A stretch of 64,000 bases of DNA from Acidobacteriota bacterium (GCA_021792795.1 JAJYUB010000014.1:1-64000); one strand, 5' to 3'. Shown: positions 1 to 64,000, counted from the first letter of the stretch. Notes: a model not told the origin generated them from the sequence alone. Numbers and translations are program-made.

Positions 1-453
1 GCTTGAGGTGGTTTGAAACCTGCTCCTGCAAGCCGGTTCCGAGGGGCCTGCCCTCATCTTCAATGAAGCATTGCTTCCGCCTAAACTACAGCGGTCGCTT
101 CCGTAGCACACAGTACGCCGTGGCTTTTCCCAGGATGTCGCGCTCCATCTTCAAACGGGCATTTTCGGCCCGCAACTGCCGGATCTCGACCTGCTCAACG
201 GTCAGCTTCGACCCGCGACCGTTCGCCTTCAACTTCCCCGCCTTCTGATCCTGCACCCAGCGCCACAGCGTCTGTTCAACAACGCCAAGCGACCGTGCCG
301 CTGCCGCGACGCTCTGGCCGGACTCCACAAGCCGGATCGCTTCCAGCTTGAACTCGTACGTGTAAATCTTCCTCGGTATACGCTCCATCGGTAACGCTCC
401 TTCTCGATCTTCGCAGAGCGCTATATGAGGTACGTTTTACGGGGGCAAGGTCA
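1..453 (-). mobile_element. IS3-family insertion sequence, partial (right part only)
   Basis: The element holds an IS3-type OrfA reading leftwards. Its outer end is placed at about 453 because the minus strand there reads TGACCTTGCCCCCGTAAAAC, a TGA-starting tip typical of this family, and because the reading frame of the neighbouring gene is open exactly up to that point. The OrfB (DDE) part would lie at positions 1-85 and beyond. The 85 bases visible do not read as a normal OrfB start in any frame, so the element may be defective or interrupted again just left of the window. The far inverted repeat and target duplication cannot be seen. Confidence 0.75.
86..388 (-). CDS. IS3-family transposase OrfA (helix-turn-helix protein)
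   Basis: This 100-residue protein is the DNA-binding first product of an IS3-type element. Residues 8-55 form the transposase_8 helix-turn-helix (YEFKLEAIRLVESGQS, then TLWRWV), and residues 65-92 form the leucine-zipper segment with the family motif QLRAENARLKMERDILGKA. IS3 OrfA is normally about 90-110 residues and is joined to OrfB by a -1 frameshift near this motif. A GGAAAAG run is present at the right place, but the -1 frame closes after some 16 codons, so production of a full OrfAB fusion is doubtful. Confidence 0.88.
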   Translation of the reverse strand: MERIPRKIYTYEFKLEAIRLVESGQSVAAAARSLGVVEQTLWRWVQDQKAGKLKANGRGSKLTVEQVEIRQLRAENARLKMERDILGKATAYCVLRKRPL

Positions 454-984
454 GTTGGGCTATTTTGGCCCGCATGTATCATTACGCTTGCTGTTTTTGT
501 AGCTCAGGATCACCGGAAGCGCGGGATGATATCCGGCGCAATTGTTTTCATGTCCCTGGCGATTCTACTGTCTGGTGTCCAAACAGTAATACGAATGAGA
601 CAGTCTGCAATCTTTAGTGGCAAGACACATGGTTGGTATTCGTCGGCAGAGTATGGGACTGCAAGGGAATTGGCTGCCCACGGGGTCACTCCCGGAAGCG
701 TTGTGTCATGTTATCGGGCTTGCAACACGGGGCCATATTGGGCCCGCCTCGCAGGCGTGCGGATCACTTCAGAAATCTACGATCCGAAATATATGTCGGA
801 TGCGGAGGACGGAAACAGCTCCTGGAGTAAATTGCCGAATAAGGCAGGGATTTTTCAGGCCTTGAAGGCTACAGGTTCAAAGGGACTGATCGGACTATTT
901 GAGCAGACTCCCGCCGCCGACGAGGGCTGGGAACACTTGGAAGGCATGTATTACTTCCACCGGCTGTCAACAAAATCCCCTTAG
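454..984 (+). pseudogene. C-terminal remnant of a polytopic membrane protein, cut by the IS3 element
   Basis: The frame is open without a start codon from the IS edge at 454. It reads two hydrophobic segments (VGLFWPACIITLAVFVA, then ISGAIVFMSLAILLSGVQ) and a soluble tail of about 125 residues. The first in-frame ATG (526) lies between the two membrane segments and has no Shine-Dalgarno sequence, which makes an independent gene unlikely. A membrane bundle ending in a soluble domain with an ARLAGVRITSEIY-like stretch and a C-terminal YYFHRL resembles polytopic glycosyltransferase-type proteins of Acidobacteriota, but this family call is a guess. The N-terminal half, if it survives, should lie left of the window on the other side of the IS. 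Confidence 0.7.
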
Positions 985-1022
985 CCGGCGGTCGAGTGGA
1001 CCCTGGCACCCTATGGCCGAGG

Positions 1023-1376
1023 TCAGCCGGCATCCCCGGATTTGTCCGTCGGGTCGGGGCCATTCGGTTCTTGAGTGATCCGAATGCGCAGCGAGCTTAG
1101 AAAATTCAGGTCCTGCGGGGTGAACGGTCCGGATTCGGGAGTGTCCGCAGGCGTGCTCGCCGCCGGCTCCTGGGTGGCCTCATTCAACCCGATGGTTGCC
1201 TCCAGCACCAGCATGACCTCAAAGCCTTCGGCGCGGATATTGCGCACCACTCCGGCGATTTGATCGGATTCAGCAACGGTCTCGTGGATGGCTTCGCCCA
1301 GTTGCTCAATGAGGTTGCGTATCTTGCGGTCCAATTCAGCCTCCCCGCGCCGGAACGGTCGCGTTTTTCTTACCAT
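1023..1376 (-). CDS. conserved hypothetical protein, small and soluble
   Basis: A 117-residue protein of unknown function. After a basic start (MVRKTRPFRRGE) comes a predicted helix (residues about 15-45, DRKIRNLIEQLGEAIHETVAE), then an alpha/beta-looking stretch (IRAEGFEVMLVLEATIGL), then an acidic Pro/Ser/Thr-rich tail. There are no cysteines in the chosen product and no membrane segment. I chose the ATG at 1376. An in-frame TTG at 1400 is possible but would add eight residues that look like non-coding sequence. The gene diverges from the next one, leaving only about 57 bases for both promoters. Confidence 0.6.
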   Translation of the reverse strand: MVRKTRPFRRGEAELDRKIRNLIEQLGEAIHETVAESDQIAGVVRNIRAEGFEVMLVLEATIGLNEATQEPAASTPADTPESGPFTPQDLNFLSSLRIRITQEPNGPDPTDKSGDAG

Positions 1377-1433
1377 ACTTTGGTTTCGACAAGAGGGCAA
1401 TGCCGTAGCGCGCGGCTGCTACACTTTTTCTGT

Positions 1434-1919
1434 GTGGATAAGGTTCGTCTAGGTCGAAGGCTTGGGATTGGCACCCGCCTGGCAGCGAAGGCCCTGCGCG
1501 AGCAGGCGCAGAAGGCGGCTTCCACTGGCACTGCACCGTCTTCAGCGCCAACTCCAGTGCAGCGGCCGCAGGCGGCACAAACCGCCGCTCCCACTCAGCC
1601 GCGTTCCAGGGCTACGCGCAAGGCAGTCTCCGGCGGCAACTTCATCCGGAACGCTGCCCGGGGCGGCCGCGGTTTCGGCCGCGCCTTCTGGAAACCGTTT
1701 TCCGCTGCCGGCCGCGCACTATGGCATGAAGTGACCGGACTGTTCTTCGCGTTGTTTGCGCTGTTTTTTGCCCAGGGCCTGTGGCGCGTTCGCCATGCAT
1801 GGAGACTGGGGCCGGAACATCGGCACTTCGAGATCGATCTGGCGATGACAGTTTTGTTTCTCTATTTTTCTATCAGCGCGTTCGTCCACTCACGTCGGAC
1901 GCCGCACCAGGATTCTTGA
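1434..1919 (+). CDS. hypothetical protein with C-terminal membrane segments
   Basis: A 161-residue protein I do not recognise. The first 90 residues are Ala/Pro/Gln/Arg-rich and probably disordered (stretches such as [12 protein letters not shown]). The C-terminal half carries two hydrophobic segments ([15 protein letters not shown] and [16 protein letters not shown]) with basic flanks, so it is likely a small inner-membrane protein. The frame is open further upstream but that part overlaps the opposite gene. I prefer GTG 1434 because a TACACT -10-like box ends 8 bases before it, which would give an almost leaderless transcript. There is no clear Shine-Dalgarno sequence. The start remains uncertain. 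Confidence 0.5.
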
Positions 1920-1956
1920 CTGCAGGTTGCACGCAGTCGCAAGGGGTCGTTGCGCA

Positions 1957-3600
1957 ATGCCAAGACGCTCCGCAGTCAAAGATCCAATGAGCGGTTCTCC
2001 GATTTCAGCCGCCTCCAGTTTCGCGATGGAACCCGTGTACGGACCCTCGATCGTGCAAGCGGTGAACACAGAGCGAACTGAAGCAGCGCCAACGGACCCG
2101 AACATCGGCTTTCCCGGCGAGTATCCCTACACCCGCGGCATTCAACCGACGATGTATCGCGGCCGGCTGTGGACCATGCGCCAGTATGCCGGCATGGGCG
2201 ACGCGGAGGAGAGCAATCGCCGCTACAAATTTCTGCTGGCCAGTGGAACGGCGGGACTGTCTGTCGCCTTTGACCTGCCGACGCAGATTGGCTATGACTC
2301 CGACGATCCCATGTCTCTGGGCGAAGTTGGCAAGGTCGGCGTCGCCATCGATTCCATTGAAGATATGGAGCGATTGTTCGCGGACATTCCGCTGGACAAA
2401 ATCTCCACGTCGATGACCATCAACTCGACGGCAAGCATTCTTCTCGCATTGTATGTCGCGGTGGCACGCCGCAAGGGGCTGGATATAAACAAGCTTTCCG
2501 GGACCGTTCAAAACGACATTTTGAAGGAATATATTGCGCGCGGGACCTACATTTATCCCGTGGCGCACGCCATGCGCCTCGTCACAGATATGTTTGCCTG
2601 GGCCAATCGGAATGTGCCGGAGTGGAACACGATTTCCATTTCCGGCTATCACATGCGGGAGGCCGGATCGACCGCGGTGCAGGAAGTTGCCTTTACCCTG
2701 GCGAATGGCAAGACCTACGTGCAGGCGGCGATCGATTCGGGCCTCGACATCGACCGGTTCGCGCCCCGGCTGTCGTTTTTCTTCAATGCGCACAGCAATT
2801 TTCTGGAAGAGGTGGCGAAGTTTCGCGCCGCGCGGCGCATGTGGGCGCGCATTATGCGAGAAGAATTCGGGGCGAAAAATCCGCGCTCATGGATGTTGCG
2901 CTTTCACACGCAAACCGCCGGTTCCACGCTGACCGCGCAACAGCCGGAGAACAACATTGTTCGCACCGCGGTGGAGGCGATGGCTGCCGTATTGGGTGGG
3001 ACGCAGTCGCTGCATACCAACGGCTACGATGAAGCGTTGGCGTTGCCGACGGAGCAAGCGGCGCGCACCGCGTTGCGCACCCAGCAGATTCTCGCCTATG
3101 AATCGGGAGTGGCCCAGACGGTCGACCCATTCGCCGGATCCTATTGCATTGAAGCGCTGACCGACGAAATTGAAAAGCGAGCTTCGGCGTATCTGGAAAA
3201 GATCGCCGCCATGGGCGGAATGCTTCGCGCCATCGAGCAGGGATTTGTGCAGCAGGAGATTCAAAACGCGGCCTATGAATTTCAACGGGCCGTCGATAGC
3301 GGTGACGCTATCATCGTCGGCGTCAATCGCTTCACGCTGGAAGGCGAGCCTGGGATTCCGCTGCAACACATGGACGAATCCCTGGAGCGCAAGCAGGTGG
3401 AGCGGGTGCGTGCGATGCGCGCGCGCCGTGACTCGATTCGATGGCAGGCCGCTTTGCAGGGTGTGGCGGATACCGCGCGGAGCGGGGAAAATCTGATGCC
3501 TGCGATTTTGGAAGCTGTAGAAAGCGATGCGACGGTGGGTGAAATCGCCGGGACCTTGCGAAAGATTTTCGGCGAATATCAAGAGACAGTGGTGATCTAA
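1957..3600 (+). CDS. methylmalonyl-CoA mutase family protein, catalytic (large) subunit without B12 domain
   Basis: Catalytic TIM-barrel of an adenosylcobalamin-dependent acyl-CoA mutase that interconverts methylmalonyl-CoA and succinyl-CoA. Family landmarks are intact: [20 protein letters not shown] at the N-terminus, [38 protein letters not shown] with the conserved His, and [17 protein letters not shown]. Tyr in TMRQYAG and Arg in ARGTYIYP match the two residues that favour methylmalonyl-CoA; isobutyryl- and hydroxyisobutyryl-CoA mutases change them. At 547 residues it ends before the cobalamin-binding domain, so a separate small subunit must exist elsewhere. None is in this window. ATG 1957 was chosen over 1927 and 1987 because AAGGGG lies 10 bases upstream. 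Confidence 0.93.
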
Positions 3601-3664
3601 GACGGAATTGGGACGCCATTCCGGGCATCGCAGCGTGCGAATGGACATCCAGGGGGAGACACGC

Positions 3665-4318
3665 ATGAGAATGCACAAAGATTCCGTTGTGGTATCGGAG
3701 CGCGAAAGAAGCTGCTTCCCGGCCATGCTGGTGGGGCTTCTATTGGGCATCGTCGGTTTTGCCGTTTTCACCCGTGAAGCGAAGACGGGAATCTGGGGCC
3801 GATTGGCTGCCGTTGTGACGGGCAGAAGCCTGTCGATCGATACCTCTCTGCCGACCGTCGTTAACAAGATTCAGCGGCTCCAGCGCCTGGAAACCGTCAA
3901 CTACTCGATGGACAAGATCGTCGAAGGCGACCGTGAGAGTTCGATCCTGCCGGATTTTTTAGTGGGCGATAAGTTGCTGCTGGTCGTCCACGGGAATGTC
4001 ATCGCGGGAATCGATCTGGGTCAATTGACGACCAGCGACGTTCAAATTCAAGGGCAGGCCATTCAGGTGCATTTGCCATCGGCGCAGATTTTTGTCACCG
4101 CCCTCGACAATACAAAAACGCGCGTCTATTCCCGCACCACAGGACTACTGGTTCCGGAGGACCCCAACCTTGAAAGCCAGGTCCGCGCCCTGGCGCAGCA
4201 GCAAATCCAGCAGGCTGCGTTGGCCGACGGCATCCTGGCAATGGCCAATAAAAACGCTAGCGCGACAGTCGCCTCAATGTTGCTTGGTCTAGGCTTTCAG
4301 CAGGTGACCGTCAATTAA
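3665..4318 (+). CDS. DUF4230-type membrane-anchored protein
   Basis: A 217-residue protein with an N-terminal membrane anchor (residues about 17-35, FPAMLVGLLLGIVGFAVF) and an extracytoplasmic domain. It fits the DUF4230 pattern: a segment of the form VNKIQRLQRLETVNYSMDK, then DKLLLVVHGNVIAGIDL, then a C-terminal helix rich in Gln/Ala (AQQQIQQAALADGI) and a final small strand. The function of this family is not known. ATG 3665 follows a GGGGGAG ribosome site by 6 bases. The gene lies 64 bases after the mutase gene on the same strand and may be cotranscribed with it, though no functional link is obvious. Confidence 0.78.
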   Translation: MRMHKDSVVVSERERSCFPAMLVGLLLGIVGFAVFTREAKTGIWGRLAAVVTGRSLSIDTSLPTVVNKIQRLQRLETVNYSMDKIVEGDRESSILPDFLVGDKLLLVVHGNVIAGIDLGQLTTSDVQIQGQAIQVHLPSAQIFVTALDNTKTRVYSRTTGLLVPEDPNLESQVRALAQQQIQQAALADGILAMANKNASATVASMLLGLGFQQVTVN

Positions 4319-4371
4319 GGAGCTAGGGAACAGTCCGTCCCCACAACCGCCTCGCATTGTGTTCTTATAAA

Positions 4372-5205
4372 ATGGTGGGCAATCCAGGCAATCACGAGTT
4401 TGAGATTGGCAATGTGCAGGTCGGCTCCGGCCAACTTTTTCTGATTGCCGGCCCGTGCGTCATCGAAAGTGAAACGCATGTCCGCGCCATGGCCGACGCC
4501 ATCCAGCGCATCGCCGGCGATCTGAGGATTCCGTACATCTTCAAAGCCAGCTATGACAAGGCGAATCGCACCTCGGTAAAAAGCTTTCGCGGGCCAGGTC
4601 TGGAAGAAGGCTGCAGAATCTTGCGGCGTCTTGCGCAAGCCACCGGCTTGCCCGTGCTGACCGATGTGCATGACGCGCACGACTGCGACCGGGTTGCGGA
4701 AGATGTCGACGTGCTGCAGATCCCCGCATTCCTGTGTCGGCAAACGGACCTGCTGGTGGCCGCCGCGCAGACGGGCCGCGCGGTGAACGTGAAGAAAGGG
4801 CAGTTCGTTTCCCCGTGGGATATGCGGCACGCGGTCGAGAAAATCCATTCGACCAGCAACCATGCGCGCGTATTTTTGACCGAACGCGGCGCCAGCTTCG
4901 GCTACAACAATCTTGTGGTCGATATGCGCTCGCTGGCGGTGATGCGAAAGTACGCGCCCGTCGTGTTCGATGGCACGCATTCCGTGCAAACGCCCTCCGC
5001 GCAAGATGGGGTCAGCGGCGGCCAGCCGGAATTTATTCCGGTGCTGACACGGGCGGCCGTGGCCGCGGGCGTGGATGGAATTTTTTTAGAGGTCCACGAC
5101 GACCCGGCCCGTGCAAAGTCTGATGGCGCCAACGCGCTGGACCTGAAGCAATTGAAACCGCTGCTGGAAACTCTGCTGGCGATTCACAGCGCTACCCGCG
5201 CATAG
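4372..5205 (+). CDS. kdsA: 3-deoxy-8-phosphooctulonate synthase (KDO-8-P synthase)
   Basis: Condenses phosphoenolpyruvate with arabinose 5-phosphate to KDO 8-phosphate, the committed step for the LPS inner-core sugar. At 277 residues it has the usual length and carries LIAGPCVIES (residues 24-33), FKASYDKANRTS, LPVLTDVH, LQIPAFLCRQTDLL, NVKKGQF, LTERGASFGYNNLVVDMR, and the KDO8PS-specific HSVQTPSAQDGVSGGQ loop. Cys29 in AGPC is the metal ligand of the metal-dependent class; metal-independent enzymes such as that of E. coli have Asn there. The ATG at 4372 was taken as start; a TTG five codons earlier is possible. kdsB for the next pathway branch is 46 kb away. Confidence 0.95.
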   Translation: MVGNPGNHEFEIGNVQVGSGQLFLIAGPCVIESETHVRAMADAIQRIAGDLRIPYIFKASYDKANRTSVKSFRGPGLEEGCRILRRLAQATGLPVLTDVHDAHDCDRVAEDVDVLQIPAFLCRQTDLLVAAAQTGRAVNVKKGQFVSPWDMRHAVEKIHSTSNHARVFLTERGASFGYNNLVVDMRSLAVMRKYAPVVFDGTHSVQTPSAQDGVSGGQPEFIPVLTRAAVAAGVDGIFLEVHDDPARAKSDGANALDLKQLKPLLETLLAIHSATRA

Positions 5206-5255
5206 GCGACCTCGGTGCTATTGCCGCAGATCGAACCGAGCGCAGCCCGTACACT

Positions 5256-6380
5256 TTATCTCGCCTGCGGCAGTTGCGGTTGCATCTCGGTGAATCCGGC
5301 AGGCACGGCAAATTTTCCCGAATCGATCGGCGCCGATGAAAACGCCGTCAACTCCGTCGTAGATTCCATCAGCACTGTCGCAGTCGGCGTCTGCTGCGTC
5401 GTGGTCGAATCATCGGGCGGTGGAGGCGGTTGTTTTTTGTGTCCGAAACCGCCAAATCCGAAGCCGCCCAGTCCGAAGCCGCCCAATTTGCTTGCAATCG
5501 CGGAGGATGCCGACTGCTGCGCCACGTCTTTCGCAGAAGGCATCTGCGGACCCGATGGGCTCGGCGGCAGTGGAGCTTCGCTGGCCGCAGGTAGAGGTTG
5601 TCCGTTCGCCGTCGCACCCATGCGCATAATCTGCTCAACCGGAATCCCCTTCAACGTCGACATCTCTTTGACCATGGCGGACATTCCCTGGGCCGCAGCC
5701 GGCTGCATTGCTGCGAGTGAGGCCGATACACCATTGCCAGTGAAGACATCGCCCATTTTTGCTGCGTATTTCTTTTGAAATTCGCGCAGTTCATCATAGC
5801 CGGAAATCTCAGGCGCCATCCACATGTCATTGGTGATCGCGAACGCGCCCTGCTGTCCGTTTGTCGTGTCGGTGCCGATCATTTCCATTGTCAGGATCGA
5901 CTCGTTGGCGCCGACTCCGCTCACCTGCTTGGTTACACCCGTATTGCGCACGTTCACCTTGAAACTGAGCTGTACATTATCCGGCTTTTGTTGCGGTGCT
6001 GGGGTAGCGGCCTGCTGTTTCGCTTGCTGCGCCTTCGCCTGCGCGACGGCTTGTTGGAACTGCTGGCGCATCTGCTCGAAGGTCATTTGCGTGTAGGTGC
6101 GCTTTTCCAGATCGACGTTTGTAATGGTTTCCTTGTCGAGATCGACGATCTCGATCGATTGCGCATCCATGCGGGCCATGCGGTTGCCCTGCACGTAGAC
6201 GCTGGAGACAATCGGCGCACCAATGTCTTTTGCCTGGCGACTGAAGCGGCCCGCAAACTTCATCATGCCCAGCATGGAGCCGCCGGTGATTTGCGTCGTT
6301 TCCTGATATTGGAAATCGCCCAGCGCAGCGGTGGGAAGCAGCAGACTCAAGCCTAGCGCGCCATATTGAAATCGCTTCAT
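5256..6380 (-). CDS. secreted protein of unknown function, DUF4412-like, with Gly- and Pro-rich tail
   Basis: A 374-residue exported protein. Residues 1-21 form a Sec signal peptide ending in ALGD. The body (about 22-250) alternates beta strands and an amphipathic Gln/Ala-rich helix (QQFQQAVAQAKAQQAKQQAA) and contains paired phrases on 'who/what was set' type strands (VSSVYVQGNRMARMD, IVDLDKETITNVDLEKRTY) seen in DUF4412-type lipoprotein-like proteins. A short glycine repeat (LGGFGLGGFGFGGFGHKK) is followed by six prolines and a threonine-rich linker. Convergent with kdsA. Its start is supported by AGGAGGG (minus strand) just before the ATG. No enzyme motif was found. Confidence 0.72.
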   Translation of the reverse strand: MKRFQYGALGLSLLLPTAALGDFQYQETTQITGGSMLGMMKFAGRFSRQAKDIGAPIVSSVYVQGNRMARMDAQSIEIVDLDKETITNVDLEKRTYTQMTFEQMRQQFQQAVAQAKAQQAKQQAATPAPQQKPDNVQLSFKVNVRNTGVTKQVSGVGANESILTMEMIGTDTTNGQQGAFAITNDMWMAPEISGYDELREFQKKYAAKMGDVFTGNGVSASLAAMQPAAAQGMSAMVKEMSTLKGIPVEQIMRMGATANGQPLPAASEAPLPPSPSGPQMPSAKDVAQQSASSAIASKLGGFGLGGFGFGGFGHKKQPPPPPDDSTTTQQTPTATVLMESTTELTAFSSAPIDSGKFAVPAGFTEMQPQLPQAR

Positions 6381-6494
6381 AAGCCCTCCTTGGGTACAAA
6401 TCGAAATAGGGAGGGGTATCCTCGGGGAGGGCGCGGATTGCGCTAATTTACGCCGACCCGGGCAGATTGTCTATTGGGATAGGGGGCTGTGTCG

Positions 6495-7867
6495 TTAGCA
6501 GATGATATGTCCGGGTGAGGTAGCAAGTGAAGTGTCCGCATAGCGGGCGGCGAGGATGGTTCCGTGCAGAGAAGCGTGGAGAGCTATCCGAGGGCCGCGG
6601 TGGAGCGGGCGATGAAGGTACAGGAAGTGATTTTGCGGGCGATGGCGCGGAAGATCGCGTGGTGGCAGGCGGCGGAGATCATCGGCATCAGCGACCGGCA
6701 GATGCGGCGATGGCGGGAGCGATATGAGGAGCACGGCTACGACGGACTGATGGACCGGCGGCGGGGGCGGAGCAGGTGCTGGGGCTTTACCGGGAGCGGT
6801 ATTTCGATCTGAACGCGCGCCATTTTCATGAGAAGTTGAGCGAGGAGCACGGGATCGGGTTGAGCTACACCTGGGTGAAGCAGGCATTGCAAGGGGCGGG
6901 AGCGGAAGCGGGGCGTACACCGCAAGCGGCGCGAGCGCCAGCCGTTGGCTGGGATGCTGCTGCACATCGACGGCAGCCGCCACCAGTGGTTTCAGGATGA
7001 GCGCTGGTACGACCTGATCGTGATTCTGGACGACGCCACCAGCGAGATTTACTACGCGCAACTGGTGGAGGAGGAATCGAGCATGACGGTGATGGCCGGG
7101 TTGCGGGAAGTCGTCGAGCGCAAAGGCCTGTTCTGCGCGCTGTACTCGGACCGGGGCAGCCATTTCCGGCTGACCCCGAAGGCGGGCGGCAAGGTCGATC
7201 CGCACCGGCTGGCCCAGGTGGGCCGGACGCTGCGGGAGTTGGGCGTGCAGATGATTCCGGCCTATTCGCCGCAGGCGCGGGGGCGCTCGGAGCGCAGCTT
7301 CGGCACCTGGCGAGGGCGGCTGCCCCAGGAACTGAGGCTGCGCGGAATCGCCACCCTGGAAGCAGCCAACCGCTTTCTGCGGCAGGAATATATCGCCGAG
7401 TTCAACCGCCGCTTCCAGGTGTCCGCGGCACAGCGCGGGAGCGCATTCGTTGCCTGCCCGCGCAAGGACCTGGACCTGGTCTTTTCGTTGCGGTTCGAGC
7501 GCGCGGTCAACAAGGACAACACCGTCAGCTTTCAGAATATGGCCTTGCAGATCGAGCCGGTCGCATGGCGCGGCACCCTGGCCGGATGCCAGATCGCGGT
7601 GCACCAACATCTGGACGGAACTTTGAGTCTGACTTACGGGCCCCACCGGCTGGGCCGTTACACGGCTCAGGGCAGCAGGATCGAACCAGCAGCAAACGCC
7701 AAAGCAACGGCCGGGAGGATGGAAAAGACGGCGGTAAAGCCGCCTTGGAAATCGCTGCGCGATTCCCACTTTCCCACCCTCCCGGCGGCTGCGGAATTAT
7801 GAGGAAGAAGAAAACACAAAACCGGACATTTCACTTGCTAAGAAAACCGGACATTTTAATTTGCTAA
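6495..7867 (+). mobile_element. ISNCY-like insertion sequence, decayed, with doubled terminal repeats
   Basis: Both ends carry two copies of the same roughly 20-base unit in inverted orientation. Left: TTAGCAGATGATATGTCCGG at 6495-6514 and TAGCAAGTGAAGTGTCCG at 6521-6538. Right (as read inwards on the minus strand): TTAGCAAATTAAAATGTCCG and TTAGCAAGTGAAATGTCCGG, within 7822-7867. Only one transposase gene lies between, and it is frameshifted. No convincing target duplication was found, which agrees with an old copy. Related intact elements, if present in the genome, could still move it because the ends are well preserved. Confidence 0.85.
6564..7802 (+). pseudogene. ISNCY-family transposase, broken by two frameshifts
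   Basis: Three frames must be joined to rebuild the protein. Frame one (6564 to about 6767) has the N-terminal helix-turn-helix (WWQAAEIIGISDRQMRRWRERY). Frame two (about 6773 to 6900) continues with LGLYRERYFDLNARHFHEKL. Frame three (about 6905 to 7802) holds the integrase-like core with LLHIDGSRHQWF, LIVILDDATSEIYY, ALYSDRGSHF and the RGRSERSFGTW stretch. The first joint also appears to lack about 14 codons between MDRRRG and VLGLY. The acidic residues of the DDE-type core in the last frame look intact, so the loss of function comes from the N-terminal breaks. Confidence 0.87.
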
Positions 7868-8143
7868 GAACACTGGCACTCTGGCGGGGCGGGAAAGGGA
7901 AGCACTTTTTTTGAATTGTCTTCTGGGACGAAAACTCATGTCATTGCGCCAACAAAAGGAGTGGCCTGGGGCGAGTAAATTCGCCAATGACATGCGGCGA
8001 TCGCGGATGGGTATCGATATGCCAGCGAGAGGCGGAGGGTTTTGAGGGCTTGCAACATGCGCAAGAGTTCCAGCCGGACGCGGTCACGCAGATGGACAGG
8101 CCCTTGCGTAACAGCAGGAGGCGATCGACGAAGGCAATCGACT
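7868..8143. other. non-coding stretch with two palindromes
   Basis: I see no credible gene between the IS and the next gene. It contains a 10-base inverted repeat, CATGTCATTG at 7937-7946 and CAATGACATG at 7985-7994, enclosing a smaller one, GGCGA/TCGCC at 7970-7985. The arrangement could be a relic of IS insertion or a structured transcript end. Confidence 0.4.
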
Positions 8144-8650
8144 TTAGTGCCCGTGGATGGCCTGCACCAGCTTGAGGACGAACATCAACGTCAGCAGAAA
8201 CAGGGCGGCGACAGCGGAGTTGCGCACCCAGCCGGCCATGGCGCGCACCTGATCGGCCAGGTCCAGTTGATCTTCGGAGAGGTTCGTCAAAGAGTGATTC
8301 AGTTCCGACGCGTGCTCTTCGAGCTTTTCCAGCCGGCGCTGCTGTTCTTCAATCGCAGGGGTCACATCCACTTGCGCCGCCTGGATGGCGGCGAGGTGCT
8401 GCTTCAGTTCGCTGCGTAGATCGTTTCTGAGGTCAGCGCTCAGTGTCATCAGACCGGGAGCTACAGCAGCTTCGCGTTTCGGGCCCACCATCCGGTCCAC
8501 CAATGGGATCATCCAGGCAAGATAGGGAAGCATGTCCCCACAAATTCGCAAAACTCGACGTACCATAGGATCTTTGTCCACCGGTCGGCGGGTATCGACG
8601 AGTTCGGTCCGCTGTTCGGTGTCTCCTCTCTTCATCGGCACTTTAAACAT
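8144..8650 (-). CDS. hypothetical protein with coiled coil and C-terminal membrane anchor
   Basis: A 168-residue protein of unknown function. Residues about 85-140 are a predicted coiled coil (LRNDLRSELKQHLAAIQ, then IEEQQRRLEKLEEHASELNHS). Residues about 143-165 form one transmembrane helix (SAVAALFLLTLMFVLKLVQA), so the bulk of the protein is probably cytoplasmic and tail-anchored. The ATG at 8650 overlaps the last codons of the upstream aroDE gene by 8 bases (GATGTTTAA is shared), which indicates translational coupling. A longer start at 8686 would lie deep inside aroDE and is less likely. Confidence 0.65.
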   Translation of the reverse strand: MFKVPMKRGDTEQRTELVDTRRPVDKDPMVRRVLRICGDMLPYLAWMIPLVDRMVGPKREAAVAPGLMTLSADLRNDLRSELKQHLAAIQAAQVDVTPAIEEQQRRLEKLEEHASELNHSLTNLSEDQLDLADQVRAMAGWVRNSAVAALFLLTLMFVLKLVQAIHGH

Positions 8651-10214
8651 CTTGTTTCCCCGTTTCGGTGCGGGCGCGCAGAGCATGGGTCACTACACGC
8701 CACATATCTTCTCGCGGGGCCGGCTTACCAGTCCAAAGCTGGAATTGCTCTGCCCCCTGCTGAACGAACATCTCCGCACCTGTAATGACTGCCAGCCCTT
8801 TGCCGCGGGCCATGCGCAATAACGGAGTGTCCATCGGGCTGTACACCATGTCGAAAACCAACTTGGCGTTCAGCTCCTTTTCCTCCAGAATGGTCTGCTG
8901 TTTGCTGCCAACCATCCCGACCGACGTTGCATTCAAAATGACATCGAAACTTGTCTTGGCGACCTGATCGCGCCGGATCGTCTTGGCCTCCGCCTCCCGC
9001 GCCAGCTTTTGCGCGGTCTGTGGCGTTCGGTTCAGAATGAAAACGTCCGCGCCTCGTTGTTTTAGCGCAAAAGCCGCTGCCCGCGCCGCTCCTCCGGCCC
9101 CCAGCAGCAGGACCTTCGCCTTGCGTAAATCCATCCGCTGTTCCAGCGGTCGGACCACCCCAGTCACATCGGTGTTGTAGCCGATCAGTTTGCCATCCTG
9201 CGAGCGAACCACCGTATTACAAGCGCCAATCTTCTGGGAAAGTGCGTCTGTTCTGTCCAGGTGTTTCATTATCTCTTGCTTGAACGGCATCGTAACGCTA
9301 ACTCCATGTACAGGAACCTCGCGAATTAACAGCAGCAGATCGGCCAATTTGTCCGTTTGCAAGGCCAAATAGACAGCATTGACGGTTTCGCGATGGAACG
9401 CGGTATTCATCATCACGGGCGACAAAGAATGCACTACCGGATTGCCGGCGACACCGTAGACCTTGGTTCCCGCATCGACCTGATCGGCGCGATACGCCTC
9501 TGTAAGGGTGCGCGCGGCGATTTGCCCTGGGGCGGTTTCCTCGCCCACAGTGGCGGAAGCGAAGGTAAACCGGCTGCCGGCGCGCAGGCCCAGCACGCGG
9601 CTGATGACGCCATGGTCGCCCATGCAGATGCCGATGACGTTGCCTTCATCGCGCTTGGACTCCAGAAACCGCATCATGGTGACGTTGTCGGCCAGCGAAC
9701 GTGCCGTGGTCACAATCTTGATAAAGTCCGGCTGCAGCGGCTTGATCCGCGCGTAAATCTTTTCCAGGTCCCTGGTCGCCTTGAAGTCGTGATACGAGAC
9801 CAGCAGGGCCGCCCCAGGCGCGCGCAACTTCTTCCAGTCGGACGGCTTCATCGACTCGGCCGTCTGCAACTCCACATCCAGCAGATCGAAACCGGCGGCG
9901 GCGGCCTTCGACAGCACTTCCAGTTCGCCGGCAATGGGGCCTGCGAACTTTCCGCCGTTCACCTTGCGGCGGCAGGTGGCAATTGCCGTAACTTCGCGGC
10001 GGAGTTCCAGGAAATTCTTCAATTTCGGCAGCGCAGCCAGCGGCTTGGGCAGGTAGTCCAGGCGAAACTCGATCAAGGTGTTTTCTCGAACAGCCTCTTC
10101 CGCCTTTTCCAGCATTTCCTGGGGTGTACTGCCAATGATGGCAACGCAAATGCGGCCAAGCCGCGAGCGAAGGTAGTGCAAGCTAACATTTTGAGCGGAT
10201 TCTGTCATTGTCAT
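8643..10214 (-). CDS. aroDE: bifunctional 3-dehydroquinate dehydratase / shikimate dehydrogenase
   Basis: Carries out steps three and four of the shikimate pathway. The N-terminal half (residues about 15-240) is a type I dehydroquinase: SYHDF supplies the general His and DFIKIVTTA the Schiff-base Lys. The C-terminal half (about 250-515) is shikimate dehydrogenase: GNPVVHSLSPVMMN for shikimate binding, TMPFKQE with the catalytic Lys, NTDVTG with the catalytic Asp, and a GAGGAARA nucleotide loop. The 523-residue fusion is the length expected of the two enzymes joined, an arrangement known from plants, chlamydiae and several bacterial groups. The Shine-Dalgarno region sits in the loop of a small GCACC/GGTGC hairpin (10221-10238). 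Confidence 0.95.
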   Translation of the reverse strand: MTMTESAQNVSLHYLRSRLGRICVAIIGSTPQEMLEKAEEAVRENTLIEFRLDYLPKPLAALPKLKNFLELRREVTAIATCRRKVNGGKFAGPIAGELEVLSKAAAAGFDLLDVELQTAESMKPSDWKKLRAPGAALLVSYHDFKATRDLEKIYARIKPLQPDFIKIVTTARSLADNVTMMRFLESKRDEGNVIGICMGDHGVISRVLGLRAGSRFTFASATVGEETAPGQIAARTLTEAYRADQVDAGTKVYGVAGNPVVHSLSPVMMNTAFHRETVNAVYLALQTDKLADLLLLIREVPVHGVSVTMPFKQEIMKHLDRTDALSQKIGACNTVVRSQDGKLIGYNTDVTGVVRPLEQRMDLRKAKVLLLGAGGAARAAAFALKQRGADVFILNRTPQTAQKLAREAEAKTIRRDQVAKTSFDVILNATSVGMVGSKQQTILEEKELNAKLVFDMVYSPMDTPLLRMARGKGLAVITGAEMFVQQGAEQFQLWTGKPAPREDMWRVVTHALRARTETGKQDV

Positions 10215-10247
10215 TTTCCCGCACCTTCTTTCAGGTGCAACTGCGGC

Positions 10248-10275
10248 ATAATATCAGGGTTGCGGTCCGATGCAA
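10248..10275 (-). promoter_or_regulatory. predicted sigma-70-type promoter of aroDE
   Basis: On the minus strand TTGCAT (-35) is followed after 16 bases by TATTAT (-10), ending 34 bases before the aroDE ATG. Seen by eye; both hexamers deviate from consensus. Confidence 0.45.
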
Positions 10276-10534
10276 CCTCTGGGCTGTGCTGTTCAGCACT
10301 TCAGTACCGGGTGAAGGGGCCATACGGCTGCTTGTAATGTTCGCTTTCTCTCTGATTCTGCAAGGTTTTGCCCGCCCCTTAAGATGCGACTGCTTGCTTT
10401 TCGATGCAACCGTCTGCGCGTTTCAGCCGGTGCCCACGCGTAAGTTCTTTATTATGAAAAGTGGGTAGGAATCCTCGATCGCGCTGACACTAGGAAACTG
10501 CCGACACGTTGAATGTAGAACGGAATTGCTCCTT
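10276..10534. other. intergenic region between aroDE and the oligopeptidase gene
   Basis: An open frame crosses this stretch on the plus strand, but its codon use and the lack of a ribosome site argue against a gene. The stretch must contain the promoter of the downstream peptidase gene; I cannot single out a convincing one. Confidence 0.4.
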
Positions 10535-12634
10535 ATGCTAAATGATTTATCGCTGCCAACCTCCAGCCCAATCCATGACGACCTGCACGCATGGGCCGGG
10601 GCGCTGACCCCGGAAAGCCTGAAAATCTGGGTTGGGCGCCATCTGGAGGCCCATCAAACTGCCATCGATCAGCTTCTCACAGTTCAGGGGCCGCAGACCG
10701 TCGAAAATACGCTGGCTCCATACGATCGAGCGATCGCGGCCCTGGGGATTGCGGGCTCGGAGGCTGGGCTGCTGCACTCGGTTTGCCAAGAAAAAGCGGT
10801 CCGTACCCAGGCGGAAGCGATGGTGCAGGCGGTTTCAGAGGCGGCGGTGCAGCTTTCGTTGAATCCACAGGTGTATCGCGCGCTTTCTTCGATCGACACG
10901 TCGGATATCGACGCCGCAACGAGACATTATTTGGAGCGAACATTGCTGCAATACCGGCTGGCCGGGGTGGACAAAGACCAGGCGACGCGGGAACGGATTC
11001 AGCAGTTGCAGGAGCGCATCACGGAGCTTGGCCTGACTTTTGGACGCAATGTGCAGGAGCAGGGCAACACCGTGGTCGTCACCGACCCGGCAGAGTTGGA
11101 AGGTTTGCCGGAGGATTTTCTGGCGCGTCACGCGCCCGATGCCGAGGGCCGGCGCACGCTGACGACGGACTATCCGGATTATCAGCCGGTGATGACCTTC
11201 GCGAAAAGCGATGCCCTGCGGCGGAGGATGTTCCTTGCCTACAACACGCGCGCGTATCCGCTGAACAAGCCGATCCTGATGGAGATTCTTTCGACCCGGC
11301 AGCAACTGGCCGACACGCTGGGATTTCATTCCTGGGCGGACCTGGCGACGGCGGATCAGATGATGGGCTCGGCGGCGAAGGTAAAAGTGTTTCTGGCGGA
11401 GCTGGATGCGGCTTCGAAAGCGGGCGCGGAGCGGGAATATTCGATGGTGCTGGAATTTGCGCGAAAGCAGCGGCCGGGGTTAACGGCGATTGATGCCTCG
11501 AGCGCGATGTATTGGTATGAGCAGTATCGCCGCGCCGCCTTCGATTTCGATTCGCAGTCGGTGCGACCGTACTTTCCGTACGAGCGCGTGCAGCAGGGCA
11601 TTCTCGACACTGCGGCAAAACTTTTTCATGTGGAATTTCGCCCCGCGCCGCTGGACGGACCGGACGCTGCAGCGCGCTGGGACAGTTCTGTAACGGCGTG
11701 GGATGTGTACAATCGACCGCGACAAAGCGGTGAGAAGTCGAGGCAGGAGCCGGACAATCTAAGCGAAGGAAGTGCTTCCTCGTGCCGACAGAAGATTGGA
11801 CGGTTCTATCTGGACATGCATCCGCGCGAAGGCAAGGACAAATGGTTTTCCGCGTTCCCGCTGGTGCCTGGAATCGCGGGCGCGCAGGCGCCGGAAGCCG
11901 CGCTGATTTGTAATTTTCCCGGTGGAGATGCGAGCGGAGATGCGGACCCCGGGTTGATGCAGTACTCCGATGTGGTAACGTTCTTCCATGAGTTTGGCCA
12001 CCTGATGCACGCCATCCTCGGCGGACAGCAGCGTTGGGCGGGTGTGAGCGGCATTGCGACGGAGGGAGACTTTGTCGAAGTGCCTTCGCAGATGCTGGAG
12101 GAATTTTTTCGCAATGCCAAGCTGTTGGCGGGATTCGCGCGGCATTACGAGACGGGCGAGCCGATCCCCGCGGAACTGGTGGGGCGGATGAACCGGGCCA
12201 GCGCCTTTGGCCGCGGCAATGGAGTGCGCGGGCAGCTTTTCTACACGCGGTTTTCGCTCGACCTGCATAACATTGACCCGGCCACGATCGATCTGGACAC
12301 AATGATGCACGTGGGCTATACGGCCGCGCTGCCGTACACATGGGTCGAGGGCAACCGGCTATATGCGAGCTTCACGCACCTGGTCGGATATTCCTCGAAC
12401 TATTACACTTATTTATTCGACAAGGTGATCGCGCTCGATTTCTTTCGGCAATTCGACGCGAACAATCTGATGGAGGGACCGGCGGCGCTGCGCTATCGAA
12501 AAGAAGTGCTGGAGCCGGGCGGGTCGCAACCGGGAGGGACGCTAGTGCGGAATTTCCTCCACCGAGCGCAAAGCCTGGATGGCTTTGAAGCCTGGATGAA
12601 CGAGGAGTTCGCCGACGAAAAAACCGCGAATTAG
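10535..12634 (+). CDS. M3 family oligopeptidase (Dcp/OpdA-like zinc metallopeptidase)
   Basis: A zinc peptidase that trims oligopeptides, normally cytoplasmic or periplasmic. At 699 residues it has the family's usual size. The zinc site HEFGHLMH is at residues 485-492 (His485, Glu486, His489). The third ligand Glu should be in the following helix (EGDFVEVPSQMLEEF, a family hallmark). Other landmarks are RFYLDMHPREGK before the active site and GYSSNYYTYLFDKV near the C-terminus. There is no signal peptide. Residues derived from 11714-11791 form a 26-residue Ser/Gln/Glu-rich insertion just before KIGRFYLDMHPRE that I do not know from this family. The ribosome site is weak; ATG 10535 is the first reasonable start. 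Confidence 0.9.
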   Translation: MLNDLSLPTSSPIHDDLHAWAGALTPESLKIWVGRHLEAHQTAIDQLLTVQGPQTVENTLAPYDRAIAALGIAGSEAGLLHSVCQEKAVRTQAEAMVQAVSEAAVQLSLNPQVYRALSSIDTSDIDAATRHYLERTLLQYRLAGVDKDQATRERIQQLQERITELGLTFGRNVQEQGNTVVVTDPAELEGLPEDFLARHAPDAEGRRTLTTDYPDYQPVMTFAKSDALRRRMFLAYNTRAYPLNKPILMEILSTRQQLADTLGFHSWADLATADQMMGSAAKVKVFLAELDAASKAGAEREYSMVLEFARKQRPGLTAIDASSAMYWYEQYRRAAFDFDSQSVRPYFPYERVQQGILDTAAKLFHVEFRPAPLDGPDAAARWDSSVTAWDVYNRPRQSGEKSRQEPDNLSEGSASSCRQKIGRFYLDMHPREGKDKWFSAFPLVPGIAGAQAPEAALICNFPGGDASGDADPGLMQYSDVVTFFHEFGHLMHAILGGQQRWAGVSGIATEGDFVEVPSQMLEEFFRNAKLLAGFARHYETGEPIPAELVGRMNRASAFGRGNGVRGQLFYTRFSLDLHNIDPATIDLDTMMHVGYTAALPYTWVEGNRLYASFTHLVGYSSNYYTYLFDKVIALDFFRQFDANNLMEGPAALRYRKEVLEPGGSQPGGTLVRNFLHRAQSLDGFEAWMNEEFADEKTAN

Positions 12635-12792
12635 AGGCGGTACCGGGAAAGACCTTAGGCCATGTCGGCTCATCCGATGGATAATTCTTTTTTCGTGGGC
12701 CGATCCAGATGCATCTAAGTCGGTTTAGAGTGGAGACGGAAAAATGCTGCGCATCCCCTTCCCGCCCATTCGCACCGTGGAGGCGCAGTTTC

Positions 12793-13938
12793 TTGATCGA
12801 TACCCCGGAAGCACCTTCCAAAGATCCCTATACGCAGTACAACCTGGCTGAACAGCCGCGTTTTCTGCTGGCGGCCATCATCGACTCGTCTGAAGACGCC
12901 ATCATCAGCAAGGACCTGAACGGCATCATCACCAGTTGGAACAGGGCTGCGAACCGCATGTACGGGTACACAGCGGAGGAGATTGTTGGACAGTCGATTC
13001 TGCGCCTGGTTCCCGAGGAGCTGCGTTCCGAGGAGGACGAGATTCTGCGAAAGTTAAGGGCAGGAGAGCGGCTGGAGCCTTTCGAGACGACGAGACTCAG
13101 CAAGTCCGGGCAACGAATTGAGGTCTCGCTGACGATTTCTCCCATCAAGGACAGTGGCGGCCGGGTGATTGGCAGCTCAAAGATCGCGCGGGACATCTCG
13201 GCCAGGAAGCAGATGGAACGGTCGCTGATCCAGTCGGAAAAGTTGGCGGCCGCGGGGCGCATGGCGGCCACTGTCGCCCACGAAATCAACAATCCGCTGG
13301 AAGCGGTGCTGAACCTGATGTTTCTGGCCCGCGCCAGTTGCGCCCCTGAAAGCGAAACCCATGGGTACCTGGAAACAGCGGAGGCGGAACTGGAGCGCGT
13401 CTCCCACATTGCGCGGCAGACGCTTGGCTTCTATCGCGATACCGGCAGGCCGACCGAGATCGTGGTCGACGAACTGCTGAAGAATGTTCTTGCCGTCTAT
13501 CGATCGAAGCTCAATTTCAGAAACATCGCCCTTCGATGTCAATTTGAAGCGTTTCGCCCGCTGAAGGCCAGCCGTGGAGAGCTGTTGCAGGTGTTCTCAA
13601 ACATCATAGCCAACTCCATCGACGCGCTGGAGCCGGGAGGGTCGCTTCACATCGAAACACGAGAAATGGCGGATGCTGGAACTGCGGGCATACATATCCT
13701 CATCCAGGATGAAGGCAGCGGAATTGAAGCGGAACATCTGGCACGGATCTTCGAACCGTTCTTCACCACCAAGGAGCGGCACGGCACGGGCATCGGCTTG
13801 TGGGTGGCAAAACAGCTGGTCGAAAAGCATAAGGGCCGGATCACGATCACCAGCAGCGCTGAAGCCGGACACAGTGGCACGGAGGTATTAATTTTTCTTC
13901 CATTTGTGAACTCATTGAGCAGCCCCGCGGCTGACTAG
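12793..13938 (+). CDS. PAS-domain sensor histidine kinase
   Basis: A soluble two-component sensor of 381 residues with no membrane segment. Residues about 20-135 are one PAS domain (SSEDAIISKDLNGIITSWN, RMYGYTAEEIVGQS, then GSSKIARDISARK). Next comes a HisKA-type dimerisation helix with AGRMAATVAHEINNPLEA, the phospho-acceptor being His163. The ATPase domain has the N box (FSNIIANSIDAL), G1 (DEGSGI), F box (IFEPFFTTK) and G2 (GTGIGL). The start is a TTG at 12793 with GGAGG at 12779-12783, nine bases upstream. No response regulator gene is adjacent, so its partner is an orphan elsewhere. Confidence 0.9.
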   Translation: MIDTPEAPSKDPYTQYNLAEQPRFLLAAIIDSSEDAIISKDLNGIITSWNRAANRMYGYTAEEIVGQSILRLVPEELRSEEDEILRKLRAGERLEPFETTRLSKSGQRIEVSLTISPIKDSGGRVIGSSKIARDISARKQMERSLIQSEKLAAAGRMAATVAHEINNPLEAVLNLMFLARASCAPESETHGYLETAEAELERVSHIARQTLGFYRDTGRPTEIVVDELLKNVLAVYRSKLNFRNIALRCQFEAFRPLKASRGELLQVFSNIIANSIDALEPGGSLHIETREMADAGTAGIHILIQDEGSGIEAEHLARIFEPFFTTKERHGTGIGLWVAKQLVEKHKGRITITSSAEAGHSGTEVLIFLPFVNSLSSPAAD

Positions 13939-14110
13939 AGGTTTCTTGTCGCGGGCGTTTTTCGCAATTCAAAATGTAACGTAGGCACCGGCCTCGACAG
14001 GCTGCGGGCGCGGCGGATGCGTGCGCCGTAGCGTATCGACCCGACTTGCGCGCCCAACCTTTGGGATGCGAAGATCGATCGGTACAAACAAAAATCAGGG
14101 GCCCGCGAAT

Positions 14111-15058
14111 ATGCGCAAGTGTTGGATGGTTCTGGCTGTTCTTGCCTGTGCTCCTGTCACGCTGCCGGCGCAAACGCCGGCATGGCAGCCCGCACCAGGC
14201 CATACGACCCTGCGCTTGTGGCCCAACGGAGCGCCGGGCGCTGCCCCAAATCCCGCGCCAGAGGCGGATACCACCACCGCGAAGGACCCACTCATCGCCG
14301 GCAGACCGATCATTCGTCTCGGCGACGTTTCCAACCCTACCCTCACGCTCTACACTCCGAAGGGCAAGAACACCGGTGCTGCGGTCGTCGTGTTTCCCGG
14401 AGGCGGGTATCGCATTCTGGCCATCGACCTGGAAGGGACCGAAGTGTGCAGGTGGCTCAACTCAATCGGCATCAACTGCATTCTGCTGAAATACCGCGTG
14501 CCCGACTCCGGCCCGTATCCAAAATCCGACGCCGCGCTGCAGGACGCACAGCGCGCGCTCGGCATGGTCCGCCAACATGCGAGTGAGTGGCACATCGATG
14601 CGAATCGAATCGGGGTCCTTGGCTTTTCCGCGGGAGGTCACCTTGCCGCCGCCCTCAGCACGGACTTCGAGAATCGCCTCTACCCGGCGATCGATGCCGC
14701 AGACCGGTTTAGCTGCCGGCCCGACTTTGCTGTCATTATTTATCCCGGCTACCTGGCGCTGGCGGAGAAAAACTTCGAATTGAATCCTGCGATTCAGGTG
14801 ACTGCCCAGACCCCACCTACATTTCTGGTGCAAGCCGAAGACGATCCGGTGCATGTTGAAAACTCGATTGTGTATTTTATGGCGCTGAAGCATGCCGGCG
14901 TCCCTGCCGAAATGCACATCTATGCGCGGGGTGGCCATGGGTATGGGCTCCGCCGCACCGCCCTGCCCATCACCGGATGGCCGCGGCGCGCGGAGACATG
15001 GTTCCACACCATCCATGTCTTGCCGGGGACTGGCCAGGAACCGGCCTCCACTCACTGA
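14111..15058 (+). CDS. secreted alpha/beta hydrolase, acetyl-esterase-like
   Basis: A 315-residue hydrolase with a Sec signal peptide (residues 1-21, MVLAVLACAPVTLPAQ). The fold and catalytic set match the BD-FAE/acetylxylan-esterase-like group: oxyanion segment VVVFPGGGYRILA, nucleophile elbow GFSAGGH with Ser173, an acid at AEDDPVH, and the catalytic His in RGGHGYGL. The N-terminal phrase LRLWPNGAPGAAPN is typical of secreted carbohydrate-deacetylating members, so a hemicellulose-type ester is a plausible substrate; this is inference. It stands alone, convergent with the flavoprotein gene. Confidence 0.85.
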   Translation: MRKCWMVLAVLACAPVTLPAQTPAWQPAPGHTTLRLWPNGAPGAAPNPAPEADTTTAKDPLIAGRPIIRLGDVSNPTLTLYTPKGKNTGAAVVVFPGGGYRILAIDLEGTEVCRWLNSIGINCILLKYRVPDSGPYPKSDAALQDAQRALGMVRQHASEWHIDANRIGVLGFSAGGHLAAALSTDFENRLYPAIDAADRFSCRPDFAVIIYPGYLALAEKNFELNPAIQVTAQTPPTFLVQAEDDPVHVENSIVYFMALKHAGVPAEMHIYARGGHGYGLRRTALPITGWPRRAETWFHTIHVLPGTGQEPASTH

Positions 15059-15117
15059 GGCTGTGAGAAAGACGCGATTCTGCGAGATAGAGCGGCGCAG
15101 GGGGGCGGCACGAAACA

Positions 15118-15157
15118 GCGAAGCGCTATTGCACCGACAGCGCTTCGCGTTCGTTTT
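15118..15157 (+). terminator. predicted intrinsic terminator of the hydrolase gene
   Basis: A perfect 10-base stem, GCGAAGCGCT (15118-15127) with AGCGCTTCGC (15139-15148), is followed by GTTCGTTTTG. The T-tract is interrupted, so its efficiency is uncertain. The hairpin overlaps the 3' end of the opposite flavoprotein gene. Confidence 0.5.
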
Positions 15158-16481
15158 GGATGGCATGCAGCATGGTTTCGTCGTCGGAAAATTTGAAGGA
15201 CGTCAAGTTGCGCGCCTGCGCCTGTTGTTCTTCAATCCGGCCCAGGATTTCAAGGTCCTGTTTGGTGACGGGAGTGGCCCCTTTGGCCTGCAATGCTGCG
15301 AGCAAGTTCTCGGCGGAAGGCGTGCCGGTATCCGGCTGGTCCTGCAGGTACTCCAACACTTTTTTCGCGCCTTCTTCTCCATCGTGACGGGCGATGCCAA
15401 CCAGACCGGTGCTGGCGCGCCGCGCCCATCCCACGACAAAAATTCCGTGCAGCGATTCATTGGTCTCGAGGTTCCAGGCTTCGTAGGCGGGCTCTTTCAT
15501 GGATTCGGGCACCGGCTTGGTGGCATAGCCGTCTGGACCCATGGGCAGACCCACGGAGGGATCATGTTTGTCGCCAATGGCAAAGATCAATGTGTCGACA
15601 TCGAGCACTGCGTTCCTGTCGGTCGCGCGCGCCGCCGTGCTGCCGTCGGCGCGGAGGGCAAGGTTGTTCTCCGTGACAACAAGCTTGTCGATGCGTCCAT
15701 CCGGCCCGGCGAGGATCTCCTTCGGCGAGGAGAGGAAGCGGAACGTCAGCTTGGGACGCGGCTCGGCGGGGAAACTCTTTTTTAGAAATGGAAAGGTGGC
15801 ATCGCCCAGCTTCTCCGGGGACAGGTCCTGGTTGCAGGCCCCGCAGGTCTCGCGGATTCGATCCAGCTCGCGCAGAAATCCGTCGCGCGAAATGTACTCC
15901 TCCACATGCTCGATTTCTTTCTTGTCGAACTTGGCCTCATAGGGGCCGCGGCGCGCCACCACGATCACTTCTTCAGTCTGGCGCTCCGGATCGTCTCTCA
16001 GGAGCCAGCGCATAATGTCCGCGGCGACGTTGCCCATGCCGACGATGGCGATTCGCTTGCCCGTAGAGAAGTCCATGGACGCGTAGGGAGGCAGCCGATT
16101 GTAAGCGTAGACGAAGTCTTTGGCGGAATACACGCCACGGCTGTCTTCGCCGGGAAGGCCAAGCGCGTTATAGCCCTGGGCGCCGCAGGCAAACACCATG
16201 GCGGAAGGCTGCATCGCGCGCAGGTCCGCGAGCGTCAGGTCGCCCTGCTCGCCTACCTTGACGTGACCGAAATATTGGACGTTGGGCAGCCCCAGGACCT
16301 TGGCAAACTGCTTACGCAGTCCAAATTTCATTTTGTCTTTCAGTGGATAAATTCCATACTCCGCGAGCCCGCCAGGCTTGATGTCCCGATTGAAAAGGAA
16401 CACCTGGTGACCGGACAGGGCAATTTTCTGTGCGGCAAACAATCCCGCTGGGCCTGCGCCCACAACAAACACAGTTTTCAT
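15126..16481 (-). CDS. FprA-like FAD-dependent NAD(P)H oxidoreductase (ferredoxin/adrenodoxin reductase type)
   Basis: A 451-residue flavoprotein that probably moves electrons between NADPH and a ferredoxin. The FAD-binding Rossmann motif VGAGPAGLFAA is at residues 7-17. The FprA/adrenodoxin reductase pattern follows: RDIKPGGLAEYGIYP, then the NADP-binding VGMGNVAADIMRWLL, VVARRGPYEAKFDKKE, and the late FAD motif FVVGWARRASTGLVGIARHDGEE. The C-terminal 70 residues (from about 385) are a helical extension not needed for the core fold. The redox partner is not nearby. A CRP-like palindrome lies 45 bases upstream of the start. Confidence 0.85.
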   Translation of the reverse strand: MKTVFVVGAGPAGLFAAQKIALSGHQVFLFNRDIKPGGLAEYGIYPLKDKMKFGLRKQFAKVLGLPNVQYFGHVKVGEQGDLTLADLRAMQPSAMVFACGAQGYNALGLPGEDSRGVYSAKDFVYAYNRLPPYASMDFSTGKRIAIVGMGNVAADIMRWLLRDDPERQTEEVIVVARRGPYEAKFDKKEIEHVEEYISRDGFLRELDRIRETCGACNQDLSPEKLGDATFPFLKKSFPAEPRPKLTFRFLSSPKEILAGPDGRIDKLVVTENNLALRADGSTAARATDRNAVLDVDTLIFAIGDKHDPSVGLPMGPDGYATKPVPESMKEPAYEAWNLETNESLHGIFVVGWARRASTGLVGIARHDGEEGAKKVLEYLQDQPDTGTPSAENLLAALQAKGATPVTKQDLEILGRIEEQQAQARNLTSFKFSDDETMLHAIQNEREALSVQ

Positions 16482-16525
16482 AGGCTTCTTTCTTCATAGC
16501 ATAAACGGAAGCGATCTTGCAGCCA

Positions 16526-16541
16526 TGTGACTGCGGTCACC
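16526..16541. promoter_or_regulatory. CRP/FNR-type operator candidate
   Basis: The sequence TGTGACTGCGGTCACC fits the CRP pattern TGTGA-N6-TCACA with one mismatch at the last base, and forms a perfect GTGAC/GTCAC dyad. It lies between the divergent flavoprotein and LTXXQ-protein genes. The rest of the roughly 330-base gap shows no gene. Confidence 0.45.
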
Positions 16542-16808
16542 CACTTGTACAATCCCCGGCCGTTGAAACTTGGCTGGCGACAGACCCGTCTTCAACACAG
16601 CCAGTGCAGAGGATTGCGCGGCCAAGTGCCCTTGGAATATCGATGCCGCGAAACTGGGCTTAAGAGTTAGACGATTGAAAGCGAAAGAAGATGCGCTATC
16701 GCGAGCGAAACTCCCCCACGACTGTCGTGTCTATAGGAATGTCGGACATTGTCCGAGGATGAAGATCAACCCGACCACAGCATGTACTTGAACACTGGAG
16801 AAGAAGAA

Positions 16809-17429
16809 ATGCGAATTCACTCGAAAGTTGCGCTCGCTCTCGTTACGCTTGCCGTGTCGTTGCCTTTGGCCTTTGGCCAGAACGCGGCACCGGCCCCCGC
16901 ACCCCCACCCGCACAATCGCAGCCCGGCCCGGACCAACAGGTCCCGCATCCCAACATGCACCCTCAGCCGATGAATCGACCCGGCCCGTGGGACCGCGGC
17001 GATTGGGGAAGGATGCATCGCCATCATGAATTCATGCTTGCGCGTCTGGTCGACAATCCCACCTTTCGGGAGCGTATCGGCATGACGCCGGAACAGGCGC
17101 AGAAGATTCGCACCGAGACATTCGACTTCCGCAAGGCCGAAATTCGCAATCGGGCCAACCTGCTGGTGAAGAAGCTGGAATTGAGAGAACTGGTCTCCGC
17201 CGAGACGCCCGACAGGAGCGCGATCAACAGCAAGCTGGAGGAAATCAGTGCCGCGCGCCTGACTGAGGCCAAGGCCGCGGTCAATTTCCATCTGGACATG
17301 CGCGACGCGCTGACGCCGGACCAAAAGCTGAAGCTGCAGGAAATGCGGCAGCAGTTTTTCCAGCACCGCCGCTTCGGTTCTAACGGGCCCGGCGGCATGG
17401 GGCCTGACGCCGCCCAGTCGGGGCAATGA
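16809..17429 (+). CDS. periplasmic LTXXQ/Spy-like protein
   Basis: A 206-residue exported protein. Residues 1-22 form the signal peptide, followed by an Ala/Pro/Gln-rich linker to about residue 75. The rest is all-helical and holds two phrases of the LTXXQ type: MTPEQAQKIRTETFDFRKAE and LTPDQKLKLQEMRQQFF. This two-repeat hairpin is the hallmark of the Spy/CpxP group of periplasmic chaperones and metal-stress proteins. The start ATG follows GGAGAAGAAGAA. The His/Met-rich linker (MHRHHEF) could bind metal ions, but this is speculation. Confidence 0.78.
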   Translation: MRIHSKVALALVTLAVSLPLAFGQNAAPAPAPPPAQSQPGPDQQVPHPNMHPQPMNRPGPWDRGDWGRMHRHHEFMLARLVDNPTFRERIGMTPEQAQKIRTETFDFRKAEIRNRANLLVKKLELRELVSAETPDRSAINSKLEEISAARLTEAKAAVNFHLDMRDALTPDQKLKLQEMRQQFFQHRRFGSNGPGGMGPDAAQSGQ

Positions 17430-17456
17430 CCCAGTCATCCACAGGCAACAAAAGAT

Positions 17457-17495
17457 GGCCTGAAGTCCGCCTTGCAAGCGGGCCTCAGGCCTTTT
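17457..17495 (+). terminator. intrinsic terminator of the LTXXQ-protein gene
   Basis: A 14-base stem, GGCCTGAAGTCCGC (17457-17470) with GCGGGCCTCAGGCC (17478-17491), has one mismatch and one G-T pair, a 7-base loop and TTTT directly after it. Confidence 0.8.
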
Positions 17496-17750
17496 CCTGC
17501 TGCATCAAGCCCAGTGAAAGACCGTCGATCTTGTTCCAGGAGAGACGATTCGCAGCGCGGATTCAGAACTGAGACAGCAGCGAAGCGCTGCCATTGGAAC
17601 CCCGTCGGATGCCCACAATACATTCCGTCCGATTGTGTTTGCAGAACGTCCGGGCGCGATACGAGTTCAACTTGTACTGCTCGCGTTCTTGTGGCCGACC
17701 AAGAAAACCATTCTTGCCGCGTTTCGCTCCGTTCCTCGGCCACCCTGACT
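17496..17750. other. intergenic region without a recognisable gene
   Basis: This lies between the terminator and the stop of the CsoR-type gene. Frames are open on both strands but none has a ribosome site or a protein-like composition. Confidence 0.4.
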
Positions 17751-18026
17751 TCACTTCAGGTAGGCGCGGACGAGGTCGATCAGGTCTTCGGCCAATTCCT
17801 GAGGCGGGGTCGAACTTTTCTCGGATGCCAGCAGATGGAGCCGGATGTGGTCTTCCAGCACCTCGGCCATCAGGCTGTTGACTCCTCCGCGCACATTGGC
17901 CAGCAGCATCAGCACGTCGGCGCAATCGTCTCCCGCGCTCAGGGAGCGCTCGATGGAGTCCACCTGTCCGCGGATGCGTTTGATGCGGGCAACCAGCTTC
18001 TGTTTTTCTTTCTCCAGCAGCGTCAT
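17751..18026 (-). CDS. CsoR/RcnR/FrmR-family repressor
   Basis: A 91-residue all-helical repressor of the DUF156 family, which releases DNA on binding a metal ion or formaldehyde. The fingerprint KRIRGQVDSIERSL is at residues 16-29. The W-X-Y-Z ligand positions are Leu3, Cys35, His60 and His64. CsoR (copper) would have Cys-His-Cys, RcnR (Ni/Co) has His3-Cys35-His60-His64, and FrmR has Cys35-His60-Glu64. This protein therefore has the RcnR-like His64 but lacks His3, and has Thr at position 2 instead of the FrmR proline. AAGGA precedes the ATG. It diverges from the NRAMP-related operon, its probable target. Confidence 0.9.
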   Translation of the reverse strand: MTLLEKEKQKLVARIKRIRGQVDSIERSLSAGDDCADVLMLLANVRGGVNSLMAEVLEDHIRLHLLASEKSSTPPQELAEDLIDLVRAYLK

Positions 18027-18033
18027 GTTTTCC

Positions 18034-18062
18034 TTGACTATACCCTAGGGGGTTATGATACA
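18034..18062 (+). promoter_or_regulatory. promoter with overlapping CsoR/RcnR-type operator
   Basis: TTGACT (18034-18039) and GATACA (18057-18062) stand 17 bases apart. The spacer ATACCCTAGGGGGTTAT has the layout of this repressor family's operators: a G/C tract flanked by inverted AT-rich ends. Read on the minus strand, TATAGT lies 10 bases before the repressor ATG, so the site could control both directions. Confidence 0.6.
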
Positions 18063-18109
18063 ACATTGGAGGTGGGGCAATTGCGCCCACTGAAGAACCA
18101 ACCACCTCT

Positions 18110-18193
18110 ATGAGCAAAGAATCCGCACAAGAACCTCCGAGTACCTGGAGATCCTTCCTGTGTTGCGATGAGCGCTCAGACAATCGCCTCTAG
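18110..18193 (+). CDS. possible 27-residue peptide upstream of the transporter operon
   Basis: A short frame starting MSKESAQEPPSTW and containing a Cys-Cys pair near its end (FLCCDE). It is the first frame downstream of the predicted promoter. No Shine-Dalgarno sequence precedes it, and ACCTCT is the only purine-poor stretch. It could be a leader peptide or chance; I favour chance slightly. The remaining bases up to 18375 hold no other candidate. Confidence 0.2.
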   Translation: MSKESAQEPPSTWRSFLCCDERSDNRL

Positions 18194-18375
18194 CACGGCT
18201 GCAGGCGATTCTCTCACCGCTCGTCACATCATACGACCTGTGATTTGAGCGCGTGAGCCAGCCCAAAAAAGCCAGACTCACCCCCTCCCGAACCGATGCT
18301 TCGTGCCGCCGTCCCGTTCCGCGCCCCATGGCGCTGGATACGGTCGCGCCTGTACGGGCCGCACAAGGAGGAACC

Positions 18376-18558
18376 ATGAACAACACCATCCTTTTCCCCG
18401 TCCGCGAGACGGACCGCTTGATCTGCGTTTGGGTGCCGACAGGCAACCCCAGGGCGCCGCTCACCTGCGTCTGGATTGAGGACAGGCATTATCCCGCGGA
18501 TTGCATCGTGCATACCGCATCCATTGAGACACGCAGGAGAACACGCCTGTGCGCCTAG
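18376..18558 (+). CDS. 60-residue hypothetical protein, first gene of the NRAMP-related operon
   Basis: The ribosome site AAGGAGG lies 5 bases before ATG 18376, one of the strongest in the window, which argues for a real gene despite the small size. The product is soluble, slightly basic, with four cysteines and several tryptophan/valine pairs (LICVWVPTGNP, LTCVWIED): two similar beta-strand phrases separated by about 14 residues. It ends inside the transporter gene (10-base overlap), implying coupled translation. I do not recognise a family. The repeated CVW phrase may be a small metal- or nucleic-acid-binding beta hairpin, but no evidence decides this. Confidence 0.6.
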   Translation: MNNTILFPVRETDRLICVWVPTGNPRAPLTCVWIEDRHYPADCIVHTASIETRRRTRLCA

Positions 18559-19862
18559 AGGTGGCTGAAATCGAAGTTGTCGCCCCGCCAGCGGCCAAGA
18601 GCGTCGCCGTCCGCCACAGTTGGCAGAAACATCTGCTGACCTTCCTGATGGTCTTTGGCCCCGGCCTGATCGTGATGGAGGCGGACAACGATGCTGGGGC
18701 CGTCTCCACGTATATGCAGGCGGGCGGCCAGTATGGTTTGCATCTGCTCTGGATCCTGGTTGTGCTGCTGCCTATCTGTTATTTCGTGCAGGAGATGGTG
18801 GCGCGGCTGGGGATTGCGACCGGCAAAGGCCATGCCGCCATGATCTACGAGCGTTTTGGCAAGTGGTGGGGACATTTCTCTCTCTTCGACCTGCTGCTTG
18901 TCAATTTTCTGACGCTCATCACGGAGTTCGCGGCCATTTCGCTGGCGCTGAGCGCGATGGGCGTCCGTCCATTCATCGCGGTGCCGGTCTCGGCGCTTGG
19001 CCTGACGCTGATGGTCGTCACCGGCAGCTATCTTCGCTGGGAGCGCATGGTCATCGTGCTTTGCCTGATGGACTTGACCTGGTTCGCGCTGGCCTTCATG
19101 GTACATCCCAGTTGGGGTTCGGTGGCGCGCAGCACGGTGGTGCCGACCATGCCCTCCGGCGGCATCACCAGCAGTCTTATTTTCCTGGTCATCGCCATCG
19201 TGGGGACAACCATCGCGCCCTGGCAGCTCTTCTTTCAGCAGAGTTGCGTGGCGGAGAAACGGCTGCGCTTTGCCGATTTGAAGTGGGCGCGCCTGGACAC
19301 GTTGATCGGCGCCATCTTCACGGTTTCCGTGGCCGGCGCCATGATGCTGGTCGGGAACTACGGATACCAGCATGGCATCGCTTTCCAGGACCCGGCCCAA
19401 TTCGCCGGCGCGGTGATGCCAGCGCTGGGACACTTCGCGCGCAGCGCCATTCTGCTGCTGATGGTGAACGCCGCCGTGCTGGGGACGACCGCCATCTCGC
19501 TGGCCAGCGCCTGGGCCTATGGCGAGGTAAAGGGATGGGAACACTCACTGCATAAAAAGGCGTGGGAGGCCCCCGGATTCTATGCGACCTACATTGCCTG
19601 TGTCGGCGCGGCCGCGGCGATCGTGTTGGTCCCGCATGTTCCGCTGCAGTTGGTCATCGTCAGCGTGCAGGTCTTCGCCGGACTGATTCTTCCCTCGGCC
19701 ATCATCTTTCTTCAACTCCTGCTCAACGATCGCGATCTGCTCGGCGACCACTGGGTGAACCGGCCATGGAACAACACCATCAACTGGACGATCATCGTCG
19801 TCCTGTTTGCCCTGTCTCTGCTGCTGGCGGCGCAGGTGATGCTCCCCAAACTGTTCGCCTAA
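18549..19862 (+). CDS. NRAMP-related divalent metal transporter with non-canonical metal site
   Basis: A 437-residue inner-membrane protein with about 11 hydrophobic segments in the NRAMP (SLC11) layout. The metal-site motif in helix 1 reads EADNDAGAV (Asp46-Asn47-Asp48) instead of DPGN, and helix 6 reads TTIAPWQL (Ala223-Pro224-Trp225) instead of APH/MPH, so the methionine-containing Mn/Fe site is missing. NRAMP-related clades with altered sites include magnesium transporters (NRMT), which makes Mg a candidate and a thioether-preferring metal less likely. The start is GTG 18549, with AGGAGA 8 bases upstream. The operon is probably controlled by the divergent CsoR/RcnR-type repressor. Confidence 0.82.
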   Translation: MRLEVAEIEVVAPPAAKSVAVRHSWQKHLLTFLMVFGPGLIVMEADNDAGAVSTYMQAGGQYGLHLLWILVVLLPICYFVQEMVARLGIATGKGHAAMIYERFGKWWGHFSLFDLLLVNFLTLITEFAAISLALSAMGVRPFIAVPVSALGLTLMVVTGSYLRWERMVIVLCLMDLTWFALAFMVHPSWGSVARSTVVPTMPSGGITSSLIFLVIAIVGTTIAPWQLFFQQSCVAEKRLRFADLKWARLDTLIGAIFTVSVAGAMMLVGNYGYQHGIAFQDPAQFAGAVMPALGHFARSAILLLMVNAAVLGTTAISLASAWAYGEVKGWEHSLHKKAWEAPGFYATYIACVGAAAAIVLVPHVPLQLVIVSVQVFAGLILPSAIIFLQLLLNDRDLLGDHWVNRPWNNTINWTIIVVLFALSLLLAAQVMLPKLFA

Positions 19863-19878
19863 AGGCGTGAGGTGATCG

Positions 19879-20103
19879 ATGGCAACGATGCACAACACAT
19901 ACGAACCGCGATATTTGAAGGTGGTCCACCCGCTGCACGACGTTCCGGAACAGAAGTGTTCGAGCGAAGGTCTGGGGCATATCAAGATGACGCTGCCGGT
20001 GCGCATCTCTTTGGGCGCTCTGCGGGCCTATCTGGTCGCGATGACGCTGATGCTCGGCTACCACGTACTCGATTTGGCCGGAGTGTTTCACGCATGGAAA
20101 TAA
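19879..20103 (+). CDS. 74-residue single-pass membrane protein downstream of the transporter
   Basis: Begins 16 bases after the transporter stop, with GAGGTGAT before ATG 19879. Residues 1-42 are soluble with His, Cys and Met residues (VVHPLHDVPEQKCSSEGLGH), and residues about 46-66 form one transmembrane helix (LRAYLVAMTLMLGYHVLDLA). Small single-helix partners are known for several transporters. The cluster of possible ligands next to the membrane fits a metal-delivery or regulatory subunit, but this is inferred from position and composition only. Confidence 0.68.
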   Translation: MATMHNTYEPRYLKVVHPLHDVPEQKCSSEGLGHIKMTLPVRISLGALRAYLVAMTLMLGYHVLDLAGVFHAWK

Positions 20104-20143
20104 GACTGCCGCGAGGACGACAACTGGACGAGCGTCGGCTGAC

Positions 20144-22018
20144 TTATTTTGTCTCGGCGCTGCCCGTCTGCGCCTCTGCCGCTTTCATCTGCTTTCTCAT
20201 TTCCACCATGCTGCGCTGGATTTGGCCGTTTTCCATCTGTTTTTGAAGTTTCTCCATTTGTCGCTTGAACTCGGGGCTGTCGATCTTCGCCGTTGCGGCA
20301 TCGACCTGTTGCTGAATTTTCGCGAGGTCCAGCGATTCCAGGGTCAACTGCTGCCTGGCTTCCGCTTCGCCCAGCCGCTTGCCGGCCTCCGCCATGCCGC
20401 GCTGCATTTGGCCGTTTTCCATCTGTTTTTGAAGTTTCTCCATTTGTCGCTTGAACTCGGGGCTGTCGATCTTCGCCGTTGCGGCATCGACCTGCTGCTG
20501 AATTTTCGCGAGGTCCAGCGATTTCAGTTCATCTTGCTGTTTCATCAAATCCGCCATTTGCCGCTGAAACTCGGGGCCGTCGAGTTGTTTGGTGGCGGCC
20601 GCGATGCGCTGGCCCATGGCGTCCATCTCTTTTTGCAGGTGCGCCCGTTGTTCGGCAGTCAGCGCATGATTCCCGCCCAGGTCGAGAACAAATTGTTTTT
20701 GATCGGCTGTTTTTCGACGGTGTAAAGGTATTTTCGTTCTCCGGACGGATGGCTTCGCTTCCGCTGGATTCGGTGCGACCGGCGGAATGGGCGGGACTGG
20801 CGCAACCGGCGAGATGGGCGCAAGTGGCGAGACTGGCGGAACGGGGGGCCTTGGATTGGTCACAGGAGTTGGCGCCGCCTCTGGGGCGGGAGTCGCCGCG
20901 CGGTCGGGAATGGTCGTGCTTTGCGCGGGCGCAGGGACAACCTTGTCGGTTGACTGCGCCAGGGTTGGGGTCACATGAAACAACACCGCCATCGCGATTG
21001 CGGCGACCATCACGGTCGCGCCGCTGGCGACACGGGCCAGCTTTGTCCGGCCAGTCATTGGGCTTCTCTCTTGCATCAGTCGCATGATTCTTTCCTCCAG
21101 TTCGTTGTTGCCGAATAGGCCGATCGCCTGCGCCGCGCCGGCCAGGTCGCGCTGTCCGAGCGTCCTCCGGGCCATCGTCAGCAGGCATTTCGCGTAGCCG
21201 ATTTCAGACTGCATCTGCTGCGCTGCAATTGCGTCGCACACCATCTCCCGCGTTCTGCGTATCCGCTGCTGCAGTCCGTATGCCGCCGGATGCCAGACCA
21301 CCGGCAGGACTGCAATCTGGCAGATCAGGTTCACCAGATAATCCTGCCGGCGAACATGCGCCAGTTCGTGATAGAACGCCGCCAGCGCCTCATCCGGCGA
21401 ATGATTGTCGAAATCGTCCGGCAGCAGCAAAACCGGATCCAGCGCCCCCACAATTACCGGACTGCGCACATCGGCAGACTTGCGCAATCGAGGCAATGTT
21501 GTTCCCAGCCGACGACCTGCGTCCTCGAACATCGTCCTCCACTGCGGCTGGAGCACGGTCGCGCGTGAACCCATCGCCAGCCTCCGCGCCCCGCGCCATG
21601 CCCTCATAGTCCGGAACAAGCCAATGAAGAATGTTGCGAAATAGAACCCTGCAAGCCAGTCGGTGGCTGTTTCAGAGAGTCGCAGCCTCGGCGCCGGAAG
21701 CGTGGAGAATTCTTCCAACCATCGGGGACCGGCAGCGCCGGAATAGTGAACGGCTTGGACCGGCGGGTCCGATTTCCCCCCTAAGAGCGCCATCGGCGGC
21801 AGGTTGCAGGCAATACATGGCGTTGACGCCGCTGAGGGAAGGTCCGCGCGAGCTCCTCGGAGCGGCAAACCGACAGCCAGTCCAAGAACCGCAAGCCAGA
21901 TGCAATGCTGCGTCTGTGGAGCAAATCGACCGAGTCGAATAAAAAACCACGCAGCGACCGCCAGAAGAGGAACCTGCCACGCCGCATTGGCAAGATAGTT
22001 CAGCAGGATATGTTCCAT
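20144..22018 (-). CDS. BlaR1-like M56 family membrane metalloprotease with repeat-containing C-terminus
   Basis: A 624-residue signal-transducing protease that, in the BlaR1/MecR1 scheme, senses an outside signal and leads to loss of its partner repressor BlaI. N-terminal membrane helices span residues 1-140. The zinc site HELAH is at residues 217-221 in the cytoplasmic protease domain (FYHELAHVRRQDY). The last membrane helix is near residue 300. Instead of a penicillin-binding domain, the tail has a Pro/Val-rich linker (about 330-400) and a coiled-coil region with two nearly identical 62-residue-spaced repeats. The true start is ATG 22018, preceded by GGAGAA; the frame is open further upstream but overlaps blaI. 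Confidence 0.87.
   Translation of the reverse strand: MEHILLNYLANAAWQVPLLAVAAWFFIRLGRFAPQTQHCIWLAVLGLAVGLPLRGARADLPSAASTPCIACNLPPMALLGGKSDPPVQAVHYSGAAGPRWLEEFSTLPAPRLRLSETATDWLAGFYFATFFIGLFRTMRAWRGARRLAMGSRATVLQPQWRTMFEDAGRRLGTTLPRLRKSADVRSPVIVGALDPVLLLPDDFDNHSPDEALAAFYHELAHVRRQDYLVNLICQIAVLPVVWHPAAYGLQQRIRRTREMVCDAIAAQQMQSEIGYAKCLLTMARRTLGQRDLAGAAQAIGLFGNNELEERIMRLMQERSPMTGRTKLARVASGATVMVAAIAMAVLFHVTPTLAQSTDKVVPAPAQSTTIPDRAATPAPEAAPTPVTNPRPPVPPVSPLAPISPVAPVPPIPPVAPNPAEAKPSVRRTKIPLHRRKTADQKQFVLDLGGNHALTAEQRAHLQKEMDAMGQRIAAATKQLDGPEFQRQMADLMKQQDELKSLDLAKIQQQVDAATAKIDSPEFKRQMEKLQKQMENGQMQRGMAEAGKRLGEAEARQQLTLESLDLAKIQQQVDAATAKIDSPEFKRQMEKLQKQMENGQIQRSMVEMRKQMKAAEAQTGSAETK
20221..20524 (-). repeat. 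two direct repeats of about 117 bases inside the BlaR1-like gene
   Basis: Copies at 20221-20337 and 20407-20524 are almost identical over their whole length and start 186 bases apart (62 codons). Each encodes LDLAKIQQQVDAATAKIDSP followed by a Lys/Gln/Met-rich helix. The near identity at third codon positions points to a recent duplication or to ongoing gene conversion. Confidence 0.9.
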
Positions 22019-22029
22019 ACCGGTTCTCC

Positions 22030-22413
22030 TTATTGCTGTTCCGCCGCAGCAACTTTCTTTGCCAGCCGCTCCAGTTCCTGCGCAGTGATCTGCCTTGTAT
22101 CCACCATGGCCATCAGCAGCGCCTCTGGGGAGCCGCCAAACATTCGGCGCACCAGGTCTTCGACGGCGTTTCCGGACGCTCGTTCGCGGCTCACCACGGG
22201 ACGGTAGCGAAAGGCGCGACCATCCTGGGTCCGCTTCACCTTTCCCTTGCGAAGCAGAACCATCAACATCGTCTGCACGGTGGTATAGGCCAACTCGGCC
22301 TTCAGTTTTGGGACCACTTCGGTCACGGTCGAGGCCCCGTTCTCCCACAGCACCTGCATGATTTCCAGTTCCAGCGGCGTCAGTGTCCGCTTCACTTTGT
22401 TCCTGGCGGGCAT
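22030..22413 (-). CDS. BlaI/MecI/CopY-family transcriptional repressor
   Basis: A 127-residue winged-helix repressor. The signature LTPLELEIMQVLWENGASTVTE is followed by the recognition helix LAYTTVQTMLMVLLRKGKV and the wing RTQDGRAFRYRPVVSRE. The C-terminal dimerisation half (FGGSPEALLMAMVDTRQIT) carries the region cleaved or unfolded in this family. ATG 22413 was chosen; the TTG two codons earlier (22419) is closer to AGGAGA and could be used. Its stop is 12 bases before the BlaR1-like gene, so both form one operon, autoregulated through two operator copies upstream. Confidence 0.9.
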   Translation of the reverse strand: MPARNKVKRTLTPLELEIMQVLWENGASTVTEVVPKLKAELAYTTVQTMLMVLLRKGKVKRTQDGRAFRYRPVVSRERASGNAVEDLVRRMFGGSPEALLMAMVDTRQITAQELERLAKKVAAAEQQ

Positions 22414-22430
22414 GTTCAAGGGTTCATCTC

Positions 22431-22490
22431 CTAATTCATTCGTAGATTAAACCGCGCCGGCAGCGAATTTGTCAACTAAACGATTCGTAG
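22431..22490 (-). promoter_or_regulatory. blaI-blaR1 promoter bracketed by two 15-base operators
   Basis: On the minus strand TTGACA (22475-22470) and TTTAAT (22451-22446) are 18 bases apart. Two matching sites, CTAAACGATTCGTAG (22476-22490) and CTAATTCATTCGTAG (22431-22445), share CTAA-N3-ATTCGTAG, a CTA...TAG dyad like BlaI-type boxes. One lies just upstream of the -35 and one just downstream of the -10. Confidence 0.68.
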
Positions 22491-22711
22491 TACTTGCAGC
22501 GGTGACCCTTCAAGGGCCATTTTTATGTCTACCGCAGCAACTTGGGGTGGCCCAGTTCTCCTGCCAGGTCCGTCCACTCTTTGTTTGCAACCCGATGGCC
22601 CCAGGTGGCACAGCCCAACCACGCATCCAGCGCCTTGGCGCGGCGCTGTTTCCATCTGGCCGTGGAATAGAATTGAGTCAGTGCTCCACGCGAACCGTGG
22701 CCCCGAGGAAA

Positions 22712-23599
22712 ATGCGTCCGGACTTGCAAGAGGCAATTCATTTACTCCAGAAGGACCCCGCGAGCGTTCCCAACGCTCTGCGGTTGCTGCAGGGGACGGT
22801 GTTCTCCTTCAGCATGAAGGTCTGCGGGCACCGCGAAGACGCGGAAGACACCATGCAGGACGTGCTGGTGAGCTCGCTGCCGCATCTGGCGAAGATCGAA
22901 GACCCGCGAGCGCTGTCGGTTTGGCTGTACACGGCGGCGAGGAACCGCTGCTGGCGCAATCGAAAGAAACAATCGTACCGTAAAACAGTTGCGCTGGAGG
23001 ACCTGCTGCCCGACGGCGCAGAGTTGGACGCGCTGCTGACAGCGGCTTCGGCCAGCCCGGAACAGCAGACCTTGAGCAACGAAGATCACCTCCTGGTGCA
23101 TGCGGCGGTGCTGCGACTTCCTCCGCAATATCGTCTTGTCCTGGTGCTGCACGACATGGAGGAACTGGACACGGAGCAGGTGGCGGCCGTACTTTCGCTA
23201 CAACCTGGGACGGTGCGGGTGCGGCTGCATCGGGCGCGGCTGCTGCTGCGCAAAGAGATGGAGAAGTTATTGAATCCGCAGCCAGTTGTTCCGCGCCGCA
23301 AGAAAAAATTCGGGCAGAAACCTCCGCGGGAGTGCATGGAGATCTTCGGAAACCTTTCCGAGTATCTGGATGGGCGGATGGAGAAAAAGAGTTGCGCGCA
23401 ATTGCAGGCGCACATCGACGCCTGCCCGGCATGCATCGCGTTCCTCTCTGACCTGAAGCTGGCAATCGACCGGTGCCGCGAACTGAATCTGCCGTTCGAC
23501 AGCGACACCTGCGCCTCGCTGCGACGGGTACTTGCCGAGGAGTATCTGCGACTGCTGCAAAGCGGCGCTTCCAAGGCGCCGGCTGCGGCAGCATCCTAA
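22712..23599 (+). CDS. ECF-type RNA polymerase sigma factor fused to a zinc-finger anti-sigma-like domain
   Basis: A 295-residue protein. Residues about 20-90 form sigma region 2 (HREDAEDTMQDVLVSSL, then WLYTAARNRCWR). Residues about 120-180 form region 4 (LRLPPQYRLVLVLHDMEEL, LQPGTVRVRLHRARLLLR). After a basic linker comes a 45-residue zf-HC2-like domain with a HIDACPAC zinc knuckle (about residues 230-238), the module normally found in a separate anti-sigma factor. ATG 22712 follows GAGGAAA closely. The efflux operon starts 93 bases downstream on the same strand, so it may be a target or a cotranscribed unit. Confidence 0.82.
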   Translation: MRPDLQEAIHLLQKDPASVPNALRLLQGTVFSFSMKVCGHREDAEDTMQDVLVSSLPHLAKIEDPRALSVWLYTAARNRCWRNRKKQSYRKTVALEDLLPDGAELDALLTAASASPEQQTLSNEDHLLVHAAVLRLPPQYRLVLVLHDMEELDTEQVAAVLSLQPGTVRVRLHRARLLLRKEMEKLLNPQPVVPRRKKKFGQKPPRECMEIFGNLSEYLDGRMEKKSCAQLQAHIDACPACIAFLSDLKLAIDRCRELNLPFDSDTCASLRRVLAEEYLRLLQSGASKAPAAAAS

Positions 23600-23692
23600 A
23601 AATCCAAAAAATTATTTTGCGAAAGCTGTAACGCTTTGCCGACTCAGGGTCTTTATTCGACTGAACACGCCCAAGAGAAAGGGATTCAGGCG

Positions 23693-25096
23693 ATGGGACG
23701 AAGAAGTCGTGTGCGCAAGGCGATGGCCCTGCTGGCGGGCATCGCGTGGCTGACGGTCGCGGCCCAGCAGCCATCCAGGGCGCAAGGGCCGCCGGCATCC
23801 TCGGGACAAGGACCGTCGCTGACCCTGCGGCAGGCGATCGACCAGGCCCTGGGAAAAAATCCCCAGGCAGCGATGGCGCAGGCCGATTTGAAGATGGCTG
23901 AAGCCGGAGTGGGCCAAGCCCGCACAGGACTGCTGCCGCGCTTCAACTTTACCGAAGATATTTCGCGAGGCAACGATCCTGTGTACGTGTTCGGGACGCG
24001 GCTGCGGCAACAGCAATTTACGCAGAGCGATTTCGCGCTGAATAGCCTGAACCGGCCAACACCGGTGGGCAACTTTGCCACGCGGTTCGCAGGCTCGTGG
24101 ATGCTGTTCAATTGGTTCGGCACGCAGGAGCAGATCAAGGGCGCCAGGTTTGCGGCGGGCAGCGCGGCCTCAATGAGCGACGAAGCGGACCAGGCGATTG
24201 TGCTGCGGGTGGTGCAGGCCTATCAGGCAGTCTTGTACGCCGAGCGGCAAGTCGATGTCGCACAGCACGAACAGACCACAGCGGAGGCCCTGCTGGCGGA
24301 CGCAAAAACGAAAGTACACGCGGGGCTGGCGGTGGATTCGGACATGCTGGCCGCGCAAGTCAACCTCTCCGAGCGGCAGCAGGCGCGGATTGCCGCGGAG
24401 GGCGACGCCGACGTGGCATGGGCGGAGCTGGAAACAGCCATGGGCGCCGACGCCAGTTCCCCGCGCGCGACGCTGCAGCCGATCGAGGCGCGCAGCTTTC
24501 CCGATGGCGTCCTGGCGGACGACATTGCCAGCGCATTGAAGACGAGGCCGGACCTGAAGGCCCTGCAACAGCAAACTTCTTTTCATGCCGCGGGCGCGAA
24601 GGCGGCGAAAGATAGCTTCGCTCCGACCATCAGCGCCTATGGCAATTGGGAAATGGACAAACCCACCTTCGCCGGCAATGGCGGCAACAATTGGGTGGCC
24701 GGAGTGCAGCTCAATCTCGACATTTTGCCCTTTGGAAAACGCGCGCAACTGGCGCAGGAACGGGCCGCGCAGCAGAAAGCGGAAGCGCAGGAGCGGGCCC
24801 AGGAACAGCAGATTCGCCTGGCGGTCAACCGAGCCTGGACCGAGCACCAGACCGCTGAACGCATTGTGGCGACAGCACAGGCATCGATGGAGCAGTCGGC
24901 GGAGGGCCTGCGAATCTTGCAGAACCGCTACAAGGCAGGACTGGCCACGATGACCGACCTGCTGCGCGCCGAAGATGCGCAGCGGCAAAGCCAGAACGAT
25001 TATTGGCGCGCCGTTTACGGAAACACGGTTGCGTATGCGGCCCTGATGTACACAACCGGGACCCTTACCCCCGATACCGCGGAGAACTTGCAATGA
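23693..25096 (+). CDS. TolC-family outer-membrane efflux protein
   Basis: The outer-membrane channel of a tripartite pump, 467 residues. Residues 1-30 form the signal peptide (AMALLAGIAWLTVAAQ). Two OEP repeats follow, each with long helices: the first begins SLTLRQAIDQALGKNPQ, the second includes QERAQEQQIRLAVNRAWTEH and a final NRYKAGLATMTDLLRAE, a typical TolC phrase. ATG 23693 was chosen because it starts the signal peptide; an upstream frame is open but not signal-like. The stop overlaps the adaptor start in ATGA. Confidence 0.9.
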   Translation: MGRRSRVRKAMALLAGIAWLTVAAQQPSRAQGPPASSGQGPSLTLRQAIDQALGKNPQAAMAQADLKMAEAGVGQARTGLLPRFNFTEDISRGNDPVYVFGTRLRQQQFTQSDFALNSLNRPTPVGNFATRFAGSWMLFNWFGTQEQIKGARFAAGSAASMSDEADQAIVLRVVQAYQAVLYAERQVDVAQHEQTTAEALLADAKTKVHAGLAVDSDMLAAQVNLSERQQARIAAEGDADVAWAELETAMGADASSPRATLQPIEARSFPDGVLADDIASALKTRPDLKALQQQTSFHAAGAKAAKDSFAPTISAYGNWEMDKPTFAGNGGNNWVAGVQLNLDILPFGKRAQLAQERAAQQKAEAQERAQEQQIRLAVNRAWTEHQTAERIVATAQASMEQSAEGLRILQNRYKAGLATMTDLLRAEDAQRQSQNDYWRAVYGNTVAYAALMYTTGTLTPDTAENLQ

Positions 25097-26202
25097 AGCC
25101 AGCGCTAGCCTCTTTTTTTCTATTGACTCCCGTGCTGCTGCTGGGCTGCTCCCACGGCAGCCAGCCGGCACTGCAACCGCCGCCCACGACGCAGGCGCAG
25201 GTGGTAAAGAGCGCCCAGCAACAGTTGCCTCAGGCGATTCGCACGACGGGAACGGTGCATGCGAAGGAAACGGCCACGATCTCCGCGCAGATGCCGGGCA
25301 CGATCCGCCAGGTGCTGGTGCAGGCCGGCGACCGGGTACGCGCGGGACAGTTGCTGGCGACGCTGGACGACGCAGCGATGCGTTCCGCAGTGGGCCGCGC
25401 AACGGCCGCGCAGATGGCGGTCGAGAAGCAGCAGATGGCGGCGCAGGCCAATGCCGCGCTGGCGGCGGGGACGCTGGCGCGCTATCAGGAATTGAAAAAC
25501 GAAAAGAGCGTCAGCCCGCAGGAATTTGACGAGGTGCAGAAGCGTTCCGAGGCGGCGGCGCTGCAACTGCAGGCGTTGGAAGCGCAGAGCAATGAGGCAA
25601 AAGCGGCCGTGGCGGGCGCGCGGACCCAGCTTGGATACATGCAACTGCGCGCTCCATTTAGTGGAATCGTGACGGCGCGCATGGCCGATCCTGGAACGTT
25701 GGCCACGCCGGGAACTCCGCTGCTCGAAGTGGACCGCGACGGCCCCCTACAGGTGTACACGTCCGTGGATGAATCGCTGATTGGATCGGTGCGGGTGGGG
25801 ATGAAGGTCCCGGTGAACATCGACGGAGTGGGCACAGGCGAGGCCATGGGAACGGTGGCCCAGATTGTGCCGGCGGCCGATCCGACAAGCCGCAGCTTCC
25901 TGGTGAAGCTGGACCTTCCCGCATCCAAACAGCTCCGCGCAGGCATGTATGCGACGGCGAATTTTCCGGGCGCCGTGCGGGCGATGATTCTGGCTCCGCA
26001 GTCGGCGGTGGTGATGCGCGGATCGTTGACCTGGGTCTATGCGCTCGATCCAGATGGGATTGCGCAACTTCGATATATCACCCTGGGAAATCGGCACGGC
26101 GATCAAGTCGAGGTACTCTCTGGCCTGGCTGCGGGAGAAACGCTGGTGGACCATCCCGGCGACCGCGACTTGGCCGGCAAGCGCATTGAGGCGCAACCAT
26201 GA
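25093..26202 (+). CDS. efflux periplasmic adaptor lipoprotein (MFP/HlyD family)
   Basis: The membrane-fusion subunit linking the RND permease to the TolC-like channel, 369 residues. It starts with a lipoprotein signal (LLLGCSHG), so the mature protein is lipid-anchored at Cys19. Domains in order are the lipoyl/barrel-sandwich half (ATISAQMPGTIRQVLVQAGDRVRAGQLLA), a coiled-coil hairpin of about 80 residues, the second lipoyl half (MQLRAPFSGIVTARMADPGT), a beta-barrel and the membrane-proximal domain. Overlaps its neighbours by 4 bases on both sides. Confidence 0.92.
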   Translation: MKPALASFFLLTPVLLLGCSHGSQPALQPPPTTQAQVVKSAQQQLPQAIRTTGTVHAKETATISAQMPGTIRQVLVQAGDRVRAGQLLATLDDAAMRSAVGRATAAQMAVEKQQMAAQANAALAAGTLARYQELKNEKSVSPQEFDEVQKRSEAAALQLQALEAQSNEAKAAVAGARTQLGYMQLRAPFSGIVTARMADPGTLATPGTPLLEVDRDGPLQVYTSVDESLIGSVRVGMKVPVNIDGVGTGEAMGTVAQIVPAADPTSRSFLVKLDLPASKQLRAGMYATANFPGAVRAMILAPQSAVVMRGSLTWVYALDPDGIAQLRYITLGNRHGDQVEVLSGLAAGETLVDHPGDRDLAGKRIEAQP

Positions 26203-29200
26203 CAGAATCTCCCATCGCGCCAACGCCGGACGGGCCGGGGACCCCGACAACCCCGCACGGGATCGCGGGCCATCTGGCGCACATGTTCCTGACTTCAAAA
26301 CTGACGCCGCTGTTCGTGATGGCGTCGCTGGTGATGGGCCTGTTCGCGGTATTGGCGATTCCGCGCGAGGAAGACCCGCAAATCCAGGTGCCCATGCTGG
26401 ACGTGATGACCGCCATGCCGGGCGCGTCGCCGGCGGAAGTGGAGCAGCGGGTCACCAATCCGATCGAGAACCTGATGCATGAGATTCCCGGCGTGGAGTA
26501 TGTGTACTCGATCTCCAGCCCAGGCCAGAGCCTGGTGATTGTGCGTTTTCTGGTCGGGACATCGGAGGAGAGCGCGCTGATCAAGGTGTACACCAAGATT
26601 TACTCCAATGCCGACCGGATGCCGGTGGGGTCTTCGCAATCGCTGGTAAAAGTGCATTCCATCGACGATGTGCCGGTGCTGGCGTTGACGCTCTGGGGCG
26701 CGCGCTATAACGGCTATCAACTGCGGCAGATGGCGGAGGAGGTGCAGCACGTCATCCGCCAGGTCCCCGATGTATCGGAGACGAAGCTGATTGGCGGCCA
26801 GCCACGGGCCATGCGAGTGGTGTTGGGCAGCGCCAAGCTGTCGGCGTTTGGAATTTCTCCGGACACGGTCGTCGAGCGGCTGCAGGCGGCGAACGCGCGG
26901 ACGCAGGCGGGCGAGTTTGCCGAGGGCAATCAGGAAGTTCGCGTCGACGCAGGCAATCTGTTTCGCGACACCGCGGACCTGGGCGGAGTGGTCCTGGGAG
27001 TTGCGAACGGGCGGCCCATCTATCTGCGTGACGTGGCCGACAAGATTGTGGACGGCCCGGCGGAGCCGCAGGACTACGTTTTGTTCGGCACGACACGCGC
27101 GAGCGTGCATGGCGGCGCTGCGCAGGAGTATCCAGCGGTGACGATTACGATTGCCAAGCGCAAGGGCACCAACGCGACGGACATTTCAAACGCAGTACTG
27201 AAGCGAGTGGCAGAAATGCGCGGCGTAACGTTGCCCGCGGATGTGACCATCACGACGACGCGCAATTACGGCGCCACCGCGAAGGCCAAGTCGGACGAAC
27301 TGCTGAAGCATCTGCTGCTGGCGACGCTTTCCGTGACCTTTCTGATTGCGCTTTTCCTGGGGTGGCGCGAGTCGGGAGTGGTGCTGCTGGCGATTCCCGT
27401 GACGCTGGCGCTGACCATGGTGGTGTTCTACCTGCTGGGCTACACGCTGAACCGGGTAACGCTGTTTGCCTTGATATTCAGTATCGGCATTCTGGTGGAC
27501 GATGCGATTGTCGTGGTCGAGAACATGGTCCGCCATTTTCGTCTGCCGAAAAACTGTCGCCGTCCGCTGAGCGAAATTGCAGTGGAGGCAGTGGCAGAGG
27601 TCGGGAACCCAACCATTCTGGCGACGTTCACCGTGATTGCGGCGATTCTGCCGATGGCGTTCGTTCGCGGCCTGATGGGTCCGTATATGCGGCCGATTCC
27701 GGTCGGCGCGTCACTGGCGATGATGTTTTCCTTGATTGTCGCGTTTGTGGTGTCGCCGTGGGCGGCAATGCGCCTGTTGGGGCGCAAGCATTTGCAGGGC
27801 GCGCGCACGCTGGAGCCGGAGAAGGAAGGCTGGCTGACGCAATTCTATCGCCGGGCGATGCATCCGCTGCTGTATAAGCCACGGACGCGCTATATATTTT
27901 TGGGCGTGGTGGTGCTGCTGCTGGTGGCAGCCATGGCGCTGGTGCCGCTGAAGATGGTGCTGGTAAAAATGCTGCCCTTCGATAACAAGAGCGAGTTCCA
28001 GGTGATGATCAACATGCCGGACGGCACTCCGCTGGAGCAGACGACGCGGGTAGCGCAGGCGCTCGGCGTGTATCTGACCGGCCAGAAGGATGTCGAAAAC
28101 TACCAGATCTACTCAGGCACATCGGGCCCCTATAACTTCAACGGGCTGGTGCGGCATTACTACCTGCGCAGCCAGCCGAACCAGGCGGACATCCAGGTGA
28201 ATCTGCTGCCGGCCGACGTGCGCAGCGCGCAAAGCCACGAGATCGCCAAGCGGCTGCGGCCGGGCCTCGACCAGATTGCGCAGCGCTATGGAGCGCGGCT
28301 GCAAGTCTCCGAGGTGCCGCCCGGACCGCCGGTGTTGCAGACGCTGGTGGCCGAGATTTACGGTCCGGACCCGCAAGGGCAGATCGCCGTGGCGCGCCAA
28401 GTGAAACAGATCTTCCAGCAGACCCAGGGCGTGGTGGACACAGACTGGTACATGCAAGACCCGCAACAGCAACTGGTCCTGCGTGTCGACGAAGCCAAGG
28501 CCGCGCTGCACGGAATCGCTGTCGCAGAGGTGGCGCAGACGATTCAACTGGCTGCGTCCGGAATGCAGGCCGGACTATTGCACTCGCAGACGTCGCGCGA
28601 AGCAGTACCGACGATGGTGGAACTGGACCGGCCGGAGCGCTCGTCGCTGGACGCGCTGGAGAACATCAAGCTGCGCGGCGCCGACGGCAGCATGGTTTCG
28701 CTGCGCGAGCTGGTGGACGTGGAGCACACCACGCTGAAGCCCGATATTTATCACAAGAACCTGAAGCGTGTGGTGTATGTGACCGGAGATGTGGCGGGCG
28801 CGGAAGAGAGCCCTGTCTACGCGATCATGAAGATGAATAAGGCGCTGGACAAACTGACGCTGCCCGACGGCTACAAGCTGGTTCGTTACAACTCTGTCCA
28901 ACCTGAATCGACGGACCACTACTCGATGAAGTGGGACGGGGAATGGCAGATCACGATCGAAGTTTTCCGCGATCTGGGCCTGGCCTTCGCCGCGGTACTC
29001 ATTCTGATCTACGTGCTGGTGGTGGGATGGTTCAAATCCTTCACCGTGCCGCTTGCAATCATGGCGCCGATTCCGTTGACGCTGGTGGGCATTCTGCCCG
29101 CGCATGCGATGCTGGGCGATTTTTTTACTGCAACCTCGATGATTGGATTTATCGCCGGTGCAGGCATCATCGTGCGCAATTCCATCCTGGTGGTGGACTT

Positions 29201-29498
29201 TATCGAGTTGCGCCGGCGGGAAGGCATGCCGCTGTCGGAGGCGGTGATTGACGCTGGAGCGGTGCGGTTGCGTCCGGTGCTGCTGACGGCGGCGGCCGTG
29301 GTGGTGAGCGCCAGCGTGATTCTGACCGACCCGATCTTTCAGGGGCTGGGATTGTCTCTGATCGCCGGCGGAGTGGCTTCGACATTTCTATCCTGGCCCG
29401 CAGTGCCTGTGCTCTATTACATGATGAATGCCCGCAAGGACCAGGCGCAACATTCATCTCTCAACACGGAACAAGAGGAGACTTGCCATGACAGTTGA
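26199..29498 (+). CDS. RND efflux permease, HAE1/AcrB type
   Basis: A 1099-residue proton-driven inner-membrane pump with the duplicated 6+6 helix layout and two large periplasmic loops. The proton-relay aspartates in helix 4 are present (ILVDDAIVVVENM, Asp434 and Asp435), so transport should be active. EEDPQIQVPMLDVMTAMPG after helix 1 is the RND motif. The N-terminal 25 residues are a Pro/Thr-rich cytoplasmic extension. The helix-11/12 region carries AGIIVRNSILVVDFI. Substrate cannot be read from the sequence; the pattern EEDPQ with no Met/His relay argues against a copper/silver (CusA) pump. Confidence 0.93.
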   Translation: MTESPIAPTPDGPGTPTTPHGIAGHLAHMFLTSKLTPLFVMASLVMGLFAVLAIPREEDPQIQVPMLDVMTAMPGASPAEVEQRVTNPIENLMHEIPGVEYVYSISSPGQSLVIVRFLVGTSEESALIKVYTKIYSNADRMPVGSSQSLVKVHSIDDVPVLALTLWGARYNGYQLRQMAEEVQHVIRQVPDVSETKLIGGQPRAMRVVLGSAKLSAFGISPDTVVERLQAANARTQAGEFAEGNQEVRVDAGNLFRDTADLGGVVLGVANGRPIYLRDVADKIVDGPAEPQDYVLFGTTRASVHGGAAQEYPAVTITIAKRKGTNATDISNAVLKRVAEMRGVTLPADVTITTTRNYGATAKAKSDELLKHLLLATLSVTFLIALFLGWRESGVVLLAIPVTLALTMVVFYLLGYTLNRVTLFALIFSIGILVDDAIVVVENMVRHFRLPKNCRRPLSEIAVEAVAEVGNPTILATFTVIAAILPMAFVRGLMGPYMRPIPVGASLAMMFSLIVAFVVSPWAAMRLLGRKHLQGARTLEPEKEGWLTQFYRRAMHPLLYKPRTRYIFLGVVVLLLVAAMALVPLKMVLVKMLPFDNKSEFQVMINMPDGTPLEQTTRVAQALGVYLTGQKDVENYQIYSGTSGPYNFNGLVRHYYLRSQPNQADIQVNLLPADVRSAQSHEIAKRLRPGLDQIAQRYGARLQVSEVPPGPPVLQTLVAEIYGPDPQGQIAVARQVKQIFQQTQGVVDTDWYMQDPQQQLVLRVDEAKAALHGIAVAEVAQTIQLAASGMQAGLLHSQTSREAVPTMVELDRPERSSLDALENIKLRGADGSMVSLRELVDVEHTTLKPDIYHKNLKRVVYVTGDVAGAEESPVYAIMKMNKALDKLTLPDGYKLVRYNSVQPESTDHYSMKWDGEWQITIEVFRDLGLAFAAVLILIYVLVVGWFKSFTVPLAIMAPIPLTLVGILPAHAMLGDFFTATSMIGFIAGAGIIVRNSILVVDFIELRRREGMPLSEAVIDAGAVRLRPVLLTAAAVVVSASVILTDPIFQGLGLSLIAGGVASTFLSWPAVPVLYYMMNARKDQAQHSSLNTEQEETCHDS

Positions 29499-29682
29499 TC
29501 GAGCGGTGCGGTTGATCGCAGGTGTAATCGTGCTGGTTTCACTAGCGCTGGCCCGTTGGGTGTCGCCGAATTGGCTGTGGCTGACGGCATTTGTCGGGCT
29601 GAATTTGTTGCAGTCCGCGTTCACCAACTGGTGTCCGGCAATGACGATCTTTCGAAAAATGGGCCTGCCTGAACCGAAGTAG
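29488..29682 (+). CDS. DUF2892-type small membrane protein
   Basis: A 64-residue protein with two hydrophobic segments and the DUF2892/YgaP tail NWCPAMTIFRKMGL. It begins inside the permease gene (11-base overlap) with AGAGGAG upstream, so it is the last gene of the efflux operon. DUF2892 domains often occur fused to or beside rhodanese (sulfur-transfer) domains; the conserved Cys in NWCP may be redox-active. Why it is coupled to an RND pump is not known. Confidence 0.8.
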   Translation: MTVDRAVRLIAGVIVLVSLALARWVSPNWLWLTAFVGLNLLQSAFTNWCPAMTIFRKMGLPEPK

Positions 29683-29704
29683 CTCAGGATGGAAGAAGGC
29701 GACG

Positions 29705-29733
29705 GGCGCTCGGCGGGTCCGAGTGCCGCTTTT
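29705..29733 (+). terminator. intrinsic terminator of the efflux operon
   Basis: Stem GGCGCTCGG (29705-29713) with CCGAGTGCC (29719-29727), one G-T pair, loop CGGGT, then GCTTTTA. Confidence 0.7.
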
Positions 29734-30051
29734 ATGGGCGTTCACCGCGTCCAGGAGTTTCTTCGTCGCTGCAAGCCGCGCAATCCAGTTTCCACATCGG
29801 TAAAACATTTTCAGCGCAAAATGCGGCCCCACACAACACCGCAAGTTGCCAAACCGAACGATGCTGGCTAGACTTTGTGCGAGCGATACTCTGGAGCGCA
29901 ACGCGGGTCGAGCGCGGCCCCACAAGCCGTAGACCGGGCGCGAGCGCATTGGACAGGATCGCCGAGACGGGACGAATTTTCGTGCAGCACAGAGATATCG
30001 CAAGTACGAGAACGCCTCGCACTATCATCTGCTGACCAGGAGATCAAACCC
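29734..30051. other. intergenic region upstream of the ThuA-like gene
   Basis: There is no convincing gene. The only clear element is the ribosome site AGGAGA at 30038-30043 for the next gene. Confidence 0.4.
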
Positions 30052-30948
30052 TTGCGGAATATTCGTGCCATTCTCAGCATTCTTCTTGCCATTGGCTGCT
30101 TTGTCGCTTTCAACCCAATGCTTCAGGCGCAGGACCAGGCAGCCAACAGCTTCGAATTGCCGCCGCCCCCGCATGCCAAAGAGATTCATTTGAAGCATGT
30201 TTTGGTGATTGGCGAGACGAAGGGGTTTGAGCACGATTCCGTCACCGACGCCATGGTTGCCATTGCCAATATGGGCGAGAAGAGTGGATTATGGGACACG
30301 GAAATTCGCACCGACACGGAATTGCTGACAAAAAAAGATCTCGGCAGAAACGCGAAAAATCTGAATTACTTCGACTGCCTGGTGTTCGCCAGTACGACAG
30401 GCGAATTGGATATGGATGCCAGCCAGAAACAGGACATGATGTCGTTCATCAAGGACGATGGAAAATGTTTTGTCGGCATCCACGCGGCGCTCGATACCAA
30501 TTACACCTGGCCGGAATACGGAGAGATGATCGGCGGATGGTTCGACCAGCATCCCTGGGGAACGTTCAACGCGCCCATCGTCAACGAAGCGCCCAATTTT
30601 CCCGCGGTGCGCCACTTGCCGAAGGAGTTCGTCAAGTACGACGAGATTTATCAGCCGAAAGACTGGTCGCGAGACAAAGTGAATGTTCTGTTGAGCCTGG
30701 ACGCGGGCAAACTCGACTACTCCAATAACCCGCGCATTCACCGCGCCGACCACGATTTTCCAGTGGCCTGGGTGAAGATGTACGGCAAGGGACGCGTTTT
30801 CTACTCGACCCTGGGCCATACGGAAGAGTCGTGGGAAGATCCAGACATTCGCAAGATGTATTTCGAGGCGATCAAGTGGGCGTTGGGCATGACGGATGGC
30901 AGTATCGCTTCGCATCCCAAACCGGCGGCTTCCGGTTCGAACCCGTGA
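30052..30948 (+). CDS. secreted ThuA-domain protein
   Basis: A 298-residue exported protein of the ThuA (trehalose utilisation-like) family, a class I glutamine-amidotransferase-like fold whose members occur with sugar and alcohol oxidation genes. Residues 1-26 form the signal peptide. Landmarks are VLVIGETKGFEHDSV, YFDCLVFASTTGEL, FVGIHAALDTNYTWPEYGEMIGG, FPVAWVKMYGKGRVFYSTLGH and YFEAIKWALG at the end. The start is TTG 30052, with AGGAGA 8 bases upstream; earlier codons are not signal-like. Lies upstream of the cytochrome and quinoprotein genes, with which it probably works in the periplasm. Confidence 0.87.
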   Translation: MRNIRAILSILLAIGCFVAFNPMLQAQDQAANSFELPPPPHAKEIHLKHVLVIGETKGFEHDSVTDAMVAIANMGEKSGLWDTEIRTDTELLTKKDLGRNAKNLNYFDCLVFASTTGELDMDASQKQDMMSFIKDDGKCFVGIHAALDTNYTWPEYGEMIGGWFDQHPWGTFNAPIVNEAPNFPAVRHLPKEFVKYDEIYQPKDWSRDKVNVLLSLDAGKLDYSNNPRIHRADHDFPVAWVKMYGKGRVFYSTLGHTEESWEDPDIRKMYFEAIKWALGMTDGSIASHPKPAASGSNP

Positions 30949-31078
30949 GCGTCTAACCAACATTCGAAATTCGATAGCAATATACTGTGAGGACGATCGT
31001 CTTTAAATCTGGAATTTCTCGCAGCATCCGCAGTGCGACACCGCTGCCTTGCTTGACCAGGAGTAACGAATCAAGCCG

Positions 31079-31981
31079 ATGAACAAATTGCGGGCGATCG
31101 CATTCGCCGTGATCCTTGGAACGATCTTTTTTCAGAGCAGGCTGGCGCCGATGTATGCAGCCGCCGCGCAAAGTTCCGCCGAGAACAAGCAGTCGGAAAG
31201 TCCGACAGCGCCGACGAGCGCCACTCGCAGTGCCTCTCCCAGCGAAAGTGCGACCGCTCGTCCTTCTTACTCGCGACCAGATTCGGCCCCGGTGCATGCT
31301 TCAGAGCAAGCCGTATTGGGCGGTGCGGTCTTCCGCCAGAATTGCGCTTTTTGTCATGGCCGCGATGCAGAGGGCGGAGAAACCGGCCCGGACCTGACGC
31401 GCTCGAAACTGGTGGCGCAAGATGTTGCCGGAGACAAAATTGCAGCGGTAATACGCCAGGGGCGTCCGGACAAGGGCATGCCGCCGTTCACTTTCTCTGC
31501 TGCGGAGGTGACCGAGTTGGTCGCGTTTATCCACGAGCAACGCGCACAGGCGACGCTACACAACGGAAGCCGTAGGGGAGTGGAGGCCGCCGATCTTCAA
31601 ACCGGCAACGCCGCAGCAGGCAAGCAATATTTCAAAGGCGCGGGCGGTTGCGCTTCCTGCCATTCACCTACGGGAGATCTGGCCGGCATTGCATCCCGCT
31701 ATGAAGGATTAGCTCTTGAGGAACGAATGCTTTATCCCCGGAATGCAAAGAGCACAGTCACGGTCACATTATCGCCAGCACAAACCATGACAGGAACGCT
31801 TGCCTATCTGGACGAGTTCACGGTTGGCCTGCGCGATGCCGATGGAACGTACCATTCATGGCCGGTTGGCAGCGTTCGGTACTCTGTTTCATCGCCCGCC
31901 GATGCGCACATAGCTCTGTTTTCGAAATACACAGATGCCGACATCCACAACCTGATGGCCTACATACAAACGCTGCGATAG
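31079..31981 (+). CDS. exported diheme c-type cytochrome
   Basis: A 300-residue protein with a signal peptide (residues 1-28) and a Ser/Thr/Pro linker to about residue 75. It has two heme-attachment sites: CAFCH at residues 89-93, in a complete cytochrome c domain with the axial Met in GKGMPPF, and CASCH at 191-195, in a shorter second domain with no obvious Met ligand. The C-terminus after the second heme is beta-rich (VTVTLSPAQTMTGTLAYL). AGGAGT lies about 17 bases upstream of the ATG. It is the likely electron acceptor of the quinoprotein encoded 49 bases downstream. Confidence 0.88.
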   Translation: MNKLRAIAFAVILGTIFFQSRLAPMYAAAAQSSAENKQSESPTAPTSATRSASPSESATARPSYSRPDSAPVHASEQAVLGGAVFRQNCAFCHGRDAEGGETGPDLTRSKLVAQDVAGDKIAAVIRQGRPDKGMPPFTFSAAEVTELVAFIHEQRAQATLHNGSRRGVEAADLQTGNAAAGKQYFKGAGGCASCHSPTGDLAGIASRYEGLALEERMLYPRNAKSTVTVTLSPAQTMTGTLAYLDEFTVGLRDADGTYHSWPVGSVRYSVSSPADAHIALFSKYTDADIHNLMAYIQTLR

Positions 31982-32030
31982 AAGGCGTGCATTGCAACGG
32001 ATACAACTGACAAAAAGGTCCCCGATCGAT

Positions 32031-33629
32031 ATGAAGCTGTTGAAGAGCGCCTGGTTTGTTTCGGCAAGTGTGTGGACGGCATTGGTCCTGTTTCCTTGCG
32101 GGCTCAACGCGCAGGGAGTCGATGCGTCGATGTTGCGGAACCCGCCGGCAGACAGTTGGCCCACCTATCATGGCGACTATTCGGGAAGACGCCACAGCCG
32201 TCTGACACAAATTTCGCGCGCCAATGTCGGGGAACTGGGCCTGGCATGGGCCTTTCAGACAGGGCAGGCCGCGGAACTGAAATCCTCACCGCTGCTGGTG
32301 GATGGCATTTTGTACTTCACGGTGCCGGAGAATGTCTGGGCCGTGGATGCGCGTTCTGGGCACTTGATTTGGCACTACGTCAACCCGCCCACCAAGGGCG
32401 ACCACATCGGCAATCGTGGCGTGGGAATGTACAAAAACTGGCTGTACTTCTTGATCCCGGATGGACATCTGTTGTGCCTCAATGCGAAAGATGGCACGGT
32501 GCGCTGGAAGGTGGAGATCGCCGATGTCAACAAAGGGTACTGGACAACCATGGCGCCGCTGGTGGTTGGCGACCATGTGATTGTGGGGGTGTCGGGCGAT
32601 TTTGATAATTTGCCCGGCTACCTGAGGGCGATCGATCCGGAGACGGGCAAGATGCAATGGCAGTGGGACAGTACGCCGCCAGCGGGAACGCCGAAGGCCG
32701 CAACTGGCGGCATGACTTGGATGACCGGGACCTACGATCCGAAATTGAATTTGACCTATTGGGGAACAGGCAATCCGACGCCGGTATTAAATGGCTCGAC
32801 GCGGCCCGGCAACAACATGTATACGTGCAGCATCGTGGCCATCGATCCGGAGACGGGCAAGCTGGCGTGGGCCTTTCAGGTATCGCCGCACGATACGCAT
32901 GACTGGGACGCCGTGGAAATACCCGTGCTGGTGGACGGAGACTTTCGCGGCCAACCGCGCAAGATGGTGATGCAAAGCTCTCGCAACGGATACTTTGTCG
33001 TGGTGGATCGGACCGATGGGGAGGGCCTTCTCACAGTCCCGTATGGTCCGGTGAACTGGTCGCTGGGAATCGACAAGCAAGGTCATCCGATTCCAAATCC
33101 CCAGAAAGAGCCTGCGCCAGACGGCCGTTTGATTGCGCCGGACGAAGGCGGCCTGACCAACTATCGGTCGCCCAGTTTCGATCCGCAGACGGGATTGTTC
33201 ATCGTGGATGCTCATCCCAGCTACAGTCTCTATTTTGCAAAACCTGCTGATGGCAATTATGGCTGGGCGGGCGCGGATTATGGCTTGTGGGGCAAAGGCG
33301 TGATCGAGGCGATCGACTACAAGACGGGAAAAATTCGCTGGAGCCACGAGGGCGGTCGAAGGGGGGATGGCGCAGGCGTGTTGACGACCGATTCCGGGCT
33401 GACATTTACCGGCGACGAATATGGAAACATGCTGGCGCTCGACACCAGGACCGGGAAAACTCTCTGGCATGCGGGTACAGGCGCGCCGATGCAGACCTCC
33501 CCGATGACGTACGAACTGGATGGACGGCAGTATGTTGTGACCGGAAGCGGCTCGGTGTTGTTTGCCTGGGTACTGCCGATTGATTCGACCCCAAAAAACA
33601 CCGCCCGGAAGAGGACGCCGCGCAACTGA
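32031..33629 (+). CDS. PQQ-dependent dehydrogenase-like quinoprotein (eight-bladed propeller)
   Basis: A 532-residue periplasmic protein with a signal peptide (residues 1-26). It has repeated PQQ-propeller blades (VDARSGHLIWHY, LNAKDGTVRWKV, IDPETGKLAWAF, IDYKTGKIRWSH, LDTRTGKTLWHA). The YWGTGNPTP segment keeps the metal-binding Asn. PHDTHDWDA holds the catalytic-position Asp291 plus Asp293 two residues later, the D-x-D arrangement tied to lanthanide use in XoxF-type enzymes. However, no vicinal Cys-Cys pair exists, and the Glu of the metal site (ISGAE in methanol dehydrogenase) is not conserved (VSGDFD). Cofactor and substrate are therefore uncertain; the family includes acidobacterial members doubted to hold PQQ. 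Confidence 0.83.
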   Translation: MKLLKSAWFVSASVWTALVLFPCGLNAQGVDASMLRNPPADSWPTYHGDYSGRRHSRLTQISRANVGELGLAWAFQTGQAAELKSSPLLVDGILYFTVPENVWAVDARSGHLIWHYVNPPTKGDHIGNRGVGMYKNWLYFLIPDGHLLCLNAKDGTVRWKVEIADVNKGYWTTMAPLVVGDHVIVGVSGDFDNLPGYLRAIDPETGKMQWQWDSTPPAGTPKAATGGMTWMTGTYDPKLNLTYWGTGNPTPVLNGSTRPGNNMYTCSIVAIDPETGKLAWAFQVSPHDTHDWDAVEIPVLVDGDFRGQPRKMVMQSSRNGYFVVVDRTDGEGLLTVPYGPVNWSLGIDKQGHPIPNPQKEPAPDGRLIAPDEGGLTNYRSPSFDPQTGLFIVDAHPSYSLYFAKPADGNYGWAGADYGLWGKGVIEAIDYKTGKIRWSHEGGRRGDGAGVLTTDSGLTFTGDEYGNMLALDTRTGKTLWHAGTGAPMQTSPMTYELDGRQYVVTGSGSVLFAWVLPIDSTPKNTARKRTPRN

Positions 33630-33669
33630 ACCTGGCTGAAGGAAAGCATTCCGCCGGCGCGGTCGAGCG

Positions 33670-34200
33670 CTACCCCTTGGCCAACGTGGGGCGAACCGTC
33701 TCAAGAATGCCGCGCAGAATGGCGGTTGGCGTGGGCGGGCAATCGGTGACGGTGGTGTTCACGGGAAGAATGTTGGCCACGCTGCCGCGACTTGCGTAGC
33801 TGGCGCCGAAGATGCCCCCGCAAGCGCCGCAGTCCCCAATAGCGATGACAAGTTTGGGTGCCGGCATAGCATCGTAGGTGCGCCGCAAGGCCTCTTCCAT
33901 ATTCACTGAGACGGGACCGGTGACCAGCAGCAGATCCGCACGGCGCGGACTGGCGACAAACTGAACGCCCGCGCCTTCCAGGTTGTAATACGGATTGTGC
34001 AGCGCCTGGATTTCCAACTCGCAGCCATTGCACGAACCGGCATCGACATGGCGAATGCAGAGGGCGCGTCCCAGGACCGCCAGCAACTGCGATTGCAGGT
34101 TGTCCAACTCCGGCGATGGGGCATCCAAACTTGGTTGCAGGACTGGCAAGGGTTCTGTCAGCAGGCCGGTCCGCCACATGCGCGATAGCGTGTTCCACAT
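33670..34200 (-). CDS. HyfI/NuoB-like Fe-S small subunit of an Ehr-type complex
   Basis: A 176-residue peripheral subunit that carries one [4Fe-4S] cluster next to the large subunit. The ligands are complete in the hydrogenase-4 pattern: Cys57 and Cys60 (GSCNGCELE), Cys124 (GDCGACGG) and Cys154 (DCPPTP). The N-terminal 45 residues are a basic amphipathic lead-in. It is the last gene of a six-gene minus-strand operon, 6 bases after the large-subunit gene. Together the set forms a membrane complex that in relatives couples electron transfer to ion pumping. Confidence 0.87.
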   Translation of the reverse strand: MWNTLSRMWRTGLLTEPLPVLQPSLDAPSPELDNLQSQLLAVLGRALCIRHVDAGSCNGCELEIQALHNPYYNLEGAGVQFVASPRRADLLLVTGPVSVNMEEALRRTYDAMPAPKLVIAIGDCGACGGIFGASYASRGSVANILPVNTTVTDCPPTPTAILRGILETVRPTLAKG

Positions 34201-34206
34201 AGGTTC

Positions 34207-35781
34207 TTATCCGTCTTGTCCGCTGTAGGACAGGTTGAAGGATTTGTTGATGAGCGGGAAATCCGGCACGATGTCGCCGATCACGGCGAATTCAATCAGC
34301 GGCCAATTCTGCCAGGAAGGATCGTGCGCATGGCAGCGGCGGATGGCACCATCCGGGCCGGTTTCGAGGGCAATCAGCACCGGACCGCGCCAGGATTCTA
34401 TGACTCCCAAGCCCAGGCGATACGGCGCGGCAGCGGACACAGGCGCATGGAACGGGCCGGCGGGAAGATGCTGCAAGAAAGCTCGGCAGAGGTGGAGAGA
34501 TTCATCGATCTCGTCGAAACGCACCTGCACACGCGCGGCGACATCGCCGGTGGATTGAGTGATGCATTTCGTTGCAACCCAGTCGTACGGCGGCCAGGGA
34601 TGGTCCACGCGCAGGTCGCACGCGATGCCGGAGGCGCGCGCGACCAAGCCCAGCGCGCCCAACTTTTCGGCGATCGGGTGTTGCAGCCGCCCGGTGCCGC
34701 GAAAGCGGTCCTGCAGCCCAGCGTGCTCGTCATAAATGGAGCGCAGGTTGGCGACCGACTGCTCCAACTCGGAGTAGAGGTTCAGGAGAAGCGCCGGCCC
34801 CTGCGCCGGAAGATCGACAGCCACGCCGCCGGTGACCACATAGTCGAGGAGATATCTCGCTCCAAAAGCAATGGCATTGCTGCGGAGCAGGTCTTCTTTC
34901 AGGCGCGAGAAATGTGTGAGCCCGAAAGCAAAGCCCGCGTCGTTGCCCAGCGCGCCTAAATCTCCCAGATGATTGGCCAGACGCTCGTGTTCCAGCGCCA
35001 GGGCGCGCAGCAGCGTGGCGCGAGGGGGACAGATGGTTGCGGTCAGCGATTCCAGCGCAGTGCAATAGGCCCAGGAGAAAGCGACGGCGGAGTCACCGGA
35101 AATGCGAGCGGCCAAACGATGGCCTTCGGACTGCGGCATCTTTTCAAACAACTTCGCGACGCCCTTGTGGGTATAGCCAAGCCGCGCCTCCAGCCGCAGC
35201 ATCTTCTCACCGACGACGGAGAAGCGAAAATGCCCTGGCTCAATGGTGCCGGCGTGGACCGGGCCGACGGCAATCTCATGCACGCCGCTTCCCTCCACAG
35301 TCACGAATGGATAGGGCGTGGAGACGTTGGGATGCTGCTGGCTTCCGTCCGCATCCCGGCGCAGAGGGAAAAATGTCTCCGGCCATCCGCCATGACGCAG
35401 CCAGCCGCGCCTGTCCGCTTCGCTGCCATCGGCCTCCTCCGCTGCAATGCCGAGCAGATCGTAGATGGCGCGCTGCATTCGCTTGGCGACGGGAAAGATG
35501 GCCGCAAGACTTGGGTACAAGGCGCTGGCCGTCGCTTCTGTCGTTTTCATCGCGTGCTCGACCAGCAACACGCCTTCCGTCAGAAGGTAGGCCGCGCAGA
35601 TGCGGAAGCGCCCGTCACGATCACGGTCGTCCGCGCCCCAAAGCGTCAGCAATTGCGCGCCGGATTCGCGCAGCCATGCGGCAAGTTGCAGCCACTGCTC
35701 GCGGTCGGCGCAGACGCGGGTAGCGGACAGGTTGGTGGGTACCGGGAGACGCTGGCATTCCAGGAATTCAGGCAATTTCAT
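34207..35781 (-). CDS. HyfG/NuoCD-like large subunit without NiFe cysteines
   Basis: A 524-residue fusion: a NuoC-like N-terminal domain (residues about 20-150) and a NuoD/hydrogenase-large-subunit domain (about 165-524). The two Cys-x-x-Cys motifs that hold the NiFe centre in group 4 hydrogenases are absent. The first is ARISGDSAV, with Ser228 and Ser231 at the Cys positions, and the second, near the C-terminus, reads DFPLINKSFNLSYSG. The protein therefore cannot hold the usual NiFe site. It retains the glycine-rich VGPVHAG...EPGHFRF segment of the fold. Such large subunits define the Ehr (energy-converting hydrogenase-related) group, whose substrate is unknown. Confidence 0.88.
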   Translation of the reverse strand: MKLPEFLECQRLPVPTNLSATRVCADREQWLQLAAWLRESGAQLLTLWGADDRDRDGRFRICAAYLLTEGVLLVEHAMKTTEATASALYPSLAAIFPVAKRMQRAIYDLLGIAAEEADGSEADRRGWLRHGGWPETFFPLRRDADGSQQHPNVSTPYPFVTVEGSGVHEIAVGPVHAGTIEPGHFRFSVVGEKMLRLEARLGYTHKGVAKLFEKMPQSEGHRLAARISGDSAVAFSWAYCTALESLTATICPPRATLLRALALEHERLANHLGDLGALGNDAGFAFGLTHFSRLKEDLLRSNAIAFGARYLLDYVVTGGVAVDLPAQGPALLLNLYSELEQSVANLRSIYDEHAGLQDRFRGTGRLQHPIAEKLGALGLVARASGIACDLRVDHPWPPYDWVATKCITQSTGDVAARVQVRFDEIDESLHLCRAFLQHLPAGPFHAPVSAAAPYRLGLGVIESWRGPVLIALETGPDGAIRRCHAHDPSWQNWPLIEFAVIGDIVPDFPLINKSFNLSYSGQDG

Positions 35782-35784
35782 GGG

Positions 35785-37236
35785 TCATCCTATCAGCCTT
35801 GCGGCGGCACGAAACCACTCTGCCATAGCAAACGGCATGTAGATGCCCAGCGTCAGCACAATTGCAAGGTGAATGAAGACCGGCACCAGCGCTGGAGAAT
35901 GCGCCAGCGGCGGCGCATCGCTTTCACCGAAGACCATCGGCTGAACTTTGCGGAAGATGGCAGCAAAGGCAACTCCGAGTGCGACCAGCAGAAATGGCGT
36001 CGTCCAGGGATGCTCCCGCATGGCGGTGGTCAGGATCAGGAATTCGCTGGCAAAGACGCCGAACGGTGGCATCCCAAGAATGGCCAGCGATCCCAGCATC
36101 AAACCCCACCCGATGGTTGGGCTGATGCCGGCCAGGCCGCGAATCCCATCCATCTGCTGAGTGTGTGCTGTCTGCGAGGCGTGTCCGGCGGTAAAGAAGA
36201 TCGAAGATTTGGTGAGCGAGTGGACGGTCATATGCAGCAGCGCGGCAAAGTTTGCAATGGGTCCGCCGATGCCAAAGGCAAATGTGATGATGCCCATGTG
36301 TTCGATAGAGGAGTAGGCGAAGAGCCGCTTGATATCGCGTTGTCTCCACAGAAAGAACGCGCCAACCACTGCGGAAAGCAAACCGAAGGTCATCAGCATC
36401 CGGCCCGGAAGATATGAGCCGATCGATCCCTCGACCAGGACCTTGCAGCGGATGACCGCATAGAGCGCGACATTCAGTAGCAGGCCGGAGAGCACCGCCG
36501 ACACGGGTGTTGGACCTTCGGCGTGAGCATCGGGCAACCAGTTGTGGAGCGGGGCCAAGCCGACTTTCGTCCCATACCCAACCAGCAGAAAGACAAACGC
36601 CAGTCCCAGCACTCGGGGTTCGAGTTGACCCTTCACGGCATTCAAGTGGGTCCACAATAATGCAGTCATGCCATCGCGGCCCAGAACGTGCTCTGCCGCA
36701 AAGTACAGCAGGATAGTGCCAAATAGGGCCTGCGCGATGCCGACGCCGCAAAGAATGAAATATTTCCACGCCGCTTCCAAGCTGGCGCGGGTACGGTAGA
36801 GCGACACCAGCAACACGGTCGAGAGCGTGGCCGCCTCCATCGCCACCCACAGCAGGCCCATATTGTTGGTCAGCAGCGCGAGAAACATCGCACCCATAAA
36901 TAGTTGATACATGCTGTGATAGAGGCGCAGACGTTGTGGACTTAGACGACCGCGTTGCTCTTCGATGCGCATATAAGGCCGCGAAAACAGCGCGGTTGTG
37001 AATCCAACGAAAGCCGTCAGCGCGACCAGAAATACGTTGAAGGAATCGACAAAGAACTGCTCATGCAAGGTGAGCAGCGACCCATGCCGGAGAACACGCA
37101 AAACAAGGAATGCGGCGGCGACCAACGTGGCGAAACTCATTCCGGCATTCAACTCGGCGGCAAAACGACGCGCTCCGAACAGCGCCAAAAGGAGTGCCCC
37201 GAGTAGCGGCAGGCCGAGAACGATCAGTATCTCCAC
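35785..37236 (-). CDS. HyfF/NuoN-type antiporter-like membrane subunit
   Basis: A 483-residue protein with about 14 hydrophobic segments, related to Mrp antiporter and complex I NuoL/M/N subunits. It keeps the proton-path features: Lys in GYGTKVGLAPLHNWLPDAHAE, the His helix FAYSSIEHMGIITFAFG, and LPDAH. The start is GTG 37236, preceded by GGAGGAAT, immediately after the HyfE-like stop. It is the second antiporter-like subunit of the cluster, so the complex has at least two putative pump modules. Confidence 0.88.
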   Translation of the reverse strand: MEILIVLGLPLLGALLLALFGARRFAAELNAGMSFATLVAAAFLVLRVLRHGSLLTLHEQFFVDSFNVFLVALTAFVGFTTALFSRPYMRIEEQRGRLSPQRLRLYHSMYQLFMGAMFLALLTNNMGLLWVAMEAATLSTVLLVSLYRTRASLEAAWKYFILCGVGIAQALFGTILLYFAAEHVLGRDGMTALLWTHLNAVKGQLEPRVLGLAFVFLLVGYGTKVGLAPLHNWLPDAHAEGPTPVSAVLSGLLLNVALYAVIRCKVLVEGSIGSYLPGRMLMTFGLLSAVVGAFFLWRQRDIKRLFAYSSIEHMGIITFAFGIGGPIANFAALLHMTVHSLTKSSIFFTAGHASQTAHTQQMDGIRGLAGISPTIGWGLMLGSLAILGMPPFGVFASEFLILTTAMREHPWTTPFLLVALGVAFAAIFRKVQPMVFGESDAPPLAHSPALVPVFIHLAIVLTLGIYMPFAMAEWFRAAARLIG

Positions 37237-37237
37237 T

Positions 37238-37912
37238 TTATTCCTCCTTCAACGCTTCCAGATGGCTCAAATCGAGACTGTCGAACTGCTCCCGAATCTG
37301 GAAGAAAAATATTCCCAGGATGAAAAATCCAACCAACAGATCGAGCGCAATGCCCAGCTCGATCACCATGGGCATACCGTAGGTTGCGCTGGTGGCCGCA
37401 AAGAACAGGCCATTCTCCATTGCAAGAAATCCAATGACCTGCGTAACCGCCTTGCGACGGGTAATCATCATGAGAAAGGCCAGGAAGATGACGGCGAGCG
37501 CAATGCCGATCGTGTTGCGGGTGATGGTCGTGGCCATCAAGCTGATGGGTTGCGCCAGCCCGAAGGCGAAGATCACCAGCACCAGCCCCACCAGCATGGT
37601 GGTGGGAATGTTGACCAGCAGTTCGCTGTCCCATTGCGCGCCCAGGCGCTGAATCAGGCGATGGAGTATCCACGGCAGTGCGATCACTTTCAACATCAGG
37701 GTGAGCGCCGCGGAGTAATACAGCTCCTTGTGGCCGGAGCTGTACCCCACCAGGCACGTGGACGTGAACAGGATCGCCCCCTGCCAGGCGAAGAGCGTAA
37801 TCAGGCGTTGCGTGCGACGCCGCGAGAGCATGGCGAAGGAGATCAGCAGCAGGAGGCTGGCCAGCAGATTGAGCGACGGGACAATCCAATGATGCGAATG
37901 CGGCATAGTCAT
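37238..37912 (-). CDS. HyfE/NuoK-like membrane subunit
   Basis: A 224-residue protein with six to seven membrane helices. Family features are the segment LIQRLGAQWDSELLVNIPTT and the late MENGLFFAATSATYGMPM, matching the MENGLF motif of HyfE proteins. The C-terminus ends in a short acidic amphipathic stretch (LDLSHLEALKEE). It overlaps the HyfC-like gene by 4 bases and is followed after one base by the HyfF-like gene. Confidence 0.85.
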   Translation of the reverse strand: MTMPHSHHWIVPSLNLLASLLLLISFAMLSRRRTQRLITLFAWQGAILFTSTCLVGYSSGHKELYYSAALTLMLKVIALPWILHRLIQRLGAQWDSELLVNIPTTMLVGLVLVIFAFGLAQPISLMATTITRNTIGIALAVIFLAFLMMITRRKAVTQVIGFLAMENGLFFAATSATYGMPMVIELGIALDLLVGFFILGIFFFQIREQFDSLDLSHLEALKEE

Positions 37913-38862
37913 GATCCCAACAGAAGGTGGACGAGCAGGCCCAGCACGGCAAGCAGGAATGCCGTTGCCAGATATTCCGGGGCGCGAAAGATTCGCAGCT
38001 TGGCGGACAACGATTCAACCAGCGCCAATGCCGCGCCGAAAACGATCAGTTTTCCAATCAACGCGGCGGCAGCCAGCAACAGCGCCCATCCGCCATCGGC
38101 CCCGTGGGTGGCGATCCCCCAGGGCAGAAAGAGCGCGAAGCCAATGCAGGCATAGTTGAAAAGCTTCAGGCTGGAGGCCCACTCGATCAGGGCCAGATGA
38201 CGCGCCGAGTATTCCAGCAGCATCGCCTCGTGGATCATGGTGAGTTCCAGGTGCGTGGAGGGATTGTCAATGGGGATGCGGGCATTTTCCGCCAGCAACA
38301 CCATGACAAACGCGACCCCGGCAAAGGCAAGACTGGGGTTGATCAACGAGGAACGCGCGGAATACGCCTCCACCACGCTGGGCAGCGCGGTGCTGCCGGA
38401 GAGCAGAAAAGCGTTGAACAGGACCATCAACAGGGCCGGTTCCGCCAGGAAGCCCACCATCATCTCGCGACGCGCACCCATGGTGCCGAAGGCGGTGCCG
38501 ATGTCCATGGCGGCCAGCGACTGGAAAACGCGCGCAGTAGCAAAAATCCCAATCAGCGCGATGGCATCCGCCGCCCGCGCAAACGGCAGGTCGGTGGCGA
38601 TGGACGGAATGATGGCCGCCGCCAGCACCATGCTGCCAAACAGGATGTATGGCGTCATGCGAAACAGCGGCGTGGCGTCCGCGGCGAGCGCAACATCTTT
38701 GTGGAAGAGCTTGCGCAGCATGCGATAGGGCTGCACCAGCGGCGGCGCCGTGCGGCTTTGCAGCCACGCCCGGCATTGCGCAATCCAACCAATAAATAGC
38801 GGCGCCAGCACGATGGCCAACAGCACTTCCCCGAATTGACGCACCATCGTGATCCCGCTCAT
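37909..38862 (-). CDS. HyfC/NuoH-like membrane subunit
   Basis: A 317-residue subunit with about eight helices that anchors the peripheral arm. Family signatures are QPYRMLRKLFHKD after helix 1 and ENARIPIDNPSTHLELTMIH, with the Glu of the HyfC/NuoH loop, ending LLEYS. ATG 38862 sits in an ATGA overlap with the HyfB-like stop. The frame is open far upstream but that part is a shadow of the other gene. Confidence 0.9.
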   Translation of the reverse strand: MSGITMVRQFGEVLLAIVLAPLFIGWIAQCRAWLQSRTAPPLVQPYRMLRKLFHKDVALAADATPLFRMTPYILFGSMVLAAAIIPSIATDLPFARAADAIALIGIFATARVFQSLAAMDIGTAFGTMGARREMMVGFLAEPALLMVLFNAFLLSGSTALPSVVEAYSARSSLINPSLAFAGVAFVMVLLAENARIPIDNPSTHLELTMIHEAMLLEYSARHLALIEWASSLKLFNYACIGFALFLPWGIATHGADGGWALLLAAAALIGKLIVFGAALALVESLSAKLRIFRAPEYLATAFLLAVLGLLVHLLLGS

Positions 38863-40898
38863 AAGACAGCCGCCAGCAGGCCGAGCAGCGTGAGGAAACT
38901 GTACAGCAGATAGATCGCCAGCCGCCCTCCCTGAACCACGCCAATCGAATCCGACAGCCGCTGTACCGCCCGCGCAATCGGCAGATACGCCATCCGCCAC
39001 AGACGGTCTTCCACATGGATGCGGTAGCGCGGGGCGTTGTCCGAGGGCGAAGGCAGCTCGCGCTCCATATCGAAGGCAGGGCCAAAGATGTGCCTGATCG
39101 GCTGCCCGAATCCCTCCGCAGTGTCCTGCATCCGCGAAGTTTGCCAGGGATAGCCGCAGTCCCAGGGAACGGTGCGACGGAAGCGTCCGTGGGCCAGCAC
39201 ACGCACCACCACAAACGTAATGCCCACCACGCAGACAATTCCGGCCAGCAGCAACAGTCCGCTGTAGGAGGCCTGCTTGGGGGCAATCGGGGCAATCCAC
39301 CAGATGCTGGAACTGAGATTCACCGTCTGACCCAGCAGCAGGCCAGTGACCGCACCCGTCGCTCGCAAGGCAATCTGCGGCAACACGCCGATCACGATAC
39401 ATCCCAACGCCAGCCAGGCCAGTCCAATACGTTCCAGCCAGTTGGCGTCATGGGCCTCGGCCAGCGCAGGTTCCCGCGGCTGGCCCAGAAAGATGATCCC
39501 GTAAAACTTCACCATCACGTAGGCCGCCAGCGCCACCGTCAGGGCCAGCACCGCTGCGCCCAACGGCACCAGCATATTGATGAAAGGATGAGAAATCTGC
39601 GGAGTAAACAGAAACGACTGCAACAAAAGCCATTCGGAAACGAAGCCGTTGAGCGGCGGCAGGCCTGCAATCGCCAGCGTGCCCACCAGCGCCAGTGTTG
39701 CCACCCAGGGCATGGTATGGGCAAGCCCGCCAAGCGCCCCTAAACTCCTGCGCCTGGTTGCGTGCAGCACATTGCCGGTGGCCAGAAAAAGCAGGCTCTT
39801 AAAGAATGCGTGGTTCAGGGCGTGGAGCAAGGCGGCGCTCAGGGCGAGGGCAGCAAACAATGGCAAATGACACGCCGCAAACAGGATGGCCAGTCCAATC
39901 CCCGAGAAGATGATGCCTATGTTTTCGATCGAGGAGTAGGCCAGCAGCCGCTTCATGTCCGTTTTCACACCGGCAAAGATCGCGCCGTACAAGGCGGAAA
40001 AAAGACCAAGAACCAACACCAGAACGCCCCATTGCCAGAACTGGATGTGCATCAGGTCGAAGGTGACCCGCAACATGCCGTAGACCGCGGTCTTCAACAT
40101 CAGGCCGCTCATCATGGCCGAAACCGGCGAGGGCGCGGCGGGGTGCGCTTCCGGCAGCCATCCATGCAGCGGAACCAGACCGGCCTTGGCGCCGAAACCC
40201 AGCAGCGCCAAAAGAAATGCCACGGTCGCCCAGAATGCCGTGAGCGGAGCGCCCCGCATCGCATCGAAGGTAAATTGCCACCTGCCGCCTTGCAGCACGC
40301 CAAAACAGAGCAGCAGGCAAAGGGCCCCCAGGTGCGCCATCAGAAGATACAGAAACCCGGCCTGACGGATTTCCGGACGGCGGTGTTGCGAGACCACCAG
40401 AAAATACGAGCTGAGCGCCATCAGCTCCCAGGCGACCATGAAGAAGTAAGCGTCATCGGCCAGGACCACGAGGGCCATGCTGGCGAGAAAGATGTGATAG
40501 TGCAGGCCCAGCAGCCCCGGCGCGGTGCCTTCGCCGGAACGGAAATATCCGGCGGCAAAGATCGAAATGCCGGCCCCGGCCACGCCCATCAGCAACAGGA
40601 AAAAGCCCGATAATGCATCCAGACGCAGATGGAATGGCAGGTCCGGCAGTCCCAGCGGCAGCAACATCGTTTGCGGCGCATGACCGGCCAGCAAAGCCAC
40701 TCCACCTAGCAGCGCGACGCCGAGTCCGATGACGGCCCCGAGTGGGAAAAGTCCCCGCGCGACGAACCGCAAACTGTGCGGCCGCAGTAGTCCGATCGCC
40801 CCCAGGAAGAGCCAGCCGAGCACCAGCAGCAGCATCCAGGACAGGTCATGCCTCTGGAGCAGCAGAATGCCGCGGGCGACCCAGGCTGCGTGGCTCAC
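38859..40898 (-). CDS. HyfB/NuoL-type antiporter-like membrane subunit
   Basis: A 679-residue subunit with 14-16 helices, first gene of the operon proper. It carries the pump-module motifs KAGLVPLHGWLPEAHPAAPSP and KRLLAYSSIENIGIIFSGIG, plus HALNHAFFKSLLFL. The C-terminal part has a soluble loop with WDCGYPWQTSRMQDTAEGFG, characteristic of HyfB proteins. The start is GTG 40898, with GAGGA upstream. In complex I relatives this is the distal proton pump subunit. Confidence 0.92.
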   Translation of the reverse strand: MSHAAWVARGILLLQRHDLSWMLLLVLGWLFLGAIGLLRPHSLRFVARGLFPLGAVIGLGVALLGGVALLAGHAPQTMLLPLGLPDLPFHLRLDALSGFFLLLMGVAGAGISIFAAGYFRSGEGTAPGLLGLHYHIFLASMALVVLADDAYFFMVAWELMALSSYFLVVSQHRRPEIRQAGFLYLLMAHLGALCLLLCFGVLQGGRWQFTFDAMRGAPLTAFWATVAFLLALLGFGAKAGLVPLHGWLPEAHPAAPSPVSAMMSGLMLKTAVYGMLRVTFDLMHIQFWQWGVLVLVLGLFSALYGAIFAGVKTDMKRLLAYSSIENIGIIFSGIGLAILFAACHLPLFAALALSAALLHALNHAFFKSLLFLATGNVLHATRRRSLGALGGLAHTMPWVATLALVGTLAIAGLPPLNGFVSEWLLLQSFLFTPQISHPFINMLVPLGAAVLALTVALAAYVMVKFYGIIFLGQPREPALAEAHDANWLERIGLAWLALGCIVIGVLPQIALRATGAVTGLLLGQTVNLSSSIWWIAPIAPKQASYSGLLLLAGIVCVVGITFVVVRVLAHGRFRRTVPWDCGYPWQTSRMQDTAEGFGQPIRHIFGPAFDMERELPSPSDNAPRYRIHVEDRLWRMAYLPIARAVQRLSDSIGVVQGGRLAIYLLYSFLTLLGLLAAVL

Positions 40899-40998
40899 CG
40901 CAGGATCCTCAGCGCGGTCGAGGATGGCAAATCATCGTTACTATATTCATATATTTTCATATTTAAGACGGCCCCATCCCTTTGCGCATTGCCCCACG

Positions 40999-41313
40999 CT
41001 ACAACTGGCGAAGCATGTTGCGGACCCCTACCAGTTGCCGGTTAAAAATCTTCTTGGCAGTGTCCAGCAGGCGGAAAATCTCCGGATCGCTGATCGAGTA
41101 GAAAACATTCAGCCCCTCTTTTCGCGTGTTGACCAGATTGCGGCCGCGCAAAATGGCCAATTGCTGCGATAGCGAGCTTTGTTCCACATCCAGTCGGGAA
41201 CCAAGCACGTTCACCCCGACTTCTCCGCTGCGCAATTCGTCCAGGATGCGGATGCGCAAAGGATGGGCGAGCGCCTTGAAAAACTCCGCCTTGAACTGGG
41301 CAAGTTCCGACAT
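40999..41313 (-). CDS. ArsR-family winged-helix regulator, first gene of the Ehr-type operon
   Basis: A 104-residue regulator with the fold FFKALAHPLRIRILDELR, recognition helix VEQSSLSQQLAILRGRNLV and wing RKEGLNVFYSI. It contains no cysteine at all and only one histidine, so neither the alpha-3 nor the alpha-5 metal site of ArsR/SmtB can exist. It probably senses something other than a metal, or responds through protein contacts. Its gene ends 100 bases before the HyfB-like gene on the same strand, which suggests cotranscription. A dyad operator lies directly before its start. Confidence 0.85.
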   Translation of the reverse strand: MSELAQFKAEFFKALAHPLRIRILDELRSGEVGVNVLGSRLDVEQSSLSQQLAILRGRNLVNTRKEGLNVFYSISDPEIFRLLDTAKKIFNRQLVGVRNMLRQL

Positions 41314-41315
41314 AG

Positions 41316-41339
41316 CTATATGTTAATAAAACAATATAG
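41316..41339 (-). promoter_or_regulatory. dyad operator at the start of the ArsR-type gene
   Basis: CTATATGTT (41316-41324) and AACAATATAG (41330-41339) form an imperfect inverted repeat in an AT-rich island within a GC-rich region, 2 bases upstream of the start codon. Likely autoregulatory. Confidence 0.6.
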
Positions 41340-41392
41340 GAATGTATAGTGGCGCCGGCGATGACCGCAAAATTTACTGGCCCTGAACTGAG

Positions 41393-41469
41393 TGGTGGCG
41401 GCGAGTGGAATCGAACCACCGACCTACGGGTTATGAGTCCGTCGCTCTAACCATCTGAGCTACGCCGCC
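41393..41469 (-). tRNA. tRNA-Met (anticodon CAT)
   Basis: The minus strand folds as a standard tRNA: 7-base acceptor stem GGCGGCG/CGCCGCC, D arm TAGCTCAGATGGTTAGAGC, anticodon loop CTCATAA, T arm GGTGGTTCGATTCCACT, discriminator A and encoded CCA. The elongator-type D arm and regular acceptor pairing argue against initiator tRNA; a lysidine-modified tRNA-Ile cannot be excluded from the anticodon alone. Confidence 0.93.
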
Positions 41470-41681
41470 AATTTAGAATGGATGATCGACTGAAGCCATC
41501 ATTTCGCGCGTCCATTGGGGCCCGTTGCAACGCAAACGAATCCACAGACAGAGAGCAAGCCATCTGCGAACATCTGCATGGGCGACGATGCAAACAAGAC
41601 GAACACGGTAGCAACAGGGTAGCATTTGAAAGCGCAGCGCAGCAACGCGGCTTCGCTCGAGTTGTCCATCGAGGATATGTC

Positions 41682-43670
41682 ATGGTGTCTCGCAGAAGCT
41701 TTTTGGCTGGAGTGTCCGCCGCGTGTCTGGCATCATGGCAACGACTGAACGCGGCGATTGGCGGGCCAGGAAAGCCCAGGGTTGGACGCTCTCAATCTGC
41801 CGCGCCTGCGTCTGCAACCTCGACTCGCATCGGAAACTTCTATTATCAGGCTCCGAATGGGATTGCTTTTATCCAGGACGATGCGGCAGCCTTCGTCATC
41901 AACCCTGGCGGCTCGTATAACGCGGGGACCGTCGCGCCGGAGGACTCCTTCCATAAGATTCTCTTTTCACCCGCCACGGCCACACCAGGCGTGCGTCGCG
42001 TTGAATTTCAATGGTCCCGGCTGGGAGATGTTATTGTAGGCCGCCTGATTTCAGCCGAACCAGGAGAGATGAGTTTCAGCCTCAGCGAAAACTGGCCTGG
42101 ATTTCGCAGCCGGTTTTCCGCCGAAGGAGATGGAGTGAAGGGTGTCGCCGTTCTGGCGACGGAAAAGACGGTGACGTGGAAGCTACAGGCCCATCCAGCA
42201 CTGAAGTCTATGGATGCTGCGCAATTTACCGTGACGCTTGGAGGGCCAGAGAAGCCCACGTATCTAGTGGCAGGATTCGGAGATATGCCTTCGTTCGATG
42301 GAATCGACAATCGGCTCGCCGACGCTGAGAAGGCGTATGAAGAAAGGCGTCCAAAGGCAAAGGGACCGTCGGGCGATGTTCTCGGCGCGATTGCGGACAA
42401 TCTGAACAACTCACGGATCTATTCCAGCGATAACAAAATGGTTGCCATCAGCGTCTCGCGCACATTTGGCGTCCAATCTCCGAATGCCTGCCCGTATTTT
42501 TGTTGGGACAGCTTCTTTAGCGGGCTTCTCGCCAGCCTGGACGATCCAGAGATGGGACATCAAACTGTGCGCGCCATTCTTTCCTATCAGAGTCCCGACG
42601 GCCTGGTTCCCAATTACGCCCATTGGAACGATGGAGGCATCAGCAACGATCGGTCACAGCCGCCGGTGGGTTCGATGTGCGCGTGGAAGATGCATCAGCA
42701 CTGGCCGAATGTCGGCTTTCTGCGCGAGGTGTATCCCAAGCTGGCGTTGTGGCACGCGTGGTGGCTGAAGGAACGCAACGCCAAAAACGACGGCCTGCTG
42801 GAATGGGGAAGCAGCACCGGCATCCTGCAGAACGCCCAGTACGAAACCGGCTGGGACGACACCCCCCAGTTCGAGGGAGTGAATGGCGTGAAAATGGCGG
42901 GCCACACGATGAATGCCTATGCGGTCGATCTCTGTTCTCTATGGGCCATGGACGCGCATTACCTGGCGCTGGTTGCCGATGCGATCGGCAAACCGGAGGA
43001 CGCCAAACGCTATCGCCAGGACGAGACCGACATGAACGGTCGAATCAACGCGAAGCTGTGGAATGAAGAGCGGGGAATCTATTGCAGCCGATTCTGGGAC
43101 AAGGAGGATGGCACTCCCGGCGATTTTCTCACCCGCCTGACGCCGGCGAATTTCTATCCGCTGATCTGTGGAGCGCCGGATGCAAACCGCGCGCAAAAAG
43201 TGCTCGCGGTGATGACCGATCCTGCTCAATTCTGGGGTGAATGGATTCTGCCCACTGTTTCCCGTCGGGACCCCTTGTTTCTCGGGCAAACCTACTGGCA
43301 TGGGACCATCTGGGGGCCGGTGAATTATCTGGTGTTTCAGGGTGTGAAGCGCTACGCGTCGCCGGAACTGCAAGCTGCTTTCGCGCAAAAAAGCGTTCAT
43401 CTTTTCATGGACAACTGGCTGGCGGATGGATATTGCGGTGAGAACTTCCTGAGCATCGACGGAAGTGTCGGCGGCAATCGCAACTACACCTGGGGCGCTC
43501 TGATGTGCTTGATTGGGGTCGAGTCGGTTGTCGATATCGGCGACGACGGCGTTCCCAAGTTGGGGCCAGGCTACAACGAACCGGTTGAACTGACGAATCT
43601 GCCCATCGCAGGAAAACCGCACCGCGCTTCACTGCGCCTGGGCAAACCGGAAGTCACCCTGACGGCGTAG
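41682..43670 (+). CDS. Tat-exported GH63-like glycoside hydrolase (trehalase/mannosylglycerate hydrolase type)
   Basis: A 662-residue protein with a twin-arginine signal (SRRSFLAGVSAACLA), so it should be exported folded. Residues about 30-230 form a beta-sandwich. The rest is an (alpha/alpha)6 barrel with the GH63/MGH1 landmarks FCWDSFFSGLLASLDD, YQSPDGLVPNYAHW, EWGSSTG, ETGWDDTPQF, a GTIWGPVNYLVFQG segment, and NFLSIDGSVGG late. The general acid/base pair of this family (Asp and Glu) is plausibly in GWDD and the late ENF segment. ATG 41682 has GAGGAT upstream. The substrate is an alpha-linked disaccharide or glycan; the sequence does not decide which. Confidence 0.8.
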   Translation: MVSRRSFLAGVSAACLASWQRLNAAIGGPGKPRVGRSQSAAPASATSTRIGNFYYQAPNGIAFIQDDAAAFVINPGGSYNAGTVAPEDSFHKILFSPATATPGVRRVEFQWSRLGDVIVGRLISAEPGEMSFSLSENWPGFRSRFSAEGDGVKGVAVLATEKTVTWKLQAHPALKSMDAAQFTVTLGGPEKPTYLVAGFGDMPSFDGIDNRLADAEKAYEERRPKAKGPSGDVLGAIADNLNNSRIYSSDNKMVAISVSRTFGVQSPNACPYFCWDSFFSGLLASLDDPEMGHQTVRAILSYQSPDGLVPNYAHWNDGGISNDRSQPPVGSMCAWKMHQHWPNVGFLREVYPKLALWHAWWLKERNAKNDGLLEWGSSTGILQNAQYETGWDDTPQFEGVNGVKMAGHTMNAYAVDLCSLWAMDAHYLALVADAIGKPEDAKRYRQDETDMNGRINAKLWNEERGIYCSRFWDKEDGTPGDFLTRLTPANFYPLICGAPDANRAQKVLAVMTDPAQFWGEWILPTVSRRDPLFLGQTYWHGTIWGPVNYLVFQGVKRYASPELQAAFAQKSVHLFMDNWLADGYCGENFLSIDGSVGGNRNYTWGALMCLIGVESVVDIGDDGVPKLGPGYNEPVELTNLPIAGKPHRASLRLGKPEVTLTA

Positions 43671-43926
43671 GGCGAAGAAAGGGGCATCGGAAGCTTGGTG
43701 TTCGACGGCCCCGATGAAGAATGCACGCTCGAATTCGCGGACCTGGATTGTCCTTGTACCGCTTCTGCCCCTTCGCGGCTGTTACCGATTGGCGGCCCGA
43801 CACTCGGTTCTCAATGGCGCTATGGGTTGAGCAGCCCGAGGATGATGTGTGCCTCCGCAACCGGATCGGAACTGGTCCCCAGCAGGTTGTAGTTTCGCGA
43901 AAGGTCTTTGATGTGGAAGGCCCCGC

Positions 43927-44983
43927 TCACAAGGGGGCGTTCCCTTGTTGTCCGCCATACGCATGTTCGGCGGCCCCGAAGAAGTGTTTGAACGCGGAAG
44001 CGACAGCTATATTCATCGCTGCCTGTTCGATGTCGCTGCGGTTGATGCTGAACGAATCGCTGCTATCAAGGGAAGCGTACCGGATCATCGATGCGCTGGT
44101 CCGCAGGACACCCGTGGATGTATTGGTGAAAGCGCCGCTGTACCGATCATGCTTTACGCGGAACGTGGCGTAGCCGTTACGTTGCAGCGCCTACTTCATA
44201 TCGGACCGAGCGGTGTTGTAGTTCGAGTAGTAATAGAGTTGCTGAACCCCATCATGTCGTAAGCAGAAGGCTTGGTCTGGTCCATTTGCACAGCGCGCTG
44301 CTCCAGTTGCAGCGCGGAGGCTGCACTGTTTTGCTGTAGCAAAATCTGCGCCTGGGCGAGGACCGCCTTGTAGTCCGACTGCGTCGACGCGGGGGTCACG
44401 GGGTGCTGGGCAGGCTGCGCGGAGGCGTGTTGTCCGGGCTGATACCGCGGTGCAGAATGCCGGCCTTATGCACCTCCCGCAACGCGTCCATGATGGGCAT
44501 CAAAACATTCATGGCACGGCTGAAAGGAATTTTTCCGTCCTTCTGTTTCAGATAGGCGTCGAGCGTGATGACCTCCAGATACCCCATCATCAAAAAATAG
44601 GCGGTGCCGTTGGCCTGGAAGAAGAACTGGACGCCACCATGCCGGGATGACTTTGAAATCGCGCCAGGACCCGCGCTTCTTAAATAAGCTTTTGCAGGCC
44701 CAGTTCATAGCTGAATTTCTGGCTGGAATAAGAATTGACGGAGAGCGTCCAAGTAGTTCGTGTCGCAACTCCGTTGGGCATGTATTCTTTTAGCGCGACG
44801 CGCCGTTCCAGATTCAGGCCCAGGCAAGGTAGCTGATGCCGAAGCGCCGTGGCCAAGCACCCGGCCGACGACAAACTGGTCCGGCAGGATTGTCCCGGGC
44901 GGCAGATACGGCGGGGACTCTGCTTCCTGCCCCGCAAGCCAGCCGCATTGCGGACATACGGCTGCCCCCGAAGAATCTTCCAT
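43927..44983 (-). pseudogene. remnant of a zinc-ribbon Ser/Thr protein kinase with TPR-like tail
   Basis: Pieces in different frames rebuild a kinase. First an N-terminal CPQCGWLAGQ zinc knuckle and VVGRVLGHGA glycine loop, then LERRVALKEYMPNGVATRT with the ATP lysine, then GYLEVITLDAYLKQKDGKIP and MDALREVHKAGILHRGISPD, where the catalytic HRD is HRG. The frame then jumps over the rest of the kinase into a tail (YKAVLAQAQILLQQNSAAS) and, after another shift and an in-frame stop, YSGAFTNTSTGVLRTSAS to the final stop at 43927. Frameshifts, a large internal deletion and loss of the catalytic Asp show it is dead. The 256 bases between it and the glycosidase stop hold no recognisable gene. Confidence 0.85.
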
Positions 44984-45531
44984 GCAGCCCGACCCAGAGA
45001 ATTGCAGCGGATGGGCCCGGGCCCCCAAAAGCCGCATAATTCCGGCCTGGTGTCTTGTAGTGATGTTTTTTGCCAAAAACATCACGAAAAAAATCGGCCG
45101 CGCCGCGGCGGGCAGGGATAGATTGCGCGGACGGAAATCGGTCTCGGTCCCGAACTGCTTCCGTGTCCCGACAGCCCAGACCGTATCGAGACTTGGCAAA
45201 TCAACCGACGCCGCAGAAGCTGCGTAACCTGCTTCAGAAATTGGGAATTGGGCCCGACTGTGGCCTCTGCAGGCCGTCGATTGAGGTCCGCGCGCTCAAC
45301 AATGCCCTTCAGCAGCGGCCCACAGGAATTCATGAAAACCTCACGTCCATCGGCGGCCCTTTCCGTGCTATGATTTGCGTGAAAACGTGCCTTGGCTGTC
45401 TTCCTGGTCCACCCCCGCCCAGTTTGGAGATATCATCCCACTCCCGCGCGGTTTTATTCGGAGAGGGAATGCCCTTTCTGTCATGCTGCCCACTGAACGC
45501 GACGTGGAACGAAATCGAGGACGGTTGAGAA
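44984..45531. other. long non-coding region with a perfect hairpin
   Basis: No credible gene lies here. The striking element is GTGATGTTTTT (45060-45070), loop TGCC, AAAAACATCAC (45075-45085): an 11-base perfect stem with a 4-base loop, followed by GAAAAAAA. The region should also contain the promoter of the downstream CHAT gene. Confidence 0.5.
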
Positions 45532-48500
45532 GTGAGGGATCGTAGCCGAATTCCGAATCTCTGGTTCGCCTGCCCTACATTTTGCAACCTGGCTGTTCCA
45601 TCGACTTCTGGGATTGCCGGGTGGATGGCGGTATGTTTTCTGCTGCTTTTCGCCGTCATGCCGGGCCCGGTCAGTTTCGGCCAGGACCCGGCGTCCGCCG
45701 AGAATCCTTCTCCTAAGCCATCCAGCTGGTTCCTCGCCGCAGGGGAGCCTGTCGAACTCAGACTGAAACCGGGTGAAAGTGAAACGCTTGCCTTTCAATG
45801 CAGTGGGGGAATGTACAGCGAAGTTCTGGTTCAGCAGATTCAAGGAATGAACCAGAGCCAACTGATTGATCCGGACGGAAAGGCATCGAAGCCTAGGGCC
45901 AACGATGGAGGCGCAGGGTCTGTCGAGCGAATCTCATTGTTGCCTGCCCGCAGTGGGACGTTTCATCTGCAAATCCAGCCCCGTGAGCGACACCTGCCAG
46001 TCGTCGTGCGGGTCACTCGGCTGCCGGAGCGGACCCCGCAGCCGCAAGACGCGGGCATTGTGCAGGCAGAGTCTGCGCTGGCGCAGGCGGAGTGGATTCG
46101 TCGGCATCCGAATCCAGCCTCGTCGCCAACTGCGTCCAGTCCAGCGGACGTGCTGGCGATGTACGATCGCGCATCCCGCTTGGCGCTGCAAGCCGGCGAT
46201 GAGACGCTTGCCGGAGAGTGCCTGATTGGGAAAGCCAGATACCAGATCTTCCGCATCGCACAGTATCGGCAAGGGGTACAAACTGCCACGCGAGCGATGC
46301 AACTGCTTGTGTCGGGTCCAGCGATGGGAGAGCAGGCCCTCGCGTGGAAAACTCTGGCTTCGGCACTCGCATTCGTCAGTCGATATGACCAAAGTATTGC
46401 TGCTTCCGAACGCGCGGTGGCGCTGTATGAGAAGACGGGCGACCTGTACTGGCAGGGCATTGTTCTTGGCAATCTTGCCGACTCCTATCGCGAGATGGGA
46501 GATACCACGAAAGCATTGGAGTCTGCCAAAGGGTCGCTGCAAGTCGCCCAGCAGCTTTCCGACGACTACGGGGTCGCCTTTACAGAGTCGACGATTGGCG
46601 AAATCTATCAGGGGCGCGGGCAATATCAACATGCACTGGACGCTTATTTTGCGGCGCTCGACACGCTGAATCGGGTCTCCTATCCCCAGGTATACGGAGA
46701 AGTCTGGACCAACCTGGGTCAACTGTACGTTCAACTGGGAGATTGGGGCCGTGCCGCGACCGCGTATGGCAACGCGCTTCCCGTTCTCCACAAAGATGGC
46801 GACGCGATCAACGAGATCGCGGTTCTGGGCCATCTTGGCGAGCTTGCTTTTCATGCCGGCCACCTGGCCCAGGCGCAGGCATACTTTCAAAAGGGGCTGG
46901 CCCTGGCAGAGAGCCAGCAGTTGCTTCGCGAGGAAACGTTCTTAAAGATTGGCCTGGCGCGGACCTGTCTGCGAATGCGCTGCGCCGAAGACCCGTCGAT
47001 CGCGCTCGCGCAGGCGCGGAATTCAGCGCAGCAGATTCATCAACTGGATGGCGAGGCGGCCGCAGATGCGGCGATCGGAAATTTGCTGGGTACGCGTTCC
47101 CGGAATGCCAAGGCAATGGATGCGTATATGCAGTCGGCGGCGCTATGGCGGCGCGTTTCCAACTCGGTCGAACTGGCTGCGGTAGAAGCCGACATGGCCC
47201 GCCTGGATGTTCGACAAGGCCAACTGCCGGCGGCCCGGCGCCAGATCTATGCGGCGCTCAGCGCGATTGAGACTTCCCGCGCCGACATCGATAGCGATGC
47301 ATTGCGGACATCGTATTTCACGTCCAAGCGCAATTACTACGATCTAGCCGTGAAAATTTTGATGCGGATGGATCGCCTATCCCCACGGCACGGGTATGCG
47401 GAAGAGGCGTGGAACATCGCGGAGCGGGCCCGCGCGCGCACGCTGCTGGACGACCTGCAGGAAGGCCCGCGAGACGACGCCTCGGTTTTCGATCCGCAAC
47501 TGGAGCATAAAGTTGCCGCTGTGGACGTGCAGATCCATGAGACGGAGGACCAACTGCTGGCCCTGGGACCTTCCAAAACCGGGATTGCGCATGCACGGCA
47601 GTTGCAACGAAGGATGCACGACTTGTTGCAGGCTTCCGATCAGTTGGAGGCAACCTTGTACGCCTCGAACCCCCGATATCGCGCAACGGCCCAGGCGGGC
47701 CCTATTTCAGCCGCTCAATTCAGGCGCGCCGTGCTCGACCGCAAGACCGCCCTGATTGAGTATTGGATGGGGAATGGGCACAGCTATCTTTGGGTGCTTA
47801 CCAGGGACGGCATGCGAAGCTTCCAACTGCCGGACCGCGCGGCCCTTGACAGCGCGGTCCATTCTTACCGGAAACTTATGCTGGCCCGGGACACCTATGT
47901 TCCCAGCGAAAGCATTCAAAATCGTCAGCTCAGGATCCGGCGATCGGATGCCAGGCTTTCCGCTGAATCCACAAGACTGGCGGGTATATTGTTGCCCTTC
48001 CGCCTGGATCCGCGGATCAACCGGCTATGGATTGTCGGAGATGGAAGCTTGTTGTCCATGCCTTTTGCTGCCTTGCAGCCCGCGCATCCCAATGCATCTT
48101 CAGGCCCATATCTGATGCAGCGATATTCCCTGGTCTACGAGCCGTCCGCCTCTACGATCGCCGCCCTCCTGGCCAGAGGGACGCCGGGGCCCGGCCGCGC
48201 GCGCATCGCCATCTTTGCCGACCCGGTGTACAGCGGCACCGACGAAAGAGTGGAAAGGGCTTCCGCGACTTCGTTGCCGCCAATGACCGAAAAGCCTGTC
48301 TTGCGTTTGGCGTTGTTCGAAACGCTATCGCAGTTGCCCCGGTTGCCTGCCTCGGGTCAGGAGGGCCTGGCGATTGAGCGGATTGCGGGAACAGCGAATA
48401 CATCTTTGTTTCTAGGTTTCGGCGCTTCCCCGAAAACCTTGGCGAGCATTGACTGGAAGTCGTATTCTGTAGCGCACTTTGCCGCCCACGCGATTGTGGA

Positions 48501-48918
48501 TACACAGCATCCGGAATTCTCCGGAATTGTTCTTTCCATGGTGCACCGCGATGGGACTCCCGCAGATGGCGTCCTGTGGCTGCATGATATTTATCGATTA
48601 ACAATCCCCGTTTCCCTGGTCACGCTCAGTGGATGCCAGACGGCGGACGGACAATCCATTCCAGGCGAAGGCATCAACGGCCTTGCCAGGGCGTTTCTTT
48701 ATGCTGGAGCACGCAGCGTGATTGGGACGCTTTGGGATTCCGAAGACAACAGCTCAAGTGAATTGATGAAAAGCTTCTATCGAGCATTGATTGCGCAACA
48801 CCTTACCCCGGTTGCGGCGCTACGTTCGGCGCAGCTTCAGGTACTCTCCGATGATGAGCACCAAGCGCCCTATTACTGGGCGGGATTTGTATTGGAAGGC
48901 GATGGACAGGGAAGCTAG
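45532..48918 (+). CDS. exported CHAT-domain protein with TPR repeats
   Basis: A 1128-residue protein. A hydrophobic segment at residues about 27-48 (AGWMAVCFLLLFAVMPG) serves as signal or anchor. A beta-rich domain follows to about residue 165, then roughly eight TPR units (about 180-560, e.g. GIVLGNLADSYREMGDTTKA, VWTNLGQLYVQLGDWGRAA) and a coiled coil. The C-terminal CHAT (caspase-HetF-associated-with-TPR) protease domain has the catalytic dyad His986 (FAAHAIVD) and Cys1035 (TLSGCQTADG), with GEGINGLARAFLYAGARSV after it. The start is GTG 45532 with only a weak ribosome site. Next to it lie a sigma factor and an anti-sigma-like gene, which together look like one regulated unit. Confidence 0.9.
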   Translation: MRDRSRIPNLWFACPTFCNLAVPSTSGIAGWMAVCFLLLFAVMPGPVSFGQDPASAENPSPKPSSWFLAAGEPVELRLKPGESETLAFQCSGGMYSEVLVQQIQGMNQSQLIDPDGKASKPRANDGGAGSVERISLLPARSGTFHLQIQPRERHLPVVVRVTRLPERTPQPQDAGIVQAESALAQAEWIRRHPNPASSPTASSPADVLAMYDRASRLALQAGDETLAGECLIGKARYQIFRIAQYRQGVQTATRAMQLLVSGPAMGEQALAWKTLASALAFVSRYDQSIAASERAVALYEKTGDLYWQGIVLGNLADSYREMGDTTKALESAKGSLQVAQQLSDDYGVAFTESTIGEIYQGRGQYQHALDAYFAALDTLNRVSYPQVYGEVWTNLGQLYVQLGDWGRAATAYGNALPVLHKDGDAINEIAVLGHLGELAFHAGHLAQAQAYFQKGLALAESQQLLREETFLKIGLARTCLRMRCAEDPSIALAQARNSAQQIHQLDGEAAADAAIGNLLGTRSRNAKAMDAYMQSAALWRRVSNSVELAAVEADMARLDVRQGQLPAARRQIYAALSAIETSRADIDSDALRTSYFTSKRNYYDLAVKILMRMDRLSPRHGYAEEAWNIAERARARTLLDDLQEGPRDDASVFDPQLEHKVAAVDVQIHETEDQLLALGPSKTGIAHARQLQRRMHDLLQASDQLEATLYASNPRYRATAQAGPISAAQFRRAVLDRKTALIEYWMGNGHSYLWVLTRDGMRSFQLPDRAALDSAVHSYRKLMLARDTYVPSESIQNRQLRIRRSDARLSAESTRLAGILLPFRLDPRINRLWIVGDGSLLSMPFAALQPAHPNASSGPYLMQRYSLVYEPSASTIAALLARGTPGPGRARIAIFADPVYSGTDERVERASATSLPPMTEKPVLRLALFETLSQLPRLPASGQEGLAIERIAGTANTSLFLGFGASPKTLASIDWKSYSVAHFAAHAIVDTQHPEFSGIVLSMVHRDGTPADGVLWLHDIYRLTIPVSLVTLSGCQTADGQSIPGEGINGLARAFLYAGARSVIGTLWDSEDNSSSELMKSFYRALIAQHLTPVAALRSAQLQVLSDDEHQAPYYWAGFVLEGDGQGS

Positions 48919-48939
48919 ATTGGTTCCTAGGACTGCTAC

Positions 48940-49587
48940 GTGGGACAGTTGAACGCAAGAATGCCTTGGATGCTGGACAAAAGCGGACTGGAAAGTCTGC
49001 TGAACGCGCTGCATCCCGACCGGGAACAGGCCAGCCATGCCTACGAGGCCCTGCGTCGTCGTCTCATCCGTTTTTTTGAATGGAACCGCGCAGATTTGCC
49101 CGAAGATCTGGCGGACGAAACCTTGGATCGGCTGGCGAGGCGCCTCTGTTCCCCAGGAGAAGCCATTCTGGAGCCGTTGAAGTTTGCCTCTGGGATTGCG
49201 CGATTGGTGCTGAAGGAGCACAGGCGGAATACACATCGCAAGGAAGAAGCCTTGGCAACGATGCTGCAGCGCGGCATGGAGGCAGCACGCAGAGAGCGAG
49301 AGCAGCGCGAACTGGAGGAATATGCCTCGGTATTGGAGAAGTGCCTGGAGGCGGTCCCTGAACAGAGCCGGAACCTGGTCCGCCGCTACTTTGGCGCGGA
49401 AAGCCGCGTCCAGATTCTGCGCCGGCAAGAGCTGGCGCAGGAGTATGGGATCTCTATAAATGCTTTGCGAAATCGAGTGATGCGTATCCGGGGGGAACTG
49501 GAAAAAAACTGTTCGGCGCTGCTGGCCGAAAAAGTTTTTACTGGCGACAAGATGGATCGCTCAAAATTGTCACTCTATGATGAATAG
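48940..49587 (+). CDS. ECF-type sigma factor-like protein linked to the CHAT gene
   Basis: A 215-residue protein. The N-terminal half (FEWNRADLPEDLADETLDRLARR) resembles a reduced sigma region 2, the C-terminal half (LRRQELAQEYGISINALRNRVMRIR) is a region 4 helix-turn-helix. The -35 recognition helix seems intact, but the -10 part is shorter than in standard ECF factors, so divergent DNA recognition is possible. GTG 48940 was chosen because AGGA lies 7 bases upstream; ATG 48961 is an alternative. The gene starts 21 bases after the CHAT stop. Confidence 0.75.
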   Translation: MGQLNARMPWMLDKSGLESLLNALHPDREQASHAYEALRRRLIRFFEWNRADLPEDLADETLDRLARRLCSPGEAILEPLKFASGIARLVLKEHRRNTHRKEEALATMLQRGMEAARREREQRELEEYASVLEKCLEAVPEQSRNLVRRYFGAESRVQILRRQELAQEYGISINALRNRVMRIRGELEKNCSALLAEKVFTGDKMDRSKLSLYDE

Positions 49588-49610
49588 TTCATTTCCTGCT
49601 TGAGAAATCG

Positions 49611-50513
49611 ATGGACACTCACTTGAACAGTCGGCAATTGGCATTGCGGTATCTTTTGGATGAGATGTCTTTCGACGAGCGGGCCGGTGTCGATGACCGA
49701 CTGATCGCAGATCAGGAGTTTTCCGACAGCTTTCAGGAAGCTCAATACGATTTGATCGATGCTTACGTCGCAAACGAGCTCCCCATCGACATCCGTAAAC
49801 GAGTGGAGCGCGCACTCCTTGCTGGAAAGAGCGGGGAAAGTTCGCTTCGCCTGGCAGTCGCAATACAACAAGGGAGGGAGAAAGATCGCAGACGTGGCTC
49901 CGCATTGGGGCTGCTGCCGGCCGCCCGGAAGGGAGTGCCGAGAGTCCGCCGGAAATTTTTTTGGTTTGCTTTCCCGGCCTCTGTCGCCGCCTGTCTCCTT
50001 CTGGCGCTTGGTTTCATCCGCTGGCGTCAGTCGGCCGTTCCCCAGATGGCCCGACAGCTACGGGGAGGGGCATCGATCGCAGCCGGCAGTCCAACAGTTG
50101 TGAAACCCAGTTCCGTCCGGCCGTTGGCGCCCGCAGAAAATTCAAGTCGCGAGCATCCGTCTTTTCAGCAGCCGATGGGCATACTGGTTGTTGCCATGCC
50201 GATGCAAACCATGCGTGGAGCGAACCCGGTCACGATCCAGCTTCACCCCGGCATGGATCGCATCGAGGTGCAATGGCCGCTCCATGCCGATGCGCCGTCT
50301 GGATCCTACACCTTGGAAATCGCTTCCGGTCGGTCAAGCATGGCTGCCGTGCCGCAGATCGGACCGCTGACAACCATTGGCGGCATTCGCGTGGCCAGGT
50401 TTCGCGTTTCTGCGGACGAACTGGCGCCTGGCGAATTCCTCTTTCGGCTCCATGTGGCGGATGGACCCAATGACACGCCGATCGCGGAAACCGCCGTCCG
50501 CGTTTCTCGTTGA
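49611..50513 (+). CDS. anti-sigma-factor-like membrane protein
   Basis: A 300-residue single-pass protein. The cytoplasmic part (residues 1-115) is helical, with LALRYLLDEMSFDERAGVDDRLIAD, a phrase like the ASD-type domains that hold sigma factors. One transmembrane helix spans about residues 116-137. The outside part (about 140-300) has a flexible linker and a C-terminal beta-sandwich (VTIQLHPGMDRIEVQW...FRLHVAD). No zinc motif is present. It begins 23 bases after the sigma-like gene, and a terminator follows, so it closes the three-gene unit. Confidence 0.72.
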   Translation: MDTHLNSRQLALRYLLDEMSFDERAGVDDRLIADQEFSDSFQEAQYDLIDAYVANELPIDIRKRVERALLAGKSGESSLRLAVAIQQGREKDRRRGSALGLLPAARKGVPRVRRKFFWFAFPASVAACLLLALGFIRWRQSAVPQMARQLRGGASIAAGSPTVVKPSSVRPLAPAENSSREHPSFQQPMGILVVAMPMQTMRGANPVTIQLHPGMDRIEVQWPLHADAPSGSYTLEIASGRSSMAAVPQIGPLTTIGGIRVARFRVSADELAPGEFLFRLHVADGPNDTPIAETAVRVSR

Positions 50514-50553
50514 AGCAACAGCCAACGTTCCGTCGGGTCCCTTTGCGGGCAAA

Positions 50554-50581
50554 ACAGTTTGAAGCGCTCAAGCTGTTTTTG
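50554..50581 (+). terminator. intrinsic terminator of the CHAT-sigma-anti-sigma operon
   Basis: Nine-base stem ACAGTTTGA (50554-50562) with TCAAGCTGT (50568-50576), one G-T pair, loop AGCGC, then TTTTG. Confidence 0.8.
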
Positions 50582-50671
50582 TTCTCCGAGGCCGCAATAT
50601 GGCCCCGGAGAACGCGGTGTTCGTGCGCTGGGGTGGCCAGGAAGCGGCGAGCTTGAACGAAACCGGACAGT

Positions 50672-50697
50672 ACATAGTATCCACACATAGTATCCAC
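50672..50697. repeat. tandem 13-base repeat upstream of kdsB
   Basis: ACATAGTATCCAC occurs twice without a gap (50672-50684 and 50685-50697), 26 bases before the kdsB start. It may be a binding site or part of the promoter. Confidence 0.85.
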
Positions 50698-50722
50698 GGT
50701 TTGCTTTAGACTCAAGACCAGC

Positions 50723-51523
50723 ATGCCCGCATCCTCCAGTTTGCCTGTCGCGCGAGTGATTGGCGTCGTCCCGGCGCGTCTGGCTTCCACGCGCCTGCCG
50801 CGCAAGGTCATGCGGGAAATTGCCGGCAAGCCGATGCTGGCATGGGTTGTTCAGGCCGCCGCAAATGCTGGAGTTTTCGATCGCCTCATTGTTGCGACCG
50901 ATGCGGATGAAGTAGCTGACCTTTGCCAGGCGCGGGGATGGGAGTTCCAGATGACATCCTCTGACCTGCCCAGCGGAACCGATCGCGTCCACGCCGTGGC
51001 CCAGCGGCTGGCGCGCGAACATGGTCGCGTCCAATCCAACGATATTTTCGTCAACATCCAGGGCGATGAGCCGCTGCTCCGTCCCGAACATTTCCATGCG
51101 CTGCTGCTTCCCTTTCAACGGGCCGAGGTCAATGTCTCCACCGTGACGACTCGATGTCCCGCGGAGGACATCGGCAATCCTAATGTGGTGAAGGTTGTCG
51201 TCGACCACGATGGAAAGGCGCTGTATTTTTCGCGGTCGACGATTCCGTTCGATCGCGATGGAAATGGCGGGGGGAGCATCCCTTACTGGAAACATCTGGG
51301 GCTGTACGCCTACCGCAAGTACATTCTCGATCGTTTTCCTGGCTTGCCAAGCAGCAAGTTGGAAAGCGTGGAGAGGCTGGAGCAACTGCGGCTGCTGGAA
51401 AACGGGATCGCCATCCACGTCGAGCCGGTAGAACACGACACTGTCGGCGTCGACACCGAAGCGGACCTGGAAACGGCGGCGGCGCTGCTGCGTCAGCGGG
51501 AGCGGCAGCCGCTTGCGCCCTGA
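50723..51523 (+). CDS. kdsB: 3-deoxy-manno-octulosonate cytidylyltransferase (CMP-KDO synthetase)
   Basis: Activates KDO with CTP to CMP-KDO for lipid A core assembly. At 266 residues it has the usual size. Nucleotide-binding features are GVVPARLASTRLPRKVMREIAGKPML at the N-terminus, VATDADEV, SGTDRV, NIQGDEPLL with the metal-binding Asp, and KHLGLYAYRKYIL. The end includes the EHDTVGVDTEADLE segment typical of KdsB. It has its own promoter region after a terminator, and a direct repeat precedes it. Confidence 0.95.
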   Translation: MPASSSLPVARVIGVVPARLASTRLPRKVMREIAGKPMLAWVVQAAANAGVFDRLIVATDADEVADLCQARGWEFQMTSSDLPSGTDRVHAVAQRLAREHGRVQSNDIFVNIQGDEPLLRPEHFHALLLPFQRAEVNVSTVTTRCPAEDIGNPNVVKVVVDHDGKALYFSRSTIPFDRDGNGGGSIPYWKHLGLYAYRKYILDRFPGLPSSKLESVERLEQLRLLENGIAIHVEPVEHDTVGVDTEADLETAAALLRQRERQPLAP

Positions 51524-51598
51524 AGATTCCCCCCATGCTGGCAACCCCGCGCCAGACGAAACCCAACGGTTCCGATACACTGAATGCTGGAGATCAGG

Positions 51599-52495
51599 AT
51601 GAATCTGTTTCGCTTTCTTCCTCCTCAGGCGCATACCCGCCTGAAGCTGGGAGTGTATTTGTGCGCTGTTTTCATGGCAACATGCATGCTCGGGCTGGCG
51701 CAGACCTCGTCCCAGTCGAGCAGCAGCAGCGACACCACCGACAGTAACGGCGCCACCCCGACGATCAACAATCCGCAGAATCACAACGTCAGCACGGGAA
51801 ACTATGTGCCGCCGCCGCCGCCCTCTGGCCCGAATGTCTACTACAACCACCGGTGGGACATCTACGCCGGCGCAAGCTATACGAATTTTCTGGCTGGCCC
51901 AGCATTGTTTCAACGGTCCAACTTGGGCGGATGGGAAGCAGCCGCGAGTTACTGGCTTGGCTGGCACTGGGGCCTGATGGCGGACGCGCGCCAGTATATT
52001 GGCACCTCCGGCGTCTTCCCGAACGCAAACGGCGGCCTGCCCATTCCGCCGTGCCAGCCCTTTGAAACTACCTGTTACAACAATCCCACGGTGACAGGAC
52101 CGCGCATCATGCAGTATTACTTTATGGCCGGCCCGGAGTATCGCGTGTTTCGCCGCGCCAGAGCTTCCGCCACGTTTCATGCGATGTTTGGCAATGCCTG
52201 GGGCATCTTCAACTCCGCCCACCTTACGGGCCTGAACGTCCAGACCATCGGACTATTTGCCACGCAATGGACCTTCAGCGGAGCCATTGGCAGCACATTC
52301 GATTACAACTACAGTCCTCGAATCGCGTTTCGAATCCAACCGGAACTCCTACTGACCCATTATGGGGGCACGGCCCAACAGAATTTTGGATTTTCCGTGG
52401 GCCCGATCTTCCGGCTGGGCCATCTCGATACGTCCGGTGGAGCGACTCCATCTGAAAGAAAACATTGGCACTTGCATAATCCATTCCATAAGTGA
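51599..52495 (+). CDS. exported outer-membrane beta-barrel-like protein
   Basis: A 298-residue protein with a signal peptide (residues 1-35, CAVFMATCMLGLAQ), a Ser/Thr/Asn linker and PPPPP. The remainder alternates aromatic-rich strands (YNHRWDIYAGASYTNFL, GWEAAASYWLGWHWGLMAD, YYFMAGPEYRVF, FGFSVGPIFRLG), as in small OMP-type barrels of about 8-10 strands. No family is recognised with certainty. GGAGATCAGG precedes ATG 51599, and a TACACT -10-like box lies about 18 bases upstream. The 270 bases after it, to the convergent ndk gene, show no gene. Confidence 0.62.
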   Translation: MNLFRFLPPQAHTRLKLGVYLCAVFMATCMLGLAQTSSQSSSSSDTTDSNGATPTINNPQNHNVSTGNYVPPPPPSGPNVYYNHRWDIYAGASYTNFLAGPALFQRSNLGGWEAAASYWLGWHWGLMADARQYIGTSGVFPNANGGLPIPPCQPFETTCYNNPTVTGPRIMQYYFMAGPEYRVFRRARASATFHAMFGNAWGIFNSAHLTGLNVQTIGLFATQWTFSGAIGSTFDYNYSPRIAFRIQPELLLTHYGGTAQQNFGFSVGPIFRLGHLDTSGGATPSERKHWHLHNPFHK

Positions 52496-52766
52496 CCAAA
52501 GGGATCATCCTTCCGTGCTTTGACATCGATAACGAGCACGGATCACCATCTCACTCAGAAGCGGATTGGAATCTAGGCCTCCCCCTATCTCCAGTCTTTA
52601 TTCCTTCCGCTTTCCTGTCCCACCAAAAACAAATCAACAGCGTCGATGCGCAAGACTGCGCACGGCCGCGTGCGCGGCTACGGGATGCGACGTTTCATTT
52701 GAAATGGATGCACATGCCATCTGCCCCCATCGTGTGGAGGCCAGATCGCTGGGTTCAGGTCGGGGT

Positions 52767-53180
52767 TTATGCCAGTTCGTAGCCGGCGAAGAAGTAGCCG
52801 ATCTCGAAGGCGGCGGTGTCTTCTCCATCCGAGCCGTGAATGGTATTTTCTTCAATGCTGCCGGCAAACTTTTTGCGGATGGTGCCTTCTTCCGCGTTCG
52901 CGGGGTTGGTGGCACCCATCAGTTTGCGAAGGTCGGCGATGGCATTTTCTTTCTCCAGCACCATCACGAAGATGGGACCCGAAGACATGAAGTCGGTCAG
53001 CGAATTGAAGAATGGACGCTGGGCATGGACCGCATAAAATCCGGCGGCCTGCTGTTTGCTGATCGATACGCGCTTGATGGCGACCAAGCGGAAGCCTGCG
53101 GCTTCAATCATGGCGAGAACGGCTCCGGTATGGCCCTTGCGGACTGCATCCGGCTTGACGATGCTGAACGTACGTTGCAA
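52767..53180 (-). CDS. ndk: nucleoside diphosphate kinase
   Basis: Moves the gamma phosphate between NTPs and NDPs through phospho-His115 in NTIHGSDG. At 137 residues it has normal length, with [12 protein letters not shown] at the start, [18 protein letters not shown] in the middle and the late [15 protein letters not shown]. The start is TTG 53180 with GGAGAG upstream; the longer frame to 53234 lacks any such site. It follows sucD by 40 bases, so sucC-sucD-ndk is a probable operon, which makes sense because Scs produces the NTP. Confidence 0.95.
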
Positions 53181-53220
53181 TGAAACTCTCCTTGATCGGT
53201 TGAAATTCAAAAAATACTGC

Positions 53221-54096
53221 CTACGCCTTGCCAATCACCTGGGCCAGCATTTCGCCGATGAGCGCCGGAGACTTGACGACGTGGATGCCGGCGGCTTCCA
53301 GGGCCTTCATCTTGTCGGCTGCGGTCCCCTGACCACCGGAAATAATGGCGCCGGCATGGCCCATGCGCCGACCCGGCGGCGCGGTTTGACCGGCGATGAA
53401 GCCGACCACCGGCTTCTTGACGTGCGCCTTGACGTAGTCGGCAGCGGCCTCTTCGGCTGTGCCGCCAATTTCGCCAATCAGAATGATCGCTTCGGTGTCT
53501 GGGTCTTCATTCAACAGGCGAAGTCCATCGACGTGGGTGGTACCGATGATCGGGTCGCCGCCGATGCCGATGGCGGTGGATTGGCCAATGCCGCGCTGGG
53601 TCAGTTGGAAGACGGCTTCGTAGGTCAGCGTGCCGGAGCGGGAAATGATACCGACGCTTCCCTCCATGTGAATCCGACCCGGCATGATGCCGATTTTGCA
53701 TTTTCCAGGCGAGATGACGCCTGGGCAATTCGGCCCGATGAGGCGCGAACTGGAATGCTTCAGCTTCTCCCACACGCGCACCATGTCGAGCGTGGGAATC
53801 CCTTCGGTGATGCAGACGATCAGCGGCAGGCCAGCGTCTTCAGCTTCCAGAATGGCGTCTGCGGCGAACGGCGGCGGCACAAAAATCACCGTGGCATTGG
53901 CGCCCGTTTTGTTGACGGCCTGCTCCACCGTGTCAAAGACCGGCCAGCCCTCATGGGTCGTTCCACCTTTGCCGGGCGTGACGCCGCCGACAACTTTGGT
54001 GCCGTATTCGGCGCAGCCCTTGGCGTGGAAGGTGCCTTCGCGACCGGTAATCCCCTGCACGATCAGGCGGGTTTTCTTATCCACCAATACTGACAT
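53221..54096 (-). CDS. sucD: succinyl-CoA synthetase alpha subunit
   Basis: The alpha subunit of the TCA-cycle ligase that binds CoA and carries the phosphohistidine. At 291 residues it has [20 protein letters not shown] for Co[12 protein letters not shown], the [16 protein letters not shown] phosphate loop and phospho-His247 ([17 protein letters not shown]). Adjacent to sucC without a gap, as usual. Confidence 0.97.
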
Positions 54097-55275
54097 TTAT
54101 CTGCTCCCCTTCGCTGCCGCGACAGCCTTTTCGGCTGCGTCCTTCATGGTTTGTCCAATGATGAAATTCAGGCCCGACTCCTGCAGAATTTGCCGCCCTT
54201 CTTCCACGTTGGTGCCTTCCAGGCGCAGAATGACGGGCACCTGGACATTCATTTTTCTGGCCGCTTCCACCACGCCGCGGGCCAGGGTATCGACGCGCAG
54301 GATGCCGCCGAAGATGTTGATGAACACAGCTTTCACGTGTTTGTCCGACAGCAGAATGCGAAAAGCATTTTCAATCTGTTCCTGGTTGGCGCCGCCGCCC
54401 ACATCGAGAAAGTTTGCCGGAGAGCCGCCAGCGTACTGGATGATGTCCATGGTGGCCATGGCCAGGCCGGCGCCGTTTACCATGCAGGCAATGTTGCCGT
54501 CGAGGCGGATGTAGTTCAGGGCGAACTTCGAGGCTTCCACCTCGAGCGGGTCTTCTTCGTTGGTATCGCGTAGTTCCTTCAAGTCCTTATGCCGAAACAT
54601 GGCATTGTCGTCGAAGTTCATTTTGCAATCGAGCGCGAACAGCTTGTCGTCCCTGGTGGTGATGAAGGGATTGATTTCCATCAGCGAGGCGTCGGTCTCG
54701 ACACAGGCCTTGTAGAGGCCGGACATGAAATGCACGGCCTGGTTGATCTGTGTGGGCTTCAGTCCGAGAGCGAACGCCAACTTGCGCGCCTGGTACGGCT
54801 GAAAGCCGATCGCGGGGTCGATGTGTTCCTTGAAGATGGCATCGGGCGTCTTTGCGGCCACTTCTTCAATTTCCATCCCGCCCGACTTGGACGCCATAAA
54901 CACCATCTTGGCGGCGGCGCGATCCAGCACCATGCCCAGGTACAGCTCGCGATCGATGGCTGCGGTCTCCTCAATCAGCAGGCGCTTGACCTTCTGGCCT
55001 TCCGGGCCGGTCTGATGGGTCACAAGCTGCATGCCAAGGATTTTCTTGGCGTATTCCTCGGCTTCGGCCAGGTTCTTGGCGACTTTGACGCCGCCGCCTT
55101 TGCCGCGGCCACCGGCGTGAATCTGGGCCTTGACGACGACGCCGCTAGCGCCCGCAGCGAACAGTCTTTTGGCCACATCCACGGCCTCTTCCACCGTGTT
55201 GGCTACTTCTCCGCGGGGTACGGCGACGCCATATTTCGCAAGAATGTCTTTGGCCTGGTACTCGTGAATTTTCAT
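54097..55275 (-). CDS. sucC: succinyl-CoA synthetase beta subunit
   Basis: The ATP-grasp subunit of succinyl-CoA ligase, 392 residues: [17 protein letters not shown] at the N-terminus, [17 protein letters not shown] at the nucleotide site, EINPF for metal binding, and [18 protein letters not shown] and [12 protein letters not shown] near the end. The start is ATG 55275; the frame remains open upstream but overlaps trpD on the other strand. Purine specificity (ATP or GTP) cannot be read safely. Confidence 0.97.
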
Positions 55276-55443
55276 AAGGATTGTCTCTAATTGTAACGGT
55301 GTGCCGCTGACCTGGTAGCACGGCAAAGCGCCTGCCGCGCCCAAGAAAAAGCAAAAGACAGCGAACCTTCGATAGTATCGGACGAGCGGGAGCAGGAGCA
55401 AACCACCGCGCGCGAGTCCGTAGATTGTGAACGCAGATCTCCC

Positions 55444-56487
55444 ATGACAGACCTGATCCAAACATTGTCGATCCTGACCAACCAGAAAGCGGCGCTGGAT
55501 CGCGAGCAGGCCCGCGCCGCTATGCAGGCCATTTTGGAAGACACTCAGAATATTCTGCCCGATGTGCAGATCGAGGGCCTGCTGATCGCGCTGGCGGCGC
55601 GCCCGGTGACCGCCGATGAACTGGCGGGCTTCGTCGATGCCATGCGCGCGGCCGCCGTGACCCTGCCGTTTACTGGCGAGGAACGCGCGACGCTGGTGGA
55701 TACCTGCGGCACCGGCGGCGATGCCAGCGGAACGTTCAATATTTCGACCGCAGTGGCGCTGGTGGCGACAGCTGCGGGAGCGAAGATCGCCAAGCACGGC
55801 AATCGCAACCTGACCAGCCGCTGCGGCTCGGCGGACGTGCTGGACGCGCTGGAAGTGCCGACATCGCTGGCTCCGGACCTGGCCGTTGCGTGCCTGCGCG
55901 CCACGGGATTTGTGTTCCTGTTTGCTCCGCGGATGCATCCTGCTATGCGGCGCGTGCAGCCGATTCGGAAGGCCATCGGCAGGCGTACCGTCTTCAATGT
56001 TCTGGGCCCGCTGACGAATCCGGCGCTGGCGCCTGCGCAGGTGCTGGGCGTGTATGCCGCCGACCTGGTTCCGCTGGTGGCGGAAACCATGGTCAAGCTT
56101 GGGGTGCGTCACGGTTTTGTGGTGCATGGAGCCGACGGTCTGGATGAAATTACGCTCAACGGAGAGACGGAAATTGCCGAGGTGAAGGACGGCGCGTTTC
56201 GGTTATGGAGGTTCTCGCCGGAGGATGCCGGCCTGGACCGAGCGCCGCTATCGGCGCTGCAAGGTGGAGACGCCGCCGAAAATGCGGCCATTTTGCAGGC
56301 TATTTTTGCGGGAGAGACAGGGCCGCGTCGCGATATTGTTTTAGTCAACGCAGCGGCAACGTTGGTCACATCGGGAATGGCGGCAGATATTCACGGCGGA
56401 ATCGAGCTTGCTGCCCGAGCCATCGACTCTGGAGCCGTGTCGAAGACGCTGGCGGCATTGGTGGAATTTGGGAAGCAGGCGCGATAA
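55444..56487 (+). CDS. trpD: anthranilate phosphoribosyltransferase
   Basis: Couples anthranilate to PRPP in tryptophan synthesis. At 347 residues it has the metal/PRPP site [39 protein letters not shown], the anthranilate loop [21 protein letters not shown] and VHGADGLDE. It stands alone and diverges from sucC; the other trp genes except trpS are not in this window. Confidence 0.96.
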
Positions 56488-56567
56488 TTTTCAAGAAAAG
56501 CCGCGTGACTGGAACGTTGCCCGGTGTCTAACCGGAGTGTGACGCATTCAAATCTCAGGAGGATTGC

Positions 56568-57326
56568 ATGAAATTTCTGCCCACTTCTACACGTTTTTTG
56601 GTGGCTGCAGCCAGCGGGACTCTTCTTGTGGCCAGCGTTTCCGCACAGCAGATTCAGATCAACAAAGACAATCGCACCATTGCGATTACTGCGACGGACA
56701 GGGCAAGTGCGATGGCCGATACAGCCACGGTTCACGTCGGTTTCGTCGCGTATGCAGCGGATGCACAGGCGGCGTACGCAGCGGGTTCAAAAACCTCAAA
56801 TGCAATCATCGACGCGCTGACCGCGAAGGGAGTGGCCAAGACAGACGTCCAAAGCGAGTCGCAAAGCGTGGCGGAAACGCAGCCGTATGAACTGGAAAAG
56901 CTGCCTCCGGCGGAGCAGGCGCAGCGCCGGTTCCAGGTGCGCCAAACTTGGACAGTGCAGACCAAAGCGGTTGAAGCAGCGGGCGTGTTGAATACGGCCG
57001 TGAACGCAGGCGCCAACCAGAGCGGGCAGATCGAGTGGTCAGTCGCGGACGAGAAAGCGCTGGAAGCCAAAGCTGCCAGGAACGCTCTGGCTCGCGCGCG
57101 GGCGATTGCCTCGCAGATGGCGCAGGGACTCGGCATCCAACTTGGAAATTTGATTTACGCCAGCAACCAAGCGCCGGAGACTCCGCGACTGACGATGCGG
57201 ATGCGGGGGGAAGGTGGAGTGGTCGGAGGAATTCTAAGAAATCCAGCTACGTCGTCGCCGCTCGCCATCGAGCCACGCAAAGTCAAACGGTCCGCCACGG
57301 TGTATGCGGTCTTCGCAATCCAGTGA
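56568..57326 (+). CDS. SIMPL-domain (DUF541) exported protein
   Basis: A 252-residue exported protein with a signal peptide (residues 1-26). The DUF541/SIMPL core begins ITATDRASAMADTATVHVGF and holds TKGVAKTDVQ-like phrases, ARNALARARAIASQMAQGLG and a C-terminal strand VKRSATVYAVFAI. Periplasmic SIMPL proteins are linked to stress and envelope functions without a known activity. AGGAGG stands right before the ATG, giving one of the best ribosome sites in the window. Confidence 0.87.
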   Translation: MKFLPTSTRFLVAAASGTLLVASVSAQQIQINKDNRTIAITATDRASAMADTATVHVGFVAYAADAQAAYAAGSKTSNAIIDALTAKGVAKTDVQSESQSVAETQPYELEKLPPAEQAQRRFQVRQTWTVQTKAVEAAGVLNTAVNAGANQSGQIEWSVADEKALEAKAARNALARARAIASQMAQGLGIQLGNLIYASNQAPETPRLTMRMRGEGGVVGGILRNPATSSPLAIEPRKVKRSATVYAVFAIQ

Positions 57327-57421
57327 TGCAGTCATCCCACATCTCCCGGCATAGAACGCGGGTAGATATGGGGCCCCCGATTTTGCTTTAACGCTATGAT
57401 TCGCGCCGCTACACTACTTTT

Positions 57422-58036
57422 ATGGCTGAGGAACAGGAACGCGAATTGAAGCCGCTGCCCGAGGCGGAGTCCGCCTATCTGCGGTGGCTGGCGCATCTGG
57501 ACGCGGAATTTACCCGCCACAACAAGCCGGAAATCCGCAGCGAAATTGTTCGAGATGAGCTGCACCAGCTCTACCTGGGACGTCCGCATGGCGGCAAGCT
57601 GAATTTCACCCTGGTGACGGAGTTGCCGTTCAACGTGCTGCAACTGACGCTGGACCCGCGCAATGTGACGCTGCGTCCGGAATATTATCCGGACGTAGAC
57701 CCAGAGAAGTATGCCGAGGTGAAGCCGCTCATCTGGTTCTGGCAGATGTTCGACCGCTCCCCGGTGGGACTGAACGTCTGGCTGGGGTCGCGGTTTCGCT
57801 GCATGTTGGGCCATCACATTTTCAAACATATTGGCAAGCACGTGCGGATTTATCGCGGTGTCGAATTTACCTTTGGCTACAACCTGACGATCGAGGACAA
57901 TTGCACCATCCATAAATTTTCCGTGCTCGACGATCGGCAGGAGTTGGTCGTTCCCGCTGGGACCAGGATTCTGGACTATGCGCGGTACGATTCGAGCGGA
58001 CAAGTGATTCACCACGCTGCGAATGCGACGGAATAG
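57422..58036 (+). CDS. hypothetical protein with a possible left-handed beta-helix C-terminus
   Basis: A 204-residue cytoplasmic protein. The first 120 residues form an unknown alpha/beta domain (LYLGRPHGGKLNFTLVTEL). Residues about 130-180 (HIGKHVRIYRGVEFTFGYNL then TIEDNCTIHKFSVLDD) have the isoleucine/valine spacing of hexapeptide-repeat acyltransferases, with two or three coils. No catalytic His of a known acyltransferase group is certain. A TACACT box ends 6 bases before ATG, so the mRNA may be leaderless. Not assigned to a family. Confidence 0.62.
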   Translation: MAEEQERELKPLPEAESAYLRWLAHLDAEFTRHNKPEIRSEIVRDELHQLYLGRPHGGKLNFTLVTELPFNVLQLTLDPRNVTLRPEYYPDVDPEKYAEVKPLIWFWQMFDRSPVGLNVWLGSRFRCMLGHHIFKHIGKHVRIYRGVEFTFGYNLTIEDNCTIHKFSVLDDRQELVVPAGTRILDYARYDSSGQVIHHAANATE

Positions 58037-58159
58037 CACCGTGAAGATCGCAGAGAAGACGGGTTGCGTGGAGCGCATCGCGGCGGCCGCGACGGCGGAC
58101 GAGGTGACGCTCCGGGGATATACCCTTCCCTGGTTTTGCTATACCATCGGCAACAGCGC

Positions 58160-58855
58160 ATGAATTTACACGCAGTTCTGATCCTCTTTCAAATCGTGGT
58201 GCTGCTCTTTGCCATCAGCCTGCACGAAGCGTCGCATGGCTGGATGGCATGGCGGCTGGGCGACCCCACGGCCCGTATGCTGGGCCGGGTCACGCTGAAC
58301 CCCATCAAGCACATCGATCCGTTCGGGACCATCCTGATCCCGCTGTTGTGTGTGTATGCCGGCTTCCCGCTGATCGGCTGGGCCAAGCCTACGCCGGTGA
58401 CGACGCGCAACTTTAAAAACATTAAGCGGGATGACATTCTGACCACGCTGGCCGGACCAGCCAGCAACCTGTTGACGGCGATTGTGGCGACCATGATCCT
58501 GCTGGTGCTGAAGCTCGCCAGCGCGCCCACGGTAATTGCCGGGATGATGGCCGCGCAAATGGGAATGATCGACCCCAACGTGATGCACGGCAGCCCGATT
58601 CTGTTTCCACTGACGCTTCTGCTGTACTACGCCGTGTTGTTGAACCTGATCCTGATGGCCTTCAACCTGATCCCGTTGCCGCCGCTCGATGGCAGCCATG
58701 TCGTGCGCCACATGCTGCCGTACAACTGGCTGCGGATATATGACTCGATCGGCATGATCGGCCTGATCCTGGTGTTCCTTTTTGGCGGCCGGTTTATCGG
58801 TATGATCGTCAGCCCGATGCTGAACGTGTTCAACCATATCCTGCTTGGCATGTAG
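58160..58855 (+). CDS. site-2 protease family (M50) membrane metalloprotease
   Basis: A 231-residue intramembrane protease with five to six helices. The zinc motif HEASH is in helix 2 (AISLHEASHGWMAW) and the third ligand motif NLIPLPPLDGSH is in the later helix. It is the short YwhC-like type without a PDZ domain. ATG 58160 was chosen at the start of the first helix. Likely substrates are membrane-bound regulators; an anti-sigma-like membrane protein is encoded 8 kb upstream, but a link is only a guess. Confidence 0.88.
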   Translation: MNLHAVLILFQIVVLLFAISLHEASHGWMAWRLGDPTARMLGRVTLNPIKHIDPFGTILIPLLCVYAGFPLIGWAKPTPVTTRNFKNIKRDDILTTLAGPASNLLTAIVATMILLVLKLASAPTVIAGMMAAQMGMIDPNVMHGSPILFPLTLLLYYAVLLNLILMAFNLIPLPPLDGSHVVRHMLPYNWLRIYDSIGMIGLILVFLFGGRFIGMIVSPMLNVFNHILLGM

Positions 58856-58953
58856 CGCTCCGCATCTGGCAAGCTGCCTATCTTTTCTCCTGCTGCCCTA
58901 TACTTTCGATACGATTGAAGCATCAGCAAAGGCACCGTACACATTCCGATATC

Positions 58954-60024
58954 ATGACCGAACCTATCCAATCGAAGGCCAGCCAGCATGGAAACCCGCT
59001 GCCCAAACGCGTGTTGAGTGGGATGCGTCCCACGGGCAAGCTGCACCTGGGCAACTACATGGGCGCGCTGTACAACTGGGTGCGTCTACAACACGAGTAT
59101 GAGTGTTATTTCTTTATTGCCGACTGGCACGCCCTGACCACGGATTACGCCGATACCTCGAACGTGAAACAGAACATACTCGACGTTGCCCTGGACTGGC
59201 TGGGTGCCGGGCTCGATTCGGATCGAGCGACGTTGTTTGTGCAGTCCTGGGTGCCGCAGCATGCGGAGTTGCATCTGCTGTTCTCCATGATTACGCCGCT
59301 GGGGTGGCTGGAGCGGGTACCGAGCTACAAGGAACAGCAGGAAAATCTACGCGAAAAAGACCTAGGCACCTACGGCTTCCTCGGCTATCCCTTGCTGCAA
59401 TCGGCAGACATTCTTATCTACCAGGCAGACCTTGTTCCGGTCGGGCAAGATCAAGTCGCGCATGTCGAGCTCACGCGCGAAGTGGCGCGGCGATTTAACT
59501 TCTTCTACCCGGAAAAGCCGCTGGTGCTTCCTGAGCCGCAGGCCCTGCTGACACCGTCGCCGAAGCTGCCTGGAACTGATGGCCGTAAGATGTCGAAGAG
59601 TTACGGCAACACCGTGCTGATGAGCGATCCGGAACCGGTCATTCGCCAGAAGCTGAAGACCATGGTCACGGATCCGGCGCGCATTCGCCGCAGCGACCCC
59701 GGCAATCCAGATGTGTGCCCGGTGTTCGACTTGCACAAGATTTTTTCCTCAGCAGAGACGCAGCAGAAAGTTCGAGAGGGCTGCACTACAGCCGGCATAG
59801 GCTGCATTGAATGCAAAGGCTGGCTGGCCGACGGTGTGGTCGCCGAACTGGCGCCCATCCAGGAGCGCCGACGGAGCTTTGAAAGTGATCCGGACCATGT
59901 CTGGGAGATTCTTCGTGAGGGTTCGGCCAGGGCGCGTTTGCGCGCGGACCAGACCATGCAGCAGGTCCGCGATGCAATGCACCTGCCGCAGATAGGAACC
60001 GCGCCAGCAGGCGCAGCACGATGA
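58954..60024 (+). CDS. trpS: tryptophanyl-tRNA synthetase
   Basis: Charges tRNA-Trp. Class I signatures are TGKLHLGNYMGAL (HIGH-type, near residue 30) and GRKMSKSYGN (KMSKS). It has 356 residues, normal for the bacterial enzyme, with the Trp-binding YPLLQSADIL segment. It heads a tight unit trpS-scpA-scpB-pseudouridine synthase; its stop overlaps scpA in ATGA. The ribosome site is weak. Confidence 0.96.
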   Translation: MTEPIQSKASQHGNPLPKRVLSGMRPTGKLHLGNYMGALYNWVRLQHEYECYFFIADWHALTTDYADTSNVKQNILDVALDWLGAGLDSDRATLFVQSWVPQHAELHLLFSMITPLGWLERVPSYKEQQENLREKDLGTYGFLGYPLLQSADILIYQADLVPVGQDQVAHVELTREVARRFNFFYPEKPLVLPEPQALLTPSPKLPGTDGRKMSKSYGNTVLMSDPEPVIRQKLKTMVTDPARIRRSDPGNPDVCPVFDLHKIFSSAETQQKVREGCTTAGIGCIECKGWLADGVVAELAPIQERRRSFESDPDHVWEILREGSARARLRADQTMQQVRDAMHLPQIGTAPAGAAR

Positions 60025-61037
60025 TGGATTCTGATCGCTCCAGGGACGAGGCAGCACACGCCAACGGCGAAGCGGACGAGGAATTGTCGGCGGATCATCG
60101 CCCCGACGCGCTGCCGTCCGCCGAACCGGAAGCTGGTGTCACGTCGCCGGAGCAGCTCGATTTGCCAGCCAATCCGCCGTTTGCGCCGGAACAAAAAGAC
60201 AAGGCTGCCGAAGCCGCGGCCAGGGCTGCGGAACGCGCGGCAGAAAAGAAGGCTGCGCAAGAGGAGGCCAATACTTTCCCCTTTGGCGTGACCGTCGGCC
60301 AGGTCTACGACGGTCCGCTCGATTTGCTGCTGGACCTGATTCGCAAGCAGGACATCGACATTTACGACATCCCCATCGCCAAAATTACCGGGCAATTTCT
60401 GGCTTACATTGAGAACCTGAAGCAATCGGACATCGACGGCGCGGGCGAGTTTATCTACATGGCGTCGCTGCTGATCCACATTAAAAGCAAGATGCTGCTG
60501 CCGCGCCGCAACGATGGCACCACCGATGCGGCGGATGAAGATCCGCGGCGGGAGCTGGTGGAGCGGCTGCTGGAGCATCAGCGCTTCAAAAACGCGGCCC
60601 AGATGCTATTGCAGAAGCAAATGCTGGAAGAATCCTCGTGGACGAATCCGGCGATCCGCGAATTTCTGGCGGATGAGGGAACGGAACCGGAGATTGCCGC
60701 CGATACGGTAGACCTGGTGCGCGTGTTCCGGGAGATACTCGATCGCGCCCGCCAACGACCGGTGTTGAATGTGGATGAAGACTCGGTCACGGTGGCGCAG
60801 ATGATCGACTATGTACGGCGTCGGCTGGTGATGGAGGACCGTCCGGTTGGACTACGGCGGCTGCTACAGCATATACAGTCGGAACGCGCATTGATCTGCA
60901 CTTTCCTCGCTTTATTGGAGCTGGTCCGGCTGCAGGCGATCCTGTTGCGGCAGATCGGCAGCTTTGGAGAAATCTATATCAAGAAACACGACAATTTTGA
61001 GTCCACCATGGTGGAAGGCCGCGACGACTGGCGCTAG
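60021..61037 (+). CDS. scpA: segregation and condensation protein A
   Basis: The kleisin subunit of the SMC condensin complex, 338 residues. The first about 95 are an acidic Ala/Glu/Pro extension longer than in most relatives. The conserved core starts VYDGPLDLLLDLIRKQDIDIYDIPIAKIT, the SMC-head-binding helix, and continues EFIYMASLLIHIKSKMLLPR; the C-terminal winged helix includes TFLALLELVRLQAI. ScpB follows 46 bases downstream. Confidence 0.95.
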   Translation: MMDSDRSRDEAAHANGEADEELSADHRPDALPSAEPEAGVTSPEQLDLPANPPFAPEQKDKAAEAAARAAERAAEKKAAQEEANTFPFGVTVGQVYDGPLDLLLDLIRKQDIDIYDIPIAKITGQFLAYIENLKQSDIDGAGEFIYMASLLIHIKSKMLLPRRNDGTTDAADEDPRRELVERLLEHQRFKNAAQMLLQKQMLEESSWTNPAIREFLADEGTEPEIAADTVDLVRVFREILDRARQRPVLNVDEDSVTVAQMIDYVRRRLVMEDRPVGLRRLLQHIQSERALICTFLALLELVRLQAILLRQIGSFGEIYIKKHDNFESTMVEGRDDWR

Positions 61038-61083
61038 AGCCAGCCCGGCGCACGCTTGGTATCCTAGAGACTCCTGACATCCA

Positions 61084-62001
61084 ATGAGCTTAAAAGCCAA
61101 AATCGAAGCAGTCATCTACGCGGCGGAAGAGCCGATTACGCTGGCGCAACTGGCCTCCATCTTTTCAGAGGAGATCCTCGCAGCCAGGTCTGCGTCGGGG
61201 CTTCCGTTCGACGCTATTACGCCTGAGAACGCAAATGCGCCGTCGAGCGAGACCGCCGAAGGAGACGCTTCAGCGGAACCCCTTGCGGATTTCGCGGCAG
61301 CAGCCTCGGACGAAAGCACGGTGGATGCAGCAGCTACGGGGCAGCCTTCGTTACCCATGGAAGATGCCGAAGTGCGCAAGCAGGCTCGCGTGCGCGACCG
61401 CGAGGCGCGGCTGGCGGTGCAGCAAATTGTCGACGAGCTGATCGCTGATTATGCCAACGGCGAGCGCGGCATGGAGATTCGCGAAATTGCCGGCGGTTAC
61501 CGCATGGCAACCAAGGCGGAGTACCACGATGCGGTCCGCTCCTTTGTAAAAAGCTTGAAACCGCAGATGAAGCTTTCTTTGCAGGCGCTGGAAACCCTGG
61601 CCGTGATCGCGTACAAACAGCCGGTCACAGCGCCGGAGATCAGCGAGATTCGCGGCGTCGATACCTCCGGCGTGCTGGGCGGCCTGATGGGCCGGAAACT
61701 GATCACAACGGCTGGGCGTAAACAGGTGATCGGTCGCCCGATTCTCTACAAGACCACCAAGGAATTTCTGCTGCGATTCGGCCTGAAGGATGTGACCGAA
61801 CTACCCAGCATGGAAGAGTTTGAGAAGATGGCCGCGGACATGGCAGACTCGGACGCGAGCGATATGGAGGCGCTTCCGTCCGAGTCTGCAACAGACACAG
61901 GCACAAATGCAAGCGCACCGGAAGGTTCTGTAACCGAAACAGCTACAGAAAAAGATTCTCCAGCCGAAGCCGCTGAGCAGTCGTCTGGATCTGAGCCATG
62001 A
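61084..62001 (+). CDS. scpB: segregation and condensation protein B
   Basis: The second accessory condensin subunit, 305 residues. Its two winged-helix domains are recognised by MSLKAKIEAVIYAAEEPITLA and by SLQALETLAVIAYKQPVTAPEI with the EIRGVDTSGVLGGLMGRKLI motif. A Ser/Ala/Glu-rich insert of about 70 residues (about 35-105) splits the first domain, and an acidic tail of about 60 residues follows the second. Both are likely flexible; many ScpB proteins are only about 200 residues. Confidence 0.95.
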   Translation: MSLKAKIEAVIYAAEEPITLAQLASIFSEEILAARSASGLPFDAITPENANAPSSETAEGDASAEPLADFAAAASDESTVDAAATGQPSLPMEDAEVRKQARVRDREARLAVQQIVDELIADYANGERGMEIREIAGGYRMATKAEYHDAVRSFVKSLKPQMKLSLQALETLAVIAYKQPVTAPEISEIRGVDTSGVLGGLMGRKLITTAGRKQVIGRPILYKTTKEFLLRFGLKDVTELPSMEEFEKMAADMADSDASDMEALPSESATDTGTNASAPEGSVTETATEKDSPAEAAEQSSGSEP

Positions 62002-62960
62002 AGCGGGCGAGAGACACGGACAAACCAGCCATCGCCGCGACGGACGCCGCAAACATAACGCGCGCGAAAGGCAAGGTTGAACGCCTGCAAAAGATACTTG
62101 CCAGCGCTGGAATCGCATCGCGCCGCAAGGCGGAAGAGTTCATCCTGCAGGGGCGCGTCCAGGTGAACGGACAAATTGTCAGCGAGCTTGGCAGCAAAGC
62201 CGATCCCATCCACGACTACATTCGTGTGGACGGAAAATTGATCCATCCTGCCGGCGAGTACCGCTATTACATGCTGAATAAGCCGAAGCAGTTTGTCACC
62301 ACGGTCAGCGATCCTCAGGGAAGGCCCACGGCGATGGAATTTTTTTCGCGCATCAAACTGCGCATGTTTCCTGTGGGCCGGCTCGATTATCACAGCGAGG
62401 GACTGCTGCTGGTGACCAACGATGGCGAACTGGCAAATGCGCTGACGCGGGCCGCCTCCCATGTGCCAAAAACTTATCTGGTGAAAGTCAGCGGCGTCCC
62501 CAGCGAGGAGGCCCTGAATGCGCTGCGTCGGGGAGTCTCGATTCCGCTGGGCGATCCTGAATCGAATACCGGATATCGAGGCCGTGAAGCCCGCGTACGT
62601 ACGGCGCCTGCGACTGTCCGGCTGTTTCGAGCGGGTGAGAATCCGTGGTACGAGATCGCAATCACCGAAGGCCGCAATCGCCAACTGCGAAAAATGTTTG
62701 AAGAGATCGGGCACCACGTGGAGAAAATCCGTCGCGTGGAATATGGTCCGCTGGTGTTGGATCTGCCTCCTGGCGAGTCTCGCGAACTGACGGCGCAGGA
62801 GGTACAGGCGCTGTATCGCGCAGCGAAGCTGTCTTCGCCCGGCGGCGGCCAACGTACGGTATCGAAATCGAAGCCGCGATCCGGGCAGCGACCGCAGCCG
62901 TCGAAAACTTCGGCCCCTGATCCCAAACGCATCACGCGTGGCCCTGCGCGCCCGCGATAG
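61998..62960 (+). CDS. RluB/RsuA-family 23S/16S rRNA pseudouridine synthase
   Basis: Isomerises a uridine in rRNA. The 320-residue protein has an S4 RNA-binding domain (VERLQKILASAGIASRRKAEEFI, then GRVQVNGQIV) and the catalytic core with Asp in VGRLDYHSEGLLL; GRNRQLRKMFEEIGHHVEKIRRV is also diagnostic. Domain order and position after scpB match RluB (23S U2605), but the paralogous RsuA/RluE cannot be ruled out. A basic, Ser/Pro-rich tail of about 40 residues is added. Overlaps scpB in ATGA. Confidence 0.9.
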   Translation: MKRARDTDKPAIAATDAANITRAKGKVERLQKILASAGIASRRKAEEFILQGRVQVNGQIVSELGSKADPIHDYIRVDGKLIHPAGEYRYYMLNKPKQFVTTVSDPQGRPTAMEFFSRIKLRMFPVGRLDYHSEGLLLVTNDGELANALTRAASHVPKTYLVKVSGVPSEEALNALRRGVSIPLGDPESNTGYRGREARVRTAPATVRLFRAGENPWYEIAITEGRNRQLRKMFEEIGHHVEKIRRVEYGPLVLDLPPGESRELTAQEVQALYRAAKLSSPGGGQRTVSKSKPRSGQRPQPSKTSAPDPKRITRGPARPR

Positions 62961-62967
62961 CCACGCT

Positions 62968-62996
62968 TTGGATCGATCGTCAGGGCTCGTTATACT
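62968..62996 (+). promoter_or_regulatory. sigma-70 promoter of msrA
   Basis: TTGGAT (62968-62973), 17-base spacer and TATACT (62991-62996), 42 bases before the msrA ATG: a good match to the consensus. Confidence 0.65.
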
Positions 62997-63038
62997 GGGG
63001 GTAAGAGCGGGAGTTTCGCTGCAATCGCGGGGTGAACC

Positions 63039-63509
63039 ATGGAAAAAGCGACATTTGGTGCGGGATGTTTCTGGGGTGTGCAGGCGGCGTTCGATCGGAT
63101 TCCCGGTGTAGTAGAAACGGCCGTCGGGTATGAGGGCGGCACGTTGGAAAAGCCCAGCTATCATGATGTTTGCACAGACAGGACCGGTCACGCGGAAGTT
63201 TTGCAAATCACATTTGATCCTGCGCGCGTGAGTTATCGACAACTGTTGGACGCGTTCTTCGCGGAGCATAATCCGACGCAACTGAATCGGCAGGGTCCGG
63301 ACTGCGGAACGCAATACCGCTCGGCGATTTTTTATCACTCGCCGGAGCAGCAACAGGCGGCGAACGCGACCATCGCGCGGCTGACTGCGGAGCGCAGATT
63401 TTCAAAGCCCATCGTCACGCAGGTAGTGCCGGCGGAGACGTTTTGGCGGGCGGAAGAATATCACCAGAAGTATCTGGAAAAGCGCGGCGCTACCATCTGC
63501 CACATTTAA
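63039..63509 (+). CDS. msrA: peptide methionine sulfoxide reductase A
   Basis: Reduces the S-epimer of methionine sulfoxide in proteins. The catalytic motif GAGCFWG (Cys10) and GYEGG, with YHDVCTDRTGHAE and QLNRQGPDCGTQYRSAIF, are typical. At 156 residues it is a short form: only one further Cys follows at the very C-terminus (ATICHI), a possible resolving residue. It has its own promoter. Its last 4 bases overlap the convergent neighbouring gene. Confidence 0.95.
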   Translation: MEKATFGAGCFWGVQAAFDRIPGVVETAVGYEGGTLEKPSYHDVCTDRTGHAEVLQITFDPARVSYRQLLDAFFAEHNPTQLNRQGPDCGTQYRSAIFYHSPEQQQAANATIARLTAERRFSKPIVTQVVPAETFWRAEEYHQKYLEKRGATICHI

Positions 63510-64000
63510 TTTCCAGTTGAGCTGGATTGAGGCATCAGGCCGACGAATGCCAACACGGTGGCGGGCATCAGCGCGAAGGCGAAGGGCAGGAAGATGCGCA
63601 CTTCATCCAGCAGCCCTACCGTCGCCCACAGAGGCAAATACAGCAAGGAACTGACCAGTAGCATTGTCGTCACCGCGTCTGGGAGGTACCTTTTCCCGGC
63701 AATCAAACCCAGCAGCAACCAGAATGGAAGCGTCGCCAGCAGCATGGTGGCCCACATTTCCGGCTTCAGGTTGTTCATCAATTGGAACACGCCTTCGGGG
63801 CCGTAGCGCGCGTTCGGAAATCGCACCAGCATAAGATACAACTGCACGCAGCCTGCGGCCAATGCGGCCAGCAGACTGGTTGCCGCCTGCCATGACCTTC
63901 CCAGCGGAACAGCTTTTTTGTTGAAGAGGACGGCCAGAAAAAACCCTGTATGCAGCACCACCGCAACATCCGCCCGGACGAGTCCCTGAATGCAGCCCAG
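63506..64000 (-). CDS. hypothetical polytopic membrane protein, N-terminus beyond the window
   Basis: The frame is open from the stop at 63506 to the right edge (165 codons), so the gene starts outside. The visible part has at least four hydrophobic segments (HTGFFLAVLF, AATSLLAALAAGCVQLYLML, MWATMLLATLPFWLLLGLIAG, LLLVSSLLYLPLWATVGLLDEV). The phrases RYGPEGVFQLMNN and LPLWATVGLLDEVRIFLPF resemble a family of acidobacterial membrane proteins of unknown function. A GTG within the visible part could serve as start but would cut a hydrophobic stretch. Confidence 0.6.
   Translation of the reverse strand: MGCIQGLVRADVAVVLHTGFFLAVLFNKKAVPLGRSWQAATSLLAALAAGCVQLYLMLVRFPNARYGPEGVFQLMNNLKPEMWATMLLATLPFWLLLGLIAGKRYLPDAVTTMLLVSSLLYLPLWATVGLLDEVRIFLPFAFALMPATVLAFVGLMPQSSSTGN

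Follow-up and report, generated by a model that had tools for sequence, protein, structure and literature searches.

We analysed a 64,000-nucleotide stretch of DNA from a soil bacterium of the Acidobacteriota, here called the window, in which three plus-strand genes encode a CHAT protease, an ECF-like sigma factor and a membrane anti-sigma-like protein. The genes are separated by gaps of 21 and 23 nt and the order is closed by a hairpin terminator, in agreement with the tight arrangement that an earlier note on this DNA had described. The features considered here, in coordinates of the window, are as follows.

45532..48918, plus strand: TPR-CHAT protease P0001, predicted to be exported or anchored, 1128 aa, GTG start at 45532 (PF12770, TPR_12, AlphaFold2)
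48487..48489, plus strand: codon of the catalytic His986 (sequence; invariant column in two alignments of relatives)
48634..48636, plus strand: codon of the catalytic Cys1035 (sequence; invariant column in two alignments of relatives)
48940..49587, plus strand: ECF-type sigma factor P0002, 215 aa, GTG start (TIGR02989, TIGR02937)
49611..50513, plus strand: membrane anti-sigma-like protein P0003, 300 aa (AlphaFold2, NCBIfam antisigma)
50214..50219, plus strand: codons of R202-G203, a candidate scissile bond for the CHAT protease (Arg conservation, loop shuffle test)
~50547-50584, plus strand: terminator-like hairpin with a U-rich 3' arm (dG -16.6 kcal/mol, z -2.1)

The first protein belongs to the CHAT family, scoring 201.1 bits against PF12770 (E 3.4e-59; gathering cut-off 24), and also matches TPR_12 (E 3e-24). 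Its AlphaFold2 model, built with 35 sequences (mean pLDDT 83.9, pTM 0.80), comprises, from the N-terminus, a hydrophobic helix resembling a signal or transmembrane (TM) segment (27-41) and a small beta domain (74-167), followed by TPRs arranged as a long superhelix (171-616) and the CHAT domain (739-1122). The GTG at 45532 may be too early a start, because an ATG at 45625 (residue 32) lies immediately ahead of the signal-like stretch; this ATG may equally be the start. Among relatives, the His and the Cys of the catalytic dyad are present in 106/106 CHATs, fused forms included. An N-terminal hydrophobic segment occurs in 75 of 85 standalone CHATs, compared with a background of 48% of long ORFs. 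Most of the standalone CHATs that lack such a segment look like products of mis-set starts or truncations. Taken from the sequence, the window CHAT is probably exported with its dyad intact, much as the earlier note had read it. Foldseek searches with the model returned human separase, DdvA (8rw5, 8rot) and Csx29/Craspase as the best matches; in searches of the PDB by CHAT sequence, TPR matches swamp the results.

The second protein matches TIGR02989 (E 5.5e-12) and TIGR02937 (E 4.5e-9; residues 33-189 covered, 36.1 bits against a cut-off of 42.9), both under the curated cut-offs, and a profile of its relatives recovers solved ECF sigma factors, the nearest being RpoE of 2q1z (E 1.1e-6). Of the earlier description as a reduced ECF sigma factor, the ECF-like part stands; because the ECF-like scores fall below curated cut-offs, we read the protein as divergent rather than clearly reduced. 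A dyad search of 85 upstream regions yielded no convincing -35/-10 pair for this sigma factor. The best upstream dyad, TTGA-N17-TTG, lies mostly inside coding sequence and was rejected as a promoter.

The AlphaFold2 model of the third protein (49 sequences) has a helical N-terminal domain (2-98, pLDDT mostly >90), a single TM helix (123-142) and, beyond a disordered linker, an Ig-like beta-sandwich on the outside (190-299, pLDDT mostly >90), which matches the architecture proposed earlier of an anti-sigma-like inside and a beta-sandwich outside. Gene order, this architecture and a match to the NCBIfam antisigma model (E 2.7e-6, under its cut-off) together suggest a putative sigma inhibitor. 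The zf-HC2 zinc motif was not found in the protein (E 0.11), whose sole Cys lies inside the TM segment, and 17 of 49 of its relatives match zf-HC2 with E values down to 7.5e-7. An anti-sigma profile gave no significant match among PDB sequences, an actinobacterial membrane protein chain (3hug_B) appearing at E 0.2. Foldseek and VIA-align describe the ectodomain as an Ig/cupredoxin-like sandwich of generic type (best Z 9.1). These likenesses, among them one to the chagasin-like inhibitor EhICP2 (Z 6.1), were not read as homology.

The three genes form a real, conserved module. Relatives of the sigma factor occur in 10 of 150 genomes of the window's own family, several of them adjoined by the CHAT and membrane protein genes. 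A sigma profile search of the phylum (396 genomes) showed a sharp drop in score below ~86 bits, marking off a strong group that spans roughly 48 genomes and 20 family codes, often with several paralogues per genome. Across 143 distinct sigma relatives, nearly all from Acidobacteriota, the membrane gene almost always lies 3' of the sigma gene, and an anti-sigma-like gene is adjacent or fused in 81 of the 85 strong sigma loci examined. The survey of synteny, which the earlier note had set as a check and which the module passes, placed a CHAT within 5 kb of the sigma gene in 54/73 loci with full flanks (within 300 nt in 39), compared with 2/20 control ECF-sigma loci of the same phylum (Fisher p 2.7e-7). 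A named GTDB set that partly overlaps this first survey has a CHAT near the sigma gene in 38 of 45 cases; by title, all but a few members of the set are Acidobacteriota, the exceptions being one Chthoniobacterales bin and another bin titled Deltaproteobacteria.

This association does not follow from the abundance of CHAT genes. The CHAT of the window does not stand beside a sigma factor owing to CHAT abundance, because the assembly (4.04 Mb, 98% complete) holds no other CHAT gene. In 20 genomes the number of CHAT copies ranges from 1 to 65; for a CHAT-rich genome, chance adjacency would be about 8% (65 genes, 8.3 Mb, 10-kb span). Even in such genomes the observed adjacency would thus be well above chance. 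A stricter notion, in which each module has its single CHAT and the genome has none besides, was rejected, as certain genomes carry 60-65 CHAT genes. Nor is the CHAT obligatory, because roughly one sigma/anti-sigma pair in four lacks a CHAT within 5 kb.

Natural fusions tie the parts of the module together. At 14 distinct loci, counted after removal of duplicates, an anti-sigma N-terminus, a TM segment, TPRs and a CHAT domain occupy a single protein beside the sigma factor, and a separate anti-sigma gene is present at 0/14 of these loci compared with 92/93 unfused CHAT loci. Mapped onto the tree of sigma factors, the fused state requires no fewer than four changes along branches with good support; fusion or fission has therefore recurred. 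In the fused proteins the CHAT is located after the TM segment, which, together with the N-terminal hydrophobic segments of the standalone forms, points to a position of the CHAT on the ectodomain side of the membrane. Pairwise distances also co-vary between sigma and CHAT (r 0.52), sigma and anti-sigma (0.64), and anti-sigma and CHAT (0.53), where permutations reached maxima of 0.15-0.18; shared ancestry accounts for part of this co-variation.

Within the otherwise poorly conserved ectodomain, the most conserved residue is R202, in the loop after the first sandwich strand. An Arg occupies this position in 88/88 sandwich-bearing anti-sigmas beside a standalone CHAT, and the following residue in the alignment column is G, S, D, A or N in 85/88. 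Two loci that seem to depart from this (L172 and L177) encode frameshifted or fused proteins without the sandwich. Alignment programs may gather Arg residues into one column where a loop is rich in gaps, so we also ran a test independent of the alignment column, comparing R followed by G/S/D/A/N with shuffles of the same ectodomains: the motif is found in 86/88 loops, compared with 26 on average and 39 at most in the shuffles. The Arg is kept in 12 of 19 scored CHAT-less loci with full flanks, and all four of its losses on the tree belong to lineages without a CHAT, a number too small for a phylogenetic test to reach significance. Just outside the TM segment, 13 of the 14 fused proteins, which have no sandwich, carry a juxtamembrane RPxExRISxfxYAP followed by [T/L/I]R[G/S], which may be the same cut-site motif acting within one chain. 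This pattern marks the conserved Arg as a candidate CHAT cut site; a structural role could also explain it. P1 preference varies among known CHATs. Separase (clan CD), the best structural match, combines a TPR-like array with a caspase-fold domain and takes Arg at P1, a precedent for R202, whereas it is eukaryotic, cytosolic or nuclear, and has no link to sigma factors. Other proteases occur at CHAT-less loci, namely a C14 caspase (L102), a C11 clostripain (L124), a trypsin-like protease (L063) and S10/S46 peptidases (L078), several of which belong to Arg/Lys-specific families. The anti-sigmas of L063 (RG), L124 (RN) and L078 (RA) keep the Arg.

Two known systems bear on these observations. 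The DdvS/DdvA pair of Myxococcus xanthus, reportedly treated by Bernal-Bernal and colleagues in 2018, likewise joins an ECF sigma factor to a transmembrane anti-sigma that bears TPR and CHAT, and DdvS controls a CRISPR locus. According to one account, the ECF sigma factor DdvS has DdvA as its anti-sigma, and the signal that inactivates DdvA is unknown (PMC4374960). PDB entries 8rot and 8rw5 hold this solved transmembrane anti-sigma under the molecule name 'CHAT domain-containing protein', and the window CHAT, its dyad intact, shares the CHAT fold of DdvA (E 1.7e-13 against 8rw5). DdvA is, however, one chain of 991 aa, whereas the window encodes a separate CHAT and an anti-sigma with its own Ig-like ectodomain. 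The DdvA-type arrangement, in which one chain next to an ECF sigma factor unites anti-sigma domain, TM, TPR and CHAT, is thus absent from the window and present in the 14 fused relatives. These fused Acidobacteriota proteins have the architecture of DdvA, and their CHAT resembles that of DdvA weakly (E 0.04-0.09); no match was found between their anti-sigma domain and DdvA. Aligned with them, DdvA retains both catalytic residues, the His within 'ATHG' and the Cys within 'AACEGG'; this detailed homology is tentative because an E of 0.04 is weak.

In type III-E CRISPR loci, a TPR-CHAT protease (Csx29), a sigma inhibitor (Csx30) and an ECF sigma factor (CASP-sigma) share one locus, and the CHAT cleaves Csx30, which has been proposed to free the sigma factor (PMC10028731). 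The window CHAT aligns with Csx29 over ~600 residues (Z 22-23), whereas its N-terminus is of an export type, the putative inhibitor is built into the membrane and differs from Csx30 in its domain layout, and a CRISPR array is not seen with the module in the 64-kb window. The dedicated Csx29 and CASP-sigma models fall far below their thresholds here (NF041237, 11.3 bits against 300; NF041236, 21.8 against 100). The earlier view that this combination of genes has no established function was thus too strong: DdvA and the Craspase locus already pair a CHAT with sigma control, the CHAT being joined to an anti-sigma in the former and cutting a sigma inhibitor in the latter. By the features tested, the window module is neither DdvA, not being one chain, nor a CASP module. 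It is a split, membrane-bound, CRISPR-less relative of both, and no description of the split form was found in the literature searched, of which coverage was partial.

We propose, with a probability of roughly 0.55, that the CHAT acts as the extracytoplasmic site-1 protease of an ECF sigma/anti-sigma switch and cuts the anti-sigma after R202. At rest, the inner, N-terminal domain of the anti-sigma would bind the sigma factor and keep it at the membrane, while the TPR and N-terminal domains of the exported CHAT would sense an envelope signal. The His986/Cys1035 protease would then cut the anti-sigma ectodomain, with the bond that follows R202, in the first sandwich loop, as the likeliest site, and a site-2 protease, a genome-encoded M50 peptidase, would finish the trimmed anti-sigma within the membrane and release the sigma factor, as in DegS-RseA-RseP. 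In the one-chain anti-sigma-CHAT relatives, the same reaction would be intramolecular, at the [T/L/I]RG next to the membrane. An M50 peptidase is indeed encoded in the genome (E 1.8e-63), and its presence is weak evidence for the site-2 step because all 14 control genomes encode M50 too. The scheme resembles DegS-RseA-RpoE and RsiW in having a membrane anti-sigma with an extracytoplasmic region, for which a site-1 cut is proposed and an M50 protease then acts at site 2; it differs in that site-1 would fall to a cysteine protease of the CHAT type encoded in the module itself, not to a PDZ serine protease.

The CHAT and its TPRs could instead serve as a sensor or adaptor that binds the ectodomain and frees the sigma factor by a conformational change, or that tunes another protease, with the dyad reserved for a different substrate. 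The quarter of sigma/anti-sigma pairs that lack a CHAT would be consistent with this, as would the DdvA text available to us, which describes the inactivating signal as unknown and mentions no proteolysis (PMC4374960). The invariance of His and Cys, which extends to the fused forms and, in the alignment, to DdvA, argues against it, and so does the recurrence of a conserved Arg-small pair in ectodomains of two unrelated kinds; we consider this reading unlikely. The CHAT might also be the output, with the sigma/anti-sigma pair sensing alone and driving a neighbour that cuts other envelope or secreted proteins. An operon layout fits the CHAT as a target gene, and CHAT-less pairs can precede other exported proteins (He_PIG, TIG, peptidases). 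Yet the fusions place the CHAT within the regulator itself, and the upstream regions share no sigma motif, which makes an output role distinctly unlikely in our judgement.

The link to stress-induced death or defence that the earlier note had raised, with the CHAT triggering death or an anti-phage output through the sigma factor, draws on the analogy with Craspase and with the control of a CRISPR locus by DdvS. It gained no support here. PADLOC called no defence system and gave a TPR match only for the CHAT, no direct repeats of >=22 nt within 120 nt that would indicate a CRISPR-like array occur across the 64-kb window, and no toxin-like gene was seen among the flanking genes scanned. As the protease is, moreover, probably exported, a defence role is improbable. 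Sigma and anti-sigma scores under curated cut-offs might have pointed to decayed genes or to an accident of neighbourhood. That explanation is refuted by the survey, with its controls for phylum-wide synteny, its fusions and its invariant catalytic residues, and the genome has no other CHAT, so we regard its probability as negligible.

Beyond the window, our preferred reading of the CHAT as a site-1 protease leads to a wider and more tentative proposal, which we hold as possible although doubtful in its full form. CHATs may be the dedicated site-1 proteases of a family of sigma switches that are bound to the membrane and spread across the phylum, each cut being made after one conserved Arg, with the split, DdvA-like fused and CRISPR Craspase forms as variants of one CHAT/anti-sigma/ECF theme and with clostripain-, caspase- or trypsin-like proteases swapped in at some CHAT-less loci.

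Bacterial CHATs, most of which have no known natural role, gain a substrate candidate in the linked anti-sigma, and the module offers both a candidate bond, R202-G203, and sigma activity as a readout. It further points to DdvA as an anti-sigma that may cut itself. The module links DdvA and the CRISPR Craspase, which were not previously known to share a relative of such form. As a CRISPR-less relative, it raises the possibility that the Csx29-Csx30-CASP-sigma arm of type III-E could have arisen from or alongside a module of this kind.

Fusion of the module's parts was found at several loci of sigma relatives, where an anti-sigma domain, a transmembrane helix, TPRs and CHAT lie in a single chain beside the sigma gene (L106, L109, L110, L116, L135, L174, L205, L207, L210, L212, L217, L218, L220 and L230). 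These proteins keep a juxtamembrane RPxExRISxfxYAP...[T/L/I]RG stretch, and their likeness to DdvA, the fused TPR-CHAT anti-sigma of Myxococcus xanthus, is one of architecture. Among CHAT proteins linked to the sigma gene, several carry an N-terminal stretch, GVVVESI.KN..ADKAGLQEGD, that we judged by eye to be PDZ-like; Pfam matched no PDZ domain in the L019 protein.

L019:2236-6006(-), linked CHAT protein
L022:7463-10975(-), linked CHAT protein
L023:10308-13958(-), linked CHAT protein
L027:4959-8234(+), linked CHAT protein

CHAT genes are strikingly expanded in two genomes from a single Acidobacteriota family, with 60 and 65 copies in G196 and G207.

Within the window, a smaller, second M50 (site-2-type) peptidase lies ~8 kb downstream of the module; a stronger M50 match is on a different contig. 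An open frame matching the sigma profile weakly (E 2e-6) probably encodes an unrelated sigma factor.

22469-23599(+), sigma-like open frame
58193-58720(+), smaller M50 peptidase

Some sigma/anti-sigma pairs with no CHAT gene within 5 kb have other neighbours. Downstream of two such pairs lie very large proteins that contain Ig-like repeats (He_PIG, Big_2 and TIG); three members have a Ser/Thr kinase gene immediately upstream in the same orientation, and TPRs are present in two of these kinases.

L068:1205-5779(-), Ig-like repeat protein
L021:11526-15470(+), Ig-like repeat protein
L122:3235-6939(+), Ser/Thr kinase
L092:7716-11117(-), Ser/Thr kinase
L089:7793-9649(-), Ser/Thr kinase

Further CHAT-less pairs of the module's family adjoin proteases of other types.

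L102:3760-4569(-), C14 caspase
L124:8376-9098(-), C11 clostripain
L063:3248-5017(-), trypsin with tachylectin repeats
L078:1406-5363(-), S10 and S46 peptidases

Given these non-CHAT proteases, it appears as if the protease of this sigma/anti-sigma family were swappable.
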